The notes under the pieces are model-generated. The model made no database searches. It was not told the origin of the DNA and saw nothing but the letters and a program-made list of their open reading frames with translations. Below, piece after piece: positions 1-64,000 of a DNA stretch of 64,000 nt. The stretch's first letter is position 1, and each line of letters opens with the position of its first letter. Source of the stretch: Chloroflexaceae bacterium (GTDB taxonomy: Bacteria > Chloroflexota > Chloroflexia > Chloroflexales > Chloroflexaceae); contig JANWYD010000011.1 in assembly GCA_025057155.1 (NCBI GenBank), positions 124,001-188,000 of the forward strand, given 5' to 3'. The position numbers were made by a program, and so were the translations under genes.

Positions 1-4
1 AGGT

Positions 5-496
5 ATGGATATGACGACGGAACCGCTGCGCGAGGGAGAGGCTATCACGAGTGGTGGCGCGGTTAGCTTTGCCACAAAGCTGCGCTCTGTGCCCGGTCTC
101 GATCCGGAGGTGGTTGAGAAACTGAACGCGATCGGGATCGCTGATAATGCCACGCTCCTCGCGCGGGGCGCGCAACCCGAAGGTCGCGATGAGATCTGTG
201 CTGCAACTGGCATCAATGCCGTGCAATTGCTCAGCACCCTGTACCTGATGGATCTAGAGCGTGTGGACGGCGTATCGTGGACCAGCGCGCGGCTGCTGGT
301 CGGGGCGGGGGTCACGACGGTTCCTGATCTGGCCTTCCGCAGCGCTGACGATCTGCTGCCCCAGATCCAGCGGGCAAATGAGGAACTGGGCCTGGTCAAG
401 CGTCTTCCCTCGCGCAAGGCCGTGCAAGGCTGGATTGACCACGCGCGAACGTTGCCCCAGGCCATCTTCTTTGGCGGCAACAGTGAAGTCTTCTGA
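5..496 (+). CDS. DUF4332-type helix-hairpin-helix protein
   Basis: A 163-residue soluble protein. The body (about residues 25-150) has two helix-hairpin-helix-like repeats: SVPGLDPEVVEKLNAIGI near 28-45 and VDGVSWTSARLLVGAGV near 87-103. These pair 'xxGV/xxGL...A..L...GI' segments as in the DUF4332 family, whose biochemical role is not established. There is no signal peptide or membrane segment. Two in-frame ATGs lie close together (5 and 11). Only four bases of upstream sequence are visible, so the start and any operon partner upstream cannot be judged. The gene is convergent with the GGDEF-EAL gene and is followed by a repeat and a hairpin. Family assignment is by pattern only. Confidence 0.75.
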   Translation: MDMTTEPLREGEAITSGGAVSFATKLRSVPGLDPEVVEKLNAIGIADNATLLARGAQPEGRDEICAATGINAVQLLSTLYLMDLERVDGVSWTSARLLVGAGVTTVPDLAFRSADDLLPQIQRANEELGLVKRLPSRKAVQGWIDHARTLPQAIFFGGNSEVF

Positions 497-521
497 GGCG
501 GAAAGAGAGCGTCAAGCACGT

Positions 522-625
522 GTTCAGATTCACCGCGGAGCACGCGGAGGAACCGGAAGGATGCGCTTTTTGAAGCCCTTTGCGCCCTCTGCGATGCGAA
601 CGTGTTCGGTAGATGTGAACACTAT
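522..625 (+). repeat. Dispersed intergenic repeat, family R1 copy 1
   Basis: Begins GTTCAGATTCACCGCGGAGC and ends near ATGTGAACACTAT. The segment TTTTGAAGCCCTTTGCGC in the middle is shared with copy 2 on the opposite strand at 13112-13225. The outer ends (GTTCA... and ...TGAAC) are themselves inverted, so the element is roughly palindromic overall. It fills the gap between two convergent genes. Confidence 0.75.
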
Positions 626-645
626 TGAGCATCACGGGGAGGTGC

Positions 646-666
646 TGGGAGGGCTGTGCCCTCCCA
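646..666. terminator. Perfect 9-bp hairpin between convergent genes
   Basis: TGGGAGGGC and GCCCTCCCA flank a TGT loop, just before the end of the minus-strand GGDEF-EAL gene at 673. There is no U-tract. It probably serves as a bidirectional transcription stop. Confidence 0.55.
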
Positions 667-672
667 GATTGT

Positions 673-3204
673 TCAAGCCGAAAGTGATCTGGTGCTGAGG
701 AGCGACTCGAACCTGGCCGCGGGCAGGGGCGGACTGAACAGAAAGCCCTGAAACAGATCACAACCGGCGTCGAGCAGGAAGCTATGCTGCAGTCTGGTTT
801 CAATCCCCTCGGCGACCAGTTGCAGGTTCAGCGAACGCCCCAGGGTCACAATGGCGTGGACTATGCCCCGGTTGCCATTCTGCGAGGAGGCATCGAGCTG
901 AGCTACGAAGGTCCGGTCAACTTTCAGCGTGGTAAGGGGCAGGCGTTGCAGATAGGCCAGCGACGAGTAGCCGGTGCCGAAATCATCGAGGGCCAGGGCG
1001 ACGCCCAGCGCGCGCAGTTCTTGTAGCTGGTGCAAGAGCGACTCGAGATCGCCCACGAGCATACTCTCGGTCAGTTCCAGTTCAACCAGCCTCGGATCAA
1101 GGTTGCTGCCGGCAATCGTGGCGGCGACCATGGACGGAAAGGATGGTTGCGCGAACTGGATCGCCGAAATGTTGACCGCTATGGGAACGAGCAGGAGACC
1201 CTTCTGTCGCCACTCCCTAAGTTGTCGGCAGACCTCTTGCAGGCACCATTCGCCGATCGGGACAATAAGCCCCAGTTCTTCGGCCAGAGGAATGAAGCGT
1301 GCCGGAGGGATCGTGCCCAGCCTGGGATGTTGCCAGCGGATCAGCGCCTCTGCTCCCCTCAGCCGTCCGGCGCGATCCACCTTGGGCTGGTAGAACAGGA
1401 CGAACTCATCGCGCTCCAGCGCCCGGCGCAACTGGTTTTCCAGTTGCAGGCGCTCCAGGGCCATGCGATTGGTGCTGGGATCGAAGAACTGAAAGCTGTT
1501 ACGCAGGGTGCTTTTGGCCCGATACATGGCGACATCGGCGTTGCGTTGCAGCGTTTCGGCATCCTCGCCATCATCGGGAAAGATGCTGGCGCCGATGCTG
1601 GCGCTGAGGAACAGTTCCTGGCCTTTAACCAGAAACGGCATGCGCAGCATCTCGTGCAGGCGTTTAGCGACCTGCGAGACCTGGCTGCTATCGGCGATCT
1701 CCGGCAGGACAAGCATAAACTCATCCCCACCCCGGCGCGCCAGAGTGTCGCTGGCGCGCACGCAGCCCTCGAAGCGACGCGCGAGTTGTACCAGGAGCAT
1801 ATCGCCGACGCTGTGCCCCAGAGTGTCGTTGATCTGTTTGAAACGGTCCAGGTCAATGAACAGCACCGCTACTTTATGCCGGGAGCGCCGAGCGGCCTCA
1901 AGCGCCTGGCGAAGGCGATCCTCGAAGAGGGCGCGGTTGGGCAGCCCGGTCAGCGGGTCATAGTAGGCCTGTACGGCAAGTTGTTGCAGACGTTCATGCT
2001 GCTCAACCGCAATAGCAGCCAACTGGTTCACCAGGTCGAGAAAATGCAGATCATCCCCGTCGGGACGGGCCATTGTTCGCCGGCAGAGGGTCAATACGCC
2101 CGAGAGGGCGGCGGGGTTGAGTTGCAGGCCCCTGCGCCAGCAATAAAGTACTGCTGGCGCGGACGCGCTCTGGGGGGCGGTGATAGCGGTGATCTCCACA
2201 TCGCTGCATGAAATGTTGGCAGGCGTATGCATCGGGGTGCGAGCCAGAGCGTCCAGGGTCGCGACAAGCTCCGTGTCCAGATCGGCGTCGTGGATGCGGA
2301 AGAGATCGGCGTGCTCCAGGGCGAGGGCGACGTATGCCGCGTCACAGTAGCGTTCGCGGGTCAGGGAGACCAGTTCGGTTGCCACCGTTCCGAGCGAGTG
2401 CTGGCGGGCGACCAGTTCGAGCACCCGCTGGCGCGCTACGTCGAGGATCTCTGCGCGTTTGCGTTCCGTGACGCACTCCAGAGTGACCACTGCCCGGCCC
2501 CAGCTAGTGTTGCCACAATGGCTGACGTGTATTGTGAACCACTCGGGCTTGCCCTCGTGTTCTACCGCGTATTCGGCGGCAAAGCGCCCATACCGGCCCT
2601 GCAGCACGTCCCTGAGGCCCGTGGTAATGCTGTGGGCCTCAGGAATAGTTGCAGCGGCCCAGATGGCCGGGTAGTTCGCCCCGACGCCAGCACGCGGTTC
2701 GGAAGGGCTGTCACTCGTCAGCGCCGCACGCCAGTTCTGATTGACGGCGACAATGACGCCATGCTGGTCGAGGATGGCGATCCGGGCCGAGAGACTGTCA
2801 AGCGCTGTGCGCAGCAGGCGCTGAGACTCGAGCAGCAGTTGTTCGGCGCGCTTGCGGGCAGTAATATCGTGGAGCCTGGCCAGGAACGCGGGACGTCCCT
2901 GCCAGGCGATTGGCTCCACGCGCAGTTCGGCGAAGACCACCGCGCCGTCTGGTCGTAGCACTTCGATATCAGAGACTCGATTAACGCGGAGGGGCCGGCC
3001 GAAGGGCTGGTTTATCAAAGACTCGGGAGGGCGTCCGAAGAGGTGGGCGGCCGCTGAGTTGGCGAACCGCACGATGCCGTGATAATCAACGATCAGGGCG
3101 GCATCGGCGTTCTGCGTAATCAGACGCAACAGATCGCCGAACAAGGTGCTCCTGACATTCCGGGCAAGGGGCAAGGGTTCGTCGTACATACCAGAATCCA
3201 CCAT
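673..3204 (-). CDS. PAS-PAS-GGDEF-EAL cyclic di-GMP enzyme
   Basis: An 843-residue soluble sensor enzyme for making or degrading cyclic di-GMP. Domains in order: PAS about 25-115, a second PAS about 130-248, a poorly conserved GAF-like stretch about 255-400, GGDEF about 410-570 and EAL about 585-840. The cyclase motif GGDEF (492-496) is intact. An RxxD inhibitory site (483-486) sits exactly five residues before it. The EAL motif (619-621), AVNIS, ELTES, DDFGTGYSSL (740-749), LKVDR and VAEGIE are also present, so both activities look possible. It lies 33 bp downstream of kaiC on the same strand and is probably the last gene of a kaiB-kaiC-GGDEF/EAL unit. A second ATG at 3189 has a better ribosome site (GGTGGA) and may be the true start. 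Its second PAS resembles that of the protein at 5423-6616. Confidence 0.93.
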   Translation of the reverse strand: MVDSGMYDEPLPLARNVRSTLFGDLLRLITQNADAALIVDYHGIVRFANSAAAHLFGRPPESLINQPFGRPLRVNRVSDIEVLRPDGAVVFAELRVEPIAWQGRPAFLARLHDITARKRAEQLLLESQRLLRTALDSLSARIAILDQHGVIVAVNQNWRAALTSDSPSEPRAGVGANYPAIWAAATIPEAHSITTGLRDVLQGRYGRFAAEYAVEHEGKPEWFTIHVSHCGNTSWGRAVVTLECVTERKRAEILDVARQRVLELVARQHSLGTVATELVSLTRERYCDAAYVALALEHADLFRIHDADLDTELVATLDALARTPMHTPANISCSDVEITAITAPQSASAPAVLYCWRRGLQLNPAALSGVLTLCRRTMARPDGDDLHFLDLVNQLAAIAVEQHERLQQLAVQAYYDPLTGLPNRALFEDRLRQALEAARRSRHKVAVLFIDLDRFKQINDTLGHSVGDMLLVQLARRFEGCVRASDTLARRGGDEFMLVLPEIADSSQVSQVAKRLHEMLRMPFLVKGQELFLSASIGASIFPDDGEDAETLQRNADVAMYRAKSTLRNSFQFFDPSTNRMALERLQLENQLRRALERDEFVLFYQPKVDRAGRLRGAEALIRWQHPRLGTIPPARFIPLAEELGLIVPIGEWCLQEVCRQLREWRQKGLLLVPIAVNISAIQFAQPSFPSMVAATIAGSNLDPRLVELELTESMLVGDLESLLHQLQELRALGVALALDDFGTGYSSLAYLQRLPLTTLKVDRTFVAQLDASSQNGNRGIVHAIVTLGRSLNLQLVAEGIETRLQHSFLLDAGCDLFQGFLFSPPLPAARFESLLSTRSLSA

Positions 3205-3237
3205 GCGCTCGGAGCGTCTGAGGCGTCCAGGGACGGG

Positions 3238-4770
3238 TTATTCGGCTGGAGGCGCAGTCTCATCATCGCGGAACATGGCCCCAAGCCGCTCCAGTTCACT
3301 CGGTGAGATGTGGGTGAACTGCCCGGACAGGATGCCCGAGATATTGCGAAACGGACGTCCGATGTGCATTCCTTTGCTGTCAATCGAGAACTCGCGGATC
3401 TCTTTGTCGTGGATGGAGCCGCGCATTTTCAGCACCGTCAGCCCGCGCCGCATCTCGCCGAAGAGTTCAACGTACCGCAGGAGGATGATCGAGTCGGTAA
3501 TCGTCGAGATATGGGCCTCGGTAATGGATGAACCGCCAAGCAGCGTGGAGGTGGTGGCGGTATAGAGCCCGACGATCTCCTGGTGCTTGATAAACGACGT
3601 CAGGCCGATCACGAACTCGCGGAAGCCGCGCAGGGTCGAGACGCGTTCGAGGGCCGAGAGGCTGTCCACCGCGATACGTTGCGGTTTGAAGCGCTCAATT
3701 TCGGCCTGCATGGCGATCAATTGATCCTCCAGGCTGGTCACCTCAGGGTAATTCGCTACCACCCGGAGCAGGCCGTCCTTCTCCATCTGCTCGAAATCGA
3801 TCCCCCAGCCCTCGGCGTTGCGGAACAACTGGTCGCGGCTCTCCTCGAAGGCGAAGAGCAGGGCGCGTTCGCCACGTTGCGCGCCAGCGGCCATGAAGGT
3901 GGTCGCCATAAGTGTTTTCCCCGTGCCCGTCGCGCCACTGACGAGGATGATCGAATCGCGAAAGAAACCGCCGCCGCACATCCGGTCCAGTTCAGCGTTC
4001 CCTGAGGTGATCCGCAGATTGGACGAGCGCTGTTTCAGCTCCATGGCCGAGAGCGGGATCATGACGATCCCACGGCCGGGGATCACCGTGAAGGGAAAGC
4101 TGCCTTTCTGGTGCGCGGTGCCGCGGAACTTCAGGATCTCGACGGTACGGCGGCGCTTCTCTTCCTCCATCACGTTGCGGAGGATGACGACGTCATCGGT
4201 GACAAACTCCTCGACGCCGAAGCGGGCGATTTCGCCATTCTCGTGGGCGCGCTCGGCGGTAATCACGCCCGTCACTCCCAGCCGTTTGAGGGTGGAAACG
4301 ATGCGGAACAGTTCGTCACGCACCAGGCGCGTATCCCCGAGGCGGGCGAAGATCGCGCCGAGCGAGTCCATGGAGATGCGCGTGGCCTTTACCCGGCGCA
4401 CGGCATGTTCGATCCGCGCCAGCAGCGCGCCGAGATCATAGGAGCCCATCACCAGCAGTTCCTGGTCGGGTTGCGGTGAGGCGTCCACGAAGGCCCAGAG
4501 ACCCTCGGCCTCCCATTTGGGAATATCCCAGCCGAAGCCGCGCATATTGCGCCGCAGATCGTCGGGAGACTCCTCGAAGGTAACGAAGACCACGCCTTCA
4601 CCCCTCAGCGCGCCCGCGGCGAGGAACTGCGCGGCAAAGACGGTCTTGGCGCTCCCGGCGGTGCCGGAGAGCAATGTGGTTCGGCCACGCGGCAAACCCC
4701 CGTTGGCGATATGGTCGAAACCGGGGATGCCGGTTGGCAGCCGTTCAATGGCATCGTACTCTGCGTTCAA
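3238..4770 (-). CDS. kaiC: Circadian clock ATPase/kinase KaiC
   Basis: A double-RecA ATPase of 510 residues, the usual KaiC length (about 519). CI has Walker A GTAGSAKT (36-43) and the catalytic pair in TFEES (66-67). CII has Walker A GATGTGKT (279-286) and FAFEES (309-310). The CII segment SSITEAHISTITDSI keeps all three cyanobacterial phosphosite positions: T417, S422 and T423, equivalent to T426, S431 and T432 of Synechococcus. The C-terminal tail that KaiA binds in cyanobacteria (about 460-510) is present. The chosen TTG start at 4770 has an ideal AAGGAG at 4779-4784. A longer TTG start at 4815 is possible but has a weaker site. kaiB lies 59 bp upstream and a c-di-GMP enzyme follows. No canonical kaiA is in the window. 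Confidence 0.95.
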   Translation of the reverse strand: MNAEYDAIERLPTGIPGFDHIANGGLPRGRTTLLSGTAGSAKTVFAAQFLAAGALRGEGVVFVTFEESPDDLRRNMRGFGWDIPKWEAEGLWAFVDASPQPDQELLVMGSYDLGALLARIEHAVRRVKATRISMDSLGAIFARLGDTRLVRDELFRIVSTLKRLGVTGVITAERAHENGEIARFGVEEFVTDDVVILRNVMEEEKRRRTVEILKFRGTAHQKGSFPFTVIPGRGIVMIPLSAMELKQRSSNLRITSGNAELDRMCGGGFFRDSIILVSGATGTGKTLMATTFMAAGAQRGERALLFAFEESRDQLFRNAEGWGIDFEQMEKDGLLRVVANYPEVTSLEDQLIAMQAEIERFKPQRIAVDSLSALERVSTLRGFREFVIGLTSFIKHQEIVGLYTATTSTLLGGSSITEAHISTITDSIILLRYVELFGEMRRGLTVLKMRGSIHDKEIREFSIDSKGMHIGRPFRNISGILSGQFTHISPSELERLGAMFRDDETAPPAE

Positions 4771-4829
4771 CGCGGTTCTCCTTGGATCACCCCCTGAGTC
4801 GCGTCCACGGGGCAAGCGCTGCGGCCCCT

Positions 4830-5111
4830 CTAGGTCGGTGGCAGGTTGAGGGCATTCAGCACTTCGGACGGGTCAGCGGCAAGATCGCCAATCACCCGGC
4901 GCTGGGGGAGTGGCTGCTCCTTGATCAGGGTCGGGGTGGCGAGGATCTTGTGGATTTCTGCTTGCACCGGGTCCGCCAGAACATCAATGATCGTAAAATC
5001 GCACTCGTAAGCGGCAAGTTCGTGCTCGCAGAGACGGCGCAAGACGGCAATCGCCCGCTCTGACCGTGGCGTGCGGCCGGCAATATACAACTGAAGCACA
5101 ATCCTGGTCAC
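4830..5111 (-). CDS. kaiB: Circadian clock protein KaiB
   Basis: A 93-residue thioredoxin-like fold-switching protein (KaiB is usually 95-105 residues). Recognised from LQLYIAGRTPRSERAI at the N-terminus, the central IIDVLADP and the signature KILATPTLIKEQPLPQRRVI, which includes the cis-proline. KaiB binds the CI ring of KaiC and turns the phosphorylation cycle towards dephosphorylation. The GTG start at 5111 is chosen because the family begins just before the first strand and GGGCGAG lies upstream. A longer in-frame reading to 5201 adds a residue stretch unlike any KaiB. It is the first gene of the presumed kaiBC operon. Confidence 0.93.
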   Translation of the reverse strand: MTRIVLQLYIAGRTPRSERAIAVLRRLCEHELAAYECDFTIIDVLADPVQAEIHKILATPTLIKEQPLPQRRVIGDLAADPSEVLNALNLPPT

Positions 5112-5314
5112 TGAGACGCTCGCCCTGCCCCGCTTGCGGGGCCTAAGAGCCAATCCGACGAACCACTGATGATGCGGGCCGTTCCAGCACGCGCCTGCCA
5201 CAGGAGAGATCTCCTCTCTCCCGAACTGTGGTGCAGCCGAATAATTGAAAGCAAGCCCCTCACGTCCACTCTAAGGAGAGCTGCGAGTGCTCCAAATCCT
5301 TTTTTTACCCCGGT

Positions 5315-5320
5315 ATTATA
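5315..5320 (-). promoter_or_regulatory. Candidate -10 element for kaiBC
   Basis: A perfect TATAAT on the minus strand in the 311-bp gap between the PAS gene and kaiB. No good -35 lies at 17 bp (TAGCCA is the best), so it may need an activator or an extended leader. The predicted leader is about 195 nt. The rest of the 5112-5422 gap shows no gene. Confidence 0.45.
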
Positions 5321-5422
5321 CCGTGCAACCGCAGGAATGGCTAGTGTGACAACAAGACCTCCCGGCCGTCCAATCGCCGGCCTGATGCGGCAGAGTTTCC
5401 CGGCCTGCGCCAGTATTATATG

Positions 5423-6616
5423 TCAACGGTGCGGTTCGAGCGTAGCGAGGCCCAGGGCGCGGGAGCGGTAGTAGGCCGCAAGATGGCCCATCAGTTCCAG
5501 CACGAGCAGGCGTCCCTCTTCGAGATAGGCCTGCTGGCGGGTGACGGGCGCATCGGCGCTGACGGCGCGGATTGCCGCCAGATGAATTTCTACAACGTCA
5601 CGCGGGCTGGCGGCTTCAGCGCCGAGGCGCTCGCCAAGCTCTCGCAGCGGGGCGGAAGGGAGTTGTTCGTCGAACGGGCGACGCCTGAGAGCTTCATCAA
5701 CAAGCCCTGTATAGAGCGTGACCGCCTCGCGAAAAGCCTCCGGGTTGCGCCGCCGGAGGGGCTGGCCGGCTTCGGCGACAATCTGGCCGCTTTGCGGGCG
5801 CGAGATCCGCTCTACGTCGCGCAGTTCACGCTCCACGGCCTGAAGCCGCTGGCGCAGCTCCTCCGCCTCGGCGGCGGCGCGCGCCGCCCGTCGTTGTTCG
5901 GTAATGTCGCTATGGGCCACCACCAGGCCGCGCTGCGCGCCCTGCAACGGCAACACGCGCATTAAGAACCAGCGCTCCTCGCTGGCGCTATGGCACGGGT
6001 ACTCCAATTCGTAGAGGGGCAATTCCCCGCGCAAGACAGCCTGCATCCCCGCAAGCACCTGTTCCGCCTCGGCGGCGTTGTGGCCTCGGGCATTCTCGCA
6101 CACACGGAAGTAGTTGGTTCCCACCCCCGTTGCGCGAAGGTTCGGGTCCCCATTCGTGCGCGCGAATTCGCGCCAGGCCTCGTTGACGGCGATGATCGTC
6201 CCGTGTTCATCGAGCACGGCGATATGGACGGTCAGGGAGTTGAGGATGGCCCAGTTAAACGCCTCGGCGTGGCGCAGGGCCTCCTGGGCGCGACGGTGCT
6301 CGGTGATGTCGCGCAGGGAAATCAGGTGAGCCGGCACCCCGTCCCACTCCGTAGCGACCACGCGCATCTCAGCCACGTGGTGGTCGCCCTGGGGGTGCAG
6401 AACGTCAATTTCGGCCCGATCGCCCGACAGCAGCGGAAAGCCAAACACCTCGCCGAGCAGCGCATCGGCGGGACGGGCCAGGAGTTGTTCGGCGGCAGGA
6501 TTGAGGAAGCGCACGCGCCCTTCGGCATCAACCACGATGATGCCATCAGCGTTCTCGGCGATGATCTGGCGCAACCGTCGGTCGTCGGCCACAGGCTGCT
6601 GCTCAAGGGGTTGCAT
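5423..6616 (-). CDS. PAS-PAS protein with C-terminal KaiA/RsbU-like domain
   Basis: A 397-residue soluble protein. PAS 1 is about 15-105 and PAS 2 about 120-240, each followed by an ITE-R-R linker. A coiled coil about 240-275 comes next, then an all-helical domain about 295-390. That last domain contains SPRDVVEIHLAAIRAV (337-352) and LLVLELMGHLAAYYRS (370-385), which resemble the 'PE-IV-IH' and 'LLEVM--YGLAYRE' helices of the RsbU N-terminal domain. This domain shares a fold superfamily with the KaiA C-terminal domain. There is no kinase, phosphatase or GGDEF domain. Its place directly upstream of kaiBC on the same strand, in a locus without kaiA, suggests it is a KaiA-like regulator of KaiC. 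That is inference. The start has AGGAGTG upstream. The fold call is by eye and needs a profile or structure check. Confidence 0.8.
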   Translation of the reverse strand: MQPLEQQPVADDRRLRQIIAENADGIIVVDAEGRVRFLNPAAEQLLARPADALLGEVFGFPLLSGDRAEIDVLHPQGDHHVAEMRVVATEWDGVPAHLISLRDITEHRRAQEALRHAEAFNWAILNSLTVHIAVLDEHGTIIAVNEAWREFARTNGDPNLRATGVGTNYFRVCENARGHNAAEAEQVLAGMQAVLRGELPLYELEYPCHSASEERWFLMRVLPLQGAQRGLVVAHSDITEQRRAARAAAEAEELRQRLQAVERELRDVERISRPQSGQIVAEAGQPLRRRNPEAFREAVTLYTGLVDEALRRRPFDEQLPSAPLRELGERLGAEAASPRDVVEIHLAAIRAVSADAPVTRQQAYLEEGRLLVLELMGHLAAYYRSRALGLATLEPHR

Positions 6617-6671
6617 GACGGCTCACTCCTGTGGATGGCGCCATTCGCCGGCGCGACAGCTTCTGTAGTTC

Positions 6672-6700
6672 ATGATCGCCACGTACTGCGCCTGTGTCAA
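6672..6700 (-). promoter_or_regulatory. Promoter of the PAS/KaiA-like gene
   Basis: A perfect TTGACA (6695-6700, minus strand), a 17-bp spacer and a weaker GATCAT (6672-6677). It separates this gene from the pot operon upstream and gives a leader of about 50 nt. Confidence 0.5.
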
Positions 6701-6787
6701 GTCATGACGGCTTTCTCCGAGGTCAGGGCGGGGCATGCCGCGTCCACCGGTTCTGCGTTCGTTCCAGGGGCGCAGCCGCCCCCGCGT

Positions 6788-7939
6788 CTACCGGCCTTTG
6801 ACCGCCGTCCATAAATCGGTGAACACAGCCGTTTGTTCGTTGCGGACAGCCCACTCCAGGCGCTGGCGCACCTGATCGTCAGGGGCGAAACCCTCGGCGT
6901 ACAGCGCCTGCATTTCCTCCGACAGCAGCGGCAGAGCATCCTGGTTTGGCGTCAGGAACCCGCTCCATTCGGCATTCTGAGCGGCTACTTCGGGGTCCAG
7001 CAGAAAGTTGATGAATACGTGAGCAGTATAGCTACTGGGCGAGTCGCCCACAATCACCAGGTTGTCCATCCAGATCATGCCGCCTTCTTTTGGTATCACG
7101 AAGCGGATATCGGCGTTGCCCGTAAACTCGTCCTCCAGACCGGTGCGCGCTTGCAGGGCCGAGCCGCTCCAGGCGTGGGCCAGGATGTACTCCTCCGAGG
7201 CCAGTTTGCGGTTGACGTCTGAACTGTTGTACGCCGCCAGGTAGGGTTTCTGGGCGATCAGCAACTCCTCAACCTGCCGCAGAATGGCCGGGTCGGTCTC
7301 GTTGAGCGAGTGCCCCAGATAGCGTAGCGCCGCGCCGGGTGTTTCGCGCTCGTCGTCGAGCATACTGAACCTTCCCCGATAGGCCGCGATCATGTTGGGA
7401 TCGAAGAGGGCCGCCCAGCTATCAATGCCGGCGGGGAAGGATTTGGCATTGTACGCGATGCCGGTAATGCCGTAAAAATACGGTACCGAGATGGCATTCC
7501 CAGGGTCGAAGGGCTGGTTGAGCAGATCGGGGTCGAGGTGTACTAGATTGGGCAGCAGGCTCTTGTCGAGGGGAGCGGCCAGATTCTCGGCGGCCATGAT
7601 CGTCACCGCGTAATCCGAGGGCGCGACCAGGTCGTATCCCGAATTACCCGCGCGCAGTTTGGCGATCATGTCCTCGTTTGAGTCGTAGGTGTCAACGATC
7701 ACCCGGACCCCGTATTCAGCCTCAAACTGCGCCAGCAGATCGGGGTCAATATAGTCGTTCCAGTTATAGAAGTAAAGTTGCCGGGAGAGTTTGTTGCGAT
7801 CGACGCCTGCCGGCGGCGTTCCGTTGCCCGGCGTGGCTCCGCCATATTCGTTGCCGGGGCTGGCCGTGCCGCCGCCGCACGCCGCGAGGATCGTGAGGGT
7901 CAGGGCGAGCACGAAGCCCATCAGACCGTGTTTCGTCAT
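6788..7939 (-). CDS. potD: Spermidine/putrescine-binding lipoprotein PotD
   Basis: A 383-residue extracytoplasmic solute-binding protein for polyamine uptake. It begins with a lipoprotein signal (MTKHGLMGFVLALTLTILAAC), the cysteine being the lipidated residue. The mature part starts with a low-complexity Gly/Thr/Pro linker. Family features include LYFYNWNDYIDPDLLAQFE, YDLVAPSDYAV and an acidic ligand cleft typical of PotD/PotF (SBP_bac_8 type). The ATG at 7939 has AGGAGGAA eight bases upstream. It is the last gene of potABCD, 59 bp after potC. Whether the ligand is spermidine, putrescine or another amine cannot be told from sequence. Confidence 0.93.
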   Translation of the reverse strand: MTKHGLMGFVLALTLTILAACGGGTASPGNEYGGATPGNGTPPAGVDRNKLSRQLYFYNWNDYIDPDLLAQFEAEYGVRVIVDTYDSNEDMIAKLRAGNSGYDLVAPSDYAVTIMAAENLAAPLDKSLLPNLVHLDPDLLNQPFDPGNAISVPYFYGITGIAYNAKSFPAGIDSWAALFDPNMIAAYRGRFSMLDDERETPGAALRYLGHSLNETDPAILRQVEELLIAQKPYLAAYNSSDVNRKLASEEYILAHAWSGSALQARTGLEDEFTGNADIRFVIPKEGGMIWMDNLVIVGDSPSSYTAHVFINFLLDPEVAAQNAEWSGFLTPNQDALPLLSEEMQALYAEGFAPDDQVRQRLEWAVRNEQTAVFTDLWTAVKGR

Positions 7940-7998
7940 CGAGTTGTTCCTCCTGAGACTACGCGGTGCATCCGTCAGGGATGGGCCCGACGGGAAGG

Positions 7999-8865
7999 TC
8001 ACTGTCGCCGTTGCACCGACTGCGACAGAACCACCAGGGTTATCGAGAGCACCAGCATAAGGGTGGAAATGGCATTAATCTCCGGCGTCACGGCGCGACG
8101 GACCTTATTGTATACCTCGACCGGCAACAGCGAGGTGCCCGGCCCGGAGAGAAACAGGCTGATGATAAAGTCATCGAGCGAGAGCGTAAAGGCCAGCAAG
8201 GCCCCACCGATGACGCCGGGGAGGATAAGCGGAAAGGTCACCCGCCAGAAGACATTCCAGCCATTGGCCCCTAGATCGGCGGCGGCCTCTTCCAGGCGCC
8301 GGTCGAAGTTCTTGAGGCTAGTGCGCACCACTACAACCACGAACGAGACGCTGAAGGCGATATGGCCAATGATCACCGTGGTCAGACTACGGCGCACTAT
8401 TTCATCGGTGAGCAGACGGATCAGGTCGAAGACCAGTGCTGAGAAGGCCAGCAGCGCTACGGCCATCACAATCTCGGGAATGACGATCGGAAGGTGGATC
8501 AGCGTATCTACCGTGGTGCGCCCGCGGAATCGGTGCCGTTCCAGGGCCATGGCCAGCAACGTGCCCAGTACGGTCGCGACGAAGGTGGAGACCAGCGCCA
8601 CGTACAGCGTATTCAGCGTCGCCCCCATCAGGCGCTGGTTGGCAAACAGACGAAGATACCAGTCGAGGGTGAAGCCGGTCCAGCGCACGCCGAACTGGTC
8701 GCGGGTGAATGAAAAGAGCGCCAGAATAGCGATCGGCAGGTAGAGGAAGAGATAAATGAGCACCGCGTAGACCGTAAGGGCCAGGCCGCTCCAGGTCAGG
8801 CGACCCTGTTCGAGAGCCGGGCGGGCCGCCCGTGGCTGTGCGGCGGTCGAGGTGGCTTCAATCAT
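7999..8865 (-). CDS. potC: Polyamine ABC transporter permease PotC
   Basis: A 288-residue inner-membrane permease with about six membrane segments. The cytoplasmic EAA loop (EEAAADLGANGWNVFWRVTF) docks on the PotA ATPase. The C-terminal LSLDDFIISLFLSGPG is typical of PotC. The ATG at 8865 overlaps the potB stop by 4 bp (ATGA) and has GGAGGAGG upstream, so translation is coupled. Confidence 0.93.
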   Translation of the reverse strand: MIEATSTAAQPRAARPALEQGRLTWSGLALTVYAVLIYLFLYLPIAILALFSFTRDQFGVRWTGFTLDWYLRLFANQRLMGATLNTLYVALVSTFVATVLGTLLAMALERHRFRGRTTVDTLIHLPIVIPEIVMAVALLAFSALVFDLIRLLTDEIVRRSLTTVIIGHIAFSVSFVVVVVRTSLKNFDRRLEEAAADLGANGWNVFWRVTFPLILPGVIGGALLAFTLSLDDFIISLFLSGPGTSLLPVEVYNKVRRAVTPEINAISTLMLVLSITLVVLSQSVQRRQ

Positions 8866-9737
8866 CGGTCCTCCTCCGAAGTGGCGCGGAAGTAGATCAG
8901 GATGAGAACAATCAGCACCAGCATCATCGCCATGGCCATGGCGGAGCCAAGGGGCCAGTTGGGCGGGTTCGAGCGCAGGAAGAGCCGCTGGATGAGGTTG
9001 CCCAGGTAATCCACTTTGGCCCCGCCGAGAAGTTCACTCACGACGAACTGGCCGATGGTGGGGATGAAGACCAGCACCGAGCCAGCGGCGACCCCCGGCA
9101 TGGTTATCGGCAGCATCACGCGCCAGAATGCCCGGCGCTTACTGGCTCCCAGATCGGCGGCGGCCTCCATCAGGGTAAAATCGAAGCGATCAAGGGCGGC
9201 GTAGATCGGCAGCACCATGAAGGGCAATTCGCCGTAGACCAGGCCCAGCAGCGTCGCCCACTCGGTGTTGAGCAGCTTCAGCGGGGGCAGGCCGAGGGCG
9301 CTCAGGAAGCTGTTGATCAGGCCATTGTTCGCCAGAAGGATCTGCCAGGCGTAGATTCGCACCAGAAAGTTCGTCCAGAACGGAATAAGCACCAGGAAGA
9401 GCAGCACCGTGCGCCAGCGGGGCGGCTGGCGCACAATAAAGAGCGCCAGAGGGTAGCCGAGCAGGAGACAGATCACCGTCGTCAGGATGCTGATCCAGAT
9501 CGAACGCAGGTACGCATTGACGTAGATCGAGCGCGTGAACAGATCAATGTAATTGCCAGGCGTAAATTGCCAGACGATGTTTCCCCGTGGTCCGTTGGTC
9601 ATAAAGCTATAGACCAGAATAATCACCAGGGGAAAGGCAAAGAAGAGCATGAGCCAGAGCAGGCCGGGGGTCAGTAAAACGGCCAGCGTCCGCCGCTCGC
9701 GCCGCCGCCGCTCATGCTCCAGCGCATTGAGAGCCAT
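8862..9737 (-). CDS. potB: Polyamine ABC transporter permease PotB
   Basis: A 291-residue permease with six predicted membrane segments and an EAA loop (MEAAADLGASKRRAFWRVML). The segment FWTNFLVRIYAWQILL is characteristic of PotB. The start is set at ATG 9737 because GAGGAGG lies six bases before it. A GTG at 9752 overlapping the potA stop is inside that ribosome site and is less likely. It pairs with PotC to form the membrane channel. Confidence 0.92.
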   Translation of the reverse strand: MALNALEHERRRRERRTLAVLLTPGLLWLMLFFAFPLVIILVYSFMTNGPRGNIVWQFTPGNYIDLFTRSIYVNAYLRSIWISILTTVICLLLGYPLALFIVRQPPRWRTVLLFLVLIPFWTNFLVRIYAWQILLANNGLINSFLSALGLPPLKLLNTEWATLLGLVYGELPFMVLPIYAALDRFDFTLMEAAADLGASKRRAFWRVMLPITMPGVAAGSVLVFIPTIGQFVVSELLGGAKVDYLGNLIQRLFLRSNPPNWPLGSAMAMAMMLVLIVLILIYFRATSEEDR

Positions 9738-9748
9738 GGGCAGCCTCC

Positions 9749-10852
9749 TCACTCGGTCAGCACGAGGGCGTTATCGGGCGGACAGACCAGCACCGCCGGT
9801 TCACCGGGCTGCCAGTAGGCGTCCCGGTCAAGGGTGCTGAGCGTGTTCTGTTCCCAGACGTCAAATGTGCGCTGCTCGTTGAGGCGCACGGTAATGCGCG
9901 TGTCGCTGCCGATGTAGCTGACCAGTTCGACGCGCACGGGCAGGGCGAAGGGATGGTCGGCGCGGGCATCGCCCGGGGCCAGGAGCAGGGCCTTTTCGGG
10001 GCGGATGGAAAGCACCGCTTCCTCACCCACCCGCACTGGTCGCGGCGTGAGTCCGCGCAGGCGCAGGCCATCATGCGTCTCGATCGTAGCCGCGTTGGCG
10101 CCGTTTTCAGTCACTTTCCCGGCAATAAAGTTGGTCTCACCGATGAAATCGGCTACAAAGCGGCAGGTAGGGCGCTCGTAGATCTCGGTGGGCGAGCCGA
10201 TCTGCAAGACCTTGCCCTGGCTCATCACCGCGATGCGATCAGACATCGTCAGGGCTTCTTCCTGATCATGGGTGACGAAGATGAAGGTGATGCCGACGCG
10301 CCGTTGCAGACTTTTCAGTTCGATCTGCAACTCTTTGCGCAGTTTCTGGTCCAGCGCGCCGAGCGGTTCGTCGAGGAGCAGCACTTCGGGCTGATTGATC
10401 AGCGCGCGGGCCAGGGCGACCCGCTGCTGCTGACCGCCCGACAATTGCCGGGGGCGCCGGTCGGCGAAGGCGCTCAGCCGCACCTGTTCCAGCGCTTCGC
10501 GCACCCGTGCAGCAATCTCGTCTCTGGGGCGGCGCTTCATCTCCAGGCCAAAGGCCACGTTCTGGGCGACTGTCAGGTGGGGGAAGAGGGCGTATGACTG
10601 AAACACCGTATTCACCGGCCGCCGATGGGGCGGGATGTTCGCCATCTCACGGCCGTGGATGACGATCGAGCCGCTGGTCGGGTATTCAAAGCCGGCAATC
10701 ATGCGCAGGGTGGTGGTTTTGCCGCAACCGCTCGGCCCAAGCAGGGAGAAAAACTCGCCGTCGCGGATCTCAAGCGAAACATGGTCCACGGCGGCGATGT
10801 CGCCGAAACGTTTGACAACGTTGCGCAGTTCGACCGCGTTGGTGGTGCTCAA
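9749..10852 (-). CDS. potA: Polyamine ABC transporter ATPase PotA
   Basis: A 367-residue ATPase that powers polyamine import. It has Walker A GPSGCGKTT, Q-loop VFQSYALFPH, signature LSGGQQQRVALARAL, Walker B LLLDEPLGALD and H-loop VTHDQEEA, then a TOBE domain at about 270-365. The TTG start at 10852 has GGAGGAA eight bases upstream (10861-10867). A longer reading to 10999 lacks such a site. It is the first gene of potABCD and divergent from deoC. Confidence 0.93.
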   Translation of the reverse strand: MSTTNAVELRNVVKRFGDIAAVDHVSLEIRDGEFFSLLGPSGCGKTTTLRMIAGFEYPTSGSIVIHGREMANIPPHRRPVNTVFQSYALFPHLTVAQNVAFGLEMKRRPRDEIAARVREALEQVRLSAFADRRPRQLSGGQQQRVALARALINQPEVLLLDEPLGALDQKLRKELQIELKSLQRRVGITFIFVTHDQEEALTMSDRIAVMSQGKVLQIGSPTEIYERPTCRFVADFIGETNFIAGKVTENGANAATIETHDGLRLRGLTPRPVRVGEEAVLSIRPEKALLLAPGDARADHPFALPVRVELVSYIGSDTRITVRLNEQRTFDVWEQNTLSTLDRDAYWQPGEPAVLVCPPDNALVLTE

Positions 10853-10940
10853 CCTTGACTTTCCTCCATAGCAGAAAAGTCGCATCGAGGATGCGACAGG
10901 CGTGCGACGGTGCATAGGCGCGTTGCGGGGAACATTGTTG

Positions 10941-10946
10941 AGTATA
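10941..10946 (-). promoter_or_regulatory. Candidate -10 for potABCD
   Basis: TATACT on the minus strand about 90 bp before the potA TTG. The -35 region is poor (CCGTAT at 17 bp). The 10853-11168 gap is a divergent control region and has no gene of its own. Confidence 0.35.
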
Positions 10947-11081
10947 CCATGTTTTTTGGCCGGATACGGCCCGCTGCGGCTGCAGCGCGCCCCCAACAAA
11001 ATAAGTTGTTCCGGTGGGGGCGATCCTCAGGGTTGCTCCCGCCATATGCCCGTGAGACCGGGGCAAACCCGGTTTCCTGTT

Positions 11082-11110
11082 TTCACGACACCGGCCAGGT
11101 ATGCTACAAT
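11082..11110 (+). promoter_or_regulatory. Promoter of deoC
   Basis: TTCACG (11082-11087), a 17-bp spacer and TACAAT (11105-11110). It gives a leader of about 50 nt before the deoC ATG. Confidence 0.5.
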
Positions 11111-11168
11111 ACTGCCCATTCCAGAGAGTACACCGAGCTGGCCCATCTCACGTCCAGGGGAGGCGCAG

Positions 11169-11930
11169 ATGGACGAACTGATCGAACAGGTCACCCGAGC
11201 CATCAACGCCCTGCCCGGGCTGCCTGCCGGCACGCCCCTGCCGCGTGTCGCGCCCGCCCCTTCGGATACGCCGATCGCCGGCTTGATTGACCATACCCTG
11301 CTACGGCCCGAGGCGACACCCTCTGAGATCGAGGCTCTGTGCGACGAGGCCATGCGCTATCGCTTCGCCAGCGTGTGCGTGAACCCGGCCTATGTGCCCC
11401 TCTGCGCCCGGCTGCTGCGCTCAACGCCGGTGGCAGTGGGCGCCGTCATCGGGTTTCCGCTGGGCGCAACGACCACCAAGACCAAGGTGTTCGAGGCGAC
11501 CCAGGCAATTGGCAATGGCGCGCGCGAGCTTGATATGGTCATGAACCTTGGCTGGCTCAAGGCCGGCGAATACGGGGCGGTCGCCGCCGACCTCCGGGCC
11601 GTCGTGGAAATCGCCCACGCTCAACACGTGCTGGTCAAGGTCATCATCGAAACCGCACTGCTCACCGACCGCGAGAAGGTGGCCGCCTGCGTCCTGGCTG
11701 CGCGGGTTGGCGCTGACTTCGTGAAGACCAACACCGGGTTCCTGGGCGGGGGGGCCAGCGTCGCCGATGTGACCCTGATGCGGCGGGTCGTCGGACCTGA
11801 AATGGGCGTGAAAGCCTCGGGCGGCATTCGCACCCTTGCTGACGCCCAGGCGCTGATTGCCGCAGGCGCCGATCGGATCGGCACCAGTTCCGGCGTGGCT
11901 ATTGTGCAAGCTGCCGAAGGCGCGGTCTGA
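11169..11930 (+). CDS. deoC: Deoxyribose-phosphate aldolase
   Basis: A 253-residue class I aldolase that splits 2-deoxyribose 5-phosphate into acetaldehyde and glyceraldehyde 3-phosphate in deoxynucleoside salvage. The Schiff-base lysine is K186 in [10 protein letters not shown]. The second active-site lysine is K215 in [21 protein letters not shown] (39-50) and ELDMVMNLG are family signatures. A roughly 30-residue N-terminal extension rich in proline precedes the barrel. ATG 11169 is chosen for AGGGGAGG just upstream. It stands alone between potA (divergent) and sucD, with no other deo genes nearby. Confidence 0.94.
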
Positions 11931-12093
11931 GCGCTCGCGTAGTCGCCAGGGCGATAGGGAAACCTGGTTGCCCCTGCCCCCGGCCTGTCAGCGGGAGAGG
12001 CGCGGGGGGCGCGGCTCTCTCGGGAACATCCTGTCTCTCCATTCCGAATGTGTTCGGTGGTTCAAGTGAGGATTGCAAGCAGAGGAGGTAGCC

Positions 12094-12981
12094 TTGAGCA
12101 TCCTGATCGACGCCAATACCCGGCTGCTGGTGCAGGGTATCACCGGCAAAGAAGGCGAGTTCCACACCCGGGCGATGATGGCCTACGGCACCAACGTGGT
12201 GGCCGGGGTGGTTCCAGGGCGCGGCGGCCAGCAGGCGATTGACGGCCAGGTGCCGATCTTCAACACCGTGAAGCAGGCTGTACAGGCTACCGGGGCCAAC
12301 TGTTCGGTGATCTATGTCCCTGCCGCCTTCGCCCCCGATGCCATTCGCGAAGCCGCCGCTGCGGGCATTCCGCTGATCGTCTGCATTACCGAGGGCATCC
12401 CCGCCCTGGATATGGTAAGCACCTACGCCTTCGTGCAGGAGTGCGGCGCCCGCCTCGTCGGCCCGAACTGCCCCGGACTGCTTACTCCCGGCGCGGCCAA
12501 GGTCGGCATTATTCCCGGCAACATTGCCACTCCTGGACCAGTTGGAGTAGTCAGCAAATCTGGCACCCTTACCTACGAAGCGGTGGACGCCCTGACCCGC
12601 ATCGGCCTGGGCCAGAGCACGATTGTCGGCATTGGCGGCGATCCAATTATTGGTACCAGTTTTATTGACGTGCTGGAGTTGTTCCAGGCTGATCCGCAAA
12701 CCGAGGCCATCGTGCTGATCGGCGAGATCGGCGGCGATGCGGAGATCCAGGCCGCCCGCTACATTGCGGACCATGTCACCAAGCCGGTGGTCGGCTTCAT
12801 TGCCGGCCAGACGGCGCCCGAAGGCAAGCGCATGGGGCACGCCGGGGCGATTATCACCGGTGGCGAGGGCACGGCCCAGGAGAAGATCAAGGCCCTGGAG
12901 GCCGTGGGGGTTAAGGTGGCCCGCCTGCCTACCGACATCGCGCAGCTCGTTAAAGATGTGATGAGCGCCGGCGTGGCATAA
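12094..12981 (+). CDS. sucD: Succinyl-CoA synthetase alpha subunit
   Basis: A 295-residue alpha subunit that interconverts succinyl-CoA and succinate with nucleotide formation in the TCA cycle, together with SucC. The CoA-binding Rossmann domain begins [15 protein letters not shown]. The phosphohistidine is H249 in KRMGHAGAI. The TTG start at 12094 has AGAGGAGG about five bases upstream. sucC is not adjacent: it lies at 29753-30892, about 17 kb away on the same strand. Confidence 0.95.
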
Positions 12982-13047
12982 GATCAGGCGGGGCGACCGG
13001 GCTTCCCCTGCCTCCTGACCGGGGCGGGGGAAGCCGTAGGAAGCCGC

Positions 13048-13068
13048 GCGCAACTCTCTGAGTTGCGC
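13048..13068. terminator. Perfect 9-bp hairpin after sucD
   Basis: GCGCAACTC and GAGTTGCGC around a TCT loop, between sucD (+) and the sensor kinase (-), which converge here. There is no U-tract. Confidence 0.5.
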
Positions 13069-13111
13069 AGGTCGAAGCAACACGGTTGCCCCCTGCCTCC
13101 ATATCACCCCG

Positions 13112-13225
13112 ATAGTGTTCACATTCACCGAATATGTTCGTGCCGCAGAGAGCGCGGAAGAGCGCAAAGGGCTTCAAAATGCTTGCCATCTACGTTTCTC
13201 TGCGCGCTCCGCAGTGAATCTGAAC
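13112..13225 (-). repeat. Dispersed intergenic repeat, family R1 copy 2
   Basis: Read on the minus strand it starts GTTCAGATTCACTGCGGAGC and ends ATGTGAACACTAT, matching copy 1 (522-625). The shared core is TTTTGAAGCCCTTTGCGC. It is about 10 bp longer than copy 1. It sits immediately downstream of the sensor kinase stop. Confidence 0.75.
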
Positions 13226-13232
13226 ACGAATA

Positions 13233-14864
13233 TCACCCCAATGGAACGCGCAGTTCGACGGTTGTCCCATGGCCCTGCTCGGACTTGATGCGCAGGTCGC
13301 CGCCGATCAACCGCGCGCGCTCCTTCATGTTCAACAGCCCCAGGCTGCCGCGATTGGCATAAATCGCTTCAAGCGCGGCCAGGTTGAAGCCCCGCCCCCG
13401 GTCGCGCACGCTGGCGACGAACACGCCTTCTTCTTCGTACAGATAGATGGTGATCGTGTCGCTGCGAGAATGCTTGCGCGCGTTGTTGACCGCCTCTTGA
13501 ATGATGATGAAGATCGCGGTTTCTTTCTCAGGGGCGAGTCGCGGCATATGTGGCGGGGCCTCCAGCCGCAACTGGATGCCGCCGCCTGAGGGATCGCGCC
13601 AGCGCTCGACGTACTGCTGCAGGGTGGGCAGCAGTCCCTGGGTCTCCAGTCCGAGCGGGCGCAGTTCAAACAACAGCGTGCGGATGTCGTGGGTCGTCTT
13701 GTTGACCAGTTCCGCCAGGGTGTCCAGTTCGTCGGGCACCCGTTCGGGCATCGCGTGGAACAGTTTCTTGATGAACTCAATGTTCATGGCAATCGCGGCG
13801 ATGCTCTGGGCGGGGCCGTCGTGCAGATCACGGGCAATCGCATGGCGCACCTCGGCCTCTTTGTGCAACAGGCGATCATGTTCCTGCTTCAGGCTCTGGT
13901 ACAGACGCGCATTTTCGATGGCGATGGCCGCCTGCGCAGCCAGGGTGGTCAGTAACTGCAGGTCCTGTTCGGTGAAGCCCCGCCCATCAATCTTGTTGAG
14001 CAACTGCATCGCCCCGATGGTTCGCTCCTTGAGGCGCATCGGCACGCAGGCGATGGAACGGGTGACGAAGTCGGCTTCGCGCCCGATAACGGCGTACCAG
14101 CGACTGTCCTGCTCCACATCGTTGACGATCTGGCCCAGGCCGTGCGTCACGACCCAGCCGGCGATGCCGCGATCAGCAGGCATGCGATAGGTGCGCTGCT
14201 CGTGGGGCAGTTCCAGCACCAGTTCGTTGGCGGCTTCATCGAGCAGGAAGATCGAGCAGCGTTCCGCGCCGACGACCGGCGGCACACGCAGCTTGATGTC
14301 GTTGAGCAGGCTGGGCAGATCCAGATTGACCGCCAGGGACTGGCCGATCTCGTATAGCAGGTGCAACTCGCGCAGATCCCGCTCGGCCCGGCGCAACATG
14401 GCGATTTTGTCGGCTTCACCGCCAATGGCCCGCACCAGCAGTACCAGCAGGTCTTCGTCGAGCGGAGGGGCGCTTTCCCGGCCCTCGGCGTCCTGGCCCT
14501 CCACCACCAGGTGCAGCAGACCGACGCCCTGGCTGCCGCTCTGAAGGGGCAATTCGATGAGATCGCGCCCATCGTCGAGCGAATAACTGCCGACGATCGG
14601 CTCGCCACCCTCCGCGCGGCGGGTGAAGCCCTGCCGCGCCTGTTCGATCAACGTGCGCGCCTCCTCGTCAAGCGGGCCCTGAGTATAGCGCACCGTTTCG
14701 CCGTAGGGGCTGACATACAGAAGCGCGCCGGCGCGAGCCGGCCAGAAGGAAATCAGGCGTTCGAGCGAGGCGGCGAGCAGGTCGGTGACATCATGATGCC
14801 CGCCCGCGATCAGCAACTGGCTCAGGGTCTCAAGCTGACGCTGGTTGATGGCGATGGGTGACAT
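13233..14864 (-). CDS. GAF-GAF histidine kinase (NarX/DesK class)
   Basis: A 543-residue cytoplasmic sensor kinase. A first GAF-like domain is about 20-145 and a second, better conserved GAF about 175-320. A HisKA_3 dimerisation helix has phosphoacceptor H348 (ARDLHDGPAQ), and an ATPase domain has the N-box QEAVNNARKHS (456-466) and G1 box DRGRGF (488-493). No membrane segment is seen, so the signal is probably cytoplasmic (small molecule, redox or gas). HisKA_3 kinases usually pair with NarL/LuxR-type regulators, but none lies nearby, so it is an orphan. Start ATG 14864 with GAGGT upstream. Confidence 0.92.
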   Translation of the reverse strand: MSPIAINQRQLETLSQLLIAGGHHDVTDLLAASLERLISFWPARAGALLYVSPYGETVRYTQGPLDEEARTLIEQARQGFTRRAEGGEPIVGSYSLDDGRDLIELPLQSGSQGVGLLHLVVEGQDAEGRESAPPLDEDLLVLLVRAIGGEADKIAMLRRAERDLRELHLLYEIGQSLAVNLDLPSLLNDIKLRVPPVVGAERCSIFLLDEAANELVLELPHEQRTYRMPADRGIAGWVVTHGLGQIVNDVEQDSRWYAVIGREADFVTRSIACVPMRLKERTIGAMQLLNKIDGRGFTEQDLQLLTTLAAQAAIAIENARLYQSLKQEHDRLLHKEAEVRHAIARDLHDGPAQSIAAIAMNIEFIKKLFHAMPERVPDELDTLAELVNKTTHDIRTLLFELRPLGLETQGLLPTLQQYVERWRDPSGGGIQLRLEAPPHMPRLAPEKETAIFIIIQEAVNNARKHSRSDTITIYLYEEEGVFVASVRDRGRGFNLAALEAIYANRGSLGLLNMKERARLIGGDLRIKSEQGHGTTVELRVPLG

Positions 14865-14900
14865 ACGGTACCTCGCGGATGGCGATGTAATGGTTTCGTA

Positions 14901-14930
14901 ACTTTACCCTATTGGTGTAACCGCTGTCAA
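14901..14930 (-). promoter_or_regulatory. Promoter of the GAF histidine kinase
   Basis: A perfect TTGACA (14925-14930), an 18-bp spacer and TAAAGT (14901-14906) on the minus strand. It gives a leader of about 30 nt. Confidence 0.5.
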
Positions 14931-14994
14931 CCGGGGCGGGCGCAGCCAGGGCCTGTGCAATGTCCTTCTCCCGTGGCCCAGAAGGTTGGGCTAT

Positions 14995-15068
14995 AAGAAA
15001 AAAAGCCCGTATAGCCCGCGCAGGCGGGCTTCGCATCGGTAGCCCGCGGCTTCAGCCACCGGGCGAAT
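14995..15068 (-). repeat. Paired-hairpin repeat, family R2 copy 1
   Basis: Two inverted repeats side by side: GCGGCTGAAGCCGC (minus-strand reading; the match here has one mismatch) and AGCCCGCCTGCGCGGGCT, the latter followed by a T-run on the minus strand. A near-identical copy in the opposite orientation lies at 47952-48024. It resembles a REP/BIME unit. Confidence 0.75.
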
Positions 15069-15091
15069 ACGTTCATATTTGTAACCTTCAT

Positions 15092-15242
15092 CAGCCTGCC
15101 CCCGCAGGCAGGGGTGCAGGCAGGCCAGCCGCCTGGCTCATACCAGCCGGAGCAGCCTGCCCCCGCAGGCAGGGGTGCAGGCGCGCCGGGTGCGGATCCG
15201 GTTCGCCGACGTTCAGCCTGCCCCCGCAGGCAGGGGTGCAGG
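15092..15242. repeat. Three identical 29-bp repeats with 32-bp spacers
   Basis: Identical 29-bp units start at 15092, 15153 and 15214, an exact 61-bp period. Each begins CAGCCTGCCCCCGCAGGCAG and ends GGGTGCAGG. The two 32-bp spacers (15121-15152 and 15182-15213) are unrelated to each other. The unit contains short inverted segments (CCTGC/GCAGG). The spacing equals type I-E CRISPR geometry, but the unit lacks type I-E consensus ends and no cas gene is in the window. It lies in the 14865-15334 gap, which holds no gene. Confidence 0.7.
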
Positions 15243-15290
15243 GCAACCCGGTTTCCCCATTTTTTTGTAGAGTGTCGGGCCAGCCATCCG

Positions 15291-15296
15291 TATAAT
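15291..15296 (+). promoter_or_regulatory. -10 element for the Rieske gene
   Basis: A perfect TATAAT 38 bp before the ATG. The upstream TTGTAG is 20 bp away, so the -35 is weak. Confidence 0.45.
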
Positions 15297-15334
15297 GGTA
15301 CCAGGAACATCCACCTGAACCTGGACAGGCGCCA

Positions 15335-15658
15335 ATGGCCGCTGAACTGGTGCGTGTTGCCGCCCTGGCAGATGTGCCGCCGGGACGGCTGCTGTATGTG
15401 GAGATAGATGGCCTGCCAATCGCCCTGGCTAATGTGGACGGGACGATCTACGCGTTTGGGGATAGTTGCCGCCATGAAGGCGGCCCCCTTTCGAGTGGCG
15501 TGCTGATCGGCGAGACGATCACCTGCCCCTGGCATGGCTGGGCCTACAACGTGCGCACCGGCAAGAGCATCGTGCCTCCCGTGGGATTGCGCATTCCCAC
15601 CTATCCCGTCATGCTCCGCGATGGTGAGATCTTTGTCGCCATTGACTGGGCAGGGTAA
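15335..15658 (+). CDS. Rieske [2Fe-2S] ferredoxin
   Basis: A 107-residue soluble Rieske protein. The cluster ligands are C45-R-H47 and C64-P-W-H67, the canonical CxH...CxxH pair. The fold strands VRVAALADVPPG and GKSIVPPVGLRIPTYPV match NirD-like and dioxygenase-ferredoxin families. There is no membrane anchor, so it is an electron carrier rather than a bc-complex subunit. No oxygenase, reductase or nitrite reductase gene is adjacent, so its partner is unknown. The ATG has only a weak GGACAGG upstream, behind a good -10 element. Confidence 0.9.
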   Translation: MAAELVRVAALADVPPGRLLYVEIDGLPIALANVDGTIYAFGDSCRHEGGPLSSGVLIGETITCPWHGWAYNVRTGKSIVPPVGLRIPTYPVMLRDGEIFVAIDWAG

Positions 15659-15690
15659 GTGGCGCCTCCGCCAGATGGGGCAGGGGCGTG

Positions 15691-15711
15691 GGGGGAAACC
15701 AGGTTTCCCCC
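15691..15711. terminator. Perfect 10-bp-arm palindrome after the Rieske gene
   Basis: GGGGGAAACC and its exact complement around a single A. Similar, less perfect G-AAACC/GGTTTC-C palindromes follow other genes (49867-49891, 55000). It may form a cruciform or act as a transcription stop. Confidence 0.45.
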
Positions 15712-15864
15712 ACCCTCCCGCAACCGCCTTTGAATTGTCTGGAAATGGTCTCGAAGGCCTGTGCCGGACCATTCCCGCAACATTCCGCGCCTCTCCCGCG
15801 TCCTACGGGCAGATGGACCGACTGCCGGCCGACTGGCCGGCGAGGAACAAAGAGGAGCGAAACG

Positions 15865-16152
15865 ATGAACGGCAAGCGCATTACCCGCAGCCGTGGCGAC
15901 CGGTTGATCGCCGGGGTTGCCGGCGGTCTGGCTGCGTATTTTGGGATCGATCCGTTGTTTGTGCGGATCGGCTTCGTGATCCTGTCGCTGTTCAACGGCG
16001 CGGGCGTGATCCTCTACCTGGCCCTGTGGCTGATCGTGCCGAACGAGGACAGTCTCAGCGAAGGCCGCGCGACGGTGCAGGAGGCTGTGACCGAAATGCG
16101 CGCCATGGTTGAGGAGCTGATCGCCCGCCTGCGCGGCGTGGTGCAGCGTTGA
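15865..16152 (+). CDS. PspC-domain membrane protein
   Basis: A 95-residue protein with the PspC domain: an amphipathic start (NGKRITRSRGDRLIAGVAGGLAAYFGIDPL) then two hydrophobic stretches (about 34-60). A charged C-terminal helix follows (about 62-95). PspC proteins sense envelope stress, often with PspA or a kinase, but none is adjacent here. ATG 15865 has AGAGGAG upstream. Confidence 0.88.
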   Translation: MNGKRITRSRGDRLIAGVAGGLAAYFGIDPLFVRIGFVILSLFNGAGVILYLALWLIVPNEDSLSEGRATVQEAVTEMRAMVEELIARLRGVVQR

Positions 16153-16166
16153 TCGAGCGCCGGTTC

Positions 16167-16187
16167 GGAGGGGCCTGTGGCCCCTCC
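16167..16187. terminator. Perfect 9-bp hairpin after the pspC-like gene
   Basis: GGAGGGGCC and GGCCCCTCC around a TGT loop, 15 bp after the stop, followed by AAATCTTT. Confidence 0.6.
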
Positions 16188-16216
16188 AAATCTTTCGCGC
16201 TGGCGCGAATCTCGCC

Positions 16217-16245
16217 TTGACCAATCGGTTCGCTTCGGCTATCCT
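16217..16245 (+). promoter_or_regulatory. Promoter of the M23 peptidase gene (leaderless)
   Basis: TTGACC (16217-16222), a 17-bp spacer and TATCCT (16240-16245). Only eight bases separate the -10 from the ATG at 16254 and there is no Shine-Dalgarno, so the mRNA is predicted to begin at or next to the start codon. Confidence 0.55.
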
Positions 16246-16253
16246 GCCCGGCG

Positions 16254-18026
16254 ATGAAGCTGTTCCGCAGATCAATCATTCTGCTGGCGCTGATTCTGGC
16301 GGCATGCACTGGATCGCCGCCTGCCGCGCCCACTCCATCCTTACCTGCCGCCCCCGTGGCCGTGCGCTCCTCCACACCGCTTCCGGCGCCCACGGCGACA
16401 CCTCTGCCGTTGCCCGCGCCTGCGGTGAGCATGGTGACGGGGCCATCGCCGCCCGATCCCCTCTTCCATCCACTCCGGCTCAGCTACGAGCACAACTTCA
16501 ACGGCCCGGAAATCCAGGCTTTCCTCGAAGGGCGCGGCAGCCCGCTGGCGAGCGTGCGCTTTCAGGTTGGCGACCGTTCCCATTCGTTCAGCGAAGTGCT
16601 CGTGGGTCTGAGCAGTCTCTACAGCCTCAATCCCCGCCTGCTGCTCGCCCTGCTTGACCTGCAGAGCGGCCTGGTGAGCAGTGGCCGCGCCAGTCCCGAG
16701 CAACTGGCCTGGGCGATGGGCTACCGTGGCGATGGGGGCGGGCGGCGCGGGCTATACAACCAGATTCGCTGGGGCGCTCGCGAACTCCGCTGGGCCATCC
16801 GCGATTACACCATCCATGGCCCCGGCGCGCTGCCCCCGCTGACCTTCGCCGACGGGACGCAGCGAGAGGTGGCCGCTGATCTCCCCTTCAGCCGCTACGT
16901 GCTGGCGCGGGTGCTGGCGCCCACGGTATCGCCCGGCAGCCTCGGGGTGCGCCTCGACGGCCTGGTGGCCAGCTACGCGCGTCTCTTCGACGATCCACGC
17001 CTGCCGCCCGATGATTGGCCCGCGCCCGCTCTGCCCTTTCTGGCCCGACCCATGGAGCGTTCGTTCCCCGTAACTTCCTTTTTCGACCACGACACGCCTT
17101 TCCTACAAAAGAACGGTTCGCTGTTGACTTACTGGGGTCGCGCCGAGACTGACCTTGCCTTTGCCTATGATGGGCACACCGGCTGGGATTACGCCATGCA
17201 GCCTCCCGATAAAGTGCTTGCTGCCGCGGCTGGCGTGGTGACCTTCGCTGGCAACTCCGACGATGGCTGCGGCTCGCCGGCCCGCGCCGTGATCGTTGAC
17301 CATGGCAATGGCTACCGCACCCTCTACTGGCACCTTGCCAGCATTGCCGTCGCCGCCGGCCAGCCCGTGGCCCGCGGCGAGACGCTCGGCGTCGCGGGTG
17401 AGAGCGGTTGCGCCTTCGGCCCGCACCTGCACTTTCAGGTGCAGTACCTGGGCCGGGACGTTGACCCCTATGGCTGGTGCGGCGCCGAACCTGATCCCTG
17501 GGCCAGCGCGCTGGCAGGACAGGTGAGCCTCTGGCTCTGGGAAGATATGCCTTCGCCCTGTGGTCCGCCTCCGCCGGAGGTGATTGTGGTAGACGATGGC
17601 GGCCCTGGTTTCAGCAGCGCAGGCGCGTGGCAGGCGCACGACGTAGGCTACGGAGGCGGCTCGCGCTTCGCGCCGGGCAGCTTCGCCGGCAGCGCCGCGC
17701 GTCCCTGGCGCGCCGCTGCTCTGCGCGCTCCAGTCGTGGCGGTCTGGCGCCCCGCCTTGCCGCGCGCCGGGCGTTACCAGGTGCTGGCCTATGTGCCCTA
17801 CGCCCTCAACGGCCTCGACGAGACACGCGAGGCGCGCTACCTCGTGCGCCATCGCGACGGTGAGAGTCTGGTGGTGGCAAATCTCGAACGCGAGCGCAAC
17901 TGGTGGGTCGATCTGGGGGTCTACGACCTGGAACCAGGCGCGGCGCTGGTCAGCGCCAGCACTCTGGCCGGCGACGACCGCCGCGGCGTATGGGTTGACG
18001 CCGTTGCCTTCGTGCCCATAAAGTAA
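16254..18026 (+). CDS. Secreted M23 endopeptidase lipoprotein with golvesin-like domain
   Basis: A 590-residue exported lipoprotein. The signal peptide ends in ILAAC (lipidated C18), followed by a Pro/Thr/Ala-rich linker to about residue 70. A helical region follows (about 75-260), then a LytM/M23 zinc peptidase domain (about 300-405) with H308 and D312 in GHTGWDYA and H391/H393 in PHLHFQVQ. The C-terminal 445-590 resembles the golvesin/xanthan-lyase-type beta domain (FSSAGAWQAHDVGYGG ... YLVRHRDGES ... GVWVDAVAFVPIK). It probably cuts peptidoglycan cross-links or a cell-surface peptide. All four zinc and catalytic residues are present, so it is likely active. It is monocistronic. Confidence 0.9.
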   Translation: MKLFRRSIILLALILAACTGSPPAAPTPSLPAAPVAVRSSTPLPAPTATPLPLPAPAVSMVTGPSPPDPLFHPLRLSYEHNFNGPEIQAFLEGRGSPLASVRFQVGDRSHSFSEVLVGLSSLYSLNPRLLLALLDLQSGLVSSGRASPEQLAWAMGYRGDGGGRRGLYNQIRWGARELRWAIRDYTIHGPGALPPLTFADGTQREVAADLPFSRYVLARVLAPTVSPGSLGVRLDGLVASYARLFDDPRLPPDDWPAPALPFLARPMERSFPVTSFFDHDTPFLQKNGSLLTYWGRAETDLAFAYDGHTGWDYAMQPPDKVLAAAAGVVTFAGNSDDGCGSPARAVIVDHGNGYRTLYWHLASIAVAAGQPVARGETLGVAGESGCAFGPHLHFQVQYLGRDVDPYGWCGAEPDPWASALAGQVSLWLWEDMPSPCGPPPPEVIVVDDGGPGFSSAGAWQAHDVGYGGGSRFAPGSFAGSAARPWRAAALRAPVVAVWRPALPRAGRYQVLAYVPYALNGLDETREARYLVRHRDGESLVVANLERERNWWVDLGVYDLEPGAALVSASTLAGDDRRGVWVDAVAFVPIK

Positions 18027-18061
18027 AGGGCTGACACTGTGGCGCTGTGGCCGGAAGGAAG

Positions 18062-18098
18062 GTCATGCAGCGCAACCCTCCGGGTTGCGCTACATGAC
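18062..18098. terminator. Long hairpin between convergent genes
   Basis: GTCATG and AGCGCAACCC pair with GGGTTGCGCT and CATGAC, with a TCC loop and one mismatch. It separates the M23 gene (+) from the ABC permease (-). Confidence 0.6.
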
Positions 18099-18115
18099 TG
18101 ATTGCTCCATTCCCC

Positions 18116-18865
18116 CTACTGGCTGCTAAAAATCACATCCCGCCGCGACAGCGCATAGATGGAGAGGCCCAGCAACGAGGCGAGCAGCAGGGCCTGGGCC
18201 AGGAGATTGGCGAAGGCCGTGGGCGTGCTGTAATCGCGAGTCACCGCCAGTTGGAACCCGTAAAACGCCGGCACCAGCGGGCCTCCTACCAGCGCCTGTA
18301 TCGCCCGTAGCAGCGCCCGGCCCGTCTCGGGCAACGCTTCGAGCATTACCCCGCCGATGAAGTTGCTCGAAAAGGCCAGGGCGATCAGACCGAGCACCAG
18401 CAGGCGCCAGCCGGTCGAGAGGACCAGCGGTGAGAGCAGCAGCATCAATGCCGCGAGCAGCCCGATATTGAGGAACAGAGGCAGACTGCCGAGCAGCCAG
18501 TCGCCCGGACCCATATCCACCGGGCGGTTCAGCAGCGCTGCTCCGAGGCTCAGCAGCCCATAGGCGCCAGACACGATGGCGCAGGCGCTCAGGAAGAGAC
18601 CAAGCAGGTAGGCCCCGCGTCCGATCCCGTGCGCCAGGGGCACGTAACTCTGTGGACGGTCGCCCAGGCTGATGATGATTGCCGTAGTGTAGAGGGTCAG
18701 CACCGGGGTGAATATTCCCAGCGCGCTGAAGAAATACTGCGCGTTCATCGGGCGGCGGAGAAATACGAAGTACATCGCGAGCGTGGCGATAATTTCAATC
18801 GCCACCCGACCCGATCGCAGATATTCTAGCAAGGTAAATCCGGTAAAACGGAATAGACGTTGCAT
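18116..18865 (-). CDS. ABC-2 type membrane permease
   Basis: A 249-residue integral membrane protein with about six hydrophobic segments and short loops, the layout of ABC-2 type exporter permeases. It starts MQRLFRFTGFTLLEYLRSGR and has no catalytic motif. It follows the ATPase gene at 18966-20042 by 100 bp on the same strand, so the two probably form one exporter. The substrate is unknown. It is the last gene of the hydrogenase-like operon. Confidence 0.8.
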   Translation of the reverse strand: MQRLFRFTGFTLLEYLRSGRVAIEIIATLAMYFVFLRRPMNAQYFFSALGIFTPVLTLYTTAIIISLGDRPQSYVPLAHGIGRGAYLLGLFLSACAIVSGAYGLLSLGAALLNRPVDMGPGDWLLGSLPLFLNIGLLAALMLLLSPLVLSTGWRLLVLGLIALAFSSNFIGGVMLEALPETGRALLRAIQALVGGPLVPAFYGFQLAVTRDYSTPTAFANLLAQALLLASLLGLSIYALSRRDVIFSSQ

Positions 18866-18965
18866 CAGACCTGTCCTGACCCTGCCCTCCTACTCGCGCG
18901 CGGGCGAGAAGCGGAGAAAGAAGTTGATCACGGGGCGGTAAATCCGAACACGTACCCGCGGGCGT

Positions 18966-20042
18966 TCACCGTCGGCTATCTGTCTCCCTATTGGTTTCGC
19001 TGCGGCCCAGCAGTTCTCTGAGGAGTGTATCGCTCTCACCGGGGCGCTCGTTGGCAGGCGGTGGCGGGGCAGGCGGCGCTACGAGCGCATCGGGGCCCAA
19101 CGAGGGCGGCAACACGCCACGGGCCTCGGCGCTGGTTGGCGGCGCGCTGTGCAAAGCCCAGAGATACAGGCGCTCCAGGGGACTCTCCAGCGGTTCAAGG
19201 GCCATAATCGTCACGTCGGCGTCGAGGAGCATCCGCAACACGGTTGCCTGCAACGCGGGCGTGTTGGGGCTAAGACGCACGCCCTGGGCATCGCAGCGCA
19301 CATTGCCGCCCAGACTCTCCAGTTGCGCCTGCAGCTCCGGATCAAGCTCGCTAACGCGGATGCGCACGCTGTTAGCCACGTCCCGCAGGTCGCACATCCG
19401 CGCCTCGGCGGCAATGCGCCCGCCCGCCAGCACGCCCACCCGGTCGCAGAGTAGTTCCACCTCCTGCAAGTAGTGGGTGCAGAGAAAGATAGTATGGCCG
19501 CGATCCCGCACGCTGGCGAGCAGTTCAATCACTTCACGCTGCCCGGCCAGATCGAGGCCGCTGGTCGGCTCGTCAATCAGCAGCAGGTCCGGGTCGCTCA
19601 ACAGCGCCTGTGCGACGCCGAGACGCTGGAGCATGCCTTTGGAGTAGGTGCCGAGGCTGCGGTCGGCGGCCGCCAGTAACCCTACAGTTGCCAGTTCCCG
19701 TTCGACGCGCTCGCGCAGGGTCACCCCGCTCAGGCCGCTGAATTGTCCCAGAAAGCGCAGGTATTCGCGAGCAGTGTAGCGGGTGTGATACCGTTGCCGT
19801 TCGGGAATGTAGCCGATACGCGGGCGTACCCGTTCCAGATTCGCGCTGCCGAGGAGGCGGAGGCGCCCCTGATTGGGCCGCAGGAAGCCCATCATCAGAT
19901 GGATGAGCGTCGTTTTCCCGGCCCCGTTTGGCCCGAGGAGTCCATAAACCTCTCCCGCCGCGACGCGCAGGTTCAGCGCCTGCAGCACCGGCAGGCTGCC
20001 ATAGGCTTTATGCAACTCCTCGATCTCAATGACGTTGCTCAC
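18966..20042 (-). CDS. ABC transporter ATP-binding protein
   Basis: A 358-residue ATPase with Walker A GPNGAGKTT, Q-loop IPERQ, a signature variant YSKGMLQRLGVAQALL, Walker B LLLIDEPTSGLD and H-loop CTHYLQE. It is close to CcmA/NatA-type export ATPases. A C-terminal regulatory region (about 230-310) is followed by a proline-rich tail (about 315-358). The GTG start at 20042 overlaps the stop of the NuoH-like gene by 4 bp (GTGA) and has AGGAA just upstream, so translation is coupled to the membrane complex. The pair with the permease downstream is clear, the cargo is not. Confidence 0.88.
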   Translation of the reverse strand: MSNVIEIEELHKAYGSLPVLQALNLRVAAGEVYGLLGPNGAGKTTLIHLMMGFLRPNQGRLRLLGSANLERVRPRIGYIPERQRYHTRYTAREYLRFLGQFSGLSGVTLRERVERELATVGLLAAADRSLGTYSKGMLQRLGVAQALLSDPDLLLIDEPTSGLDLAGQREVIELLASVRDRGHTIFLCTHYLQEVELLCDRVGVLAGGRIAAEARMCDLRDVANSVRIRVSELDPELQAQLESLGGNVRCDAQGVRLSPNTPALQATVLRMLLDADVTIMALEPLESPLERLYLWALHSAPPTSAEARGVLPPSLGPDALVAPPAPPPPANERPGESDTLLRELLGRSETNRETDSRR

Positions 20043-20878
20043 GTGTTCCTCAATAACCGCTCGGCCACGCTCAGGACCGCCAGCGCGACGGCCGCCAGTG
20101 GCAGCGCCCACGCCAGGCCCAGCCGCAGGGCGTCGGGCAGCGAGAGCCTGGGAATGCGCCCTTCGACGCGGCGCAGGATCAGGCCAATGCACACGAAGCC
20201 GGCGCCGGCCACCAGCAATCCCAGGCCGGGGAAGCCTGCCCCTACCGGAAACCCGGCGACCACGATCGCCCCCAGGAGCGCTCCCGCGCGCACGTCACGG
20301 GCCCAGGCGTCCAGGGCGCGCGGCGCTTCTGGCAGCCCCGCCACGGCGCCTCCCGGAGTGATGCTCTCCTCAGTTCCAAAGGGCCCCCAGCCCGTCGCTG
20401 CGGGAAAGACCAGCAGCGCCACTGCCAGGGCCAGCACATGCCCCGGCGTAGTGGCGACGCGCCAGTCGGCGTGCGCCGCCAGGGCCGGGCCGAGCGCCAG
20501 CCAGATCACTGCCCGCGCCAGCACCCCCAGTTGGGCCTCGCGGATGGCCGCCCGCGCCACGGTGGGCAGGCCGGTTGCCAGGGCCGGTATCAGGGGCAGG
20601 AGAAAGGCCAGTTCAAAACCAGCCCAGGCCCACGGCCACGCCGCCACGCCGGAGAGCGGGTGCAGCGGCCAGGGCAGCATGGCCAGGGCCAACCCGGCGC
20701 CGACGACGCTTCCTATCGCGGCCACCCCCTCCTGAGAGGCGAATCCCGCCCCCACGGGCCAGCGCGCGCGACCGCGGGCCAGCAGTCCAAACAACGCTCC
20801 CAGCCCGATGGCCGTCAGCAAGCCAGGATAGATCGCCCCCGCCACCAGCAGCGCCAGCCATTCCATGTCGCTCTTCAC
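20039..20878 (-). CDS. NuoH/EchB-like membrane subunit (divergent)
   Basis: A 279-residue hydrophobic protein with about eight membrane segments. Position in the operon and the cytoplasmic segment WGPFGTEESITPGGAVAGLPEAPRAL suggest the NuoH/HyfC/EchB family, the quinone- or proton-channel subunit next to the catalytic module. The usual NuoH acidic loop (around DLPEAE) is not clearly kept, so this is a weak family call. The GTG start at 20878 is two bases after the preceding stop. ATG 20866 (with GAAGAG upstream) is an equally good start. It overlaps the ABC ATPase gene by 4 bp. Confidence 0.65.
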   Translation of the reverse strand: MKSDMEWLALLVAGAIYPGLLTAIGLGALFGLLARGRARWPVGAGFASQEGVAAIGSVVGAGLALAMLPWPLHPLSGVAAWPWAWAGFELAFLLPLIPALATGLPTVARAAIREAQLGVLARAVIWLALGPALAAHADWRVATTPGHVLALAVALLVFPAATGWGPFGTEESITPGGAVAGLPEAPRALDAWARDVRAGALLGAIVVAGFPVGAGFPGLGLLVAGAGFVCIGLILRRVEGRIPRLSLPDALRLGLAWALPLAAVALAVLSVAERLLRNT

Positions 20879-20880
20879 CG

Positions 20881-22332
20881 CTACAGGGCCCGCAGGAACG
20901 CCAGCCCGCGGATGGCCTCGTCAATCGTCGCCAGCAACGGTTGCGGGTACAGGCCAATTCCCAGGCACAGCACCAGCAACACCAGCGTCAGGACCGCCGT
21001 CGAGCGCGGTTCCGGCGCGAGCTGCCGGGGCGCCGGGCGGTCCAGATCGGTTTCGCCCAGCAATGCCGGCTCAACCTCTCCCTGAACTTCCGAAGGGCCA
21101 AGCAGATGCTCCGCGACGACGCGGGCCAGTCCGAGACCTGCCAGCAGCGTTGCCAGCACCAGGAGCAGCAGTTCGACCCATCCGCGCTGGGCCGCGGCCT
21201 GGTAGATCAGGATCTGGCTCATTGCCCCGTTGAGCGGCGGCAAACCGACAAGCCCCAGGCCCCCGACCAGAAACCCGGCGCCGGCCACCGGCCAGCGGCG
21301 CAGCAAGTCGCGGCGCGCCACACCCGGCGAGCGGCCATCGGGCCGTTCCAGCAACCCTAGACTGATGAACAGCAGGGTTACCGCCAGGGTCTGATTGAGC
21401 GCCCCAAAGATGGCCCCCGCCAGCCCGATGCTTGATACCGATGCCAGACCATAGAATACCATACCACAATTGTAGAGAATAAGATAGGCCAGCGTGCGGC
21501 GCAGCGCGGCTGGCCCGACGGCCAGCAGGCCCCCGGCCAGGGCGCTGACGATCGCCCCCAGCCGCATAACGCCATGGGCGCTTTCGCTATCCAGGAGCAG
21601 GGTCGGATAACTCTGGAAGACCAGGATCAGCACCAGCAGGCTGGTGGTATTGAGGAGCGTGATGATGAGCGCCGCTACCAGCGGTTCAGCGTAATCCACC
21701 AGATGGGTCAGCCAGGTATGAAACGGGATCAGCGCGAGCCGCAACGCAAAGCCCACCACCAGAAGGGCCAGAATGAAGCGCGCGAGTGAGATGCGTCCGG
21801 GCAGTTCGCCTGGTCGGTAGATGTCGGTGAGGACGAATGCGATGTACATGAGCACTGCGGCCACGCTCATCAACACAAGGTACTTTAGCGCTGCAGCGAT
21901 CGCCTGCGCGCCCACCAGGTTGCTGGCCCCTGCCGGCAGATCCACAATCGCCAGTACCGCCGTCAACCCTGTTACCGCCAGCAGGAGCGTAGTGATGAAC
22001 GGATCTTGCAGCAGCAACACTGTACACACCTGCGAAAGAATGAGCAGGGCGATGGGGATAAAGTTTTCACCGTGCGGCAGGTGCCAGGCCCCGATCATCG
22101 CGAAGCCGCCGATGGTCAGGAACAGCAGCATAAAGACCCGGTTGAGCGGGCTGAGCGTCAGCGTCACTCCCAGGAAGCGCGTCGGGTCGTCAACGGGGAT
22201 CTGCATCGCGATCAGGAGTTGCGCCAGGACTGTGCCCAGGGCCGCGAAAATCACCAGTTCGGTCTGGCGTCGGAGCACAAAAGTGCTTGCGGCCATTGTT
22301 AACGGGAAGAAGATCAACAGCAGGTAGGTCAT
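20881..22332 (-). CDS. NuoN/NuoM-type antiporter-like membrane subunit
   Basis: A 483-residue protein with about 14 membrane segments, of the proton-conducting transporter family shared by complex I and membrane-bound hydrogenases. LIPFHTWLTHLVDYAEPLVAALI corresponds to the conserved 'PfHxWLpdAh..AP..vsA' helix. LRRTLAYLILYNCGMVFYG corresponds to the 'LKrllAyss...G' helix. The lysines that carry protons at these places in NuoM/N are replaced (K to N and K to R by my alignment). A C-terminal soluble tail is followed by a last membrane helix. It lies in an operon with neighbours on both sides. Confidence 0.82.
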   Translation of the reverse strand: MTYLLLIFFPLTMAASTFVLRRQTELVIFAALGTVLAQLLIAMQIPVDDPTRFLGVTLTLSPLNRVFMLLFLTIGGFAMIGAWHLPHGENFIPIALLILSQVCTVLLLQDPFITTLLLAVTGLTAVLAIVDLPAGASNLVGAQAIAAALKYLVLMSVAAVLMYIAFVLTDIYRPGELPGRISLARFILALLVVGFALRLALIPFHTWLTHLVDYAEPLVAALIITLLNTTSLLVLILVFQSYPTLLLDSESAHGVMRLGAIVSALAGGLLAVGPAALRRTLAYLILYNCGMVFYGLASVSSIGLAGAIFGALNQTLAVTLLFISLGLLERPDGRSPGVARRDLLRRWPVAGAGFLVGGLGLVGLPPLNGAMSQILIYQAAAQRGWVELLLLVLATLLAGLGLARVVAEHLLGPSEVQGEVEPALLGETDLDRPAPRQLAPEPRSTAVLTLVLLVLCLGIGLYPQPLLATIDEAIRGLAFLRAL

Positions 22333-22406
22333 AGCTGCCTGAAGGGAGGTTCCGGGAGGGCGTATCCCTCCAGGAGAAACCGGATAACCTGGTGGTCGGG
22401 CCAGGC

Positions 22407-23132
22407 TTAACGCTCATACAATACGCTGAGTTCCAGCGTCTTCAGGCGTCCATACAGCAAACCGCTCAGATAAGCAATCGCCAGGGCCAGGAGGATATTG
22501 AAGGCGCTCAGCAACGCCAGTGGGGCGACGTTCAGACCACTGGCCTCGGGAGTGCTGATCACGGCGGTGTAGAGGAGGTCAATTGCGCTGGCGCACAGCA
22601 GCAATCCCAGCCCGATCTTTAACAGGTCGCTGGCCGTTGCAATCGTCAACAGACCGGTCAGCGTCAGCCAGTACCAGGCAAAATCAATCCCCTCGGACGG
22701 CGCGATCGGATAGATGCGCGGCAGGGCCAGGCTGGCCAGCAGCGCCAGCACCCCCGACCAGAAGGGCACCACATAGTCGCTGAGCTGGAAGGGCGTGCTG
22801 GCCCGTTGCCGCTGGGCCGCCCGCGCTGCGCGTCGCAGTTCAGCCAGGCCGAATTCGTCGAGGTTCTCCAGACCATACTCTCGCGAGAAGGTTAATGCCG
22901 TGATCGTCAGAATGAGGGTCACGGCGATCCCGCAGATCAACTTCACCAGCACCAGGGTGCTGACCTCCAGGCCCAGGAAGCGCAGATCCGGAGCGACGAA
23001 ACGCTGCTGGGCCAGAAACAGCGCCAGGGCGATATTGTTGAGCAGAAGGGCCGGGAACGTTAACCGCCAGTCGCGAAACAGCAAGATCACCGCTGCGGTG
23101 GCGCCGATCCCGATAAGCAACCAGTTAATCAT
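22407..23132 (-). CDS. HyfE/NuoK-like membrane subunit
   Basis: A 241-residue protein with about seven membrane segments. The C-terminal half (SAIDLLYTAVISTPEASGLNVAPLALLSAFNILLALAIAYL) resembles HyfE and NuoK-type subunits of hydrogenase-4 complexes. A charged cytoplasmic loop near 90-115 (ENLDEFGLAELRRAARAAQRQR) joins the two halves. The start is placed at ATG 23132, because the longer reading to 23171 adds a charged non-membrane stretch. It is the third gene of the operon. Confidence 0.75.
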   Translation of the reverse strand: MINWLLIGIGATAAVILLFRDWRLTFPALLLNNIALALFLAQQRFVAPDLRFLGLEVSTLVLVKLICGIAVTLILTITALTFSREYGLENLDEFGLAELRRAARAAQRQRASTPFQLSDYVVPFWSGVLALLASLALPRIYPIAPSEGIDFAWYWLTLTGLLTIATASDLLKIGLGLLLCASAIDLLYTAVISTPEASGLNVAPLALLSAFNILLALAIAYLSGLLYGRLKTLELSVLYER

Positions 23133-23209
23133 ATGTTTACTTGCCCCCCTCAGCAGAGGTTCGTAGTGCAACCCTTCGGCTTGCAGACGCTCATCTTCTC
23201 ATCATAATA

Positions 23210-24904
23210 TTAACGGGCCATGAGCAGCATAATCGTCAGTAGCGCCGCCAGCACGCCCAGAAGGTAGTAGCGCTGTTCGAACAGCGTGAGCGGAACGCGC
23301 AGGAGGTCACTGGCTCGCTGGAGAGCCGCCCAGGCTCCTTGCAGCAACGGCATTAGCCGGGCAAGCCCCCTTAGCGGCCACAATGCAGCGCCCAACCCCT
23401 CGGGCGCCAGCCACGCCGGTTCTTCGTCGGGGTCGCGCTCCAGGGCGCGACCAGAAGCGGCATGCGCCATTAGCAGCCCTGGCGCCGCCAGGAGGATGCC
23501 CGCGACAATCGCCGCGCCCTGGATCGCCGGCGCGACCGGCGCTTCGCCTGGCCAGAGAACCCGGAGGAGTTGCGGCGCAACTCCCAGCGCCAGCAAGACG
23601 CCGCCCCCTACTCCCAGCGGGAAGGCGTCCGTCCACGACCCCTGCCGCGGAGCAACCCTGGCCGAGCTGAGCAACGCCGCCAGGGGGGTGATCAGGGCCA
23701 GCGTCAGCAGCACCGATGCAGCCAGAATCAGCGCCACCAGCCATGGTTGCTCTTCCTGCGCGGGTTGCAGCAGCCATAGCCGTCCCCAGAATCCCCACAG
23801 TGGCGGCAGTCCCAGGCTTGCCAGCATCCCGGCGGCCCAGGCCGCGGCTGCCAGGCGTGGCGCCCGGCCCATGGCCGTGTAGTCATCGCTGCCGGTTTGT
23901 TGCTCAAGGATTGCCGCGGCGCTCGCGGCCACGACGGAACCCGGCAAAAGACCCAGGAGCAAGCTCACCCCCGCCAGGACCCCGCGCGGGGCCGCGAGGC
24001 CCGCCGCGGCCACGATCAGAGCCGCCTGGAACCCCCAGGTCCAGTTCAGAATCGCCCGCAGCCGCCGCTCTCCCAGGGCCCCGGCCGCGCTGGCCAGCGC
24101 GCCGAGGCCGCCGATGAGGCTGATGGTCACCCCCCAGGCAGGCGGCAGGGAAGGCAGCGTGGCGGCGCTCCGCAGTAACCAGCCCAGCGCCGCAGCGGGC
24201 GCAGCCAGCCCGAAGAGCAGGGCCCCCAGGGGCGCCGGCGCCAGCGCCGCCTCGTCGCGCACCCACAGCAGCGGCGCGCAGCCTGCCAGTCCCAGGACTG
24301 CCAGCACCCCGCCCGCCGCCGCCGGCCACGCGGGTAACTGTCCCGCGCCCAGAGGCGGCGCCGCGACCAGCAAGGAAACCATCAGCACCAGGCTTGCGCC
24401 GAGGCCGGTCGCAACCAGCAGTGGCGGCGCCTCGCTCTGGGCCGTGGCGCCGCTCGCCCGCAGCGCGCCGTAACCGGCAATCGCCACGAGCGACCAGGCC
24501 AGGGGTTGCGCCAGGGAGAGCGGAGGTGTAGTAACGCTCAACAGGGCCGCTGCCAGAGCGATCGTCGCCCAGGCGAACACCCCGCCGAAGCCCCGCACGC
24601 CTGGAGGAGTCGCGCCGGCCAGACTCAGCAGCGCCATGCCGCCCCCGCCAAGCAGCGTCACGGCAATACTTCGTTCCACGCCGCCGAGAGCAGGCCAGAA
24701 ACTGAAACGCGCCTCACCGATGATGAACGCCTCACCTGGCGTCTGATCCGCGACGCGCGCTGGCATCAGCAGCACGAGCGCCGCTGCGACGAACATCGCA
24801 GCGCCTGCCGCAATGCCCAGGCGCCGGGTCGGTATGAGCCGGTTCAGCCCGAAGGCAAGCGCGGCGACCGCCAGCAGGAGACTGAAGGGTGCGATAAGCA
24901 GCAT
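23210..24904 (-). CDS. NuoL/HyfB-like antiporter-type membrane subunit (divergent)
   Basis: A 564-residue, very hydrophobic protein with about 14-15 membrane segments. The helix CAPLLWVRDEAALAPAPLGALL matches the conserved antiporter-family helix, and ERRLRAILNWTWGFQAALIV matches the following conserved helix with K replaced by R. The C-terminal end (LTLFEQRYYLLGVLAALLTIMLLMAR) is like the tail of HyfB/EchA-type subunits. The composition is unusually rich in Ala, Leu and Gly. Together with 20881-22332 it would form the membrane arm of an Ech-like complex. Confidence 0.78.
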   Translation of the reverse strand: MLLIAPFSLLLAVAALAFGLNRLIPTRRLGIAAGAAMFVAAALVLLMPARVADQTPGEAFIIGEARFSFWPALGGVERSIAVTLLGGGGMALLSLAGATPPGVRGFGGVFAWATIALAAALLSVTTPPLSLAQPLAWSLVAIAGYGALRASGATAQSEAPPLLVATGLGASLVLMVSLLVAAPPLGAGQLPAWPAAAGGVLAVLGLAGCAPLLWVRDEAALAPAPLGALLFGLAAPAAALGWLLRSAATLPSLPPAWGVTISLIGGLGALASAAGALGERRLRAILNWTWGFQAALIVAAAGLAAPRGVLAGVSLLLGLLPGSVVAASAAAILEQQTGSDDYTAMGRAPRLAAAAWAAGMLASLGLPPLWGFWGRLWLLQPAQEEQPWLVALILAASVLLTLALITPLAALLSSARVAPRQGSWTDAFPLGVGGGVLLALGVAPQLLRVLWPGEAPVAPAIQGAAIVAGILLAAPGLLMAHAASGRALERDPDEEPAWLAPEGLGAALWPLRGLARLMPLLQGAWAALQRASDLLRVPLTLFEQRYYLLGVLAALLTIMLLMAR

Positions 24905-25062
24905 AGCAATCGGTTTCTATCCGCACCTGTTGGAAGAATCCGGCGAAGCTTCGCCCTTCCACGAGAATTCGTCAGAAAAGGCAGGCCGGCCCCGGAGGAT
25001 TTCTCAGGTGTAGGGTTTTTCGAGCGAGAAGCGGTTTTCGGCATTCCAATGCGCTTACAATC

Positions 25063-25168
25063 CTCACCCTCCCGTCCCCCTCTCCGTGAGCGGGAGAGGG
25101 GGGAGTTGGGCGTCCCAATGCCCCGGATGGCGCATGCGACGCGAGCATGCGCCGGAAAACCCCACACC
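25063..25168 (-). repeat. Dispersed repeat, family R3 copy 1
   Basis: Contains CCCTCTCCGTGAGCGGGAGA (an inverted repeat) followed by GTCCCAATGCCCCGGATGGC and GCATGCGAC. A copy of the same block lies inside the glycosyltransferase gene at 57653-57752. It occupies most of the 315-bp gap 24905-25219, which holds no gene. Confidence 0.7.
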
Positions 25169-25219
25169 TGACAACCCTGGAGGATTGGGGAGAGCGAAGC
25201 CATTCCGGGAAATGTGCGT

Positions 25220-26299
25220 TCATAGCAGTAGTTGCGCCAGGCATGTATCGCACGGATCGGTAGACACAACGATCAACGCCGCGTCGTCGAGGGCGGCGTT
25301 CACCAGCACCGTGCGCGCCAGGAGGCGATCAAGCTGGGGGGCGCTCTGCACGCGGATCTCGCTGATCTGGCGTCCGTCGCTGACGACGTGATAGCGCAGG
25401 GGCCCGCGTGGAGCCTCAACTGCCGCGCTTGCTGCGGCAGGGGGCGCGGTTTCGGGCAGCCGGGCGCTCACGACGCCTTCCTGTCGTTCCTGCGCTACCC
25501 GTTGCACCAGCCGCAGCGACTCCAGGGTTTCGAGGAACAGCACCGCTATGCGTGCGTGAACATCGCCGCCCTCCTGGAGCGCCAGTTCAGGCGTCAGTTC
25601 AGCATAAGCGCCATAGGGCGCATCGCGTCGCAGATCGGCGCTCAGCCCGGCGGCGCGAGCAAGCGGCCCGGCCAGCCCGAACTGGGTGGCAGCCGTCGCG
25701 CTGATGACGCCGATCTCCACCGTGCGCGCCAGCAGCATGCGCCCGGCGATGGTCCGTTCGGCGAGGGTGAACAGACGTGTGAGGAGTGCTGCAACCTCGG
25801 CGAGGGCCGTCCAGGTTGTCGCATCAGGTTCGCGTCCCAGGCCGCCAGGCCGTAGCCAGGTCGCCGCGTCCCCGCCGGTCAGCGCGCTCAGCGCAGCGCG
25901 GATCGCGGTGGCGTAGCCAGCGCATGCCCGGGCCAGCGGCGTCAGCAACAGAATGCGGAACACGGCGGCAAGGGTCGTCAGATGCGAGGCGGCCCGCTCC
26001 AGTTCCGCCGCCGCCAGGCGCAGCCGCTCGGCGCACGGCGGGGCCGGCGTCTCGACCAGCGCCTCGATGGCATAGCATAGGGCCAGCCCATGGGCGATGC
26101 GGCAATCGGGGCAGATGCGGGTTGCCGTGGCGATGATTTCGCGGAAATCGCTACGCTCCAATCGGGCCAACGGGGCCTCGTCGTCCAGATCGGGGCGATA
26201 TTCGACATCGGCGATCCGTTCGCCCTCAACCTTGAGCACGAAACGTTGCGGCCGCGCGAAAGCCGGCGCATCCAGTTTGAGCGTGAGCGTATACGTCAC
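25220..26299 (-). CDS. Ech/group 4 [NiFe]-hydrogenase-like large subunit
   Basis: A 359-residue protein, the length of EchE-type large subunits. The N-terminal motif R61-I-C-P-D-C-x3-H70 matches the hydrogenase L1 signature (RxCxxCxxxH). The C-terminal D348-P-C-D-T-C353 matches L2 (DPCxxC). ERAASHLTTLA, EGGDVHARIAV and EAPRGPLRYHVVSDG are other family segments. All four possible nickel-binding cysteines are therefore kept, unlike complex I NuoD. The usual His/Arg after L2 and a long processing tail are missing: the protein ends six residues after the last cysteine. No small subunit, NuoC-like or ferredoxin gene is near. It is the first gene of the operon and has its own TATAAT upstream. It could be an active hydrogenase subunit or a relic cofactor-binding one. 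Confidence 0.87.
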   Translation of the reverse strand: MTYTLTLKLDAPAFARPQRFVLKVEGERIADVEYRPDLDDEAPLARLERSDFREIIATATRICPDCRIAHGLALCYAIEALVETPAPPCAERLRLAAAELERAASHLTTLAAVFRILLLTPLARACAGYATAIRAALSALTGGDAATWLRPGGLGREPDATTWTALAEVAALLTRLFTLAERTIAGRMLLARTVEIGVISATAATQFGLAGPLARAAGLSADLRRDAPYGAYAELTPELALQEGGDVHARIAVLFLETLESLRLVQRVAQERQEGVVSARLPETAPPAAASAAVEAPRGPLRYHVVSDGRQISEIRVQSAPQLDRLLARTVLVNAALDDAALIVVSTDPCDTCLAQLLL

Positions 26300-26349
26300 C
26301 AGTGCCTCCAGCGCAAGCGCCGCACCCCGGCGCTGACCATCGGAGGCGC

Positions 26350-26375
26350 ATTATACCACCAGAGGGTGCTATAAT
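26350..26375. promoter_or_regulatory. Overlapping divergent -10 elements
   Basis: The minus-strand TATAAT at 26350-26355 faces the hydrogenase-like operon. The plus-strand TATAAT at 26370-26375 faces argD. Each promoter's spacer overlaps the other promoter, so the two transcription units may compete. The -35 elements are weak. Confidence 0.5.
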
Positions 26376-26413
26376 CAGCGCGGGAGCCCGGTTGCGCGTG
26401 GAAAGGACGGCGT

Positions 26414-27613
26414 ATGACAACGGAGCAGACGGCGGCAGCGTTACAGGCTGATCGCGACTATATTCTCCAGACCTACGTGAAGCCCCCTTTCGTCATCGAG
26501 CGCGGTGAAGGGGTCTATCTCTTCGATGCCGAGGGGCGGCGTTATCTCGACTTTGTCAGTGGCATCGCCGTCAACGCCCTGGGCTATGGCGACCCCGAGG
26601 TGATCGCGACGATTGCCGAACAGGCCGCCAGGCTCATCCACGTCTCGAACCTGTACCTGACCGCTCCGGCGGGAGAGTTGGCGCGCCTGCTGGTGACCAG
26701 CCACCCGGCCTTTGATCGGGTCTTCTTTGCCAACAGCGGCGCCGAGGCGGTCGAGGGAGCGATCAAGTTTGCCCGGCGCTACGCCCGCGACCGCGCGGGC
26801 GAGGGCAAGACCGCGATCATCGCCTTTGACGGCTCGTTCCACGGGCGCACCATGGGCGCGCTGGCCGTTACAGCGCGTGAGAAGTACCGCGAGCCGTTTA
26901 TGCCGCTCATGCCTGGCGTGCGCTTTGCCGCCTTCAACGACAGCGCCTCGCTCGAAGCGACCATGGGCTCCGACGTGTGCGCGGTGATCCTCGAACCGGT
27001 GCAGGGCGAGGGTGGCCTGCGCGTCGCCGACGCGGCCTTCCTGCGGGCCGCCCGCGCCCTCTGCGACCGCTACGGGGCGCTGCTGATCTTCGACGAGATC
27101 CAGTGCGGCATGGGGCGCACCGGCACGCTCTGGGCGCACGAGCCGTCCGGTGTGCATCCAGACATGATGACCATCGCCAAACCTCTCGCTGGCGGGCTGC
27201 CCATCGGCGCCGTGTTGATGAGCCAGGCGGTGGCCGATACCATCCACGTCGGCGATCACGGCACCACCTTCGGGGGCAATCCCCTCGTGACCGCCGTAGC
27301 CGGCGTCGTGTTCCGTCGCATCAGCGACCCCGCCTTCCTGGCGCGCGTGCGCGAGGTCAGCGATTACCTCGATGAGGCCCTGCGCGACCTGGCCGCTGAG
27401 CGCTCCGATGCGATCATCGAACTGCGCGGGCGCGGGCTGATGCGCGGCTTGCGCCTGACCGGGTCGGCCAGCGCCGCGCGTGAAGCCGCTCAGGAGCGCG
27501 GCCTGCTGGTTGCCACCGCTGGCGAGGACGTGCTGCGCCTGCTCCCCCCCCTGATCATCGAGCCGCGCCACGTGGACGACAGTATCGCTATCCTGCGCCA
27601 GGCGCTCAAATGA
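26414..27613 (+). CDS. argD: Acetylornithine aminotransferase (class III PLP)
   Basis: A 399-residue class III aminotransferase of arginine biosynthesis, converting N-acetylglutamate semialdehyde to N-acetylornithine. The PLP lysine is K256 in TIAKPLAGG. FFANSGAEAVEGAIKFAR (104-121), SFHGRT, VILEPVQGEGG and IFDEIQCGMGRTG are family signatures. ATG 26414 has GGAAAGGA upstream. purA follows 16 bp after the stop, probably on the same transcript. Ornithine or GABA aminotransferase is a less likely alternative. Confidence 0.9.
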   Translation: MTTEQTAAALQADRDYILQTYVKPPFVIERGEGVYLFDAEGRRYLDFVSGIAVNALGYGDPEVIATIAEQAARLIHVSNLYLTAPAGELARLLVTSHPAFDRVFFANSGAEAVEGAIKFARRYARDRAGEGKTAIIAFDGSFHGRTMGALAVTAREKYREPFMPLMPGVRFAAFNDSASLEATMGSDVCAVILEPVQGEGGLRVADAAFLRAARALCDRYGALLIFDEIQCGMGRTGTLWAHEPSGVHPDMMTIAKPLAGGLPIGAVLMSQAVADTIHVGDHGTTFGGNPLVTAVAGVVFRRISDPAFLARVREVSDYLDEALRDLAAERSDAIIELRGRGLMRGLRLTGSASAAREAAQERGLLVATAGEDVLRLLPPLIIEPRHVDDSIAILRQALK

Positions 27614-27629
27614 GAGAAAGGAGCCGGCG

Positions 27630-28922
27630 ATGCCCGTTATCGCATTAATTGGCGCCCAGTGGGGCGATGAGGGCAAGGGTCATCTGGTGGATCTGCTGGC
27701 GGCCAAGGCGCGGCTGGTAGTCCGCTACGGCGGCGGCAACAATGCGGGTCACACCGTTGTCAACCATCTTGGGGCATTTAAACTCCACCTGGTTCCTTCG
27801 GGGATCTTCGACCCTGCGATTGTGAATGTGATCGGCCCGGGGGTGGTCGTGAATCCCGAGGCGCTGCTGCACGAGATCGGCGATCTCCAGGCCCGCGGCG
27901 TGTCAACGGCAAAGCTGTTCGTGAGCGAGCGGGCTCACGTCATTATGCCGTACCATATCTTGCTCGACCAGCTCCAGGAAGAGGCTCGCGGCGAAGGGCG
28001 CATCGGCACCACCGGTCGTGGGATTGGCCCGGCCTTCGCCGACAAGATGAACCGCAGCGGCATCCGCATGGCCGATTTGCTGCATGAAGAGACCTTGCTC
28101 AACCGTCTGCGCGTGGTGCTCGAGGAAAAGAACCGCCTGCTCACCAAAATCTACGGCGCGAAGCCGATCTCCCTGCACGACACCTACCTGCGCTTCCTGG
28201 AGTTCGGTCGCCAGTTGGCCGAACACATCACCGACGTGCATCCGATCATCAACCGCGCGATTGACAAAGACCTGCCGGTGCTGCTGGAGGGCGCCCAGGG
28301 CGCGCTCCTCGACGTGGACCACGGAACCTACCCCTATGTCACCTCGTCGCCGCCGGGGGCGGCGGGGGCCTGTCAGGGCGCGGGCATTGGCCCGACCCGC
28401 CTGAACGCGGTCATTGGCGTGCTTAAAGCCTACACTACGCGTGTTGGCGAAGGGCCGTTCCCCACCGAAATGCACGGCCCGGAGGCTGACGAGCTCCGGC
28501 AGATCGGCACGCCCTGGGCCGAGGTGGGCACCACCACCGGCCGGCTGCGGCGCGTGGGCTGGTTCGACGCGGTGCTGGCGCGCTATGCGGTGCAGATCAA
28601 CGGGATTGACACCATTGCCATCACCAAACTCGATGTGCTCGACAACCTGCCCGCGATCAAGATCTGCGTCGGCTACCGGCTCAACGAAACGTATCTGGAG
28701 TATCCTCCGGCTACCGTCGCGGTGCTGCAGCGCTGTGAACCGATCTACGAAGAACTGCCCGGCTGGCGCGTCTCTACCCGAGACGTGCGTCACTTCCACG
28801 ATCTTCCCGAAGCGGCGCAGGCCTACGTGGCGCGCATCTGCCATCTGGTCGGCGCGCGGCTGGGCCTGGTGTCGGTCGGGCCGAGCCGCGAGCAGGTGAT
28901 CCAGGTGGTTGATCTGTTTTAA
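27630..28922 (+). CDS. purA: Adenylosuccinate synthetase
   Basis: A 430-residue GTP-dependent ligase making adenylosuccinate from IMP and aspartate, the first committed step to AMP. The N-terminus VIALIGAQWGDEGKG carries catalytic D13 and the P-loop, followed by GGGNNAGHTVV with H41. GIGPAFADKMNRSGIR and GTTTGRLRRVGWFDAVL are standard signatures. Full length. AGAAAGGAG lies upstream of ATG 27630. Confidence 0.97.
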   Translation: MPVIALIGAQWGDEGKGHLVDLLAAKARLVVRYGGGNNAGHTVVNHLGAFKLHLVPSGIFDPAIVNVIGPGVVVNPEALLHEIGDLQARGVSTAKLFVSERAHVIMPYHILLDQLQEEARGEGRIGTTGRGIGPAFADKMNRSGIRMADLLHEETLLNRLRVVLEEKNRLLTKIYGAKPISLHDTYLRFLEFGRQLAEHITDVHPIINRAIDKDLPVLLEGAQGALLDVDHGTYPYVTSSPPGAAGACQGAGIGPTRLNAVIGVLKAYTTRVGEGPFPTEMHGPEADELRQIGTPWAEVGTTTGRLRRVGWFDAVLARYAVQINGIDTIAITKLDVLDNLPAIKICVGYRLNETYLEYPPATVAVLQRCEPIYEELPGWRVSTRDVRHFHDLPEAAQAYVARICHLVGARLGLVSVGPSREQVIQVVDLF

Positions 28923-28932
28923 ATATAGCTTT

Positions 28933-28979
28933 GGCAAAGCCGGCGGAGCAATCCTCAGGATTGCTCCGCCGGCTTTGCC
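28933..28979. terminator. Perfect 22-bp hairpin, bidirectional terminator
   Basis: Two exactly complementary 22-base arms (28933-28954 and 28958-28979) enclose a TCA loop. It lies 10 bp after purA and 13 bp before the end of the convergent glutaredoxin-like gene. There is no U-tract. Confidence 0.75.
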
Positions 28980-28992
28980 CGGTTTCCGCCCC

Positions 28993-29241
28993 TCACCCTA
29001 CCAGTTTGGCCTGTAGTTCCGCATTGGAAGGTTCCACCAGAATAGAGCCGTCGGGGAACACGATGGTGGGCACGCTACGGTACCCGTTGTTGACCCGCAC
29101 CACGTATTCGGCTGCGGCCGCATCCTCCTCGATATTCACGTACAAAAACGCCGCGCCGTGCTGTTGCAGCACCCGCAGCGCCCGGCGGCAGTCGGGGCAC
29201 CAGGAGGCGCCGTACATAACGATTGGTTGCTGGCTGTTCAT
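28993..29241 (-). CDS. Glutaredoxin-like thiol oxidoreductase
   Basis: An 82-residue thioredoxin-fold protein with active site C15-P-D-C18 (GASWCPDCRRAL), as in NrdH/mycoredoxin-type glutaredoxins. The cis-Pro segment is SVPTIVF (56-62), and ILVEPSNAELQAKL closes the fold. It probably reduces disulfides or mixed disulfides in the cytoplasm. GGAG lies upstream of the ATG. The promoter contains a CsoR/CstR-type palindrome, which points to regulation by metal or reactive sulfur. Confidence 0.9.
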   Translation of the reverse strand: MNSQQPIVMYGASWCPDCRRALRVLQQHGAAFLYVNIEEDAAAAEYVVRVNNGYRSVPTIVFPDGSILVEPSNAELQAKLVG

Positions 29242-29261
29242 AGTTGCTCCGGATTGTCGCC

Positions 29262-29287
29262 ATTATATACCCCCAGGGGGTATTATA
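29262..29287 (-). promoter_or_regulatory. Promoter with CsoR/CstR-type operator
   Basis: The palindrome ATACCCCCAGGGGGTAT (29267-29283) lies between two minus-strand TATAAT boxes (29262-29267 and 29282-29287). It occupies the place of the -10/-35 spacer. Its form (TACCCC...GGGGTA) is that of operators for CsoR-family repressors, which sense Cu(I), or persulfide in the case of CstR. No such regulator gene is in the window. Confidence 0.6.
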
Positions 29288-29538
29288 CCAGATAACTCGC
29301 ACTGCGGTGCAACCAGGTTGTGAGCAACCTGGCCGCTCTACGCTCCTGCGCGGCTGTGGCTCTGTCTGCTGCAGGCGCGCTGCGCTCCCTTGCGTAACAA
29401 TGGATTACAGAAAAGAAACCCGCTTCCCTGTGTAATCCCTCGCCCTTCCTGGAGCAGAGAAGCGCCATATGACCGGGCGTCGCCACGTTCCATGGCGCAT
29501 TGCGTCAAAATGTTTCTTTATGGCGAGGTTAATGTTCA

Positions 29539-29557
29539 GCAAATGTTCATCATTTGC
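29539..29557. promoter_or_regulatory. Dyad upstream of the sucC promoter
   Basis: GCAAATG and CATTTGC around TTCAT, 25 bp upstream of the -35 in an unusually AT-rich stretch. It is a candidate regulator-binding site. Confidence 0.35.
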
Positions 29558-29582
29558 AATTACTTTGAACAAAATGAGTCAT

Positions 29583-29612
29583 TTGACAGCCATTTAGCCC
29601 CTGTGCTACCAT
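29583..29612 (+). promoter_or_regulatory. Promoter of sucC
   Basis: A perfect TTGACA (29583-29588), an 18-bp spacer and TACCAT (29607-29612). The leader is about 135 nt. The rest of the 29288-29752 gap shows no gene. Confidence 0.55.
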
Positions 29613-29752
29613 AGGGCTTGCGATTGCTTGTAGCGCTCAATGTAATTGCGCGCTCCCCGATGACGGCGCTGTGGCGCCACGCATGGAAATGCACAGCGCC
29701 CCTGCTATTCCTGTTGCCCCGATCTTGCGGAGGATTTGACCAGGAGCACGGC

Positions 29753-30892
29753 ATGAAGCTGCACGAGTATCAGGCGCGTGACTTGCTCGCAAAGTACGGT
29801 ATTCCGGTCACTCGTGGCGGTGTTGCGGTTACTCCGAGTGAAGCGCGCGCCGTTGCCGAGTCTATCGGCGGCCCCGTGGTGGTTAAAGCGCAGGTGTTCG
29901 TCGGCGGCCGCGGAAAGGCCGGCGGCGTGAAACTGGCCGACACCCCCGAACAGGCCGAGCAGGTGGCCTCGCAGATCCTCGGCATGTCAATCAAGGGGTT
30001 GACCGTCGAAAAGGTGCTGGTGGCTGAGGCGATCAGCTATACCAGAGAGATCTACCTCAGCGCCATTCTCGACCGCGCCGCCAAGCGTGTAACGATGATC
30101 GCCTCGGCGGAGGGCGGCGTTGAAATTGAAGAAGTGGCCCGCACCAAGCCCGAGGCAATTGTGAAGATCTCCGCCCATCCGCACCTCGGCTTGCTCGATT
30201 ACCAGGCCCGTGAACTGGCCTTTGGCATCGGCCTTACCGATGGCAGGCAGGCGCGCCAGTTCGCCCAGATCGCCTCGGCCCTCTATCGCGTCTTTGTCGA
30301 GTCCGATGCCTCCCTTGCCGAGATCAACCCGCTCGTGATCCGCGCCGATGGCGCCCTCCAGGCCCTCGACTCCAAGGTGTTGCTTGACGATAGCGCCCTC
30401 TTCCGCCATCCCGATCTCGCCGCCCTGCGTGACTCCTCCGATGAGCCTGAAGCTGAGTTGCGCGCTCGCGAGGCTGACCTGACCTATATCAAGCTCGATG
30501 GCTCCATCGGTTGTATGGTCAATGGCGCGGGGCTGGCTATGGCAACCATGGATGTCGTCAAGCTCTACGGCGGCGAACCGGCTAATTTTCTCGACATTGG
30601 CGGCGGCGCAGGCAAGGAGAAGGTCAAGACCGCCTTGCAGATCATCCTCGCCGACCCCAACGTGAAGGCGGTTATGTTCAACATCTTCGGCGGCATCACC
30701 CGCGTTGATGAGGTCGCCCGCGGCATTGTCGCCGCCCTCGAGGAGGTGCAGACCGATGTGCCCATGGTGGCGCGCCTCACCGGTACCAATGAGGAGGAGG
30801 GCCGGCGCATCCTTGCCGCCTCGCGCCTCATTCCCGCGGCGACCCTCGCCGAAGCCGCCGAGAAGGCCGTCGCCGCCGCTCGCGGCGCCTAG
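29753..30892 (+). CDS. sucC: Succinyl-CoA synthetase beta subunit
   Basis: A 379-residue ATP-grasp beta subunit. The N-terminus [19 protein letters not shown] is the family signature. The ATP-grasp segment [29 protein letters not shown], and the CoA/phosphate segment [15 protein letters not shown] and [14 protein letters not shown] are all present. It works with SucD (12094-12981). ATG 29753 has AGGAG upstream. It sits alone rather than next to sucD. Confidence 0.96.
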
Positions 30893-30940
30893 CCTGCCTG
30901 CTCAACCTTCGCTTCGGGGCCAGTCACAGGAGGCGCGCCG

Positions 30941-30991
30941 ATGAGGAGGCCGGAATACGTGAGGCTTTCTCGGATTGCCTGTGAGCTTTGA
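30941..30991 (+). other. Possible 16-codon leader ORF upstream of gmd
   Basis: ATG to TGA with a strong AGGAGG ten bases upstream, encoding MRRPEYVRLSRIACEL. It is followed by a long-range inverted repeat (CACGCAAAC 31005-31013, GTTTGCGTG 31056-31064) ending 13 bp before gmd. This may be a leader peptide and attenuator-like structure, but could be chance. Confidence 0.25.
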
Positions 30992-31067
30992 TGTCCGTCC
31001 CTCATCACGCAAACGGTTAGCACCGTTGTGGATGGCGTCGAGACACTCTGACCTTGTTTGCGTGTGA

Positions 31068-32269
<1,202 letters not shown>

Positions 32270-32296
32270 TGTCGCGATAAACTGGTCTCAATGCCG

Positions 32297-32328
32297 AGCA
32301 GGCTTGAAGCATGTCCTTCGGGCCTGCT
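32297..32328. terminator. Hairpin after the gmd unit
   Basis: AGCAGGC and GCCTGCT with an 18-base loop region that can pair further (GAAG/CTTC), then TTAGTATTT. The rest of the 32270-32491 gap shows nothing else. Confidence 0.4.
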
Positions 32329-32491
32329 TAGTATTTAATGCGCTCCGAAAACGAAGATCTCCGCGATGGATGCCGGCTTCTTGCCCGTTCGTAAGAACAG
32401 TTTGGGCATCGCCTCTTCCCTCCGGTGTGCACGCAGGCCTCCCGCAGGTCCCCGGTCCGGGCACGGGGAAAGCCGGTTTCCGCTGAGGACT

Positions 32492-33538
32492 CTAATGCTC
32501 CCCCTCCGGGGCGCCTACCACCGCGCTCCGGGGGGGGTGTTGCTCCAGCGCTTCCAGGCGGGCGCTCATCGCCCGGCGCCAGGCCTCGTCCTCCACCTGC
32601 ATGCTTCGCACCCGGTAGAGGATCTCCTCCTGCACCCGGCGCACCCCCCCCACCCGGTCGGCCAGCAGGCCCATCAGAAAGGTGATCAGCGCCATCAGCA
32701 CCAGCATGCTGCCCACCAGCAGGGCCTGCACGTTGTCGGCCGTCAGGTCGGTGATCCGCCGTCCGATAAAGACGTACGCCGCGCGTCCCAGCAGCAGAAT
32801 CCCGGGGATGAAGAAGGCTGCGGCGATGTAACTGAAGACCTTCAGCGGTTCGTAGGTGGCGTAGGTGCGGGCAATGATAGCCGCCTGGCGCTTGATGAAG
32901 TTCCAGTTGCCCCGGTGCAGGCGCGAGGGACGCTCGACGTAGTTGGTGCGGATCGGCACCGCCTGGATGGTCAGGCGGCGCTTGCCGGCCTGGATCAGAT
33001 TCTCGACCGTGTAAGAGAAGTCGGTGGTGACGAAGGTGCGCAGCGCCGCCTCACGCGAGAGGGCGCGGAAGCCGCTGACCGTGTCCGGCACGTCGGTTTC
33101 GGAGGCCCAGCGCACCACCGAGCTGCCGAGCTGTTGCAGCGCTCGCTTGAGCGGCGAAAAGTGCTCCAGGCTCTCCACCTGCCGGTCGCCGATCACGATG
33201 TCGGCCGCGCCAGCGACGATCGGCGCCACCAGCCTGGGGATCTCGTCGCCCGGGTACTGATTGTCAGCGTCGGTGTTGACAATCACATCGGCGCCCAGAC
33301 GCAGCGCGGTGTCAATACCGGTTTGATAGGCGGTCGCCAGACCCTTGTTGGCCGTGTGACGCACCACGTGGTCGGCGCCGGCCCGCAGCGCCACCGCCGC
33401 CGTATCATCGGTGGAGCCGTCGTCGATGATCAGCACCTCGACGCGGCTGATGCCGGGGATGCGGCGGGGGATGCCGGCGATCACTGTGGCGATGGTGTCG
33501 CGCTCGTTTAACGCCGGGATCTGCACGATCAGCTTCAT
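32492..33538 (-). CDS. Family 2 glycosyltransferase, polyprenol-phosphate type
   Basis: A 348-residue GT-A enzyme. The catalytic domain (about 1-225) has IPALNERDTIATVI, LIIDDGSTDDT, the DXD-type NTDADNQY and the acceptor loop SGFRALSR. Two C-terminal membrane helices (about 232-260 and 265-300) and a coiled-coil tail follow. This layout matches dolichol/polyprenol-phosphate mannose or glucose synthases, which load a sugar on a lipid carrier at the cytoplasmic face. The GT39-type transferases at 55898 and 62495 would be suitable users of such a donor (inference). The start is at ATG 33538 after GAGGATG. Confidence 0.88.
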   Translation of the reverse strand: MKLIVQIPALNERDTIATVIAGIPRRIPGISRVEVLIIDDGSTDDTAAVALRAGADHVVRHTANKGLATAYQTGIDTALRLGADVIVNTDADNQYPGDEIPRLVAPIVAGAADIVIGDRQVESLEHFSPLKRALQQLGSSVVRWASETDVPDTVSGFRALSREAALRTFVTTDFSYTVENLIQAGKRRLTIQAVPIRTNYVERPSRLHRGNWNFIKRQAAIIARTYATYEPLKVFSYIAAAFFIPGILLLGRAAYVFIGRRITDLTADNVQALLVGSMLVLMALITFLMGLLADRVGGVRRVQEEILYRVRSMQVEDEAWRRAMSARLEALEQHPPRSAVVGAPEGEH

Positions 33539-33631
33539 GGCCCATCCTCGCAACCTCGCTTCAGCGCCATTGTAGCACACGCGCCTGCCCCCGCCGCTGA
33601 TGGGCCGCCGACGCCTCCCTGAGAGCCAGCC

Positions 33632-34720
33632 TTACTTCGGCGTCGCTTCCCCGCGAATGAAACGCTCGGTGAAGTCGCGCGCCTCGTAGTCGGTGTACTG
33701 TTTGGGCGGCGTCTTCATAAAGTAGCTGCTCGGCGCATATAATGCCCCGGCAATGCCCCGATCCAGGGCCAGCTTTGCGCAGCGGATGGCGTCAATCACC
33801 ACTCCCGCCGAGTTCGGCGAGTCCCACACCTCCAGTTTTAACTCCAGATTCAACGGCACGTCGCCGAAGGTGGTTCCCTCCATGCGAATGTAGGCCCACT
33901 TCCGGTCGCCGAGCCACGGCACATAGTCGCTCGGCCCGATGTGCACCGCTTCCGGTGGCAGGTCGTAGGGCAACTGGCTGGTGACGGCGTTGGTCTTGCT
34001 GATCTTCTTGCTCTCCAGGCGCTCGCGCTCCAGCATGTTCAAGAAGTCGGTGTTGCCGCCAATGTTCAACTGGTAGGTCCGGTCAAGGCGCACTCCCCGC
34101 TCTTGAAACAGGGTTGCCAGCACGCGATGGGTGATCGTTGCCCCGACCTGGCTCTTGACGTCGTCGCCGATGATTGGCAGCCCTTTCTCTTCAAAGCGCC
34201 GCCGCCAGTAGGCCTGGCTGGCGATGAATACCGGCACACAGTTGATGAACGCGCAGCCGGCTTCGAGGATCTGCTCAACGTACCACTTCGTGGCCATTTC
34301 GCTGCCTACCGGCAGATACGAGACAACCACGTCGGTTCCCGTGCGTTTGAGGATACCTGCGATATCGTCGGTCGGCCCCGGCGCCTTGGTGATCACCTGG
34401 CTCAAATATTTCCCGATGCCGTCGTGGGTCATCCCCCGCGAGACCGGCACGCCCAGGAACGGAACGCTGGCGAAGCGGTAGGTGTTGTTTGGCGGGGCGA
34501 AGATTGCTTCGGAAAGATCTTTGCCGACTTTGGTGTCGGCAATGTCAAAGGCCGCCGAAAACTCAATGTCTCTGATGTGGTACCCGCCCAGGTTGACGTG
34601 CATTAACCCGGGAACAGCATCGTTTTCGTCGGCGTCGCGGTAGTAGTGCACTCCCTGCACCAGCGACGAGGCGCAGTTGCCGACGCCGATAATCGCGACA
34701 CGGATCTTCTTGTCGTTCAC
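33632..34720 (-). CDS. ino1: Myo-inositol-1-phosphate synthase
   Basis: A 362-residue NAD-dependent synthase converting glucose 6-phosphate to inositol 1-phosphate, of the short prokaryotic type found in actinobacteria and archaea. The N-terminal Rossmann motif [18 protein letters not shown], the [18 protein letters not shown] helix, [15 protein letters not shown] and the [12 protein letters not shown] segment are clear. The product may serve phosphatidylinositol, inositol solutes or mycothiol-like compounds. It has a near-consensus promoter of its own. Confidence 0.94.
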
Positions 34721-34777
34721 CGAAGTTGGCCTTTCATCTGGACTATGGACATAGGTTGTAAAACATCATGACGGGCG

Positions 34778-34806
34778 ATTATACCCCTGGCAGGTACCTT
34801 TGACAA
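34778..34806 (-). promoter_or_regulatory. Strong promoter of ino1
   Basis: TTGTCA (34801-34806), exactly 17 bp, and a perfect TATAAT (34778-34783) on the minus strand. This is the best sigma-70-type promoter in the window. The leader is about 50 nt. Confidence 0.75.
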
Positions 34807-34884
34807 GCGCCCCGGAGGGCCAGGTTTTGCTTGCCAGCCGCCAAGAGTACTCCCCAGGAGCATACCCCGGTACCACCGCGTGCC

Positions 34885-34914
34885 TTGATTCTTCCGGCGC
34901 CTTCAGTGTATGCT
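34885..34914 (+). promoter_or_regulatory. Promoter of the chemosensory cluster
   Basis: TTGATT (34885-34890), an 18-bp spacer and TATGCT (34909-34914), about 57 bp before the first CheW gene. Confidence 0.4.
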
Positions 34915-34970
34915 TGGACTGTGCGGCCAGCAGGCCGGCTGAGTGCTCGCGTCCGCTTTGCGTCACAGCC

Positions 34971-35444
34971 ATGAGCGATTATGCCACCCCGGTTCTCGCC
35001 CCTCAAGAAGGGCGACACAGCGACCCCTCCGCCAGCCTGATCGTGCGGGCCGGCGTTGAATTATACGCCCTGCCTGGCGCCTGTGTGCGTGAAGTGACCC
35101 GCTGGCGCGCGCCAACTCCGGTTCCCGGCGCGCCAGCGGTGATCCCCGGCATTATCAACCAGCGGGGTAGTATCTTGCCAGTCGTTGATCTGCGGATCGC
35201 CCTGGGTCTCCCTGCCGGCGCTCCCGAACGCTCGACCCGCTTCGTGGTTCTGCATCACGAGACGGCGGCCCTCGCCTTGCTCGTGGACGCCGTGCTCGAC
35301 CTGGCGCTTCTCGACGACGCTACGTTCGAGCCGCCGCCCGCGGGTCAGGCGCGTCTCCTTGGGGCCGTGAGCCGTTACGAGCAGCATCCCCTGGGAGTGA
35401 TTGACCCCGCCGCACTGGTCGCCGCCGTGCAGGAGGGGCTGTAG
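34971..35444 (+). CDS. cheW: CheW adaptor protein
   Basis: A 157-residue CheW-domain protein (about 20-155) that bridges CheA and the receptor. Family segments are SLIVRAGVELYALPGACVREVTRW, VIPGIINQRGSILPVVDLRIALGL and RFVVLHHETAALALLVDAV. The ATG at 34971 is used. A longer in-frame reading back to 34800 adds about 57 residues of non-CheW sequence across the promoter and is rejected. First gene of the cluster. Confidence 0.9.
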   Translation: MSDYATPVLAPQEGRHSDPSASLIVRAGVELYALPGACVREVTRWRAPTPVPGAPAVIPGIINQRGSILPVVDLRIALGLPAGAPERSTRFVVLHHETAALALLVDAVLDLALLDDATFEPPPAGQARLLGAVSRYEQHPLGVIDPAALVAAVQEGL

Positions 35445-35526
35445 GGCGATTTGGGATTTCGGATTTCGGCGTTCCGGTGGGACCGGGCATGATGGGCGTG
35501 CAGATATGCTACAGGGATCAGCATCC

Positions 35527-35940
35527 ATGACCGGTGCGGTTGCTCCTACCCTGGCCTTTGAGGTGCGAACGGCCTGCCGTCGCTACTTTGTGCCTCGCGG
35601 TCACGTAGATCAGTTAGGGTTTGCTCCGCCGCCTGATGCCCTTGTGGCCCTTGAGCGCCCGCTGCTGGCCCGCGACCTCGGGCCGTTGCTCGATCCCGAA
35701 GACGGCGGCGCGCCCGGGCGGCAGGCCCTCGCTGTGCTGCTGCGCCGCCGCACCGTCGTGCTGCGGGTGCAACGCATCGAGAGCCTGGAGAGCGTCATCG
35801 TGCATCCTCTGGCGCCGCTGCTGCGACGGCGGCTGCGCGCGCCGTGGGTTCTTGGCGCCGTTATCAGGGATGACCAACCGGTGCTGGTGCTCGATGTTCG
35901 CCGTATCGCCACCGATCTCGCCCTTGGCGCCATTGCATGA
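35527..35940 (+). CDS. Divergent CheW-like protein
   Basis: A 137-residue protein with a CheW-like beta fold: LAFEVRTACRRYFVPRGHVDQLGF at the start and LRRRLRAPWVLGAVIRDDQPVLVLDVRRIA at the end. The central PGRQALAVLLRRRTVVLRVQRIES corresponds to the 'vvv...g..vgl.vD.v' strand. It is shorter and less conserved than the CheW before it. ATG 35527 has AGGGATC upstream. The MCP gene begins 9 bp after it. Confidence 0.75.
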   Translation: MTGAVAPTLAFEVRTACRRYFVPRGHVDQLGFAPPPDALVALERPLLARDLGPLLDPEDGGAPGRQALAVLLRRRTVVLRVQRIESLESVIVHPLAPLLRRRLRAPWVLGAVIRDDQPVLVLDVRRIATDLALGAIA

Positions 35941-35949
35941 GGAACGTGT

Positions 35950-37425
35950 ATGCAGCAGTCAGTTGAACGTGTCGTGGGCGCCTTCCCCGAACCATCCCTC
36001 CTCCGCGATAACCTGGGGGTGATGCGCCTGCTGATTGCCGGCGGCATCGTGGTGGTTGGTCTCTTCTGGGCGGTGACCATCGGCCTCTGGCTGTTCCAGA
36101 GCGTTGGCGGCGTTGTCAGCGTTGTGGCATCGCTGATCGCCGTCCTGGCGCTCCTGCTGTACCTGGGGGCCTATTACCTGCTCCGGCGCGGGCAAACCCT
36201 TGCCAGCCGGCGGGTGGTCTGCTTCGGGATGCTCCTCGGGGCCGCCTTTGCAGTCTTCTTGCTTGGAGGCGCCACCGGCCCACTGGCGATGCTCTTCTTC
36301 ATTCCGATCATCAGCGCCGGCTTGCTGGGCCATGGCCGCGATGGTCTGCATATTGCCGCTGGCGCCATTCTGATCTACGCACTCATGTTCGGGGGGCAAT
36401 CGGGCGGATGGTACCGTCCCATCCTGCTGCCAGACTGGGTGTACCTTGTGAACTTCATCATCACCGCGGTGTTTCTGGCCGTGGTCGCCTGGCTGAGCGG
36501 GCGCGATCTCTTGCAGGTGGTGGCCCAGTCGCAGGAACGGGCCGAAGAGTTGCTGCACAAGACCGAGCAACTGATCGAAAAGAATATCCAGCAGGTTGAA
36601 CTGGGCAGCGAACTGGCCGCTGCCGCTCAGGAATTGCAGGTGGCCTCGCAGCAGCAGGCCAGTGGCGCGACCGAGCAGGCCAGCGCCGTGGCGCAGGTCT
36701 CAAGCACTATCGAGGAACTGGGCAGCACCGCGCGGCAGATCGCCCAGGCCGCCGAACAGGTCGCCCAGGCCGCCCAGCAAACGCTGGAGAACCTGAGCAG
36801 CGGCCAGGACGCGGTGGACGAGAGCATTCACGCCATGGAGCGCATCCGCGGGCGCGTTTCCGACGTGACCAGCCGTGTGCTGAGCCTCGGCGAGCGTTCG
36901 CAGCAGATCGGCGAGATTATTGACCTGATTGACGACATCTCCGACGAAACCCACCTGCTGGCGCTCAACGCTGCCATTGAAGCCGCCGGCGCCGGCGAGC
37001 ACGGCCGCCGCTTCGCCGTGGTGGCCGCCGAGGTCAAGAGCCTGGCCAACCGCACCCTGGCCGCCGCCAAGGAGGTCAAGGGGGTCATCGCTGAGATCCG
37101 TCAGGCCACCTCCGCGGCGGTGCTGGCCGCCGAAGAGGGCAGCAAAGAGGTTGAGCGCGGCGTGGAACTGGCCCATCGCGCCGGGCAGATAATGGATAAC
37201 ATCGTGATGATGGCCGAACGCACCGCCCAGAGCGCCGCCGAGATCGGCCTGGCTACCGCCCAGCAGCAGAGCGCCAGCGAACAGGTGGTGGAGACCATGC
37301 GCGAAATCGCCGAGGTGGCCCGCCAGACGGCCCTCGGCTCGCGCCAGATGGCCGAGTCGGCCGCCACGCTGACCGCCATCGCCGATCGCCTGCACGGTAT
37401 TGCGTTTGAGAAGGGCGAGCCGTAG
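35950..37425 (+). CDS. Methyl-accepting chemotaxis protein
   Basis: A 491-residue receptor. The N-terminal membrane region has about six helices (about 25-190) and no large periplasmic domain, so it probably senses a membrane or internal signal. The cytoplasmic signalling domain (about 215-485) is a long coiled coil with the hairpin tip [39 protein letters not shown]. Gln/Glu pairs along the coil are potential methylation sites for CheR/CheB. No HAMP is evident. Confidence 0.93.
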
Positions 37426-37487
37426 GGTGGATTGCAGATGTGTCCGGGGAGCGGCCCCTGCCGCCCGCTATGTCCTGTGAGAGATGC

Positions 37488-39710
37488 ATGGACCTCGCCG
37501 CCTTCCACCAGCAGTTTCGCGAAGAAGCTGTCGAAAATGTCCGGGTTTTACAGGACGGCCTGCTTGCCCTTGAGACGGAAACCGATGCAGGTGCTCGGCG
37601 GGCGACGGTGGACCGCATCTTCCGCGCCATGCATACGATCAAAGGCTCGGCCCGCGTGCTGGGGTTCGAGCCGATCGGCCGGCTGGCCCATGCGCTCGAG
37701 AATCTGCTGGGCGAGTTGCGCCAGGACCGGCGCGCGTTTGATCGGCCCCTTGCCGACGCGCTGCTGCGCGGCGGCGACGCCATTCTCGCGCTGAGTGACG
37801 CTGCGGTGGCGGGGCGCGCCCCCTCGCTGAACGTGGAGGCGCTGATCGCCAGCCTGCCGCCGCCTTCCGGGGGCCCGGTTTCCGCTCCCGGCTCTACGGC
37901 CCCTCCTGCCTCTACGCCTGCCGCTGATCCGGCCTCCAACGTCCCGCCGGTCGCTCCCGCTCCGCCGGCCCGAGCTGCACGCCAGACGGTGCGCGTTCGC
38001 GTTGACCGGCTCGACCGCATGCTCAACCTCGCCGGGGAGCTGGTCGTGAGCCAGCAAATGCTGGCCGATTATGCCGACGAACTGCGCGCTCTGCACGCGG
38101 CGGTTGAGCGCCAGCTACGGGCCCTGAACCAGCTCGAAGCCGAACTGGCGCGCCTGCGCTTCTCGCCGATGCAACGGCAGGCGCTCGACCGATCCCTGGC
38201 GGCGGCGCGCGAAGCGGGCGCCCAGGCCTCCTTGCTCGCGCAACGGCAGACCGAGCGGTTCAGCCGGCATGCCAGCCAGCACGAGATGCTGGTGCGTGAT
38301 ATCGAACAGGAAGTGATGGCGGCGCGCCTGCTGCCGATTGCCACGGTCTTCGGCAGTCTGCCGCGGGCTGTGCGCGACCTGGCTCAGGCCACCGGCAAGC
38401 AGGTGCGTCTCTCGCTGTATGGCGAGACAGTAGAACTGGATCGCAAAGTGCTCGAAGCCATTGCCGACCCGCTGCTGCACCTGGTGCGTAACGCAGTGGA
38501 CCACGGCATCGAAACGCCTGAGGAGCGCCAGGCTGCCGGCAAAGCGCCACAGGGCCGCCTGACGATACGCGCCGAGGCGGCCAGCAGCGAGGTGCACGTC
38601 GTCGTGAGCGACGATGGGCGTGGGATTGACCCCCAACTGCTACGCGAACACGCGGTGCGCCGGGGTGTCGTCACCGCCGAGAGCGCAGCGCGTCTGCCTG
38701 ATCACGAGGCCCTGGAGTTGATCTTTGCCCCTGGCTTTTCAACCGCCAGCGTCATTACCGACATCTCCGGACGCGGAGTGGGCATGGATGTGGTGCGCCA
38801 GAATCTGGCTGAACTGGGCGGGCGGGTGGAGGTTGAGTCACACCCCGGCAAGGGTACGAGCGTCACGCTCATTCTCCCTCTTACGCTGGTTACCACGCAC
38901 GTGTTGCTGGTGCGAGTAGGGCGCGATACATTCGCCCTGCCGGCCAGCGCCTGCCGTGGCGCCATCTGGGTGGATCGGCAGCAGGTGCGCTCCCTTGAGG
39001 GCCAGCCTATCCTCGAGCATGAAGGGCGCATGGTGGCGGTCCTCCAGCTTGCCCATCTTCTTGGCATAGAGTCTCCAGCAACAGTCCCCGGCAACGGGCG
39101 CACGCCCGCGGTGCTGACCGGGGGTGCGCAGCGACCGGTAGCGCTGCTGGTAGACGAATTGCTCGACGAGCGCGAGGTGGTGATCAAACCCCTGGGGACG
39201 CTGCTGGCACCGCAACGGCGCTTCAGCGGGGCCGTGCAACTCGGCGATGGCAACCTGGTCTTGCTGCTCAACCTGGCGCATTTGATGCAACCGGGCCGCA
39301 ACATCGCCCTCGACACGTCCACGGTGACACGCCGCGCGCGACGACTGCTTGTCGCCGACGACTCGTTTGCCACCCGGGAGTTGATCCGCAGCATGTTGCA
39401 GTCCGCTGGCTACGACGTGGTTGTGGCCGTTGATGGCATGGATGCCCTGGAAGCGCTGCGGAGCGAGCCGATTGACCTGGTGGTGAGCGACATCGAGATG
39501 CCGCGCCTCAACGGCTTCGAACTGGTCACGCGCATCCGCGCTGAACCCCGCTTCCATCACCTGCCGGTCGTACTGGTCACCAGCCTGGCCTCTGAGGAGC
39601 ATCGCCGGCGCGGGCTGGAAGTCGGCGCACAGGCGTACATCGTCAAAAGCCAGTTCGACCAGCAGAGCCTGCTGGAAGTCGTGCGGCGGCTTCTCGGCGA
39701 CGGACGGTAG
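37488..39710 (+). CDS. cheA: CheA-type hybrid kinase with C-terminal receiver
   Basis: A 740-residue histidine kinase. An Hpt domain has phosphoacceptor H49 (AMHTIKGSAR), followed by a proline-rich linker (about 120-160) and a dimerisation/helical region (about 165-300). The ATPase has N-box HLVRNAVDHGIE (331-342), G1 DDGRG (375-379) and GRGVGMDVV. A CheW domain is about 465-605 and a receiver about 618-738 with phospho-Asp D668 (SDIEMP). There is no P2 CheY-binding domain, and the receiver fusion is typical of type IV pilus or non-flagellar systems. ATG 37488 is chosen because the Hpt helix begins there and GAGAG precedes it. ATG 37470 and GTG 37440 are in frame. Confidence 0.93.
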   Translation: MDLAAFHQQFREEAVENVRVLQDGLLALETETDAGARRATVDRIFRAMHTIKGSARVLGFEPIGRLAHALENLLGELRQDRRAFDRPLADALLRGGDAILALSDAAVAGRAPSLNVEALIASLPPPSGGPVSAPGSTAPPASTPAADPASNVPPVAPAPPARAARQTVRVRVDRLDRMLNLAGELVVSQQMLADYADELRALHAAVERQLRALNQLEAELARLRFSPMQRQALDRSLAAAREAGAQASLLAQRQTERFSRHASQHEMLVRDIEQEVMAARLLPIATVFGSLPRAVRDLAQATGKQVRLSLYGETVELDRKVLEAIADPLLHLVRNAVDHGIETPEERQAAGKAPQGRLTIRAEAASSEVHVVVSDDGRGIDPQLLREHAVRRGVVTAESAARLPDHEALELIFAPGFSTASVITDISGRGVGMDVVRQNLAELGGRVEVESHPGKGTSVTLILPLTLVTTHVLLVRVGRDTFALPASACRGAIWVDRQQVRSLEGQPILEHEGRMVAVLQLAHLLGIESPATVPGNGRTPAVLTGGAQRPVALLVDELLDEREVVIKPLGTLLAPQRRFSGAVQLGDGNLVLLLNLAHLMQPGRNIALDTSTVTRRARRLLVADDSFATRELIRSMLQSAGYDVVVAVDGMDALEALRSEPIDLVVSDIEMPRLNGFELVTRIRAEPRFHHLPVVLVTSLASEEHRRRGLEVGAQAYIVKSQFDQQSLLEVVRRLLGDGR

Positions 39711-39790
39711 GTTTGCCGTTACACTCAGGCGGTATGCTGGAAGCGACACGGGCCGGGGAACAGATTGCGATCTGTCCTCCTGTCCAGCCG

Positions 39791-39805
39791 GCGCCTCGGA
39801 GGCGC
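39791..39805. terminator. Short hairpin after cheA
   Basis: GCGCCT and AGGCGC around CGG, 80 bp after the stop. There is no U-tract. Confidence 0.3.
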
Positions 39806-39981
39806 TGGAAGCCTCGCATCGGGCGAGGGCGACAGTCCAGATCGTCCAGATCCCTCTGACCGATGCAAGGGTGTCTCTCGACAGGGCCTTTGCCGGCTCA
39901 CACTCTCCCCGTGCGAAACAGGCGTTCTGGCCTTTGAACACGGCATCTGTTGTCTGCCCTACACCTGGCAGTTCATTGGTA

Positions 39982-40131
39982 GTCTGTGAACGAAGTTTTT
40001 CGCTCAACCCCCACTCCCGCCCCAACCCTCCTCCGCCGGGAGGGCGCCCGGCTCCTCCCCCCAACGGGAGGAGGCTGGAAGCGGGGCAAAAAAGCAAGAA
40101 AACGCACTTCACAGACTGATTGGTCTGTGAA
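39982..40131. repeat. MITE-like inverted-repeat element in the cheA-cheY gap
   Basis: GTCTGTGAA at 39982-39990 and its complement TTCACAGAC at 40108-40116 bound about 135 bp. T-rich and C-rich stretches follow each end in mirrored order. A further direct GTCTGTGAA at 40123-40131, preceded by ATTG as at the left end, looks like a flanking duplication. It contains no ORF of note. It occupies the otherwise empty gap 39711-40297. Confidence 0.4.
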
Positions 40132-40297
40132 CCGTGGTTGCTGGATCTTTGCCGCAGAGGGCGAAGAAGGCTGCGGAGTCTGGCGGAGGGCGCGATCTAC
40201 GGCTGAGGCGCCTCTGGATGCCAGCGGCTGAGGTATATCAGCAAACTGATTACGCCAGTATGGCGGATATCAATATGGCTGAGATTGCGAGGCGGTA

Positions 40298-40660
40298 ATG
40301 GCAGCGAAGATCCTGGTGGTTGACGATAGCCGGCTCGTAACCGATATCGTGAAGCTTCGATTGGAAATGTGCGGCTACGAGGTCGTTCTGGCCCATAGCG
40401 GCGAGGAGGCCCTCGCACGCATTGCGGAAGAGGCGCCCGATCTCCTGGTGCTCGATGTGCAAATGCCGGGCATTGACGGCTACGAAGTCTGCCGCCGGCT
40501 GCGGGACGATCCACGCTTTGATGCCTTGCGCATCATTATGCTTACTTCGACCGACGACAAACACGCTGCGTTCGAAGCAGGGGTGGATGACTATCTCAAC
40601 AAAGACATAGACCTGCTGAACTTGCCGAACCGCGTGAAGCTGGTGCTTGAAATGTTATAA
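40298..40660 (+). CDS. CheY-type single-domain response regulator
   Basis: A 120-residue receiver domain with acid pocket D9/D10, phospho-Asp D53 (VLDVQMPGIDG), T83 and K102. The loop after the lysine reads NKDID rather than the usual TKPF, so the conserved cis-proline is missing. It follows the MITE-like gap and is 8 bp before cheB, with which it is probably co-transcribed. GAGGCGG precedes the ATG. Confidence 0.92.
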   Translation: MAAKILVVDDSRLVTDIVKLRLEMCGYEVVLAHSGEEALARIAEEAPDLLVLDVQMPGIDGYEVCRRLRDDPRFDALRIIMLTSTDDKHAAFEAGVDDYLNKDIDLLNLPNRVKLVLEML

Positions 40661-40668
40661 ACTGAGCT

Positions 40669-41802
40669 ATGGGCGACTCATTGCGCATTCTCATCGTTGA
40701 TGACTCGCCTCTGATGCGGAGCCTGCTGCGCCAGTTGCTGGAGTGGGATTCGGAGATACAGGTGGTCGGCGAAGCTGGCGATGGACAGCAGGGCCTGGCG
40801 CTGGTAGCCGAACTCAAGCCCGATCTGGTGATCCTGGATGTGCAGATGCCGGTGATGGACGGCCTGGAGACGACGCGGCAGATTATGGCCTATCATCCGA
40901 CGCCGATCCTGGTGTTCACCGGGACGATGTCCAACCGAGAAGTTGACATAACCTTTGAGATGCTTGGCGCCGGCGCTCTCGATGTAATGGAGAAGCCGGC
41001 GCTCGCTGATCCGGCGGCGCTGGAACTGGCGCGGCGGTCGCTGGTGCGTAAGATCCGGCTGCTCTCGCGGGTGCGTGTAGTGACGCATCTGCGGGGCCGA
41101 CGCACTCGCGGGCAGCAACGATTGGCAAGCGACCCTCCGGCAGGGCCGTCGCCGGTGTGCTTCCCCGGGCGGCAGGAGCCGTCACTGGCGCTGGAAGCGC
41201 AACCCGGACTGTGTCCGGTAGTCGTGATCGGGGCCTCTACCGGAGGGCCGCGGGTGGTGCGGCAGATCCTTACTGCCCTGCCAGCCGACTTTCCCGCCGC
41301 AATCATCGTTGTGCAGCACATTGCCGACGGCTTCAGCGCGGGCATGGTCGAGTGGCTGGCGCAGAGCGTGCCGCTACAGGTGACGCTGGCGACCGAAGGC
41401 ATGCCCATTCGCCCCGGTCACGTGCTGGTCGCGCCGGATCGCTACGATCTGCTGGTGCAGCCGAATGGCACGATCCACCTGAGCGGACTGCCGCTGCTTA
41501 TCCAGCGCCCTGCGATTGACATCGTGATGCAATCGGTGGCCGCGGTCTGCGCGAAGCAGGCCGTGGGGGTTTTGCTCACGGGCATGGGGCGAGATGGGGC
41601 GATTGGAATGCTGGCCATTCGCCGGGCAGGGGGATACGCCATTGCGCAGGACGGCGCCTCGTGCGCCATCTTTGGCATGCCGCGGGCGGCGATCGAACTG
41701 GGGGCCGCCGACATTGTGCTGCCGCCGCAGCAGATCGCCGCGGCTCTCTGCCAGCGCCTGGCCGCAGGACCCTATGCCCGGCGCCCTTCACGTGGCAGTT
41801 GA
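40669..41802 (+). CDS. cheB: Protein-glutamate methylesterase CheB
   Basis: A 377-residue receptor demethylase/deamidase. The receiver (about 4-120) has D57. The catalytic domain (about 182-370) has the triad S190 (GASTGG), H217 (VQHIAD) and D309 (GMGRDGA). The Arg-rich linker is about 120-180. It resets the MCP methylation state opposite CheR. Confidence 0.95.
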   Translation: MGDSLRILIVDDSPLMRSLLRQLLEWDSEIQVVGEAGDGQQGLALVAELKPDLVILDVQMPVMDGLETTRQIMAYHPTPILVFTGTMSNREVDITFEMLGAGALDVMEKPALADPAALELARRSLVRKIRLLSRVRVVTHLRGRRTRGQQRLASDPPAGPSPVCFPGRQEPSLALEAQPGLCPVVVIGASTGGPRVVRQILTALPADFPAAIIVVQHIADGFSAGMVEWLAQSVPLQVTLATEGMPIRPGHVLVAPDRYDLLVQPNGTIHLSGLPLLIQRPAIDIVMQSVAAVCAKQAVGVLLTGMGRDGAIGMLAIRRAGGYAIAQDGASCAIFGMPRAAIELGAADIVLPPQQIAAALCQRLAAGPYARRPSRGS

Positions 41803-41846
41803 AGCGGATGTGTCCTCCTGATGCATCGGCACGACTGAAGAGAGCT

Positions 41847-43292
41847 ATGACTACCTGGCTGCCTGCCAAACAGGCGCTGGCCGCTCACCATCTTGCCGCG
41901 TTGCGTGACCTGGTGGCCGACTACTGCGGGGTTTATCTTGATGATTCGCGTCTGGCGGCGCTCGAGACGGCGGCCCGGCGCCGGGCGGAGTTCCTTGGGC
42001 AGTCACCGCTGATCTACGTAACCGCCCTGCGCACCCGCCGTGATCCGCTGGAACTCCAGCAGCTCGCCGAACTGTTGCTCAACCACGAGACACAGTTCTT
42101 TCGCAACCGGCCGCATATGGATGCGCTCCGTGCCGAGGTGTTGCCCGCGCTGCACCAGCGCCTGCCGCCGGGCCTGCCACTGCGCATCTGGAGCGCCGGG
42201 TGCAGCACGGGCGAGGAAGCCTACTCCATCGCCATCGTGGCCCTGGAGGCGCTGGGCGATCCGCCGCCGCGACCGATCGAGATCTGGGCCACCGACCTGA
42301 GCGCGTCGGCGCTGGCCAGGGCGCGGGCGGGGGTCTACCGTGGTCGCACCCTGGCTAATCTGTCGGTGCAACAACGGTCGCGCTTCTTCGAGCGGCGTGG
42401 CGATGCACTGGCCATCGGGCCGGCAGCGCGGCGACTGGTGCGCTTCGAGCAATTTAACCTGCTCGATCCCGTTCCTCCACAGGCCCATGGCACGCACGTG
42501 ATCTTCTGCCAGAATGTGACCATTTACTTCCAGGTCCGCACCTGCCGGGCGCTGATGGAGCGGTTTTACCGGGCGCTCGACGAGGGCGGAACGCTGTTCC
42601 TGGGATTCTCGGAAACGTTGTGGAACATCTTTGATCGCTTTCGCTGGCGCGAGGTGGCGGGAACCTACGTGTACGTAAAGGAGTCTGAGCGTCACGAACC
42701 CGTTCGCAGTGTTCCCGGGCCTAGCAGTGACGCCGCCCCCTGGCCAGTCGCACGCCAGCGGGCGGTAAAAGCGGTGCGCCCCAGCGGGGCCGAGGTCACT
42801 GCGCGGGGGCGCGCGCTCCTTGCCGCTGGCGACGCTCAATCGGCGCTGGAGCTTTTTGCGGAGGCGCCGCCGTCCGACCGGTACGCTCCACAGATTCTGG
42901 CCCTGGCTGCGCGCGCCCACGCTGATCGCGGCGATCTCGATCTGGCCGCCGCCGAGGCCCACCGCGCCCTGGAACTCGACCCGCTGACCACCGAGGCGCA
43001 TATCTTGATCGGTCTGATCTATGCGCGGCAGGGGCAGCACATCGCGGCGATAGAGCAGTTGGAACGGGCGCGCTACCTGGATGGCGACTCACCGGTGATC
43101 GCCTTTCATCTGGCCGAAAGTTATCGCCAGGCGGGGCGTCTGGAGAGCGCACTGCGCGAGTATCGCAGCGCGCTGAAACATCTGGCTGCACTTCCGCCCG
43201 ATCAGTTGATTGATGGAGTCGCCTCAGGATGGTTGACCGAAACCTGCCGGCGCTACGAGGCCTTGTTGAACGATGCAAGCCGTCGCGGATAG
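41847..43292 (+). CDS. cheR: CheR methyltransferase with TPR tail
   Basis: A 481-residue S-adenosylmethionine-dependent methyltransferase that methylates receptor glutamates. The N-terminal helical domain is about 10-75 and includes LLLNHETQFFRN. The SAM-binding domain is about 85-270 with IWSAGCSTGEEAYSIAI and IWATDLSASAL. The conserved FCRNVLIYF is FCQNVTIYF here. After a linker (about 280-320), tetratricopeptide repeats (about 325-450) provide a protein-docking tail. ATG 41847 has GAAGAGAG upstream. Confidence 0.93.
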   Translation: MTTWLPAKQALAAHHLAALRDLVADYCGVYLDDSRLAALETAARRRAEFLGQSPLIYVTALRTRRDPLELQQLAELLLNHETQFFRNRPHMDALRAEVLPALHQRLPPGLPLRIWSAGCSTGEEAYSIAIVALEALGDPPPRPIEIWATDLSASALARARAGVYRGRTLANLSVQQRSRFFERRGDALAIGPAARRLVRFEQFNLLDPVPPQAHGTHVIFCQNVTIYFQVRTCRALMERFYRALDEGGTLFLGFSETLWNIFDRFRWREVAGTYVYVKESERHEPVRSVPGPSSDAAPWPVARQRAVKAVRPSGAEVTARGRALLAAGDAQSALELFAEAPPSDRYAPQILALAARAHADRGDLDLAAAEAHRALELDPLTTEAHILIGLIYARQGQHIAAIEQLERARYLDGDSPVIAFHLAESYRQAGRLESALREYRSALKHLAALPPDQLIDGVASGWLTETCRRYEALLNDASRRG

Positions 43293-43321
43293 AATTGAAG
43301 CGGCTCAGCGTACAGGGAACT

Positions 43322-44431
43322 ATGCCTAAACTCGTTGCAGGGCGCCAGATGAGCTGTCGTGTACCGACACTCCTGGGGCACCAGGGAGGTGTGCCGCGCC
43401 GCCGTCCGCACCGCACTTTCGCGGAGCAGCAGACGAACGCCTCCTTGTCAGCCCTTACCGCCGAGCAGCAGCGCCGCGCTGCCGAGCTCGAACAGGAGTT
43501 GCAACTCGCCCGTGACCTGCAACAGGGCCTGCTTCTGGAAGCCGCTCCACGGCTGCGCGGGTGGGAGGTGGCCGCCGTCTCGCTGCCCGCCCGCGAGCTG
43601 GGTGGCGATCTGTACGACTTCTTACGCCTGGACGGGCAAACCCAGGGGATCATGATCGGCGATGTGAGCGGCAAGGGGCTGGCGGCAGCGCTGCGAATGG
43701 CCGTGGCGCGCACCGTCTTTCGCCACGAGGCCCGCCGGGGCGAGGCGCCGGGGGAGACCCTGGCGGCGGTCAACCGAGGCGTGCTGAGCGAGATCCCGCA
43801 GGGGATGGTGACGATGCTGTATGCCCGGCTCGACACTGCCCAGGGGCTGTTGCAGGTGGCCAATGCCGGGCACACCTTCCCGCTGATCGTCAACGGCCAG
43901 GTGCAAGAACTGGAACTCTCTGGCCTGCCTCTGGGGGTGGATCCCGACAGCGAATATGCCGAGGCCCGAGTCGCCCTGCGCCCCGGCGACAGCGTGGTTT
44001 TGTACACCGATGGTCTGCCGGAAGCCGAAAACCGCAGCGGGGCGCTCTTCAGCTTCGAGCGACTGCAGAAGCTGATTGAAGAGCATCGCTGCCTGAAGCC
44101 TCGGGCGCTGGTTGCGAGGCTGCTGCACGAACTGCGGGCCTGGAGCGAAGGCGCGCAAAGCGACGATGTCACTATCGTCGTCTTGCGGCGCCGTTGCAGC
44201 CGTCTGGGCGACGAATTGCGGAGCGTTATGACCGAAGTGCTGGACAATGAACGGGCCGACGGCTTCTGGGCGGAAGCCCTGGGACTGGTGGGCGCCGCGC
44301 ATGCCGATGACGCCGAGACCTGGATCGCCGTTTTGCCAGAGGTGCTCAAGCTCGCCCAGAGCCATTACGGGCGCGGACTGGCCCGCGAATTGCACCAGCA
44401 ACTGCGCATCGCTGCCGAGGATTATCGCTGA
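43322..44431 (+). CDS. RsbU/SpoIIE-type PP2C phosphatase
   Basis: A 369-residue protein. An N-terminal coiled coil (about 40-70, AEQQRRAAELEQELQLARDL) leads to a PP2C-like phosphatase (about 75-295) with metal-binding acids in ELGGDLYDF, GDVSGKG and QSDDVT. The C-terminal helical domain (about 300-369) has no clear family. In partner-switching systems this enzyme dephosphorylates the STAS antagonist (46872-47198), freeing it to bind the RsbW-type kinase. It follows cheR by 29 bp. Confidence 0.9.
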   Translation: MPKLVAGRQMSCRVPTLLGHQGGVPRRRPHRTFAEQQTNASLSALTAEQQRRAAELEQELQLARDLQQGLLLEAAPRLRGWEVAAVSLPARELGGDLYDFLRLDGQTQGIMIGDVSGKGLAAALRMAVARTVFRHEARRGEAPGETLAAVNRGVLSEIPQGMVTMLYARLDTAQGLLQVANAGHTFPLIVNGQVQELELSGLPLGVDPDSEYAEARVALRPGDSVVLYTDGLPEAENRSGALFSFERLQKLIEEHRCLKPRALVARLLHELRAWSEGAQSDDVTIVVLRRRCSRLGDELRSVMTEVLDNERADGFWAEALGLVGAAHADDAETWIAVLPEVLKLAQSHYGRGLARELHQQLRIAAEDYR

Positions 44432-44546
44432 TCAAGCAGGCGATTCGCTCGTCGCCTTACATTAAAGAAAGTTAAAGAAGGCTGCGAACGGGTTCGCAGG
44501 TCATGCGCCGCTTGCGCGACGTTATCCCCTCTCCAACTCTCTACTG

Positions 44547-44567
44547 GCGGCGGGCGCAGCCCGCCGC
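44547..44567. terminator. Perfect 9-bp hairpin after the phosphatase gene
   Basis: GCGGCGGGC and GCCCGCCGC around GCA. It ends the che/phosphatase unit. Confidence 0.45.
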
Positions 44568-44658
44568 GCTTCTCTCGAACGGCAACGTCCAGGGCCGCCC
44601 GGCGAAACCAGGCCGAATTGACAAAACAACCAGACCAGGATCGCGGTCGTGTTATGCC

Positions 44659-44683
44659 GCCGTCAACGACGGCATGGTATAGT
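44659..44683 (+). promoter_or_regulatory. -10 with upstream dyad before the TPR gene
   Basis: TATAGT at 44678-44683, preceded by GCCGTC-AAC-GACGGC (44659-44673) where a -35 would be. The dyad could be an activator or repressor site. Confidence 0.4.
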
Positions 44684-44724
44684 GAAAGAACCGCGACTGC
44701 GGGCCGGCTTGCGCAGAGGGTGCG

Positions 44725-46359
44725 ATGGGGACAGCCATGGCGGTCAATGATCAACTGCAGTTCATGCCGCTCGATCTTGATACCTTTGCCGGAAGCGAGC
44801 GGTTCATGGCGGGCACGCGACTGGGCGCGGCGTTCAGCCAGGGCATGCGTTCATACCTGCGAGCAGCCTATGCAGAGGCGATAGAGCACTTCAAGGCGGC
44901 GCTCATCGCCGCCTATGTTGACGGCGAGGAGCAGGCCCAGATCTATGAGCGGGAACGCGCGATCATCTACCTCTATATCGGCAACGCGCTGGCCTTCCAA
45001 GAAGACTGGGAGGGCGCTCTGCGCGAGTACCTCGAAGCTGTCCAGACGGACTCGCAACTGGCCGAGGCGCACTACAATCTGGGGGTGGCCTTCGCGGCCC
45101 TGAACCAGATTGACCGGGCCATCGCTGCCTTCAAGGAGACGCTAGAGCACAACCCCAGGCTCTACGAGGCCCATTTCGCTCTGGGGCGCTGCTATCAGAA
45201 GATCGACGACGCCGGACGGGCCTACATCCATTACAACAGCGCATGTAACGCTCGCCCGCAGGCGGCTGAGCCGCGCTACTACATGGGCCTGATGCATCAG
45301 AGCCATGGCGCGCACGAACTGGCCCAGCGCTGCTTCGCCGAGGCTTTGCGCGTCGAACCGACCTTTGTCTCGCCCGATCCGGAGCCGGGTGACAGCGCTC
45401 TGGTCACCCGGAGCGAGGAAGAGGTCGCGCAGTGGTACTACCGGCTCAGCCACGCGCTCAAACAACAGAACTATGAGGAGGAGGCCGAGCGGATCTACCG
45501 GGCGCTGCTACAGTGGCGGCCCCAGGAATACCTGGCGCACTATCTGCTGGGCAACCTGCTGGCGCGCCAGCAGCGCTGGGATGAAGCGTTGGAGGAGTAT
45601 CGGCAGGTTCCGCCCGAGCACAGCCACTATGTTGACGCCCGGCTGCGCATGAGCGCGGTGCTGCGGCTGCGGAAACAGCCCCGCGAGGCCTACGAACTGC
45701 TCTTCGACTGCGCCCGGCTCTATCCGAACAGTGGGCGGCTCTTCTTGAGCATGGGCAAGCTACTCTACGATATGGGGCTGAACGGGCAGGCCACGCGCGC
45801 GTTCGAGCGCGCGGTGGAACTGCTGCCAAACGATGCGCAGGCGCACTACCTGCTGGGTTTCATGTATACCGTTCTCGGTCGGGAGCACTGGGCGCTGGCG
45901 GCCTGGCGCAAGGCCGTGGAACTGGCCCCCGACGCCCATTCGCTGCGTTACGATCTGGGCTACATGTACGTGCGCAGGGGGTTGTACAAACTCGCCGTCA
46001 CCGAGTTTCAGCACGTGCTCGACCACTGGCCAGACGATATTGAGACCACCTTCATGCTCGGGTTGTGTTACCGGGAGATTCTGGAACCCGACAAGGCCAT
46101 TCCGCTGTTCGAGAAGGTGTTGCGATCAAATCCGCGCCACGTTCAGGCCCTGTACTACCTGGGGGCCTGCTATCTGCAGATCGGCAACGCGCCGCTGGGC
46201 AAGGCCTATTTGCGGCGCTACGATCATCTGATGCGGCAGATGCCGGTGGTCGCTCGTCCCGCCATGCGTAGTCGGCGAACGACAGACAGCCCCGCCGGCG
46301 CGACACACCAGCCGCCTGGCGGCAGGGTGCGCGAGTCCTCGGCGAATGGGGTGCGTTGA
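44725..46359 (+). CDS. Tetratricopeptide-repeat protein
   Basis: A 544-residue soluble protein of about 12 tandem TPR units from about residue 35 to 505. Clear examples are AEAHYNLGVAFAALNQIDRAIAAFKETLEHNP and AQAHYLLGFMYTVLGREHWALAAWRKAVELAP. The C-terminal tail (about 510-544) is disordered. There is no signal peptide or enzyme motif. It is a scaffold, perhaps for the signalling proteins on both sides, which also use TPRs (CheR). A second ATG at 44737 is possible. Confidence 0.9.
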   Translation: MGTAMAVNDQLQFMPLDLDTFAGSERFMAGTRLGAAFSQGMRSYLRAAYAEAIEHFKAALIAAYVDGEEQAQIYERERAIIYLYIGNALAFQEDWEGALREYLEAVQTDSQLAEAHYNLGVAFAALNQIDRAIAAFKETLEHNPRLYEAHFALGRCYQKIDDAGRAYIHYNSACNARPQAAEPRYYMGLMHQSHGAHELAQRCFAEALRVEPTFVSPDPEPGDSALVTRSEEEVAQWYYRLSHALKQQNYEEEAERIYRALLQWRPQEYLAHYLLGNLLARQQRWDEALEEYRQVPPEHSHYVDARLRMSAVLRLRKQPREAYELLFDCARLYPNSGRLFLSMGKLLYDMGLNGQATRAFERAVELLPNDAQAHYLLGFMYTVLGREHWALAAWRKAVELAPDAHSLRYDLGYMYVRRGLYKLAVTEFQHVLDHWPDDIETTFMLGLCYREILEPDKAIPLFEKVLRSNPRHVQALYYLGACYLQIGNAPLGKAYLRRYDHLMRQMPVVARPAMRSRRTTDSPAGATHQPPGGRVRESSANGVR

Positions 46360-46449
46360 CCTGCGCTCGTCGGTGTTATGCCCTGGTGACAACTCCGGCG
46401 TACAATGAGCCGCAGACGGATGTCCATAGCGTACCGAACGAGGTCGGAC

Positions 46450-46875
46450 ATGGAGCGTGTCGAGCTCAACATCCCTTCGAACCCCATTTTCGAGCGGGTG
46501 GTGCGTGCCAGCGCCGCAGAAGTAGGCAACGCGATCGGGTTTTCGGAGGAGCGAGTTGAGGATCTGAAGCTCGCCATTAGTGAGGCGGTAAACAATGCCA
46601 TTGATCACGGCAATCGGCGTGAAGCGGGAAAACTGGTTGCCGTGGTCTTCGAGATTGATGGTGAGAAACTGGAAATACGGATCAGCGATCAGGGAAGCGG
46701 GCTCGAGCGCTTCGACCCTTCACGGCGAGTGATTGACGAGCAAAGTCTTGAGAGCGGTCATCTGCGCGGGTTTGGGATGTATCTGATCAGCGAGCTGGTA
46801 GATCACCTGGAAGTGAGCACATCACACCGCGGTACGGTGCTTACCCTGCGGCTCTATCGGAGGGAGGAGCCATGA
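46450..46875 (+). CDS. RsbW-type anti-sigma/serine kinase
   Basis: A 141-residue GHKL ATPase with N-box SEAVNNAIDHGN (49-60), G1 DQGSGL and G2 GHLRGFGMYLISELVD. Such proteins bind and inhibit a sigma factor or other target and phosphorylate the cognate STAS antagonist. The start at ATG 46450 fits the family N-terminus (VELNIPSNP). It overlaps the STAS gene by 4 bp (ATGA). No sigma factor gene is nearby, so the target may be a non-sigma partner. Confidence 0.92.
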   Translation: MERVELNIPSNPIFERVVRASAAEVGNAIGFSEERVEDLKLAISEAVNNAIDHGNRREAGKLVAVVFEIDGEKLEIRISDQGSGLERFDPSRRVIDEQSLESGHLRGFGMYLISELVDHLEVSTSHRGTVLTLRLYRREEP

Positions 46876-47198
46876 GCGACATCATCCTGCGGGAGGAGTT
46901 CGGCGACGTCGCCATCCTACACATCGTCAGCACCAGCGTCGACGCAATCTCCGCCGCGGCAATCGCTGCGGAATGCCAGGAGATGCGCCCGGTAACTGTA
47001 CTTGATTTCAGCGAAGTGTCATTTATCAACTCGGCTGGAATCTCAGCCCTCCTCAAGTTTGTGGTGACGGCGCGGAAATCAGGTTTCAAACTCTTCGCCA
47101 TGAACGTAAGCCCACACCATCAGAAAATCTTTAAAATGGTTGAGATGTCGCGCTTCATGCCTATTATTGAGGCCCACGAACTGGCGGCGTATCGCTAG
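46872..47198 (+). CDS. STAS-domain anti-anti-sigma factor
   Basis: A 108-residue RsbV/SpoIIAA-like protein. The segment VTVLDFSEVSFINSAGISALLKFV carries the phosphorylatable serine in INSAGIS. Unphosphorylated, it would bind the RsbW-type kinase encoded just upstream. Phosphorylated, it would be reset by the PP2C phosphatase at 43322-44431. Translation is coupled to the kinase by overlap. Confidence 0.93.
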   Translation: MSDIILREEFGDVAILHIVSTSVDAISAAAIAAECQEMRPVTVLDFSEVSFINSAGISALLKFVVTARKSGFKLFAMNVSPHHQKIFKMVEMSRFMPIIEAHELAAYR

Positions 47199-47221
47199 CA
47201 GGCCGGAGTCGACGTCTTGAG

Positions 47222-47252
47222 GACCTTGCAGGTCGTACAGACCTGTGAGGTC
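47222..47252 (+). terminator. Intrinsic terminator after the STAS gene
   Basis: GACCT..CAGGTC pairs with GACCTG..AGGTC around GTACA, followed by TTTCTATT. It is one of the few hairpins here with a T-rich tail. Confidence 0.6.
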
Positions 47253-47279
47253 TTTCTATTCCTCTCCCCTGGCGTGTGG

Positions 47280-47370
47280 TATAGTAACCGACATGGCGCG
47301 TCTGCCCGTTGGCGCCGCGAACAGTTGCAAGAAGCGGGCATTGTGCCGTTCATATTGCTGTGTCATGTGA
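47280..47370 (+). other. -10 followed by possible leaderless 25-codon ORF
   Basis: TATAGT (47280-47285) lies seven bases before an ATG at 47293. The ORF 47293-47370 encodes 25 residues with four cysteines (MARLPVGAANSCKKRALC...). It ends 16 bp before the response-regulator start and in another frame. It may be a leader peptide, or simply the 5' leader of the regulator. Confidence 0.35.
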
Positions 47371-47386
47371 TCAAAGCGAGGCTAGC

Positions 47387-47761
47387 GTGTCGCCAACGGT
47401 GATGATTGTGGAAGACGATCCCTCAACCAGGCGCCTCTACCGGTTTCTGCTCGCCAACAGCGGTTATACCGTCGTTGAGGCCGAGGATGGCATCGTCGCG
47501 CTTGAGCGTCTCCAGAACACAGCAGTTGATGTTATCATCACTGACATGAACATGCCTCGCATGGGGGGGATAGAGCTGGTTCGTGCCTTGCGCCAGAACC
47601 ACTCGGACATCTATGTGATCATGGTCACCGCATTTGGCACGCCTGATACCGAGAAGAACGCCTACCGCGCGGGGGTCAACGAATACCTCACCAAGCCCTT
47701 TGAATTTGAGGAGCTCGAGCGTCGCGTCAAGGACTTTTTTGCCCGTCGCGCGGGCGCGTAG
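47387..47761 (+). CDS. Single-domain response regulator
   Basis: A 124-residue receiver domain: acid pair in VMIVEDDPS, phospho-Asp in VIITDMNMPRMGG, the conserved Thr in VTAFGT and Lys in YLTKPFEFEEL. There is no output domain. The GTG start at 47387 has GCGAGG upstream. An in-frame ATG at 47402 would remove part of the first strand. It probably receives phosphate from the CheA hybrid or another kinase. Confidence 0.9.
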   Translation: MSPTVMIVEDDPSTRRLYRFLLANSGYTVVEAEDGIVALERLQNTAVDVIITDMNMPRMGGIELVRALRQNHSDIYVIMVTAFGTPDTEKNAYRAGVNEYLTKPFEFEELERRVKDFFARRAGA

Positions 47762-47877
47762 GGCGCCGGCGCTTGCACTCCGAGCGCGACACGTCGAGAC
47801 GAGGTCCATGTCGCGCTGATGTTCGGGCATCCCGCCCGCATCGTGTTCCCCTTCGCTTCCAGTCCTCTCCTTTAGTT

Positions 47878-47906
47878 GTTCAGATTTACCGCAGAGCACG
47901 CAGAGG
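47878..47906 (+). repeat. Dispersed repeat, family R1 partial copy 3
   Basis: GTTCAGATTTACCGCAGAGC then ACGCAGAGG, the left end of R1 only. The rest of the element is absent or decayed. Confidence 0.6.
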
Positions 47907-47951
47907 CGCCCGAAAGACGGGCTTTTTACGACCCGCTGCAGTGAATGCATA

Positions 47952-48024
47952 ATTGCCCGGCGGCTGAAGCCGCGGGCTGCCGATGCGAAGCCCGCCTGCG
48001 CGGGCTATACTGGCTTTATTTCTT
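47952..48024 (+). repeat. Paired-hairpin repeat, family R2 copy 2
   Basis: GCGGCTGAAGCCGCGGGCT and AGCCCGCCTGCGCGGGCT hairpins in tandem, ending CTTTATTTCTT. Nearly identical to 14995-15068 but inverted. Confidence 0.75.
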
Positions 48025-48263
48025 GACCATCAAATGTGCGGCAACCATGAACACGCTTCTCCTTACCAATCACCGCCAGGCAGGTGTGATGATGACGAAA
48101 CTGTCATAAACTTCGCCTTCGGTGTAGTCGAAACGACAACTGCCCCTACTATGCTGCATGTTATAAGAGCGCCCCGGCAAAGACCAGTCGGGTTGCGCCC
48201 GTGTGGCCACAGCGTTTCACGCAGCCGCCGTTGTCTCTGGCGACCTGATTAAGGAGAGAGTGT

Positions 48264-49787
48264 ATGGCTGATGTGTTGCTGGCGCCAGACGCCATTGTCG
48301 CCCGGCCGCGCCTGCTGGTGGTCGAGGACGACGTCCACGTTCGCACCTTCTGCCAGCGGTTGCTCCGCACCAAGTATATCGTTGAAACCGCCGAGCACGG
48401 AGGGCAGGCGATCGAGTTGCTCCAGCACCAGCCCTACGACCTGGCGCTGGTTGATCTCGATATGCCCGTGATGGACGGCATCGCGCTACTGGAGCACATC
48501 CGTCAGCGCCACGCTGAAACTGACGTAGTGGTGTTCACTGCCTATGCCAGCGTTGACTCGGCGCGTCAGGCCCTGAAGCTCGGTGCGCTTGACTACCTCT
48601 CGAAACCGGTCGAAGCGGAGAACCTGGAGCGCACGGTGCGCTCGGCGCTGGAACTGCGACGCATACGGCAGGAAAAAGAACGGCTCTCAGATCTGGTTTT
48701 TATGTACCAGTTCAGCCAGTTGATCGCCACCTCTCTAGATGTCGAGACCCAGGCCGTCCAGATCGCCGAATTTCTTGGGCAGCGCTTCCTGCCCGAATCG
48801 CTGGCCCTCTCGCTCCTCTGCCCTGAGAGTCAGACCCTGCGCCTGCTGGCGGCGCGTTCGAGCCGGAGGGAAGAGTCAAGGGAGCGAGCGGTGGCCCTGG
48901 ACGCGGACTGCGATGCGACGGCATTGCAGGCGGCCCATCTGGCATTGAGCGCGCATCGTGGGAGCGAGGGTGACGACCGTTTCGCGGGAGTGGTACTGCG
49001 GAGCCATGATCGCCCGATAGGCTTTCTGCATCTGACCCGGCGCTCCGAGCAGCCGCCCTTCGATGCCGCTGAGCGCCGCCTGTTGAGCATCTTCGCCGGG
49101 CAGGTGGCGGCTTCGCTGGACAATGCGCGGCTGTATCAGGCGCTCAGGGATCAGAACTGGCAGACCATCGCGGCGCTGGCCGAGGCGATCGAGGCCCGCG
49201 ACGCGCACACCTTCGGCCACTCGCGGCAGGTGACGCGCTACGCCGTGCGACTGGCCGAGGAAGTGGGCCTGTCCGCCGATCGGCTGGAGGTGCTGACCTA
49301 CGCCGGCCTGCTCCACGATGTGGGAAAGATCGGCATTCGGGACCAGATTCTGCTGAAGCCGGGGCGGCTCGACAATGAGGAGTTTGCGGTGATGCAGCAG
49401 CATCCGCGCATCGGGGTGCGGATCATCGAGCGCGTGAGCGGCCTGCGCGCGGTGCTGCCCATCATCGAGAGCCATCACGAGCGCTACGACGGCAGCGGGT
49501 ATCCGCAGGGTCTGGCCGGCGAGGACATTCCGCTGGAGGCGCGCATTCTGGCCATTGCCGACGCATTCGAAGCGATGACCGCCGATCGGGCCTACCGGCC
49601 AGCGATGGCTCCTGAGCAGGCGCTTGAGGTTTTGCTGCGCGGTCGCGGGAGCGCCTGGGACCCTCACCTGGTTGAGCGCTTTGTGGAGATCTACCGGCGT
49701 GAAGGAGAGCGCCTGCGGGTTGAGGGACTGGTGCCGCAACTGCCGATTTCAGCGGCGCCTTCAGAGACGGCGCTAATACCACGCTGA
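48264..49787 (+). CDS. REC-GAF-HD-GYP cyclic di-GMP phosphodiesterase
   Basis: A 507-residue response regulator. The receiver (about 15-130) has phospho-Asp D64 (VDLDMPVMDG) and SKP lysine. A coiled linker is followed by a GAF domain (about 150-290), then an HD-GYP domain (about 298-490) with H351-D352 (LLHDVGKIG), HHERYDGSGYP (404-414) and the DAFEAMTADRAYR helix. HD-GYP enzymes hydrolyse cyclic di-GMP. It ends the chemosensory cluster and gives it a c-di-GMP output. The ATG has AAGGAGAG upstream. Confidence 0.94.
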   Translation: MADVLLAPDAIVARPRLLVVEDDVHVRTFCQRLLRTKYIVETAEHGGQAIELLQHQPYDLALVDLDMPVMDGIALLEHIRQRHAETDVVVFTAYASVDSARQALKLGALDYLSKPVEAENLERTVRSALELRRIRQEKERLSDLVFMYQFSQLIATSLDVETQAVQIAEFLGQRFLPESLALSLLCPESQTLRLLAARSSRREESRERAVALDADCDATALQAAHLALSAHRGSEGDDRFAGVVLRSHDRPIGFLHLTRRSEQPPFDAAERRLLSIFAGQVAASLDNARLYQALRDQNWQTIAALAEAIEARDAHTFGHSRQVTRYAVRLAEEVGLSADRLEVLTYAGLLHDVGKIGIRDQILLKPGRLDNEEFAVMQQHPRIGVRIIERVSGLRAVLPIIESHHERYDGSGYPQGLAGEDIPLEARILAIADAFEAMTADRAYRPAMAPEQALEVLLRGRGSAWDPHLVERFVEIYRREGERLRVEGLVPQLPISAAPSETALIPR

Positions 49788-49866
49788 ACGTGGGGAAACG
49801 GGGTTTCCTCACAGCCCTGTGGTCACAGAGAGCCGTGCCCCGCCTCCTCTCCTTTTCCTTTATGGA

Positions 49867-49891
49867 CCTGGGGAAATCAGGTTTCCCCAGG
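49867..49891. terminator. Palindrome between convergent genes
   Basis: CCTGGGGAAA and TTTCCCCAGG around TCAGG, between the HD-GYP gene (+) and gyrA (-). It is related to the palindrome at 15691-15711. Confidence 0.45.
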
Positions 49892-49966
49892 CCCCCGCCA
49901 CTGGGGGAAACGGGAGGGCTGTTCCGTTCAACGCCCTCCCGTTGAAGAACGCACCCAGCACAGCAT

Positions 49967-52432
<2,466 letters not shown>

Positions 52433-52474
52433 GTGGTTCTCCAGCGCGTTGGAATGCGGTAAATGCCGTCTTGT

Positions 52475-52503
52475 ATTGTACCCGATCCGGGGGCGCTTGT
52501 CGA
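52475..52503 (-). promoter_or_regulatory. Promoter of gyrA
   Basis: TCGACA (52498-52503), exactly 17 bp, and TACAAT (52475-52480) on the minus strand. The leader is about 35 nt. Confidence 0.6.
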
Positions 52504-53224
52504 ATGAGGTTCTACTGCCGGAGAAGAAGGATGCCGCCATTCCTCCCGGATAAGGGCGGCGTGAGCCGGCAGGCGAGGCGAGGGGGCCGGTAAAAATTGC
52601 AAATGCCAGATATTGTTTGGCCGCATTTATGTTGCGTGGAAAACTGTCAACGCAAACGCGAATACATGCGGTTTCATGGTTGTTGTTTTTGAGCTTGATT
52701 CCGCTTCAGCAAGGCATTACGATGTGTCAGGGCTTGCAGCGACAACAGCCGTTCCTCTACTGAATCCTCTCAGGATAATACTCGAGATTACGCTGAAGTT
52801 ATCTGCTGCCAAAACTTCCTTGAATACTCGTTCCACCGCATGACATTTCAGACAACTATTCGAGGAAGACGCCCGCGGTTGCACCCTCCGCGCCCTTTCT
52901 GTTTCCTCGATAGCGGTAGACAGTGCCGGTCCGGTCAGAATGCGCGCTCGCCGCAGAGCGAACCTGCGTTCGGTCCACGAGCGCGTCTCTCCGCACGCTT
53001 CATCCGGCGTGACCGTCGTTTGTTGCCCGCTGCGCCGCGCGCAGCCGCGTAGGAAAGGAGATCCCGGTTTTCCTTGAGTTTGCATCAGGCGTACCGTTCA
53101 TCGCAGCGGTTCGGGCGGATCGCAACGGCCGATGTTCTTTCCTGAAGTCGCGCGTTCGTACACGGCTCCTTCGACAGACAACCACATCGAGACGTACAGG
53201 CTGGTTCAACAAAGGGGGACTACA
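52504..53224. other. Gene-free gap with a low-GC island
   Basis: About 720 bp between divergent gyrA and a secreted-protein gene. From about 52590 to 52860 the base composition falls well below the surroundings (many A/T runs) and no convincing ORF is present. The last 150 bp probably carry the promoter of the secreted-protein gene, not identified. Confidence 0.5.
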
Positions 53225-54919
53225 ATGCAGCACCGGAACCGACTCAAGCAAAGGCTGTTCGTGTGGACGACGCTTCTCGTGGTCGCGGCTCTGGGGATGA
53301 TAGCCGTTCCAGGCGCGCCGTTCGGGGCGACCGGTGGCGGTACGAAGGTCGTGCGTGGGCAGGAGTTGAGCCAGCTCAGGCGAGTATTCGTGCCGCTTCT
53401 CAAGAGGGAGATGGAGGCGCAGACCGGATTGGTCAACTCTTCGCAGAGCAACGTTATCAGCACCCCGTCGGGCGTGAGGATGACAGTGCTGGCGGGAACG
53501 GTGCCGCAGCAGACGGGCGGCGCCGAGGGGACGACGACCTTTTCGATCGAGTCAGGCGTCACGCCACCTGCGCCACTGCCAGCGGGAGTGCAACTGATAA
53601 GCCCCATCGTCAAACTGGGTCCTGAAGGGTTTACCTTTGCCAACACGGTGGCGGTGAACATTCCGCTGCCATCGGCGGCTGACCCCTCGCGCCTGCGGCT
53701 GCTGCGCTACGCGCCGGACACCGGCACATGGATCCAGTACCCGCTGGGCCTTGAGGGCAACTCGGTGAACTTTGCCGGCTATGACCTGGGCTACGTCGCG
53801 CTGGTCCTGGCGCCGCAGACGACGGCAGGAGAGGATGGGTCGCTGGCGGGGGCGGAGGCCGTGATGAACAGTAGCGGGAACGAGGCGGACTTCCCGGCGA
53901 TTGTCCCTCCGCCCGAAGCGCCGCTGCCGACCGATGAGGTTCCCCCGCAGGCGGTGGATGGCGAACCGGTGAAGGAGGTCGAAAAGGCGGCGGATGAGCC
54001 GGCTGTGGTGGCTCCTGCCCAATCGGCGCCGCTGGCGTGGGTGTCGGGCGGCGTGCGCTGGAACCGCACCAGTTGCCCGCCGCCATATGACAGTCTGCAG
54101 TGCTGGTACAACTTCTCGATTATCAGTTCGACCGCGACGCCCAATTCACCGCTTATCTACAACTCGAGTTGCACGCAAACAGGCGGGGCGTTGCGGTGCA
54201 TCGTGATGCGCACCGGGTCGGATGCGGGCGGCGCCTGGCCGAGATGCTACCATAGCGTCACGCGTGATGACGGCGACCCGGATTTTTATGGTCCCAGCAG
54301 CAACTACTGCGTCTTCCAGTTGCCGCGGGGGACGTACCAGTTCTGTGTCGAGGCCTGGGAAGCGCCGATGGTGATTCCGGGTCCGCGGCAGTTGAAACGA
54401 TGGACATACTCGCGGCCGGCGCGGGCCAACGTAGATCGGCCAATGTACCGGAACGTGCCCTCGTTTGACGCGCCGTGGATCGGCACGCGACCGATCGTGC
54501 TGGATCCCGGCGGGACGTGGGAGCAGTCGGCGGCCTGTCCGAGGCCGGCGCCGACGATCCCGGTGGGCACCGGCGAGTTGCAGGCGACGCTGTCCTGGGT
54601 CAATACATCTACACGGGCCACCGATCTGGACCTGCACCTGTACGGTCCTGGCGGGCTGCATATTTATTACGCCAACCGGGGGCCGCAGAACAACCTGCGC
54701 CTGGACCGCGACTGGATGCGCGAGCTGGGCAATGCGACCGAGAACATCTACAGCGTCGGCTCGCCCATCCCAAGCGGAGACTACCGGCTCACGGTGCGGC
54801 TCTTTAGCGGCGCGCCGACGAGCTACTCTGTGCGCTTCCTCTTCCGTGGCTCGGTACGCAGTTACACGAACTCGATCAGCAGTGGTGAGCAGGAGATCCT
54901 AAGGTTCACCGTTCCATAG
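53225..54919 (+). CDS. Secreted ZU5/PPC-like beta-domain protein
   Basis: A 564-residue exported protein. The signal peptide (about 1-33) is LKQRLFVWTTLLVVAALGMIAVPGAP. A ZU5-like beta domain (about 75-205) contains GVRMTVLAGTVPQQTGG and FTFANTVAVNIPLPSAADPSRLRLLRY. An acidic Pro/Glu linker (about 205-275) follows, then a Cys-containing middle region (about 275-440). The C-terminal beta sandwich (about 455-564) resembles pre-peptidase C-terminal domains (TDLDLHLYGPGG ... SGDYRLTVRLFSGAPTSYSVRF). No catalytic motif is seen, so it is probably a surface or matrix protein. ATG 53225 has AGGGGG upstream. Confidence 0.85.
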   Translation: MQHRNRLKQRLFVWTTLLVVAALGMIAVPGAPFGATGGGTKVVRGQELSQLRRVFVPLLKREMEAQTGLVNSSQSNVISTPSGVRMTVLAGTVPQQTGGAEGTTTFSIESGVTPPAPLPAGVQLISPIVKLGPEGFTFANTVAVNIPLPSAADPSRLRLLRYAPDTGTWIQYPLGLEGNSVNFAGYDLGYVALVLAPQTTAGEDGSLAGAEAVMNSSGNEADFPAIVPPPEAPLPTDEVPPQAVDGEPVKEVEKAADEPAVVAPAQSAPLAWVSGGVRWNRTSCPPPYDSLQCWYNFSIISSTATPNSPLIYNSSCTQTGGALRCIVMRTGSDAGGAWPRCYHSVTRDDGDPDFYGPSSNYCVFQLPRGTYQFCVEAWEAPMVIPGPRQLKRWTYSRPARANVDRPMYRNVPSFDAPWIGTRPIVLDPGGTWEQSAACPRPAPTIPVGTGELQATLSWVNTSTRATDLDLHLYGPGGLHIYYANRGPQNNLRLDRDWMRELGNATENIYSVGSPIPSGDYRLTVRLFSGAPTSYSVRFLFRGSVRSYTNSISSGEQEILRFTVP

Positions 54920-55096
54920 CTTGCTAAGTAGAGGGGTCGCAGGGAGGGAAAAACCTTCCCTGCAACCTGCGTTCCTCGCCCGGTTGGAAGAGGGCGGAGA
55001 AACCTGGTTTTCCCGCTCCCGTTCCTGCAGGGATGCTCTGGGAGGGTGCAACCCTCGCAGACCGTTATCGGATGACCTGCGTATCCGGCCAGGCGC

Positions 55097-55807
55097 TTAG
55101 TCCAGACCGCGCACGGCGACGGGGCCAAAGTCGAGGAAGTCAGCCGAGGTAAGCTGGTAGTAGACGCCGTCAACGCGACCGTTGACGGCGTTTTCGTGAT
55201 CCTGGCGGCGGTGGAGATGGCCGTAGACGCAGGCGCGCACGCCAGGACTGGCATTGATGCGCTGGCTAAAGGCGGTGGGCTGCCGATTCACAAACGGCGG
55301 ATAATGGAGCATCACAATGATCGGTCGGGCCTGCGCGGCCAGGGTGGCGGCATGCGCCAGGGCGCGCTCCAGCATGCCCAGTTCGCGCTGATAGATGCGG
55401 TCGTCGGTGGCGGGGGCGTAGCCGGGAGTTTCGGGGGTGATCCAGCCGCGGGTGCCGCACACGACGGCCTCGCCGAGGTCGCAGGCATCGGCGCCCAGGA
55501 GGGTCAGGCTGGGCGGCAGGCGGGAGCGGAGGGGTCTGACGTTGCGGGGGCACCAGTAATCGTGGTTGCCGCGAATGAGCACCTTGTGACCGGGCAGGGC
55601 GTCGAGCCAGCGCAGATCCTCCAGCGCCTCAGGGAACTTCATAGCCCAGGAGATGTCTCCGGCAACGAGCACATGATCGTCGGGGGCGACACGGGCGAGC
55701 CAGTTGGCGGCAATGCGCGTCGCGTGGTCCTTCCACTGCGGGCCGAAGATATCCATCGGCTTCGGCTGAGCGTGGGAGAGATGGAGGTCGGAGATGGTCC
55801 AGATCAT
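55097..55807 (-). CDS. Calcineurin-like metallophosphoesterase
   Basis: A 236-residue phosphoesterase of the two-metal family. Metal ligands are in WTISDLHLSHA, VAGDISWAM, IRGNHDYW, MLHYPPF and VYGHLH. The substrate is not predictable. A TACAAT at 55815-55820 (minus strand) lies seven bases before ATG 55807, so the mRNA is probably leaderless and 55807 the true start. An ATG at 55816 would overlap the -10 element. Confidence 0.9.
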   Translation of the reverse strand: MIWTISDLHLSHAQPKPMDIFGPQWKDHATRIAANWLARVAPDDHVLVAGDISWAMKFPEALEDLRWLDALPGHKVLIRGNHDYWCPRNVRPLRSRLPPSLTLLGADACDLGEAVVCGTRGWITPETPGYAPATDDRIYQRELGMLERALAHAATLAAQARPIIVMLHYPPFVNRQPTAFSQRINASPGVRACVYGHLHRRQDHENAVNGRVDGVYYQLTSADFLDFGPVAVRGLD

Positions 55808-55893
55808 GACAGGCATTGTAGCATGGCGCAGCCCGGAGGGTTGCGCGACTTTTCTATCACGTCCGATTCATAAGCGATCCGCAGGATTGGCTG

Positions 55894-55899
55894 TATAAT
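55894..55899 (+). promoter_or_regulatory. -10 element of the glycosyltransferase operon (leaderless)
   Basis: A perfect TATAAT that overlaps the first in-frame ATG (55898) and lies seven bases before the next (55907). Confidence 0.5.
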
Positions 55900-55906
55900 G
55901 CCTCAG

Positions 55907-58900
55907 ATGCGCCTGGTTTCCCGGCGCGATCGGGTCGGTCTGTTATTGTCGAAGGCGCGCATGGGTCTCGCCGATCTGCAACCGGAGGCGCTGCCAGGCA
56001 GAGCCACGTCACCCCCTTTCGTGCGCTGGCTAGGGGGATGGGGGCTGACGCTGGCGCTGGTGCTGATGCTGAGCATCGCGGTGGGGGTAATGGCCTACCA
56101 GGCGCCTCCCGCGGGCCGCGTACAGATCGGCTGGATCGGTGATCGCCTGTTTCTCGATGCCACCTCCGGCCTTGACGCGGGCGCCGCGGAGCGAGGCGAG
56201 TTTTTCGCCGATGATCTGACGCCTGACTCGCCCACGCTGCGTAGCCGCTGGACGCGCCAGAACGCGCGGATCACGCTGCCCAACATCGGCGCCGGGGCCG
56301 ACCTGGAACTTGCCCTTACCGTGCAGGGCTGGCCCGCCGATGTGGTCGGCGTGGAAGTGACGCAGCCCACGGTTACTGTGAGCGCCGATGGAACGCCCAT
56401 CGGCAGCTTCCAGCCGACATCCGCCTGGGCGACCTATCGCTTCCGGGTGCCGGCTACGGCGCGGCAGGGCGGCGACCTGACCGTGACGCTGGCCAGTTCG
56501 CACACCTTCACCGATACGCTGCGCTTTGGCCCCGATCCGCGCCCCAAGGGGGTGCGACTGGCCGAGGTACAGGTGCGCGCCGCCGATCAACTGACGGCCG
56601 TGTACCCGCCGGCCTGGCGCGCCGTGGTCTTGCTGGCCCTGGGTGGCAGCTTGCTCTACCTCATCCTGACGCGCCTCCTGGTCAGGCCAGCAGCAATCTA
56701 CACGGTGACGGTTCTGGGGATTGGCCTGGCCGGGGTGGGGCTGGCCTACGCGCGGATCTGGATGGGCGCGGCGTTGAGCGTGGCCCTCATCGTGCTGACG
56801 GGCGTGTTGCTGGCGGCCTGGCACGGGCCGATCCTGGCCCACGCCCGCGCCCTGGTGCGCCGGTACACCTACGGACGCGCCCTGGGCTACGGGCTGGTCG
56901 CGGCGGCGCTGGCGTTGCTCGTACACGCCCTGACACAGTTCTTCGCCTGGATGGGGGCCTTCGGGCGCCCGCTCTTCTGGGCGATCTTTCCCGACTCGTT
57001 GCTCTACGCTCTGCTGGGAAGCGGCTTGCTGCTGCTGGTGATCCTGCTGGGGCGCGAGGGACTGCCGCGCCTGGCCGAGGGCCTGGTGGCCGCCATCGGC
57101 TCGAGTCGGGGGGCGCTGCTGCTGTTGAGCCTGTTCGGGACGATCTGGATCGGCTATGCCGCGCTGGTAGTGAGCCGGATGCCGTATGTGGGCCACGCAG
57201 ATTACTCCGACAACGCCGTGGTGGCCCGCAACCTGGTGGCCGGGCGGGGCTGGGTGGTAGACTACGTGACGCAGTTCTACCGGCTCAACGATGGCCTGAC
57301 GCGTCCGCAGGAGACCTGGCCGCTGCTGCAACCGGTATGGATCGCGCCGTTCTTCCTCATCTTCGGGTCGAGCAGTTGGGCGGCCAAGATCCCTAATCTG
57401 CTGTTCGATGCCATCTTGCTGATCCTGGTCTACCACATCGGGGCGTGGTTCTGGGATCGGCGGGTCGGGCTGGTGGCGGCGGTCTTTGTACTGACGAATT
57501 ACCTGTTCTTCCGCCTGACAATTTATGCCACCAGCGATCTGGCCTTTGTGGTGTTCAGCCTGGGGGCCCTGTACGCCCTCTACCGCGGCCAGACGCCGGC
57601 AGCGGGCGCGGGGGCCTCGGAGACGGTCGCGGATTTGCCTGCCGCGACCTCGACCCTCACCCCCCCGCTCGCGCGCGGGCGAGGGGGGAACCGGGCATTC
57701 CAATGGCCCGGATGGCGAATGCGACACAATGATATGCCAGAAAACTCTATACTGGTGAAACGGGAGGGCCGGGGTGCGCCGCTGGCGACGCGAGGGGCGT
57801 GGGGCTGGCTGGCGCTTTCGGGGGCGCTGACGGGACTGATGATGCTTCAGAAGCCCTCGGGGGCGATGATTGCGCTGGGGATGGGGCTGTGGTTCCTGGG
57901 GCAACGCTGGCCGGGGAGCCGGGTGGCGCTGCGGCGGGCGATGCACCCGGCGGGCGTGGCGCGCCTGCTGGGACCGGTGGCCCTCTGGAGCGCGCTGGCG
58001 CTGCTGGTGCTCTCGCCGTATCTGGCGCGCAATATGCGCCTGTTTGGCCAGCCGGTGTATTCAACGGAACGCTACGATGCGTGGGTCCTGGGCTACCTGG
58101 GGTCTAGCGGGGATGCGTGGGAGGAGATCTACCGCGTGTTCACTCCGGAACTGGGAGGACCAGGACTGCCTGATCGGAGCTGGATCCTGCGCTGGGGTTT
58201 CGACAAGACTCTGGCCAAGCTGGCGACGCAGGTGGAGGAGTGGCGCGACTACGTGATGCCGGTGTGGCACGGGCTTCCCGCCGGCGCGGAGTGGCTGTTC
58301 AGCGACAACGAACGCAAGAACCTGGCTTCGGACATAGGGGCCTGGCTGGCCTTGATCGGGGCGATCGGGGCGCTGCGCTTCCGTCCGCGACTGCTGGGTC
58401 TGCTGGTGAGCGCGTTCACGCCGTACACCGTGTTTATGCTCACCTACTGGCGCGCGGATGAACACCGCTACTGGGTGATGCTCATCCCGTGGATGGCCCT
58501 GTTCGGGGCCTGGGCGCTGTGGGCCGGGTACGACAAACTGGCCGCGCTGGGCGACCGGCGCTGGGCGCCGCTGGGTCTGATCCTGGTGGCGGCGATCGTG
58601 AGCGGGGTGACGGGCTTTTCGCGGCCCGACATCGCCAACAAAGTGCGCTACGAGCCGCAGGTCTGGGCGCCGGATCTGGCGGCCTATGCCTGGCTGGAGG
58701 CGCACACTCCGGAGGGAACGGCGGTGATGACGCGCGTGCCCTGGCAGTTGAACTGGCACACCCGCCGCCCGGCAGTGATGATCCCAAACACGGCTGACCG
58801 AGCGTTGCTGCTGTGGATCGCTCGCTACTACGGAGCGGAGTACCTGGTATTGGAGAACCAGCAGCGGGTCAAGGGCGACGCCGGACGGCTGCTGGCGCCG

Positions 58901-59011
58901 TTGATGGATCACGATAATCAGGTGGGCGATGTGGTCGAGGGCTTTGAGCTGGTGTACGCCAGCCCGACGCCGGATTTTCGCGCCTTTATTTACCGCATCC
59001 CGGACCGGTAG
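55907..59011 (+). CDS. GT39/ArnT-type membrane glycosyltransferase
   Basis: A large integral membrane protein of 1034 residues (from ATG 55907). Residues about 35-60 are membrane, followed by an extracytoplasmic beta-rich domain (about 65-230) and many membrane segments. The transferase core has VGHADYSDNAVVARNLVAGRGWVVDY and RPQETWPLLQPVWIAPFFLIFG, typical of PMT/ArnT-like enzymes that use polyprenol-phosphate sugars. About 33 residues near 583-616 are encoded by a dispersed repeat (R3 copy 2) in the loop after the ALYALYRGQ helix. The exact start is uncertain: 55898 overlaps the -10 and 55961 has GAAGG upstream. The GT4 gene begins 23 bp after it. Confidence 0.88.
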   Translation: MRLVSRRDRVGLLLSKARMGLADLQPEALPGRATSPPFVRWLGGWGLTLALVLMLSIAVGVMAYQAPPAGRVQIGWIGDRLFLDATSGLDAGAAERGEFFADDLTPDSPTLRSRWTRQNARITLPNIGAGADLELALTVQGWPADVVGVEVTQPTVTVSADGTPIGSFQPTSAWATYRFRVPATARQGGDLTVTLASSHTFTDTLRFGPDPRPKGVRLAEVQVRAADQLTAVYPPAWRAVVLLALGGSLLYLILTRLLVRPAAIYTVTVLGIGLAGVGLAYARIWMGAALSVALIVLTGVLLAAWHGPILAHARALVRRYTYGRALGYGLVAAALALLVHALTQFFAWMGAFGRPLFWAIFPDSLLYALLGSGLLLLVILLGREGLPRLAEGLVAAIGSSRGALLLLSLFGTIWIGYAALVVSRMPYVGHADYSDNAVVARNLVAGRGWVVDYVTQFYRLNDGLTRPQETWPLLQPVWIAPFFLIFGSSSWAAKIPNLLFDAILLILVYHIGAWFWDRRVGLVAAVFVLTNYLFFRLTIYATSDLAFVVFSLGALYALYRGQTPAAGAGASETVADLPAATSTLTPPLARGRGGNRAFQWPGWRMRHNDMPENSILVKREGRGAPLATRGAWGWLALSGALTGLMMLQKPSGAMIALGMGLWFLGQRWPGSRVALRRAMHPAGVARLLGPVALWSALALLVLSPYLARNMRLFGQPVYSTERYDAWVLGYLGSSGDAWEEIYRVFTPELGGPGLPDRSWILRWGFDKTLAKLATQVEEWRDYVMPVWHGLPAGAEWLFSDNERKNLASDIGAWLALIGAIGALRFRPRLLGLLVSAFTPYTVFMLTYWRADEHRYWVMLIPWMALFGAWALWAGYDKLAALGDRRWAPLGLILVAAIVSGVTGFSRPDIANKVRYEPQVWAPDLAAYAWLEAHTPEGTAVMTRVPWQLNWHTRRPAVMIPNTADRALLLWIARYYGAEYLVLENQQRVKGDAGRLLAPLMDHDNQVGDVVEGFELVYASPTPDFRAFIYRIPDR
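57653..57752 (+). repeat. Dispersed repeat R3 copy 2, inside a coding region
   Basis: ATTCCAATGGCCCGGATGGC, GCGAATGCGAC and the preceding GCGCGCGGGCGAGGGGGG match the block at 25063-25168. Here it lies within the glycosyltransferase ORF and is read through without a stop. Confidence 0.75.
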
Positions 59012-59034
59012 GCGCAGTGCGGGTCGTCTCAGCT

Positions 59035-60300
59035 ATGCGCGTTTTGATGCTGGCGACGTCGTTTCCCAAGTGGCCCGGCGAGACGACGGCGCCCTTTATT
59101 GAAGAAATTGCCGCCGGAGTCGCGGCGCGGGGGCACGCGGTGACCCTGCTGTTGCCGTACCATCCCGAGTTGCGGCGCGGGGCCGAGGTGCGCGGGGTGC
59201 GCCTGCGCTGCTTCCACTACGCGCCGCATCCCGCGCTGAACATCTGGGGCTACGCCCAGTCGTTGCTGAGCGATACGCAGATCAAACGCCGGACGCTGCT
59301 CGCGGCGCCGTTCGCGGTGAGCGCCTCGCTGGGGGCCGTGCTGCGAGAACTGCAGGCGGCGCGGGCGGCAGGCCGGCCCTACGACCTGGTGCAGGCCCAC
59401 TGGGTCCTGCCCAACGGCCCTCCCGCGGCCCTGGCCAGTCTGGGGACGCCGCTGGTGGTGAGCCTGCACGGCAGCGACATCTACCTGGCCGAGCGCCACT
59501 GGTCGCTGGCGCTCGCGGCGGCGGGGGCCTTCCGCGCGGCTACGGCGGTCACCGCGTGCAGCGGCGATCTGCGCGCCCGCAGCGTGCGCCTGGGCGCGGC
59601 GCCGGGCCGCAGCCACGTGATCCCCTATGGCGTCAATACGCGGCAATTTCGCCCCGATCCGGCACGTCGGGCCGCCGTGCGGGCCGAACTCGGCCTGGGG
59701 CCGGAGGCGCCCCTGGTGCTCGGGCTGGGGCGCCTGGTGGCGAAGAAGGGTTTCAACGTGCTGCTCGACGCCTGGCCCGCCGTTCTACGCGCCATACCCG
59801 AAGCCACGCTGGTGATCGCTGGCTACGGCGATCAGCGCGAGCGTCTGGAACGGCAGGCGGCGGCCCTGGGTCTGGCGAGCAGCGCGCGGTTCATCGGGCG
59901 GCTGGAACGGGAGCGCGCTGCAGCTTATGTTGCCGCCGCCGATGTGTTTGCCCTGCCCATCGTGCGGGATGGAGTGGATGGGCTGCCCAATGTGCTGCTG
60001 GAGGCCATGGGCGCCGGGCGGGCAGTGGTTGCCTCAGGGGTCGCCGGCGTGCCCGATGTGGTTGAAGACGGCATTCACGGGCTGGTCGTGCCGGAGCGCA
60101 ACCCGGCGGCCCTGGCCGCGGCGATTGTTCGGTTGCTGGCCGATCCGGAGCTGGCGCGCCGGCTGGGCGCGGCGGCCCGGGCCCGCGTCGAGCGCGAGTT
60201 GACCTGGGAACGAACCGCCGAGCGGTTTGAAGCGGTGTTTCGGCTGGCAGTGGGCATGGAACGGGCGGTGGTGGGGGGAATGTCCTCACCCTCCCCCTGA
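59035..60300 (+). CDS. Family 4 glycosyltransferase
   Basis: A 421-residue GT-B enzyme. The N-terminal acceptor domain starts MRVLMLATSFPKWPGETTAPFIEEIAAGVAARGH. LVVSLHGSDIY and HVIPYGVNTRQF are family segments. The donor domain has GLGRLVAKKGFNVLLDAW and the EX7E-like region VDGLPNVLLEAMGAGRAVVASGVAGVPDVV. It probably builds a surface polysaccharide or glycolipid. ATG 59035 matches the usual GT4 start. A GTG at 59017 is in frame. The last codons (MSSPSP) lie within one arm of a 14-bp inverted repeat that runs into the intergenic region. Confidence 0.92.
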   Translation: MRVLMLATSFPKWPGETTAPFIEEIAAGVAARGHAVTLLLPYHPELRRGAEVRGVRLRCFHYAPHPALNIWGYAQSLLSDTQIKRRTLLAAPFAVSASLGAVLRELQAARAAGRPYDLVQAHWVLPNGPPAALASLGTPLVVSLHGSDIYLAERHWSLALAAAGAFRAATAVTACSGDLRARSVRLGAAPGRSHVIPYGVNTRQFRPDPARRAAVRAELGLGPEAPLVLGLGRLVAKKGFNVLLDAWPAVLRAIPEATLVIAGYGDQRERLERQAAALGLASSARFIGRLERERAAAYVAAADVFALPIVRDGVDGLPNVLLEAMGAGRAVVASGVAGVPDVVEDGIHGLVVPERNPAALAAAIVRLLADPELARRLGAAARARVERELTWERTAERFEAVFRLAVGMERAVVGGMSSPSP

Positions 60301-60363
60301 ACCCTCCCTCTCCACCGCAGGCGAAGAGGTGCGCCATGCGCGGCAAGACGGGGGAGGGTGAGG
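60284..60363. repeat. 14-bp inverted repeat spanning a gene end
   Basis: CCTCACCCTCCCCC (60284-60297) and GGGGGAGGGTGAGG (60350-60363) are exact complements 52 bp apart. The left arm ends one base before the GT4 stop codon. Confidence 0.65.
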
Positions 60364-60485
60364 ATCGGCGCCTCTGGCCGCCTGCAACCTGATGTTAGCT
60401 GCAACCCGGTGAGTTGCGCCCCAGGAAGCTGTCGCTTCCCCACATCTCTGGTCGCTTCATCGAAACACGTGCAAAGGAGAAGGAG

Positions 60486-62498
60486 ATGCGGCGCCTGATC
60501 GCCTGTCTGCTGACGGCGGCGCTCACGGCAGGAGCGCTGTTGCTGTGGCAAAACTGGAACCAGCCTCCCTCGCCTGCGAAGCGCCTGGGAATTGTCCAGT
60601 TTTATGATCAGGGGATCCCCCTGTCGTTCGAACAGCGCCACCAACTGGTGGAACGTCTGGCGCAACAGGACCTTGAGGAAGATTGGACCCTCTTCACCAA
60701 CAGTAACGACGTTACTGATTTGCTGCTGGATGGCGATAGCGTCTGGGCGACGACAACCAGCGGCATGGTGCGCTGGGACGCGCGCACCGGAGCATACGTG
60801 AAACTGACCCCGGAGAATGGTCTACAAGATGAACTGCGCGCGATCGCGCTGGGGCCTGACGGGTCCCTCTGGATAAGAGGAAGCGCCGCCGGCATTCAGC
60901 GTCTGGCCTCCGACGGGCGGTGGCAAGATGTGTGGAGACCGTGGATAGATATGGGTAAACAGCGGAGGGAAGATAGCATCCGTCCAGCGGAGCCTATCTC
61001 GAATTTTGTAACGGGACCGGGCCGAACCTTGTGGTTCTCGTTGGATTATGGGGTTGCGCGCCTGGAATTCGAGGTAATGGGGGTTCAGAGAGACTTCGTC
61101 GTCTGGGAGGAATTTATTCCCCTGGCTGATCGAGGCGTGACCCTGGACGATGCCGTGCTGACCAATCTGACGACCCAGACCATTGCTATAGCTCCAGATG
61201 AAGCCCTCTGGTTTGGTGGATCGGGCGGCGCCACGCGTCTGGATGCCAGAACATCCTCCGCGAAGGAACGCTGGCGCGGCTATGCCATGCGCTCGAGTGT
61301 GACGGCCATCGCCTTTGAGCCAGATGGGGCGGTGTGGTTCGGAACCAACGGCGGGTTGAGCCGGCTCGGAAGCGACGGACGCTGGCAGACGTTTACGAAA
61401 GAGGATGGTCTGGCCGACGACCTGATCCAGGCGCTCGCCATCGAGGCTAACGGGACGATATGGGCCGCCACGGCGAATGCCGGGGTAATCCGGAGAGGCC
61501 GTGATGGACAGTGGTCAACGTATACGACGGAAGACGGCCTGGCTGACAACGATGTGCGCGTTATTAAAATCGGGGAGGATGGGAGCGTCTGGTTCGGCAC
61601 GCGCGGGGGGATCAGCCGGTTGGAACCGACTGGCCGATGGCGAACCTACGTTACTCAGGACGTACTGCTGGACAATAAGGTGCGGGCGGTGGTCGTCGGA
61701 CCGGACGGCGCCGTCTGGTTTGGCGGCGACGCCGGCGTGAGCCGCCTGCTGCCCGATGGTCGCCGAGAGGCCTACACGGCGCGGAACGGGCTGGCCGATG
61801 ACCGGGTCACGGACATCGCCGTCGCTCCCGATGGCGCGGTGTGGGTGGGAACGGAGGGAGGGGTCAGCCGGTTCGGTCGTGACCGGCAGTGGCGCACCTA
61901 TACAGTTTTCGATGGTCTGGCCTTCGGTACCGTAGAGGAGATCGCCTTTGGACCTGATGGGACGGTCTGGGTTGCTTCGACAGGGGAGCTGAGCTGGTTT
62001 GGCCCCGATGGGCAGTGGCGCACCACTGGAGATGAGGTTAACCTGTTCATACAACGCCGGGTTGACATCGCCGTCGGAGTGGACGGAGCGGTATGGGTCA
62101 GTACAGAAACCGGTGTGGGCCGGCTGCAACCGGATGGGCGCTGGGAAGCGCTGACGGCTGCTAACGGCTTGCCCGAAGGGAACTATGGTCCGATCGAGGT
62201 GGGTCCCGACGGCAAGGTGTGGCTGGGCATTGAAGATAAGCTCTTTACGTTAGATGAGCAGGGTCGCTGGCAGGAAGAGTCTATGCCCTGGCCAGGCGGT
62301 TGGATCGACAATATTGCGTTTACACAGGACGGCTCGGCGTGGGTGGGTGGCAGCATGACCCTGCACCGCTATATTGGTGAAGAGTGGGAGAGATTTACCA
62401 CTCCTCCCTATATTACGGATGTCGCGGCTGAAGCAGATGGTACACTGTGGTTCGGGACCGATCGCGGGGTCTGGCGCTATGATGGGTTGAAGCGTTGA
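60486..62498 (+). CDS. Membrane-anchored Reg_prop beta-propeller protein
   Basis: A 670-residue protein. One N-terminal membrane segment (MRRLIACLLTAALTAGALLLW) is followed by an extracytoplasmic stretch and then about a dozen propeller repeats (about 75-665) of the form 'DGxVWxGTxGGVSRLxxDGRWxTYTxxDGL'. This is the two-component-regulator propeller repeat usually found in front of hybrid kinases, but here no kinase, GGDEF or other output domain follows. AAGGAGAAGGAG precedes ATG 60486. It overlaps the next gene by 4 bp. It may sense or scaffold glycans at the cell surface. Confidence 0.88.
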   Translation: MRRLIACLLTAALTAGALLLWQNWNQPPSPAKRLGIVQFYDQGIPLSFEQRHQLVERLAQQDLEEDWTLFTNSNDVTDLLLDGDSVWATTTSGMVRWDARTGAYVKLTPENGLQDELRAIALGPDGSLWIRGSAAGIQRLASDGRWQDVWRPWIDMGKQRREDSIRPAEPISNFVTGPGRTLWFSLDYGVARLEFEVMGVQRDFVVWEEFIPLADRGVTLDDAVLTNLTTQTIAIAPDEALWFGGSGGATRLDARTSSAKERWRGYAMRSSVTAIAFEPDGAVWFGTNGGLSRLGSDGRWQTFTKEDGLADDLIQALAIEANGTIWAATANAGVIRRGRDGQWSTYTTEDGLADNDVRVIKIGEDGSVWFGTRGGISRLEPTGRWRTYVTQDVLLDNKVRAVVVGPDGAVWFGGDAGVSRLLPDGRREAYTARNGLADDRVTDIAVAPDGAVWVGTEGGVSRFGRDRQWRTYTVFDGLAFGTVEEIAFGPDGTVWVASTGELSWFGPDGQWRTTGDEVNLFIQRRVDIAVGVDGAVWVSTETGVGRLQPDGRWEALTAANGLPEGNYGPIEVGPDGKVWLGIEDKLFTLDEQGRWQEESMPWPGGWIDNIAFTQDGSAWVGGSMTLHRYIGEEWERFTTPPYITDVAAEADGTLWFGTDRGVWRYDGLKR

Positions 62499-64000
62499 AA
62501 CGGACGGTCTTCTGGCAATCCAGCGTGGTGGCTCTGGCGCTTTTCGGGGCGGCGCTGCTGGCGCGTGTCTACCGGCTCGATGCCCAGAGCCTGTGGCTCG
62601 ACGAGGGCAGTAGCTGGGCGTTGAGCCGCGCCGGCTGGGGCCGCCTGCTCGGCGAACTGCTGAACCCGACCGCGGCCTATCCGCTCTACCATCTGGTGCT
62701 CAAAAGTTGGACGGCGCTGTTCGGCGACTCCGAGGCGGCGCTGCGGCTGCCTTCGGCGCTGGCGGGGGCGCTGGCTGTGCCGCTGATCTACCTGGCGGCT
62801 GTGGAATGCGGGCGTCTCAACGGAGCGGAGGGGCGCTTCACGCTCCACGGGCTGGCGGCGGCGACCATCGCCCTGACGGCACCCTACGCCATCTGGTACG
62901 CGCAGGAGGCCAAAGTCTACGCCCTGCTGCTCTGTTGCGCGGCGGCGATGACGTGGCTGACGCTGCGCGTGGTTCGCAGCGGGACGCGGCGCGACTGGCT
63001 GGCGCTCGGCGCCGTCGCCTTCGGCGCGCTGTTCGTACACCGGCTGGCAGTGTTGCTGGCGCTGGCAGTCGGGGTGGTCACGCTGCTGGCGCGCCCGCCG
63101 GCTTCGCGGTGGCGAAGCCTGGCGTGGGCGGGTTTCGGTCTGGCCGCTGCCGGGCTGGTGGCAGGCATGGCTCTGGGCTTGGGCAGTGAGACTGCGGCAA
63201 CGGGGGCCTACATCCCGGCAGGGCCGCTTGAGGCCCTCTGGCTCACCTTCGTGCGCTTCGCCGTGGACCGCTGGCCGGGCGACGCGCCGTGGTGGTGGCT
63301 GCTGCCCTGGCTGGCGCTGGCGGCCTGGGGCCTCGGGCAGGCCGCGCTCGATCTGCGCGGGCCGCGCCGGCCAGCAGCCGCGGCGCTGCTGGTGTTGTTC
63401 GGCGTTCCGCTAGCGCTCTTCCTGGCCCAACTGATCTTTACGCGGATCTACGAGGCTCGCTACCTGATTATCATCTTTCCTGCCTGGGCATTGCTGCTGG
63501 CCTATCCGCTCGCCTCCCCCGGCGCGCGCGGCGTGAAGCGCGGGGCGCTGCTGGCGCTGCTGGCGCTGGCCGTGGGCGCCGGAGGCCTGGCCCTGTTCCA
63601 GCCGGTCAGGGGGCTGTTCTCCGGCGACCCGGTGAAGGAGCAGTACCGTGAGGCGATCCGTGAACTGGCCATCCGCGTCCACCCTGACGATGCGGTGGTA
63701 GTGCATCCCGGCTACCTGCGACCGCTCTACGACTACTACATGGGCCGCTTCCTGGCCGACCCGGCGCCCGAGCCGTTGACCTTCGGCAACTTCTGGCGCG
63801 GACCGACCACCTATGGCCGGCGCGAGTGGGAGATGGAGCGCCGCGAGCGCCTGACCGGCTACACGCGCAGTTTCCTGTTGATCGCCCCCGATCACGCCCG
63901 CACCGTGGACGTGCCGCTGCCGGGCGATGAATACGGACTGGTGGGCCTGTTCTGGGCCTACAGCCGCGAGCAGCGCACCTGGCCCTGCGGGATCTGGCGC
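62495..64000 (+). CDS. GT39/RgtA-like membrane glycosyltransferase (partial, runs off window)
   Basis: An open frame of 502 codons from TTG 62495 (in TTGA overlap with the previous stop) to the window edge without a stop. After a first membrane helix it reads YRLDAQSLWLDEGSSWALSR, the Asp-Glu motif of PMT/GT39 and RgtA-type transferases, then PLYHLVLKSW and AALRLPSALAGALAVPLIYL. Many membrane helices follow, then an extracytoplasmic C-terminal part (about 380 onward). It probably transfers sugars from a polyprenol-phosphate donor. The 3' end is missing. Confidence 0.88.
   Translation, partial: MKRTVFWQSSVVALALFGAALLARVYRLDAQSLWLDEGSSWALSRAGWGRLLGELLNPTAAYPLYHLVLKSWTALFGDSEAALRLPSALAGALAVPLIYLAAVECGRLNGAEGRFTLHGLAAATIALTAPYAIWYAQEAKVYALLLCCAAAMTWLTLRVVRSGTRRDWLALGAVAFGALFVHRLAVLLALAVGVVTLLARPPASRWRSLAWAGFGLAAAGLVAGMALGLGSETAATGAYIPAGPLEALWLTFVRFAVDRWPGDAPWWWLLPWLALAAWGLGQAALDLRGPRRPAAAALLVLFGVPLALFLAQLIFTRIYEARYLIIIFPAWALLLAYPLASPGARGVKRGALLALLALAVGAGGLALFQPVRGLFSGDPVKEQYREAIRELAIRVHPDDAVVVHPGYLRPLYDYYMGRFLADPAPEPLTFGNFWRGPTTYGRREWEMERRERLTGYTRSFLLIAPDHARTVDVPLPGDEYGLVGLFWAYSREQRTWPCGIWR

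Follow-up and report, generated by a model that had tools for sequence, protein, structure and literature searches.

The ability of Kai clocks to sustain themselves is attributed to KaiA and, to our knowledge, earlier surveys found KaiA almost confined to cyanobacteria. Which protein, then, would drive KaiC at a kai locus of a photosynthetic Chloroflexales bacterium? A DNA stretch of 64,000 nucleotides from such a host (the window) carries, in minus-strand order, a PAS-PAS-helical gene, kaiB, kaiC and a PAS-PAS-GGDEF-EAL gene. The predicted product of the first of these genes is probably the KaiA-type partner of the KaiB and KaiC encoded beside it.

Organization of the kai locus

The features of the locus are as follows.

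6672..6700, minus strand: promoter-like site upstream of the PAS-PAS-KaiA-C gene (consensus scan alone)
5423..6616, minus strand: PAS-PAS-KaiA-C gene, the main finding (397 aa ORF)
6287..6583, minus strand: PAS domain 1, about residues 12-110 (Pfam PAS; predicted PAS fold)
5888..6244, minus strand: PAS domain 2, residues 125-243 (Pfam PAS_4 3.4e-18; predicted PAS fold)
5441..5764, minus strand: KaiA-C-like helical domain, residues 285-392 (AlphaFold2 and top Foldseek matches)
5315..5343, minus strand: promoter-like site in the gap upstream of kaiB (consensus scan alone)
4830..5108, minus strand: kaiB (likely start GTG 5108, ORF to GTG 5201; Pfam KaiB 4e-20, PDB KaiB matches)
3238..4770, minus strand: kaiC, 510 aa (TTG start 4770; ORF reaches 4815)
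3502..3507, minus strand: KaiC Ser-Thr codons in the HIST motif, residues 422-423 (known phosphorylation sites by alignment with solved KaiC chains)
3241..3360, minus strand: KaiC C-terminal tail, residues 471-510, with the A-loop and presumed KaiA-binding peptide (alignment with solved KaiC chains; conserved in relatives)
673..3204, minus strand: PAS-PAS-GGDEF-EAL gene, 843 aa, downstream of kaiC

The coordinates of the minus-strand ORFs in the initial annotation were correct, and both peptides quoted there are present in the 397-aa protein. The gap from this gene to kaiB is at least 221 nt and holds a promoter-like site, which counts against the KaiA reading. By eye, a good ribosome site precedes the kaiC start codon at 4770.

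KaiC and its partner sites

KaiC scored 620.9 bits with NCBIfam circ_KaiC (cut-off 546.25) and has the double ATPase domain, Ser-Thr sites and C-terminal tail of the KaiC1/KaiC3 type. The HIST motif was found in 41/41 aligned KaiC sequences. The tail, which the initial annotation had described as kept, is indeed retained on alignment with solved KaiC chains and is conserved across relatives. The protein scored 315 bits with chains 8db3 and 8dba, which we take to be Rhodobacter KaiC, whereas its scores with the other solved KaiC chains reached 716 bits. The KaiC tree was built without G281, whose KaiC lies in two frames.

Predicted structure of the helical domain

The helical domain modeled alone by AlphaFold2 gave a mean pLDDT of 88.6, and in the full-length model its helices span residues 292-315, 321-333, 338-353 and 358-392. 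In a Foldseek search of the PDB library the five best matches were KaiA C-domains (probability 1.00, though E 0.15-0.27). In a second structure comparison KaiA filled eight of the first nine rows with Z of 9.6-10.4; a stressosome N-domain (3zta) tied with it at Z 10.2, rmsd 2.7 over 111. Middling Z values arise by chance among helical bundles. The structure test proposed earlier thus favoured KaiA: the model has the four-helix KaiA C-domain fold, with modest statistics and one unrelated fold tied. No RsbU chain was among the best 50 rows of the structure comparison, an observation not counted against RsbU.

Sequence comparison with KaiA and RsbU

When the helical domain was searched alone in Pfam, RsbU_N (0.027; 15.1 bits, curated cut-off 25.5) and KaiA (0.23; 12.1 bits, curated cut-off 22.2) both remained below threshold. 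Among relatives at E<=1, RsbU_N matched 6/26 and KaiA 1/26, and in single relatives both were outscored by unrelated families (bDLD3 2.7e-4, FIGL1_N 4.9e-4). Profile-profile alignment by hhalign gave E 0.0017-0.0019 to KaiA, with 27-28% identity over 50-51 columns and a probability of 15% only, compared to E 0.13 to RsbU. In shuffling experiments with profile A2, 1 and 0 of 3000 shuffled sequences scored at least as high as the real one against two KaiA C-domains, as did 13 of 3000 against RsbU; with profile A1 the values were 0, 0 and 77, respectively. PDB profile searches with the same two profiles were also tried; they listed neither KaiA nor RsbU, the best matches being unrelated chains (E 0.006 with A2, 0.2 with A1).

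At the level of residues, H345, R369, Y383 and R384 are kept in 31/31 PAS-type sequences, the window included, and the corresponding columns of KaiA in alignment A6 also hold H, R, Y and R; in this alignment the domain is 19-22% identical to KaiA of cyanobacteria. Five residues were reportedly named invariant in cyanobacterial KaiA in a 2021 study; read from the alignment, none of the five is identical here and two are conservative changes. The domain is more than a chance resemblance, because 25/124 positions are invariant among 16 aligned sequences and it tracks kaiC across genomes. The sequence appears to lend weak support to homology with KaiA, no score being at a curated cut-off. The initial view of the domain as both RsbU-like and KaiA-C-like is supported with an amendment: hhalign and shuffles fit KaiA better, and Pfam alone slightly prefers RsbU_N.

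N-terminal domains and the head series

The N-terminus consists of two PAS domains, with significant Pfam matches and predicted PAS folds. A receiver profile built here found no real match in the 397-aa protein (best domain E 0.5), and the PAS half had no match at 1e-5 among PDB sequences. Among the best 50 Foldseek rows for this half, heme, flavin and other PAS proteins occurred alike. An invariant His is absent from PAS1 among 15 sequences; in PAS2, Cys173 and His235 are kept in 30/31 sequences.

In relatives, the heads of the gene before kaiB include a KaiA3-like receiver, the combination of a receiver with PAS-PAS, and PAS-PAS without a receiver, the form seen in the window. The helical domain is 40% (L062) and 45% (L064) identical to that of receiver-headed kai-linked relatives in A2, with BLAST E values of 1e-20 and better; the comparison with KaiA3-type C-domains covers these receiver-headed relatives. 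The series suggests that the PAS pair was at first added to a receiver and later took its place. The initial annotation had the PAS domains simply replacing the KaiA pseudo-receiver; the PAS pair and the lack of a receiver stand, and the replacement is amended, since relatives suggest that PAS first joined the receiver. The head of L063 looked GAF-like by eye and was set aside, Pfam giving no match at 0.01. Unlinked copies were counted without L145, which is cut by a contig end.

Distribution and gene order

Across the order, the domain was found in 40/82 Chloroflexales genomes and KaiC in 42/82; all 40 have both. The gene lies next upstream of kaiB on the same strand in 38 of the 40 domain-bearing genomes, window included, so the test of conserved gene order was clearly passed. 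A phylum sample of 400 genomes gave the domain in 33, KaiC in 33 and both in 32. These genome counts are not independent observations, and the order search and phylum samples overlap in genomes; loci L031-L046 were not counted as extra genomes, since in the cases compared their contigs were as long as contigs of the G genomes (L035 and G265, for example). Nearly all KaiC-bearing Chloroflexales genomes searched have a KaiA-C-like protein beside their kai genes, and the genomics is strong evidence for the KaiA reading.

Single genomes were inspected. G073 has the domain, but KaiB gave no match there and its one KaiC-like protein is distant; in G161 a KaiC is present, KaiB is without a match, and A2 finds nothing on the contig that carries KaiC; in G332, KaiC is cut at the contig start. 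G315, with KaiC and no A2 match, was rejected as an exception: a gene with a receiver (Response_reg 2e-12) and a helical domain precedes its kaiB. This gene has no Pfam KaiA or RsbU_N match; the sole PDB match of its helical part is Nostoc KaiA (1r5q, E 0.44), and hhalign gave E 0.0019 to KaiA and 0.045 to A2.

The absence of a canonical kaiA at the locus was borne out, Pfam KaiA giving nothing at E<=10 in the genome from which the window comes. At its cut-off the model matched 0/150 genomes of the class; in 14 control genomes it reached the cut-off in 1 and gave any match in 5, Synechococcus elongatus among them. In plasmid searches for KaiA3 or KaiA, among the 20 of 36 records listed, the C-domain was nowhere fully covered or there was no match.

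Alternative explanations

RsbU N-terminal and KaiA-like C-domains have a related fold (PMC11372060), and the helical domain might belong to an RsbU relative in a partner-switching or stressosome-like stress pathway, with adjacency to kaiBC secondary. The weak Pfam matches, of which RsbU_N is the stronger, and the tie with the stressosome N-domain point this way; hhalign, shuffles, the tracking of kaiC and the position next to kaiB do not, and Pfam finds no PP2C phosphatase domain in the protein. This explanation is improbable. Somewhat less so, yet still unlikely, is a KaiA-C homologue that binds KaiC or KaiB without stimulating the kinase, as a sensor-controlled brake, titrator or adaptor, while KaiC self-phosphorylates as in KaiA-less timers. 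The partial retention of KaiA residues is consistent with it, as is a 2017 survey in which KaiA-independent phosphorylation was predicted for KaiC2 and KaiC3 homologues (PMC5520375), though KaiA3 was later reported to stimulate KaiC3. The conserved KaiC tail and the KaiA3 precedent (PMC11372060) argue against it.

The protein could also be chiefly a PAS sensor signalling to the neighbouring PAS-PAS-GGDEF-EAL enzyme, with kaiBC merely sharing the neighbourhood. The two PAS pairs are homologous (37% identity over 231 columns), and the enzyme gene follows kaiC in the window and in 21/23 fetched PAS-PAS loci that have sufficient sequence, as against 0/11 loci with a receiver-type or other head. 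These counts leave aside L155, L158 and L166 (where the contig ends or kaiC is absent), L128, L138 and L146 (too little downstream sequence) and L137. However, the enzyme is missing from receiver-headed relatives, which retain the KaiA-C domain and kaiBC, and from two PAS-PAS loci (L126 and L163); we regard this explanation as very improbable.

Proposed mechanism and comparison with known systems

As a KaiA-type partner, the protein would have a C-terminal helical domain homologous to the KaiA/KaiA3 C-domain. A dimer of this domain would grip the KaiC C-terminal tail and expose the A-loop, favouring autophosphorylation at Ser422-Thr423; KaiB would oppose this, presumably with KaiB sequestration. 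Since two PAS domains and a helical linker stand in place of the KaiA pseudo-receiver or KaiA3 receiver, a ligand, cofactor or redox state sensed at PAS would tune KaiC drive and entrain a clock or timer. With a sensor pair as the N-terminus of a KaiA-like protein, the clock may read its surroundings directly.

More tentatively, and with considerable doubt, photosynthetic Chloroflexales might possess an oscillator or timer driven by a KaiA that is itself an environmental sensor. PAS would have been inserted between receiver and KaiA-C, the receiver then decaying and being lost; in many of these genomes a separate input would come through another KaiA-C protein, which has a receiver head and a histidine kinase of its own, and the GGDEF-EAL enzyme with its related PAS pair would give a cyclic di-GMP readout. 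If receiver and PAS heads are truly interchangeable, the KaiA domain would be an output module of general use that acts on KaiC, and three proteins would suffice to test in vitro how clocks evolved and whether sensory signals entrain them directly.

KaiA3 (receiver plus KaiA-like C-domain; Synechocystis Sll0485), published in 2024, interacts with KaiC3 and promotes its phosphorylation, and the same work already describes orthologues in Roseiflexus and Chloroflexus (PMC11372060). The proposal of a candidate KaiA-like regulator is therefore supported, as a kind not wholly new; literature searches found no published description of the PAS-PAS form or the receiver-PAS-PAS intermediates. The cognate kinase of receiver-headed KaiA3 was called not yet identified in that report, which also describes kaiA3B3C3 synteny with Chloroflexus aggregans excepted (PMC11372060). 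The present analysis supplies candidate kinases and offers a likely account of the exception: that report would have seen an unlinked receiver-headed copy, with a PAS-PAS copy occupying the kai position. The genome used for this account (G235) is presumably a C. aggregans strain.

Like KaiA3, the window protein has a KaiA-like C-terminal domain, a gene upstream of kaiB and kaiC and a partner KaiC with Ser-Thr sites; unlike it, the window protein has a PAS pair in place of the receiver. With KaiA of cyanobacteria (Pfam PF07688) it shares the predicted C-domain fold, the position before kaiBC and the H, R, Y, R columns, but it lacks the pseudo-receiver and falls below the Pfam cut-off. Its sequence match to the RsbU N-terminal domain (PF08673) is weak and is ranked above KaiA by Pfam, whereas it has no PP2C match and RsbU is weaker than KaiA by hhalign and shuffles. 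As in KaiA-less KaiB-KaiC timers of the Rhodobacter KaiC2 type, kaiB and kaiC are both present; unlike in these, a KaiA-like gene is present at the locus.

Gene order at the kai locus of the window

The genes of the locus and their upstream neighbour, all on the minus strand, are listed below.

6788-8002, minus strand: solute-binding protein gene (Pfam SBP_bac_8), upstream of the gene for the 397-residue protein
6616-5423, minus strand: PAS-PAS-helical protein, 397 residues, with a PAS pair followed by a helical domain at the C-terminus
4830-5108, or to 5201, minus strand: kaiB
3238-4770, minus strand: kaiC, with a TTG start and, by our reading, a good ribosome site
673-3204, minus strand: PAS-PAS-GGDEF-EAL protein, 843 residues

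The helical domain accompanies KaiC and precedes kaiB

Searches with an alignment of the helical domain (A2) and with KaiC (threshold E<=1e-100) were carried out on 82 genomes of the order Chloroflexales. The domain was found in 40 and KaiC in 42, and all 40 domain genomes were among the 42 (Fisher 2e-21, kinship ignored). Two genomes matched KaiC only: in G315 the profile overlooked a gene for a receiver plus helical domain that precedes kaiB, and in G332 KaiC is cut off at the contig start. In a phylum sample of 400 genomes, which overlaps the order set, domain and KaiC were present in 33 genomes each and common to 32 (Fisher 6e-45, kinship ignored). G161 of this sample has KaiC and no KaiB match. 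In G073 the domain was found with only a distant KaiC-like protein and no KaiB match; either Kai genes are missing from the assembly or the domain is used outside Kai. Its carrier there is a PAS plus KaiA-C protein (L068:1625-2872).

Contig positions put the KaiA-C gene immediately before kaiB, in the same orientation, in 38 order genomes out of the 40 that have the domain, the window included. In G094 a contig break falls inside the KaiA-C gene, whose end adjoins kaiB and kaiC, and in G281 the KaiA-C gene and kaiC are on separate contigs. Outside the order, the same placement upstream of kaiB was seen in 4/5 domain-bearing genomes of the phylum sample, G073 being the exception. The gene order next to kaiBC is thus conserved in relatives. 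Among the loci compared by position, the KaiA-C gene is separated from kaiB by at least 221 nt in the window, by 748 nt in L155, by 129-234 nt in four loci and by less than 100 nt in the others. The 748-nt gap of L155, a near relative, adjoins a KaiA-like gene at 3307-4500.

Identity of the helical domain

Searched alone against Pfam, the helical domain of the window protein gave RsbU_N at 0.027 and KaiA at 0.23, both below the cut-off. Among 26 relatives, matches at E<=1 were obtained to RsbU_N in 6 and to KaiA in 1, and in single relatives families unrelated to either outscored both. Because of these sub-threshold matches and better-scoring unrelated families, Pfam alone leaves KaiA versus RsbU undecided, with RsbU slightly in front. 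Profile comparison points to KaiA over RsbU: hhalign gave E values of 0.0017-0.0019 for KaiA (at a probability of only 15%) against 0.13 for RsbU, and with the A2 profile shuffles reached the real score in 1/3000 and 0/3000 cases for two KaiA C-domains and in 13/3000 for RsbU. In the stretch aligned with KaiA, the VVEIH motif of the window protein faces VLEIH, and its last helix, RLLVLELMGHLAAYYR, faces RLTLIDVIAHLCEMYR. The five residues described as invariant in cyanobacterial KaiA in the available part of a 2021 study (M241, D242, E251, L265 and D267; PMC8113500) are identical in the window protein at 0/5 aligned positions; by our reading of the alignment, Val stands at L265 and Glu at D267.

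The AlphaFold2 model of the domain, built from 16 aligned sequences, is confident (mean pLDDT 88.6). That of the full-length protein (mean pLDDT 80.4, pTM 0.40) places the long helices of the domain at residues 292-315, 321-333, 338-353 and 358-392. The top five Foldseek matches in the PDB were KaiA C-domain chains at probability 1.00, yet with E of 0.15-0.27, and leghemoglobin, lower in the list, still had a probability of 0.92. In a second structure comparison KaiA took eight of the first nine rows (Z 9.6-10.4), tied with a stressosome N-domain (Z 10.2). Z values of this size can arise by chance between helical bundles, so the fold does not by itself prove KaiA identity. The KaiA-like reading of this domain in the initial annotation is supported, with modest statistics: the best structural matches are KaiA C-domains, and hhalign and the shuffles favour KaiA over RsbU; against it stand the slight Pfam preference for RsbU_N and the tied stressosome domain.

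KaiC, the presumed partner

Window KaiC aligned with solved chain 8zn5 at 716 bits, with the remaining double-domain chains of its group at up to 592 bits, and with 8db3 and 8dba, which we take to be Rhodobacter-type KaiC, at 315 bits. HIST occupies the phosphorylation sites in 41/41 aligned KaiC sequences (40 loci and the window, near-copies included). The tail, which had been described as kept in the window KaiC, is well conserved across the same alignment. This conservation fits a tail-gripping partner, and other pressures could give the same.

The head of the protein is variable

Of the 40 order genomes, 27 have a PAS-PAS head at the kai position, 9 have a receiver there, and the remaining 4 (G308, G281, G304 and G259; kaiBC is absent from the G281 contig) have receiver-PAS-PAS. 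Labels were assigned by Pfam for the window protein and 17 other KaiA-C proteins, by BLAST comparison of the head with the window protein for the remaining PAS-PAS heads, and by alignment for the remaining receivers. In the receiver-PAS-PAS loci L134 and L137 the receiver was matched by Pfam and retains the phosphate-accepting Asp. In L138 and L139 Pfam gave no receiver at 0.01, but a degenerate receiver with Gly or Ser in place of the Asp was revealed (E 1.8e-16 and 4.7e-13) by a profile made from ten receivers of this set, including those of L134 and L137. The same profile gave no such match in the window protein, in agreement with the earlier proposal that two PAS domains replace the pseudo-receiver of KaiA.

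In the KaiC tree (quick method, several long branches, unrooted), a branch (SH-aLRT 93) separates the 25 PAS-PAS rows from all others; moving outward, they are followed by L139, by L134 with L138, and by receiver-headed L128 with L150. The KaiA-C domain tree, unrooted and built on few columns, sets PAS-PAS and L139 apart (97/92), with L134, L137 and L138 on the receiver-headed side. On the simplest reading, a receiver head would first have been joined by PAS-PAS and would then have decayed and been lost; because the trees are unrooted, this direction rests on the finding of receiver heads outside the family.

A kai-linked KaiA-C protein at L063:9510-10373 has a third type, GAF-like by eye, with no Pfam match at 0.01. 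The G315 gene (L160:1246-2427) may be closer to the KaiA of cyanobacteria and could bridge the groups. At L064:7570-8775, a receiver-headed KaiA-C gene and kaiBC are directly preceded by a PAS-headed protein, histidine-kinase-like by eye, which is possibly the cognate kinase.

A second, unlinked KaiA-C protein

Nineteen loci, one from the window's own genome, were fetched in which a KaiA-C gene with a receiver head is not linked to kaiBC. The Asp is kept in 18/19, the nineteenth being cut in the alignment. In 17/19 the next same-strand gene ends histidine-kinase-like (last residues, by eye), and Pfam confirmed the kinase in 3/3 tested; the exceptions are L136, at a contig end, and L132, without such a gene. 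In the own genome (contig 28, L059:7448-9576) the unlinked gene overlaps a PAS-histidine kinase gene. Such a pair may provide the Kai system with a second input. Several PAS-PAS genomes, e.g. G118, G134, G231 and G061, have one domain match only, and it is kai-linked; the PAS-PAS protein is therefore the only candidate KaiA found there.

Putative output and lifestyle

A GGDEF-EAL gene follows kaiC in the window and in 21/23 fetched PAS-PAS loci with enough sequence, as against 0/11 receiver-type or other-headed loci and 0/2 receiver-PAS-PAS loci. In the window, the PAS pairs of this protein and of the KaiA-like protein are 37% identical. The enzyme, which may give the clock an output in the form of cyclic di-GMP, has both GGDEF and EAL motifs in the window. 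Photosynthetic reaction-centre genes occur in 63/82 order genomes (40/42 with KaiC, 23/40 without), the window's own included.

Comparison with KaiA and KaiA3

On the model of KaiA and KaiA3, the C-domain of the window protein would dimerise, and the dimer would grip the KaiC tail and raise KaiC phosphorylation; the PAS pair may modulate this effect. The accessible text of the 2024 study (PMC11372060) reports that KaiA3 interacts with KaiC3, stimulates its phosphorylation and, together with KaiB3, makes up a damped oscillator; that RsbU was the sole other protein in which the KaiA fold had been detected; and that KaiA3 has orthologues in Chloroflexus and Roseiflexus and kai synteny, Chloroflexus aggregans excepted. 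The word PAS is absent from its main text, and the available portions of the open-access literature searched, including PMC5520375, PMC8113500, PMC3150298, PMC11788075 and PMC13421787, do not mention a PAS-headed KaiA. The window protein probably works like KaiA and KaiA3. It differs from each by that protein's defining features, and is a KaiA-C-like protein of new architecture, neither canonical KaiA nor KaiA3.
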